From Bifidobacterium breve (GTDB taxonomy: Bacteria > Bacteroidota > Bacteroidia > Chitinophagales > Chitinophagaceae), in NCBI GenBank assembly GCA_943323935.2, contig CALPJR020000046.1, positions 1-6,703 on the forward strand: a DNA stretch of 6,703 nt, written 5' to 3'. The position numbers and the translations under genes are program-made. Below, piece after piece: positions 1-6,703 of the stretch; the first letter of the stretch is position 1, and every line of letters starts with the position of its first letter. The notes under the pieces are model-generated. The model made no database searches and was not told where the DNA came from. It worked only from the letters and a program-made list of their open reading frames with translations.

Positions 1-74
1 GGAAACACAAATCCGTATTCTTTGGCATGCGAAATGATCGCTTGTAATGTATTGTCTGTAACTGTCTTACTCAT
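1..74 (-). CDS. glyS: Glycyl-tRNA synthetase, N-terminal fragment (cut by window edge)
   Basis: Only the first 24 codons are present; the gene continues beyond position 1. The visible N-terminus reads MSKTVTDNTLQAIISHAKEY followed by GFVF. The piece SHAKEYGFVFP (the proline is implied by the last two bases) is typical of the start of single-chain bacterial/eukaryotic-type glycine-tRNA ligases, where the motif runs on into SSEIYxGLxxxxDYGPxG. The enzyme attaches glycine to tRNA-Gly in the cytoplasm as a class II synthetase homodimer. The start is an ATG at 74-72 on the minus strand, 27 bp after the MazG-like gene, so it could be co-transcribed with dtd and that gene. A perfect TAnnTTTGC -7 box lies only 6 bp upstream of the ATG. 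Identification rests on a short stretch, so confidence is moderate; the catalytic motifs are outside the window. Confidence 0.75.
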   Translation of the reverse strand, partial: MSKTVTDNTLQAIISHAKEYGFVF

Positions 75-80
75 AGATTG

Positions 81-88
81 CAAATATA
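81..88 (-). promoter_or_regulatory. Candidate Bacteroidota -7 promoter box for glyS
   Basis: On the minus strand the sequence reads TATATTTGC, an exact fit to the Bacteroidota -7 element TAnnTTTG(C). It ends 6 bp before the glyS ATG, so transcription from it would begin almost at the start codon and give a leaderless or nearly leaderless mRNA. No convincing TTTG -33 box is visible 19-21 bp further upstream, so this may be a chance match in AT-rich DNA. Confidence 0.35.
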
Positions 89-101
89 GGTCGAGAAAAG
101 A

Positions 102-443
102 TTATGGTTGTAATTTTTCATTGTTTTGATGCCTTTCTTTGTCTCGAATGGTTTTCTTTTGGATATTTTTCTCCAATGCTGCAGTCAAATCAACACCTGT
201 TTGATTGGCTAAGCAAATCAGTACAAAAAGTACATCCGCCATCTCATCCCCCAGGTCTGCACTAGCTTCTTTATTTTTAAAGGATTGATCCCCGTACTTG
301 CGCACCATCAATCTAGAGAGTTCACCCACTTCTTCCATCAAGACACCTAAATTAGTTAACTCACTAAAATAGTTTACCCCAATGGTCTTGATCCACTGAT
401 CTACCTGGTCTTGTGCTGCTTGAATTGTGATTTGATTAGACAT
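102..443 (-). CDS. MazG-like nucleotide pyrophosphohydrolase
   Basis: A 113-residue all-alpha protein of the MazG / all-alpha NTP pyrophosphatase superfamily, whose members cleave nucleoside triphosphates to the monophosphate and pyrophosphate and often clear abnormal (d)NTPs. The family's Mg-binding signature is visible: EEVGE at residues 37-41 (E37, E38, E41) and DEMADV with E67 and D70, giving the EExxE...ExxD set. The length fits a single-domain form, about half of classic two-domain MazG. I place the start at the ATG at 443. The frame can be extended eight codons to a TTG inside dtd, but the ATG has AAGGA five bases upstream and begins the family-like MSNQITIQ. The ATG lies one base beyond the dtd stop codon, so the two genes are almost certainly co-transcribed and coupled. 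Preferred substrate cannot be read from the sequence. Confidence 0.9.
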   Translation of the reverse strand: MSNQITIQAAQDQVDQWIKTIGVNYFSELTNLGVLMEEVGELSRLMVRKYGDQSFKNKEASADLGDEMADVLFVLICLANQTGVDLTAALEKNIQKKTIRDKERHQNNEKLQP

Positions 444-444
444 A

Positions 445-897
445 TTATTCCTTGTTTTTTGAATCAATCATGATGGTCACTGGACCATCGTTTATAAGTG
501 CTACTTTCATGTCTGCTCCAAATTGCCCAGTAGCAATTGGTTTGCCTAGATCCTTGGTCAATTGAAGGATCATCTGCTCATAAATCGGAATCGCTATCTC
601 AGGTTTTGCCGCGGCAATATAAGAAGGTCGATTGCCCTTTTTAGTAGCAGCATACAATGTAAATTGGCTAATCAGCAAGATGGATCCTCCTATTTCTTGT
701 ACACTTTGGTTCATGACCCCATCTACATCATCAAAAATACGCATCTGCACCAGCTTGTTGGATATCCATTGAATATCCTCTAATGTATCCTCATTGTGTA
801 TGCCTAATAAGACCAATAAGCCTGCCTGAATGGCCCCCACAATTACGCCATCCACTTTGACGCTGGCCTCTGACACTCTTTGAATTACGACTCTCAT
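445..897 (-). CDS. dtd: D-aminoacyl-tRNA deacylase
   Basis: A 150-residue protein, the usual length for bacterial DTD. It hydrolyses D-amino acids from mischarged tRNAs and, in studied family members, also glycine from tRNA-Ala; it acts as a cytoplasmic homodimer. Hallmarks seen: the N-terminus MRVVIQRVSEASV, the active-site SQFT at residues 77-80, the GNRPSY segment at 88-93, and NDGPVT with the Gly-Pro pair at 138-139. This is the cross-subunit motif that recognises the chiral centre. The ATG at 897 is the standard start for the family. It is the first gene of a minus-strand run, one base ahead of the MazG-like gene, with glyS further on. Gly-tRNA synthetase downstream of a Gly/D-aa-tRNA proofreader is a sensible grouping. 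No key residue is missing. Confidence 0.97.
   Translation of the reverse strand: MRVVIQRVSEASVKVDGVIVGAIQAGLLVLLGIHNEDTLEDIQWISNKLVQMRIFDDVDGVMNQSVQEIGGSILLISQFTLYAATKKGNRPSYIAAAKPEIAIPIYEQMILQLTKDLGKPIATGQFGADMKVALINDGPVTIMIDSKNKE
449..453 (-). promoter_or_regulatory. Shine-Dalgarno site that fixes the MazG-like gene start
   Basis: AAGGA on the minus strand, five bases before the ATG at 443 and lying inside the last codons of dtd. It is one of the few recognisable Shine-Dalgarno sequences in the window and supports the ATG over the upstream in-frame TTG at 467. It also suits translational coupling with dtd. Confidence 0.55.
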
Positions 898-926
898 AAG
901 GATGCTATTTACAACGTGAAGATAAA

Positions 927-934
927 CAAAACTA
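927..934 (-). promoter_or_regulatory. Candidate -7 promoter box for the dtd operon
   Basis: The minus strand reads TAGTTTTG, an exact match to TAnnTTTG, 29 bp upstream of the dtd ATG, implying a leader of roughly 20-25 nt. A TTG on the same strand at 961-959 could serve as the -33 box, but its 24-bp spacer is a few bases longer than usual. It lies in the divergent gap between dtd and the flippase. Confidence 0.45.
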
Positions 935-941
935 TTTTCAC

Positions 942-949
942 TAATTTAG
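942..949 (+). promoter_or_regulatory. Weak candidate -7 box for the flippase operon
   Basis: TAATTTAG fits the -7 consensus TAnnTTTG in all but one defined position and lies 16 bp before the TTG start of the flippase. No clear -33 partner is present, so it is listed only as the best candidate in a 68-bp divergent gap that must hold start signals for both directions. Confidence 0.25.
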
Positions 950-965
950 CTGTAATTTCAACACC

Positions 966-2456
966 TTGAGTAGTATAAAAAAATTAGTCGGACAAACCGC
1001 ATGGTACGGACTTAGTTCAATAGCCGCAAGGTTTATTAGCTATTTGCTTACCCCTTATTTAACCTATAAGCTTTCTGATATTGCTTACGGGGAGAATTCG
1101 ATTGTCTATGCTTTTATTCCCTTTTTGAATGTCATTGTAGCCCATGGCATGGAGACTGCTTATTTTAAGTTTGGGACCAAAGAAAATGAGGAGGAGATTT
1201 ATAACACGAGTAGTTTTTCGATGCTATTTGTGACCCTTCTTGTGTTAATAGGTTTGTTTACTTGGCAAATCCCATTGGCCGAACTGCTTCAAATTACACT
1301 CCACCCAGAATACATTAGTTTACTAGCTTGGATTGTAGCATTAGATGCTTTAACCACAATTCCTTTTTCAAGATTAAGAATGCAAGAGCGTCCCAAAAAA
1401 TTTGCATTGATCAAAGTTGGTGGCATCTTAATAAATATTCTTGCTACCTATAGCTTCATCAGTCTTTTACCAAATTATGTACAAACCCATCCAGATAGTT
1501 TTTTACAAAAGCTTTATCAACCTAATTGGGAAGTGGGTTATATTTTAATTGCGGGTATTGTGCAGAATGTTTTTGTATTGCTATTATTACAAAAAGAAAT
1601 CAGAGCCATCCGATTTAAATTCAATTTTAAATTATGGAGGAGTATGATGGTATATGCACTTCCTCTTGTTTTGGTAGGCTTTGGAGGGATGATCAATGAG
1701 ACACTGGACCGCATCATGTTGGGATGGTGGGGACCTGGCGAAACGGTAGATGCCAATAAAGCCATGGTGGGTGTGTATAGTGCTTGTTATAAATTAGCCA
1801 TTTTAATCACCATCTCCATTCAAGCATTCCGAATGGGCGCCGAACCATTTTTCTTCAAACAAGCCGAGACAGATCAAGCTCAAAAAACCTATGCCAAAGT
1901 CATGAAATTTTTTGTGATTAGTTTATGTGTGATGTTTTTGTTTGTCATGTTATACATTGATATTTGGAAATTGTTTATACAAAATCCAGCCATGTATGTG
2001 GGCCTTAAAGTGGTGCCAATTTTATTGATTGCAAATATGTTTTTAGGAGTATATTATAATTTAAGTATCTGGTATAAACTAAGTAACAAAACCATGGCAG
2101 GTGCCTGGATTACCTTATTTGGTGCGCTTATCACCATCCTCATTAATTATTTAGCCATTCCTCATTTTGGTTATATGGCAAGTGCTTGGGCGACCTTCTT
2201 TTGTTATGGCTCCATGATGGTGGTAAGTTATTTTTGGGGACAACAGGTTTATCCTGTTCCATACGCCACCAAAAAATTGATCGCTTATTTTATCATTGCT
2301 TTGTTGGTCTATGGTATCAACCTTTTGTTGCACCTTATTTCAACCAATCAACCTTTCAATTATTTATTTGCATCTATCTTGCTTTTCGCATTTATTGTAT
2401 TTGTTGTACGCGTAGAGAAAAAAGATTTGCAATCCATTTTTAGAAAATCAAACTAA
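966..2456 (+). CDS. Polysaccharide/lipid-linked oligosaccharide flippase (Wzx/MATE-like)
   Basis: A 496-residue inner-membrane protein with about 14 hydrophobic segments, near residues 12-32, 41-62, 82-101, 116-135, 149-168, 191-209, 226-246, 266-288, 312-330, 345-366, 378-397, 403-423, 436-457 and 466-482. That number is typical of the oligosaccharide flippase family in the MOP superfamily, which move lipid-linked sugars across the inner membrane. There is no signal peptide or soluble domain. LDRIMLG (248-253 region) and AFRMGAEPFF (287-296) resemble conserved loops of Bacteroidota homologues as I remember them. The start is a TTG: an in-frame stop lies at 942-944, and the next methionine is about 60 residues in, past the second helix. 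No glycosyltransferases adjoin it, so the transported substrate is unknown. Its stop overlaps the next start by one base (TAATG). Confidence 0.88.
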   Translation: MSSIKKLVGQTAWYGLSSIAARFISYLLTPYLTYKLSDIAYGENSIVYAFIPFLNVIVAHGMETAYFKFGTKENEEEIYNTSSFSMLFVTLLVLIGLFTWQIPLAELLQITLHPEYISLLAWIVALDALTTIPFSRLRMQERPKKFALIKVGGILINILATYSFISLLPNYVQTHPDSFLQKLYQPNWEVGYILIAGIVQNVFVLLLLQKEIRAIRFKFNFKLWRSMMVYALPLVLVGFGGMINETLDRIMLGWWGPGETVDANKAMVGVYSACYKLAILITISIQAFRMGAEPFFFKQAETDQAQKTYAKVMKFFVISLCVMFLFVMLYIDIWKLFIQNPAMYVGLKVVPILLIANMFLGVYYNLSIWYKLSNKTMAGAWITLFGALITILINYLAIPHFGYMASAWATFFCYGSMMVVSYFWGQQVYPVPYATKKLIAYFIIALLVYGINLLLHLISTNQPFNYLFASILLFAFIVFVVRVEKKDLQSIFRKSN

Positions 2457-2932
2457 TGGCAGAAGATTTAATCATCCAAGTTGGAGATAAAAAAACACAG
2501 TACGAATCATTGATCCCTCAAATCAAAGGACTAATCACGGGTGAGGATAATTTAGTAGCCAACTTAGGTAATATTACAGCAGCATTAAAAGAGCAGTTCA
2601 ATTGGTTATGGGTGGGCTTTTATTGGGTGGAAGCCGATGAATTGGTACTTGCCCCTTTTCAAGGCCCTGTGGCATGTACAAGAATCAAGAAAGGACGAGG
2701 TGTTTGCGGAACATCTTGGGAAAAAGGCATCACTTTAATTGTAGATGATGTTGAAAAATTTCCAGGACATATTGCTTGTAGTAGTGCATCCAGATCTGAA
2801 ATTGTAGTACCTGTTTTTCAAAATGGTCAAATAGTTGGCGTTTTAGATGTTGATAGCACTGAATTAGCACATTTTGATGCAATTGATCAAACGTATTTAG
2901 AGGAAATTGTCGGTTTCTTAGACCAATTTTAA
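2456..2932 (+). CDS. msrC: Free methionine-(R)-sulfoxide reductase, GAF domain
   Basis: A 158-residue single GAF-domain enzyme that reduces free L-methionine-(R)-sulfoxide to methionine in the cytoplasm, using thioredoxin or a similar donor. The redox cysteines are C74, C84 and C108; their spacings (10 and 24) equal those of E. coli YebR/fRMsr C84, C94 and C118. The substrate carboxylates E115, D131 and D133 match E. coli E125, D141 and D143, inside the SEIVVPV and GVLDVDST motifs. PFQGPVAC and GRGVCGT are near-identical to the family. It starts at an ATG overlapping the flippase stop codon by one base, so translation is probably coupled, though no functional link with the flippase is evident. 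The start falls about ten residues before alignment with YebR becomes reliable. Confidence 0.95.
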   Translation: MAEDLIIQVGDKKTQYESLIPQIKGLITGEDNLVANLGNITAALKEQFNWLWVGFYWVEADELVLAPFQGPVACTRIKKGRGVCGTSWEKGITLIVDDVEKFPGHIACSSASRSEIVVPVFQNGQIVGVLDVDSTELAHFDAIDQTYLEEIVGFLDQF

Positions 2933-2943
2933 AAAATATCTAT

Positions 2944-2952
2944 TAAGTTTGC
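2944..2952 (+). promoter_or_regulatory. -7 promoter box of the tRNA-Leu gene
   Basis: TAAGTTTGC matches the extended Bacteroidota -7 element TAnnTTTGC exactly and ends 9 bp before the first base of the mature tRNA, which gives a very short 5' leader. The region 19-21 bp upstream falls in the msrC stop-codon area and has no clean TTTG, so the -33 half is degenerate. Confidence 0.55.
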
Positions 2953-2961
2953 AGCCCCTAA

Positions 2962-3043
2962 GCGGATGTGGCGAAATTGGCAGACGCACTAGACTTAGGA
3001 TCTAGCGCCGCGAGGCGTGTGGGTTCGACCCCCTCCATCCGCA
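2962..3043 (+). tRNA. tRNA-Leu, anticodon UAG
   Basis: An 82-nt class II tRNA. The acceptor stem is GCGGATG/CATCCGC with discriminator A at 3043, and the D stem is GCG/CGC with GG in the loop. The anticodon stem CTAGA/TCTAG encloses loop CTTAGGA (anticodon TAG at 2996-2998), which reads CUA and other CUN leucine codons. The long variable arm CGCC-GCGA-GGCG and the discriminator A are leucine identity features. The T arm is GTGGG-TTCGACC-CCCTC, in which position 50 faces 64 as a U-U mismatch; all other stem pairs are intact. CCA is not encoded and would be added by nucleotidyltransferase. It has its own -7 box and an immediate downstream terminator. Confidence 0.97.
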
Positions 3044-3046
3044 CAG

Positions 3047-3076
3047 AAAAAGGCCCCAGATTGGGGCCTTTTTCTT
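3047..3076 (+). terminator. Intrinsic terminator of tRNA-Leu
   Basis: A perfect 12-bp inverted repeat, AAAAAGGCCCCA (3047-3058) and TGGGGCCTTTTT (3062-3073), separated by the loop GAT and running into TTTTTCTT. It begins three bases after the tRNA discriminator base and separates the tRNA transcript from tig. The A-rich left arm makes it potentially bidirectional. Confidence 0.92.
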
Positions 3077-3107
3077 GTCATAATGCCTTATTTAAAATCA
3101 AAAATTG

Positions 3108-3116
3108 TACCTTCGC
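3108..3116 (+). promoter_or_regulatory. Candidate -7 promoter box for tig
   Basis: TACCTTCGC differs from the TAnnTTTGC element at one position and lies 40 bp before the tig ATG, downstream of the tRNA terminator, which is where a tig promoter is required. It would give a leader of about 30-35 nt. A good TTTG -33 box at the normal spacing is not visible. Confidence 0.4.
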
Positions 3117-3156
3117 CCCCCTTAAACATTTCAATTAAGTAGTAAAAGCAAGACCT

Positions 3157-4518
3157 ATGGCAACCATAAAAAGAACCAACATTGCACCTTTAAATGATCA
3201 ATTAACGGTGACCATTTCAAAAGAAGATTATTTATCGACTTACGAGACAACCCTAAAGAAGCAAGCCAAAACGGCAAATATTCCAGGATTCAGAAAAGGC
3301 ATGGTGCCTGCTGGTATGATTAAAAAAATGTATGGACAAGCTGTTTTCACCGATGTGATTTTAAAATCGGTAGAACAAGAGATGAACCAATATATTTCTA
3401 AAGAGCAGATTGATATTTTCGCACAGCCACTTCCTTTGGCTACTGCATTTGCTAATATGGATCATAACAATCCAACCGATTATGATTTCTCTTTTGAAAT
3501 TGGATTAAAGCCAAAGTTTGAAATCAAAGCAAAAGACATCAAAGTAAAACGTTATAAAATTCAAGTGACAGACGAGATGATTCAAAGCGAAGTGGAGCGT
3601 CTACAAATCAGAAATGGCAACATGACTGAACCGGAAACTTCAACAAGTGAAGACAATGTATTGAACGTAACTTTTATTGAATCAGATAAAGACGGCAATG
3701 AAATCGAAGGCGGTATCAAAAAAGATAATTCTTTATTGATTAAATACTTTAGTGAAAAACAAAGAAAACAATTCATTGGTTTAAAGAACGAGGATACCGT
3801 TCATATTCAATTAAAGAATGCCTTTGATGACAAGGAATTAGATATTATTTTAAATGATTTAGCATTAACAAAGGATGACGCTGAAAAATATTTTAAACTA
3901 CTGATCACTAAAGTTGGCCTAGTGGAAAAAGCACCTTTAGATGAAACTTTATTTACAGTTACCTACCCTAATCAAGCCATCACCAACGAAGCTGAATTCA
4001 AAGCTGCAGTGCAACAAGATATCGAAGGGTACTATGCGCAACAAGCAAAAAATCAAGTACATGATCAAATTTATCATGGCTTAATTGAACAAACTAAAAT
4101 GGATTTTCCTGTTGCATTTTTAAAGCGCTGGTTGCAAAAAGGTGGAGACAAACAAAGAACAGAAGAAGAAGCAGAAAAAGAATACCCAGTTTTCCAAGAT
4201 CAATTAAAGTGGACTGTCATTAGTACACAATTAATTGCTGATCATAAAGTAGAAGTAGTAGCAGAAGATTTAAAGAGTTTTGCAAAGCAACAATTGATGA
4301 GTTATATGGGTGGCCAATTGGGTGCATTGGGTGACAATGACCAATGGTTAGAAGATTACGCTGCTCGTATGATGCAAGACAGAAAATTTGTAGAAGACAG
4401 TTACCACAGAATTAGCACAGATAAATTATTCAATGCTTTAGAAGCAGAAGTGACTGCCAAAGAAGAACCAATTGCAGCAGAGAAATTTGCAGATTTATTG
4501 AATAGCCATAAGCACTAA
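3157..4518 (+). CDS. tig: Trigger factor, ribosome-associated chaperone
   Basis: A 453-residue protein, close to the usual 430-450. Trigger factor docks at the ribosomal exit tunnel and shields nascent chains. The N-terminal ribosome-binding domain (about 1-150) carries the signature GFRKGMVP at 44-51. The middle segment (about 163-258) aligns with the FKBP-type prolyl isomerase domain through DGNEIEGG (179-186), but the aromatic residues that form the E. coli active site are mostly replaced: I183 where E. coli has F, NSLL for DFVL, QFIGL for MIPGFEDG. Isomerase activity is therefore doubtful. The C-terminal part (about 260-453) is the helical substrate-cradling region, rich in K, E and Q. 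The ATG at 3157 starts the canonical beta strand; there is no clear Shine-Dalgarno. It lies just ahead of clpP-clpX, a widespread arrangement, but is separated from them here by a terminator. Confidence 0.97.
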   Translation: MATIKRTNIAPLNDQLTVTISKEDYLSTYETTLKKQAKTANIPGFRKGMVPAGMIKKMYGQAVFTDVILKSVEQEMNQYISKEQIDIFAQPLPLATAFANMDHNNPTDYDFSFEIGLKPKFEIKAKDIKVKRYKIQVTDEMIQSEVERLQIRNGNMTEPETSTSEDNVLNVTFIESDKDGNEIEGGIKKDNSLLIKYFSEKQRKQFIGLKNEDTVHIQLKNAFDDKELDIILNDLALTKDDAEKYFKLLITKVGLVEKAPLDETLFTVTYPNQAITNEAEFKAAVQQDIEGYYAQQAKNQVHDQIYHGLIEQTKMDFPVAFLKRWLQKGGDKQRTEEEAEKEYPVFQDQLKWTVISTQLIADHKVEVVAEDLKSFAKQQLMSYMGGQLGALGDNDQWLEDYAARMMQDRKFVEDSYHRISTDKLFNALEAEVTAKEEPIAAEKFADLLNSHKH

Positions 4519-4536
4519 TGAGCGCATTTTTGATAG

Positions 4537-4563
4537 CAAAAGCCTCGAATTTCGAGGCTTTTG
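4537..4563 (+). terminator. Intrinsic terminator after tig
   Basis: A perfect 12-bp inverted repeat CAAAAGCCTCGA (4537-4548) and TCGAGGCTTTTG (4552-4563) with loop ATT, starting 18 bp after the tig stop. The T tract is only TTTT and then mixed, so release may be incomplete and some clpP transcription could come from read-through. Its centre is about 78 bp upstream of the predicted sigma-54 start site, so a second role as a DNA-binding palindrome cannot be excluded. Confidence 0.8.
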
Positions 4564-4578
4564 TGTTACATCCATGTT

Positions 4579-4593
4579 CCAAACCTGTTTTGG
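4579..4593 (+). repeat. Short inverted repeat CCAAA-N5-TTTGG upstream of clpP1
   Basis: Five-base perfect arms with a five-base centre, 8 bp upstream of the TTGGCAC element. It could be a small operator, but a repeat this short can arise by chance in AT-rich intergenic DNA. A second TTTGG at 4600-4604 overlaps the -24 element. Confidence 0.3.
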
Positions 4594-4600
4594 GTCAAAT

Positions 4601-4617
4601 TTGGCACTCTTTTTGCA
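4601..4617 (+). promoter_or_regulatory. Sigma-54 (RpoN) -24/-12 promoter of the clpP1-clpP2-clpX operon
   Basis: TTGGCAC at 4601-4607, a five-base spacer, and TTGCA at 4613-4617 reproduce the sigma-54 consensus YTGGCAC-N5-TTGCW. The invariant GG (4603-4604) and GC (4615-4616) are separated by exactly 10 bp, as required. With C4616 at about -12, transcription would start near 4628, giving a leader of about 38 nt before the clpP1 ATG at 4666. The site is intergenic, points at clpP1 and lies after the tig terminator. An exact match to these ten defined bases is expected only about 0.01 times by chance in a window of this size, both strands counted. A sigma-54 promoter would need an AAA+ enhancer-binding activator; none is encoded here. 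Confidence 0.7.
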
Positions 4618-4638
4618 ATAGCTTAGGAGAATAGGTTT

Positions 4639-4646
4639 TACCTTTA
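4639..4646 (+). promoter_or_regulatory. Alternative housekeeping -7 box for clpP1
   Basis: TACCTTTA is one base off TAnnTTTG and lies 19 bp before the clpP1 ATG. With the TTTG at 4612-4615 as a -33 box the spacer is 23 bp, slightly long. It competes with, or adds a basal promoter to, the sigma-54 site, whose -12 element shares the same TTTG. Confidence 0.25.
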
Positions 4647-4665
4647 CAATCTGAAAAAAGCAATT

Positions 4666-5352
4666 ATGAACATAGGAAAAGAATTCGAAAAATACGCGAT
4701 CAAACACAGGGGGATCGGAAGCAACAGTCTTCATCAATACCAAAATAGTGTGACCAATTTGACACCCTATATTATTGAAGAAAGACCAATGAATGTGGCA
4801 AGCATGGATGTGTTTAGCCGTTTGATGATGGATAGAATCATTTTCTTAGGCGAAGGCATCAATGACTATGTGGCCAATATTGTTACAGCACAATTGCTTT
4901 TCCTTGAAAGTACAGACCGCACAAAGGACATTCAAATGTACATCAATAGCCCAGGCGGAAGCGTCTATGCCGGCTTAGGCATTTACGATACCATGCAATT
5001 TATTAGCCCAGACGTGGCTACTATTTGTACCGGTATGGCAGCAAGCATGGGTGCGATTTTATTATGCGCTGGTGTGGAAGGTAAAAGAACTGCTTTAAGA
5101 CATAGCAGAATCATGTTACACCAACCAAGTGGTGCCATTGGAGGACAAGCATCTGATATTGAAATCACCGCAAGAGAAATTAAGAAATTAAAACACGAAC
5201 TATACGAAGTCATTGCCACACATACCCATAAGGATGTCGAATTAGTTGCTAAAGACTGTGATAGAGATTTCTGGATGACCGCTGCCGAAGGCAAGGCCTA
5301 TGGATTGGTAGACGAAGTATTGTTAACCAACCCTAGAAAAGTAAAGAAATAA
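4666..5352 (+). CDS. clpP: ClpP1, ATP-dependent Clp protease proteolytic subunit
   Basis: A 228-residue serine peptidase of family S14 that forms the tetradecameric chamber of Clp proteases and degrades chains unfolded by ClpX. The triad is complete: S127 in GMAASMGA, H152 in MLHQPSG, and D201 in CDRDFWM; the Ser-His and Ser-Asp spacings (25 and 74) equal those of E. coli ClpP. INSPGGSV (93-100) forms the oxyanion/strand region. Residues 34-57 (PYIIEERP...DVFSRLMMDR) align with the mature E. coli N-terminus, so the first 30 or so residues look like a propeptide, longer than the 14 of E. coli. The ATG at 4666 has a purine-rich but weak ribosome site. It is the first gene of an operon with a second clpP 23 bp on and then clpX, downstream of a sigma-54-type promoter. 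Confidence 0.97.
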   Translation: MNIGKEFEKYAIKHRGIGSNSLHQYQNSVTNLTPYIIEERPMNVASMDVFSRLMMDRIIFLGEGINDYVANIVTAQLLFLESTDRTKDIQMYINSPGGSVYAGLGIYDTMQFISPDVATICTGMAASMGAILLCAGVEGKRTALRHSRIMLHQPSGAIGGQASDIEITAREIKKLKHELYEVIATHTHKDVELVAKDCDRDFWMTAAEGKAYGLVDEVLLTNPRKVKK

Positions 5353-5375
5353 TTAAAATAATTTAAACTGTTTAT

Positions 5376-5999
5376 ATGATACTGACCAATCGTTTTTTAA
5401 TGGAAGATGAGGAAGAACACAAAGAAGAAAAAAAAGAAGACAATGTGCCATCCTTTTTGAATAAAAAAATGGAACAAATCTTTTTTGAAAAAAGATCTAT
5501 CTATTTATGGGGCGTGGTAGACGATAAGTCTGCAAGAGATATTGTGACTAAGCTTTTATTATTGGATGCGGATAAACCAGGTGAACCAATCCATTTTTAT
5601 ATCAATAGCCCAGGTGGTGTGGTGACAAGTGGTATGGTGATGTTTGATACAATGAACTTAATTAAGAGCCCTGTGCATACCATTTGTATGGGCCTTGCTG
5701 CAAGCATGGGTTCGATCTTATTGAGTATGGGTGAGAAAGGTAAGCGTACTATTTTCCCACATGGTGAAGTGATGATACACCAACCAAGCTTGGGTGGTTA
5801 TTTTCAAGCAACAAGTGCAGACATCGAAATTCAGGCAGAGCAAATTAGAAAGACAAAAGAATTAGGTGCGCAAATTCTTGCTAAGAACTGTAATAAGTCA
5901 ATGGAGCAAATTATGGCCGATTTTGACAGAGACTACTGGATGAATGCCAAAGAAGCAGTTGAATACGGTATCGTAGATAAGATTGCTAAAAGTTTATAA
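5376..5999 (+). CDS. clpP: ClpP2, second ClpP-family proteolytic subunit
   Basis: A 207-residue S14 peptidase, clearly paralogous to but divergent from ClpP1 next to it. The triad is S110 (GLAASMGS), H135 (MIHQPSLGG) and D186 (FDRDYWM). A two-residue insertion between His and the handle helix ([11 protein letters not shown] against GAIGGQASD) lengthens the Ser-Asp spacing to 76. INSPGGVV is at 76-83. The N-terminus differs strongly: residues 10-23 are almost all E, D and K ([14 protein letters not shown]), and the stretch between P25 and R40 is about eight residues shorter than the axial-loop region of E. coli ClpP or ClpP1. The start at 5376 is the first ATG after clpP1; an ATG at 5400 (M9) is an alternative. 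It probably forms mixed rings with ClpP1, as tandem ClpPs do in several bacteria, but homomers are possible. Confidence 0.95.
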
Positions 6000-6016
6000 A
6001 AATTAGAACAATTAAA

Positions 6017-6703
6017 ATGAGTAAGACAGAAAATATACAATGTTCTTTTTGTGGCCGAAGCAGAGCGGAGGTAAAAATCCTAATTGCCGGACAAGAAGGT
6101 CATATTTGTGAGCACTGTATTGAGCACGCTCATGAAGTTGTCAATAAAGAATTTCATCAAAAAAAGGAAGCAGGCAAAGCAGGTACCCTAAAAGTACAAA
6201 AGCCTATTGCCATCAAAAAATTCATGGACCAATACATCATTGGCCAAGATGAAGCAAAGAAAATACTATGTGTGGCAGTATACAATCACTTTAAACGCAT
6301 CAACCTACCTAGCACCATCAAAGATGATGTAGAAATAGAAAAGAGCAATGTGATCATGATTGGTGAAACGGGCACAGGTAAAACATTACTTGCAAAAACA
6401 ATTGCTAAGCTTTTAAATGTGCCATTCGCTATTGTAGATGCCACTGTCTTTACAGAAGCTGGCTATGTTGGAGAAGATGTAGAGAGCATGTTAACCCGTC
6501 TATTACAAAACTGCGACTATGATGTAGAAGCAGCGCAAAGAGGTATTGTGTATATAGATGAGATTGACAAAATAGCACGCAAAAGCGATAACGCTTCCAT
6601 TACTCGTGATGTAAGTGGCGAAGGGGTGCAACAAGGTTTATTAAAAATGCTTGAGTGCACAGAAGTATTGGTACAACCACAGGGTGGAAGAAAGCATCCA
6701 GAC
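6017..6703 (+). CDS. clpX: ClpX, AAA+ unfoldase, N-terminal 229 codons (cut by window edge)
   Basis: The protein runs open to the last base, which ends codon 229 of a usual 400-430, so the truncation is only the window edge. ClpX unfolds tagged substrates with ATP and threads them into ClpP. Visible parts: a zinc-binding domain with C9-x2-C12 and C31-x2-C34; the start of the AAA+ module with [13 protein letters not shown] (69-81); Walker A GETGTGKT (116-123); pore-1 loop GYVG (149-152); Walker B IVYIDEID (177-184); and the pore-2 RKHP (225-228). Walker A has Glu where most ClpX proteins have Pro (GPTGSGKT), and C214 sits where LEGT is usual. The ClpP-docking IGF loop and sensor 2 are beyond the edge. 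The ATG at 6017 follows clpP2 by 17 bp with no Shine-Dalgarno; co-transcription with both clpP genes is likely. Confidence 0.97.

What the first reader, a model, noticed from the sequence alone, without database searches (positions are those of the whole stretch)
4601..4617. Exact sigma-54 promoter in front of the clpP1-clpP2-clpX operon
Seen: TTGGCAC-N5-TTGCA with the 10-bp GG/GC spacing, intergenic, correctly oriented, 48 bp before the clpP1 ATG and just after the tig terminator. Known: sigma-54 promoters are silent without an AAA+ enhancer-binding activator and are tightly switched. Inferred: the main housekeeping unfoldase-protease of this organism would be on an activator-gated promoter rather than heat-shock sigma-32, CtsR or HrcA control. 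I know of no standard description of clpP/clpX under sigma-54 in Bacteroidota.
Basis: partly seen in the sequence, partly recalled or inferred. Interest (0 to 1): 0.72.

Follow-up and report, generated by a model that had tools for sequence, protein, structure and literature searches.

The report
Stress-switch promoter before ClpP protease genes
A small freshwater bacterium and dozens of its close relatives carry a conserved activator-dependent (sigma-54) promoter in front of their main protein-degrading machine, which probably ties it to the same switch that controls the cell's chaperones, on top of an ordinary always-on promoter.

Summary
The site is real. TTGGCAC-N5-TTGCA lies at 4601-4617, 48 bp before clpP1, and is the best sigma-54 match in the window. 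GG-N10-G is kept in 63 of 63 close-clade sequences, window included. A matrix trained only on sites before dnaK, grpE, lon, groES and htpG scores it at a level reached by 1 of 250 control upstreams. rpoN is in 17 of 17 relatives; 59 of 64 close genomes show exactly one match to one activator protein; HrcA in 0 of 15. Most likely clpP1-clpP2-clpX belongs to the sigma-54 protein-quality regulon of Bacteroidota.

Two corrections. That regulon is in print for Flavobacterium psychrophilum (groESL, lon, dnaK, grpE-dnaJ, htpG, clpB), though clpP is not in the selection printed. And a conserved sigma-A-like -7 box (TACCTTTA, 4639-4646) argues against an operon silent without its activator.

The consensus site is clade-specific: matrix score of 13 or more in 62 of 63 close, but 1 of 31 more distant, 0 of 24 and 0 of 37 still more distant upstreams. 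Distant relatives carry TTTGCA[CT]-N5-TTG instead, with a TGNC dyad about 24 bp upstream. No transcript was mapped.

The parts
4601..4617 (+). Sigma-54-type promoter element TTGGCAC-N5-TTGCA (-24 box 4601-4607, -12 box 4613-4617), predicted start about 4628
4639..4646 (+). TACCTTTA, candidate primary-sigma -7 box (TAnnTTTG with A for the last G); predicted start about 4651
   Evidence: 1.9 bits mean over the TTTACCTTTAC block in 63 close sequences; TAnnTTTG enriched upstream of other genes, 64 of 186 vs 13.5 shuffled, but the A-ending form TA[CT]CTTTA only 4 of 186 vs 1.8; start position by the -12 to -5 convention of PMC9723704
4537..4563 (.). Inverted repeat, likely tig terminator
   Evidence: 13-bp arms, perfect; not reported by the terminator scan
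3157..4518 (+). tig (trigger factor), upstream neighbour
4666..5352 (+). clpP1, first gene behind the promoter
5376..5999 (+). clpP2, second ClpP paralogue
6017..6703 (+). clpX, N-terminal part, cut by the window end
   Evidence: PRK05342, residues 4-228 of the fragment

Best explanation
The clpP1-clpP2-clpX operon has two stacked promoters. The upstream one (4601-4617) is bound by RNA polymerase with sigma-54 in a closed state. It is opened by a PspF-like enhancer-binding ATPase encoded elsewhere, in a miaB-EBP-lptE-(unnamed)-secG gene group, which also drives dnaK, grpE, groESL, htpG and lon, so that protease and chaperones rise together under protein-folding or envelope stress. The downstream one (-7 box 4639-4646) is read by the primary sigma factor and supplies housekeeping levels. 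Shown by sequence: the conserved -24/-12 element, its likeness to elements before chaperone genes of related genomes, rpoN in relatives, usually one activator of this kind in the close clade, the conserved second box. Inferred: binding, dependence on sigma-54 and on this activator, the stress signal, the basal role of the second box.
For: Exact -24/-12 element with correct spacing and place. Kept in 63 of 63 close-clade sequences with GG-N10-G, 62 of 63 with TTGGCA[CT]N5TTG; 1.87 and 2.0 bits in the two boxes against 0.42 in the stretch upstream. Matrix from chaperone and lon sites (clpP1 excluded) gives 16.3; 1 of 250 control upstreams as high. The pattern TTTGGCAYN5TTG gives 58 matches in seven close genomes against 5 for the reversed pattern; 13 of the 30 loci looked at precede a start: clpP1, lon, secA, lemA (three each), pirin (one). 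rpoN 17 of 17. One strong PF00158 protein in 6 of 7 close genomes, none in G004; exactly one match at E<=1e-20 in 59 of 64. That protein is AAA+ from residue 12, lid, Fis-type HTH, no sensor domain. HrcA 0 of 15. Sigma-54 chaperone regulon with mapped starts in F. psychrophilum (PMC9723704).
Against: No transcript data. The consensus form is confined to the close clade: matrix score >=13 in 1 of 31 clpP1 upstreams at 82-89% ClpP1 identity, 0 of 24 further loci L018-L043, 0 of 37 loci L044-L080. The matrix is partly circular, and with one gene left out the sites above the 99% control level are dnaK 11/11, lon 11/13, but grpE 4/14, groES 3/12, htpG 1/10. No activator-site dyad at the usual place before clpP1 in the close clade: 2 of 63 against 7.7 in shuffles. 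clpP is not in the printed selection for F. psychrophilum. 17 of the 30 pattern loci lie inside reading frames. The activator was not found in 4 of 64 close MAGs that have the site or gene.
Confidence: 0.7

Rival explanations
1. An ordinary primary-sigma promoter: TTTTTG (4610-4615) acts as the -33 element and TACCTTTA (4639-4646) as the -7 box; the TTGGCAC part is coincidence or an accessory site.
For: The -7-like block is conserved to 1.9 bits and lies 23 bp after the TTTG; relatives that lack the upstream element keep TATCTTCA (L012, L013, G019, G094).
Against: It does not explain invariant TTGG at the -24 box in 63 sequences or the likeness to chaperone promoters. The TTTG-to-box distance of 23 bp is longer than the usual 19-21 bp (spacing recalled, not looked up). 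TA[CT]CTTTA is hardly enriched by itself (4 of 186 vs 1.8).
Confidence: 0.12
2. The conserved element is a binding site for another regulator or sigma factor that resembles a -24/-12 promoter; sigma-54 is not involved.
For: In more distant relatives the element is a conserved TTTGCA[CT]-N5-TTG (26 of 31 have [GT]GCA[CT]N5TTG, 0 of 31 TTGGCA[CT]N5TTG), with T where sigma-54 sites have G, and it is nearly private to clpP1 (9 exact matches in 8 genomes, 8 at clpP1).
Against: The window clade has the full sigma-54 consensus and scores like dnaK and lon sites. The distant form keeps the 10-bp spacing and a dyad placed as in dnaK and grpE promoters (27 of 28 anchored).
Confidence: 0.12
3. A sigma-54 promoter, but answering a signal other than protein damage, for example nutrient state or surface growth.
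For: secA, lemA and pirin also carry sites; in F. [quoted passage not shown]
Against: The genes with the best-supported sites, dnaK and lon, are protein-quality genes; the activator gene sits beside groESL in Formosa. No expression data for this clade.
Confidence: 0.25

Closest known systems
Sigma-54 (motif SM4) promoters of Flavobacterium psychrophilum before groESL, lon, dnaK, grpE-dnaJ, htpG, skp, clpB (PMC9723704, Table 2A)
   Same: -24/-12 element before protein-quality genes in a Bacteroidota member; a sigma-54 regulator gene next to lptE, with locus tags close to groESL
   Different: clpP/clpX is not in the printed selection; three PF00158 proteins there against usually one match in the window's clade; the regulator-lptE transcript there starts from another motif (SM5)
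Predicted sigma-54 heat-shock cluster of Bacteroidota and Planctomycetota (PMC12316311, passages seen)
   Same: Predicted sigma-54 control of GroEL/ES, DnaK/J, GrpE and the ATP-dependent proteases COG0542, COG0466, COG1066
   Different: 'clpP' and 'COG0740' do not occur in its main text; Chitinophagaceae are not mentioned there ('chitinophag' 0 occurrences)
PspF and its psp regulon of Enterobacteria (recalled, not looked up)
   Same: Activator made of AAA+ and HTH only, without N-terminal sensor domain; stress regulon through sigma-54
   Different: Targets here are chaperones and proteases; long linker between AAA+ and HTH; no PspA-like inhibitor was looked for
Sigma-32, HrcA or CtsR control of clp and chaperone genes in other bacteria (recalled)
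   Same: Co-regulation of Clp protease with chaperones
   Different: HrcA not found in 15 of 15 relatives; sigma-32 and CtsR not tested

Membership tests
Sigma-54-dependent promoter | GG-N10-GC -24/-12 element (TGGCAC-N5-TTGC) | tested here: met
   Exact at 4601-4617; GG-N10-G in 63 of 63 close sequences, the base after that G is C in 32 of 63
Sigma-54-dependent promoter | Genome encodes RpoN | tested here: met
   17 of 17 relatives; the window's own genome is not held, so this is by kinship
Sigma-54-dependent promoter | Genome encodes an AAA+ enhancer-binding protein | tested here: met
   One or more matches at E<=1e-20 in 60 of 64 close genomes; by kinship only
Sigma-54-dependent promoter | Upstream activator-binding site | tested here: not met
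   Dyad half-site 23-26 bp upstream, as in chaperone promoters: 2 of 63 close clpP1 upstreams vs 7.7 in shuffles. Sites elsewhere were not excluded, and strong sigma-54 promoters can do without one (recalled)
Sigma-54-dependent promoter | Transcription start about 12 bp after the -12 box, lost without rpoN | not testable with these tools
   No expression data
Bacteroidota sigma-54 protein-quality regulon | Same element before chaperone and protease genes of related genomes | tested here: met
   60 of 62 upstreams of dnaK, grpE, lon, groES, htpG taken as having a site, sites picked by consensus score; left-one-out support strong for dnaK and lon, weaker for grpE and groES, poor for htpG
Bacteroidota sigma-54 protein-quality regulon | clpP-clpX reported as a member | tested here: inconclusive
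   Not in the printed selection of PMC9723704; its full Table S2 was not available
Primary-sigma (sigma-A) promoter of Bacteroidota | TAnnTTTG -7 box near the start with a -33 TTTG about 19-21 bp before (spacing recalled) | tested here: inconclusive
   TACCTTTA matches but for the last base and is conserved; the TTTG before it is 23 bp away
PspF-like enhancer-binding protein | AAA+ sigma-54 interaction domain plus HTH, no N-terminal sensor domain | tested here: met
   PF00158 residues 12-178, AAA_lid_14 184-263, HTH_8 377-413 of 417; GSFTGA loop seen in the sequence

The most novel reading that the evidence does not exclude
In these streamlined Chitinophagaceae one sensorless PspF-like ATPase, the only sigma-54 activator seen in most genomes, is the master heat-shock regulator: it drives chaperones, Lon, SecA and ClpP-ClpX through sigma-54, with HrcA absent. 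Its binding site would be the TGNCA-N3/4-TGNC element phased about 24 bp before the -24 box, unusually close for an enhancer. At clpP1 that element was lost in the single-activator clade while the -24/-12 boxes rose to full consensus, as expected if an enhancer is needed mainly to tell activators apart.
Probability: 0.3. Interest if true: 0.72.

Novelty: new member of a known kind. Interest (0 to 1): 0.5.

Why it matters
It adds the central Clp protease to an activator-gated stress regulon that is in print for one Flavobacterium and predicted for the phylum. It also points to a small, testable system: genomes of about 2 Mb with one visible sigma-54 activator and few likely targets. One could ask how a bacterium without HrcA senses misfolded protein through an ATPase that has no sensor domain, and what enhancer sites are for when only one activator exists.

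Tried and rejected
Chance match: rejected. A scan of the window's own genome was not possible; relatives were used. The first sigma-54 scoring script had the -12 box misplaced by one base; its numbers were discarded and the scan redone. A strict dyad pattern found both half-sites 18-30 bp before the site in 1/11 dnaK, 2/14 grpE, 5/12 groES, 7/10 htpG, 0/13 lon and 25/26 distant clpP1 upstreams; I then counted single half-sites, a looser test chosen after seeing the first.

Rows dropped before counts. Training set: I hand-picked 62 upstreams from the matches (12 of 16 Cpn10, 11 of 13 HSP90, 14 of 14 GrpE, 11 of the HSP70 matches, 14 of 18 Lon; paralogues, fragments and cut-off genes left out), then dropped lon_G013 and htpG_G012, leaving 60. 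Close clade: G116 (contig ends before the site), G053 (75 bp upstream, not fetched) and G022 (ClpP1 cut at a contig start, 96%; no activator match) are outside the 63; with G022 the activator count would be 59 of 65. The 59 include G080 and G150, whose single match is weak or a fragment. One search left G076 and G126 out of the distant set; one search left nothing out and could anchor 28 of 31. Of 58 pattern matches the 30 with loci were examined. Of 140 genomes with a ClpP1 match, clpP1 upstreams of 94 were taken.

Control sets: one search used 250 upstreams of other genes from 43 sources (window and loci L001-L043 without L023), one search used 186 from a smaller set. One top control hit (L036, 18.5) may itself be a true sigma-54 site; it was left in.

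Paper searches behind 'clpP under sigma-54 in Bacteroidota not seen in print': (listings only, except: PMC9723704 section 15 read and passages; PMC12316311 passages and outline; PMC3162934 passages, no Bacteroidota there). Supplements were not available and most subscription journals are not held.

Full report
WHAT IS THERE. The window (6703 bp; no whole genome is held for it) carries tig, a 147-bp gap, clpP1, clpP2 and the start of clpX. The gap holds a perfect inverted repeat (4537-4563), TTGGCAC-N5-TTGCA (4601-4617), TTTTACCTTTAC (box TACCTTTA at 4639-4646) and then the clpP1 ATG at 4666. The site is the single perfect TGGCACN5TTGC of the window; 0 of 5000 dinucleotide shuffles of the gap made it, and 5 of 5000 reached its matrix score.

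CONSERVATION. A scan of genome contigs with ClpP1 gave 80 loci. L001-L006 and L014 (92-99% ClpP1 identity) all keep TTTGGCA[CT]-[CT]CTTTTTG, starting 65 or 67 bp before the ATG. A genus-level search gave ClpP1 matches in 140 of 147 genomes. I took clpP1 upstreams from 94 of these (and loci L003-L006); with the window that is 95 rows, 64 at 92% identity or more and 31 at 82-89%. Of the 64, G116 has no sequence at the site. In the other 63, GG-N10-G is present in 63 and TTGGCA[CT]N5TTG in 62; the exception, G030, reads ATTGGTATAC. Mean information is 1.87 bits in the -24 box, 2.0 in the -12 box, 1.9 in the TTTACCTTTAC block, 1.28 between them and 0.42 in the 58 columns upstream. The upstream flank has drifted while the site has not; part of the downstream likeness is common descent.

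WHAT IT RESEMBLES. I took upstreams of groES, htpG, grpE, dnaK and lon from up to 15 relatives. Nearly all show a TGG[CT]A element with the right spacing: lon TTGGCATNAATATTG, dnaK ATGGCATAATGATTGA, grpE TTGGCAAAATTTTTGA, groES more variable, htpG TTGGTAC-N5-TTG. A matrix of 60 such sites, clpP1 excluded, gives the window 16.3; 1 of 250 control upstreams reaches that. This is partly circular, since the reference sites were picked by consensus score within position limits set after a first look. With one gene left out, sites above the 99% control level are dnaK 11/11, lon 11/13, grpE 4/14, groES 3/12, htpG 1/10, and above the 95% level 11, 13, 13, 11 and 5. So dnaK and lon are firm, grpE and groES fair, htpG weak. 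The pattern TTTGGCAYN5TTG in seven close genomes gave 58 matches against 5 for the reversed pattern. Of the 30 loci returned, 13 precede a start codon: clpP1, lon, secA and lemA in three genomes each and pirin in one (families); 17 lie inside reading frames.

THE MACHINERY. RpoN is in 17 of 17 relatives. Of seven close genomes six have exactly one strong PF00158 protein and G004 none. With that protein as query, 59 of 64 close genomes have exactly one match at E<=1e-20, one has two (the one listed is a fragment), four have none. All are draft genomes of untold completeness. The protein is 417 aa in G001: AAA+ from residue 12, lid, long linker, Fis-type HTH, no sensor domain. It lies in the order miaB-EBP-lptE-unnamed gene-secG; in Formosa (L133) groES and groEL follow directly. 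HrcA was found in 0 of 15 genomes, the control ringing in 7 of 14 reference genomes. Sigma-32 and CtsR were not tested.

A SECOND BOX. TACCTTTA at 4639-4646 fits the Bacteroidota -7 box TAnnTTTG but for its last base. TAnnTTTG is strongly enriched upstream of other genes (64 of 186 against 13.5 in shuffles); the A-ending form TA[CT]CTTTA is not clearly so (4 against 1.8). Relatives that lack the upstream element keep TATCTTCA (L012, L013, G019, G094). The simplest reading is two promoters, a basal one and an activator-gated one.

A PHASED UPSTREAM ELEMENT. A TGN[CA] half-site starts 23-26 bp before the site in dnaK 10 of 11, grpE 13 of 14, groES 8 of 12, htpG 7 of 10 and lon 0 of 13, with shuffle means of 1.2 to 1.6 per gene. 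In distant clpP1 upstreams, where the element reads TTTGCA[CT]-N5-TTG, it is at the same place in 27 of 28 anchored (28 of 31) against 3.2 in shuffles; in the close clade in 2 of 63 against 7.7, though a half-site at 17 bp is left in 10 of 63. It has the look of an activator site that the close clade gave up at clpP1. Which protein binds it is unknown.

AGAINST THE SIMPLE STORY. The distant form has T, not G, at the first of the two -24 guanines and is nearly private to clpP1 (9 exact matches in 8 genomes, 8 at clpP1). Matrix score of 13 or more: 62 of 63 close, 1 of 31 distant, 0 of 24 loci L018-L043, 0 of 37 loci L044-L080; the degenerate [GT]GCA[CT]N5TTG is in 62, 26, 7 and 1 of these. So the consensus site is a feature of one clade, and whether the distant forms are sigma-54 sites is open.

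LITERATURE. PMC9723704 (section 15 read) maps 5' ends in F. psychrophilum and finds sigma-54-type (SM4) promoters before groESL, lon, dnaK, grpE-dnaJ, htpG, skp and clpB; reporter mutagenesis confirmed the motif for another operon, remFG-sprCDBF. It lists a probable sigma-54 regulator with lptE under motif SM5 and three PF00158 proteins. PMC12316311 (passages) reports the same functional group as enriched among predicted targets in Bacteroidota. Neither text as seen names clpP. Nine paper searches listed no paper that by title or abstract start describes clpP or clpX under sigma-54 in Bacteroidota; most subscription papers are not held.

VERDICT. A real, conserved sigma-54-type promoter; probably a new member of a known regulon; probably paired with a basal promoter. 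Binding, activation, signal and both start sites are unproven.

Noticed in passing
L104, L106, L112 (secA); L101, L103, L111 (lemA); L102 (pirin): TTTGGCA[CT]-N5-TTG sites also stand just before secA, lemA and a pirin gene in close relatives: possible further members of the regulon.
   Followed up: partly
G089 clpP1 upstream (locus L303), about 86 and 75 bp before the ATG: Two overlapping sigma-54-like elements: a new high-scoring one (17.6) whose -12 box is the -24 half of the old distant-type element. Looks like promoter turnover caught in the act.
   Followed up: no
L109, L122, L099, downstream of the lon site: In close relatives a TGTCAATTTGGC / TGCCATTTTGAC-like dyad lies downstream of the lon sigma-54 site, not upstream; an enhancer placed downstream is conceivable.
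   Followed up: no
L036 at 14291: A control gene's upstream has GTGGCATCATGATTGCG (score 18.5), very like the dnaK sites; the gene behind it was not identified.
   Followed up: no
L012, L013, G019 (L297), G094 (L298) clpP1 upstream: The sigma-54-like element is missing and the gap short, while the TTATCTTCA box is kept.
   Followed up: partly
L014 upstream of clpP1: Two near-identical GGGGGCTTTTGC terminator-like stems in tandem before clpP1 in the closest fetched locus.
   Followed up: no
window 2962-3044: A tRNA-Leu gene sits between a small protein gene (2456-2932) and tig.
   Followed up: no
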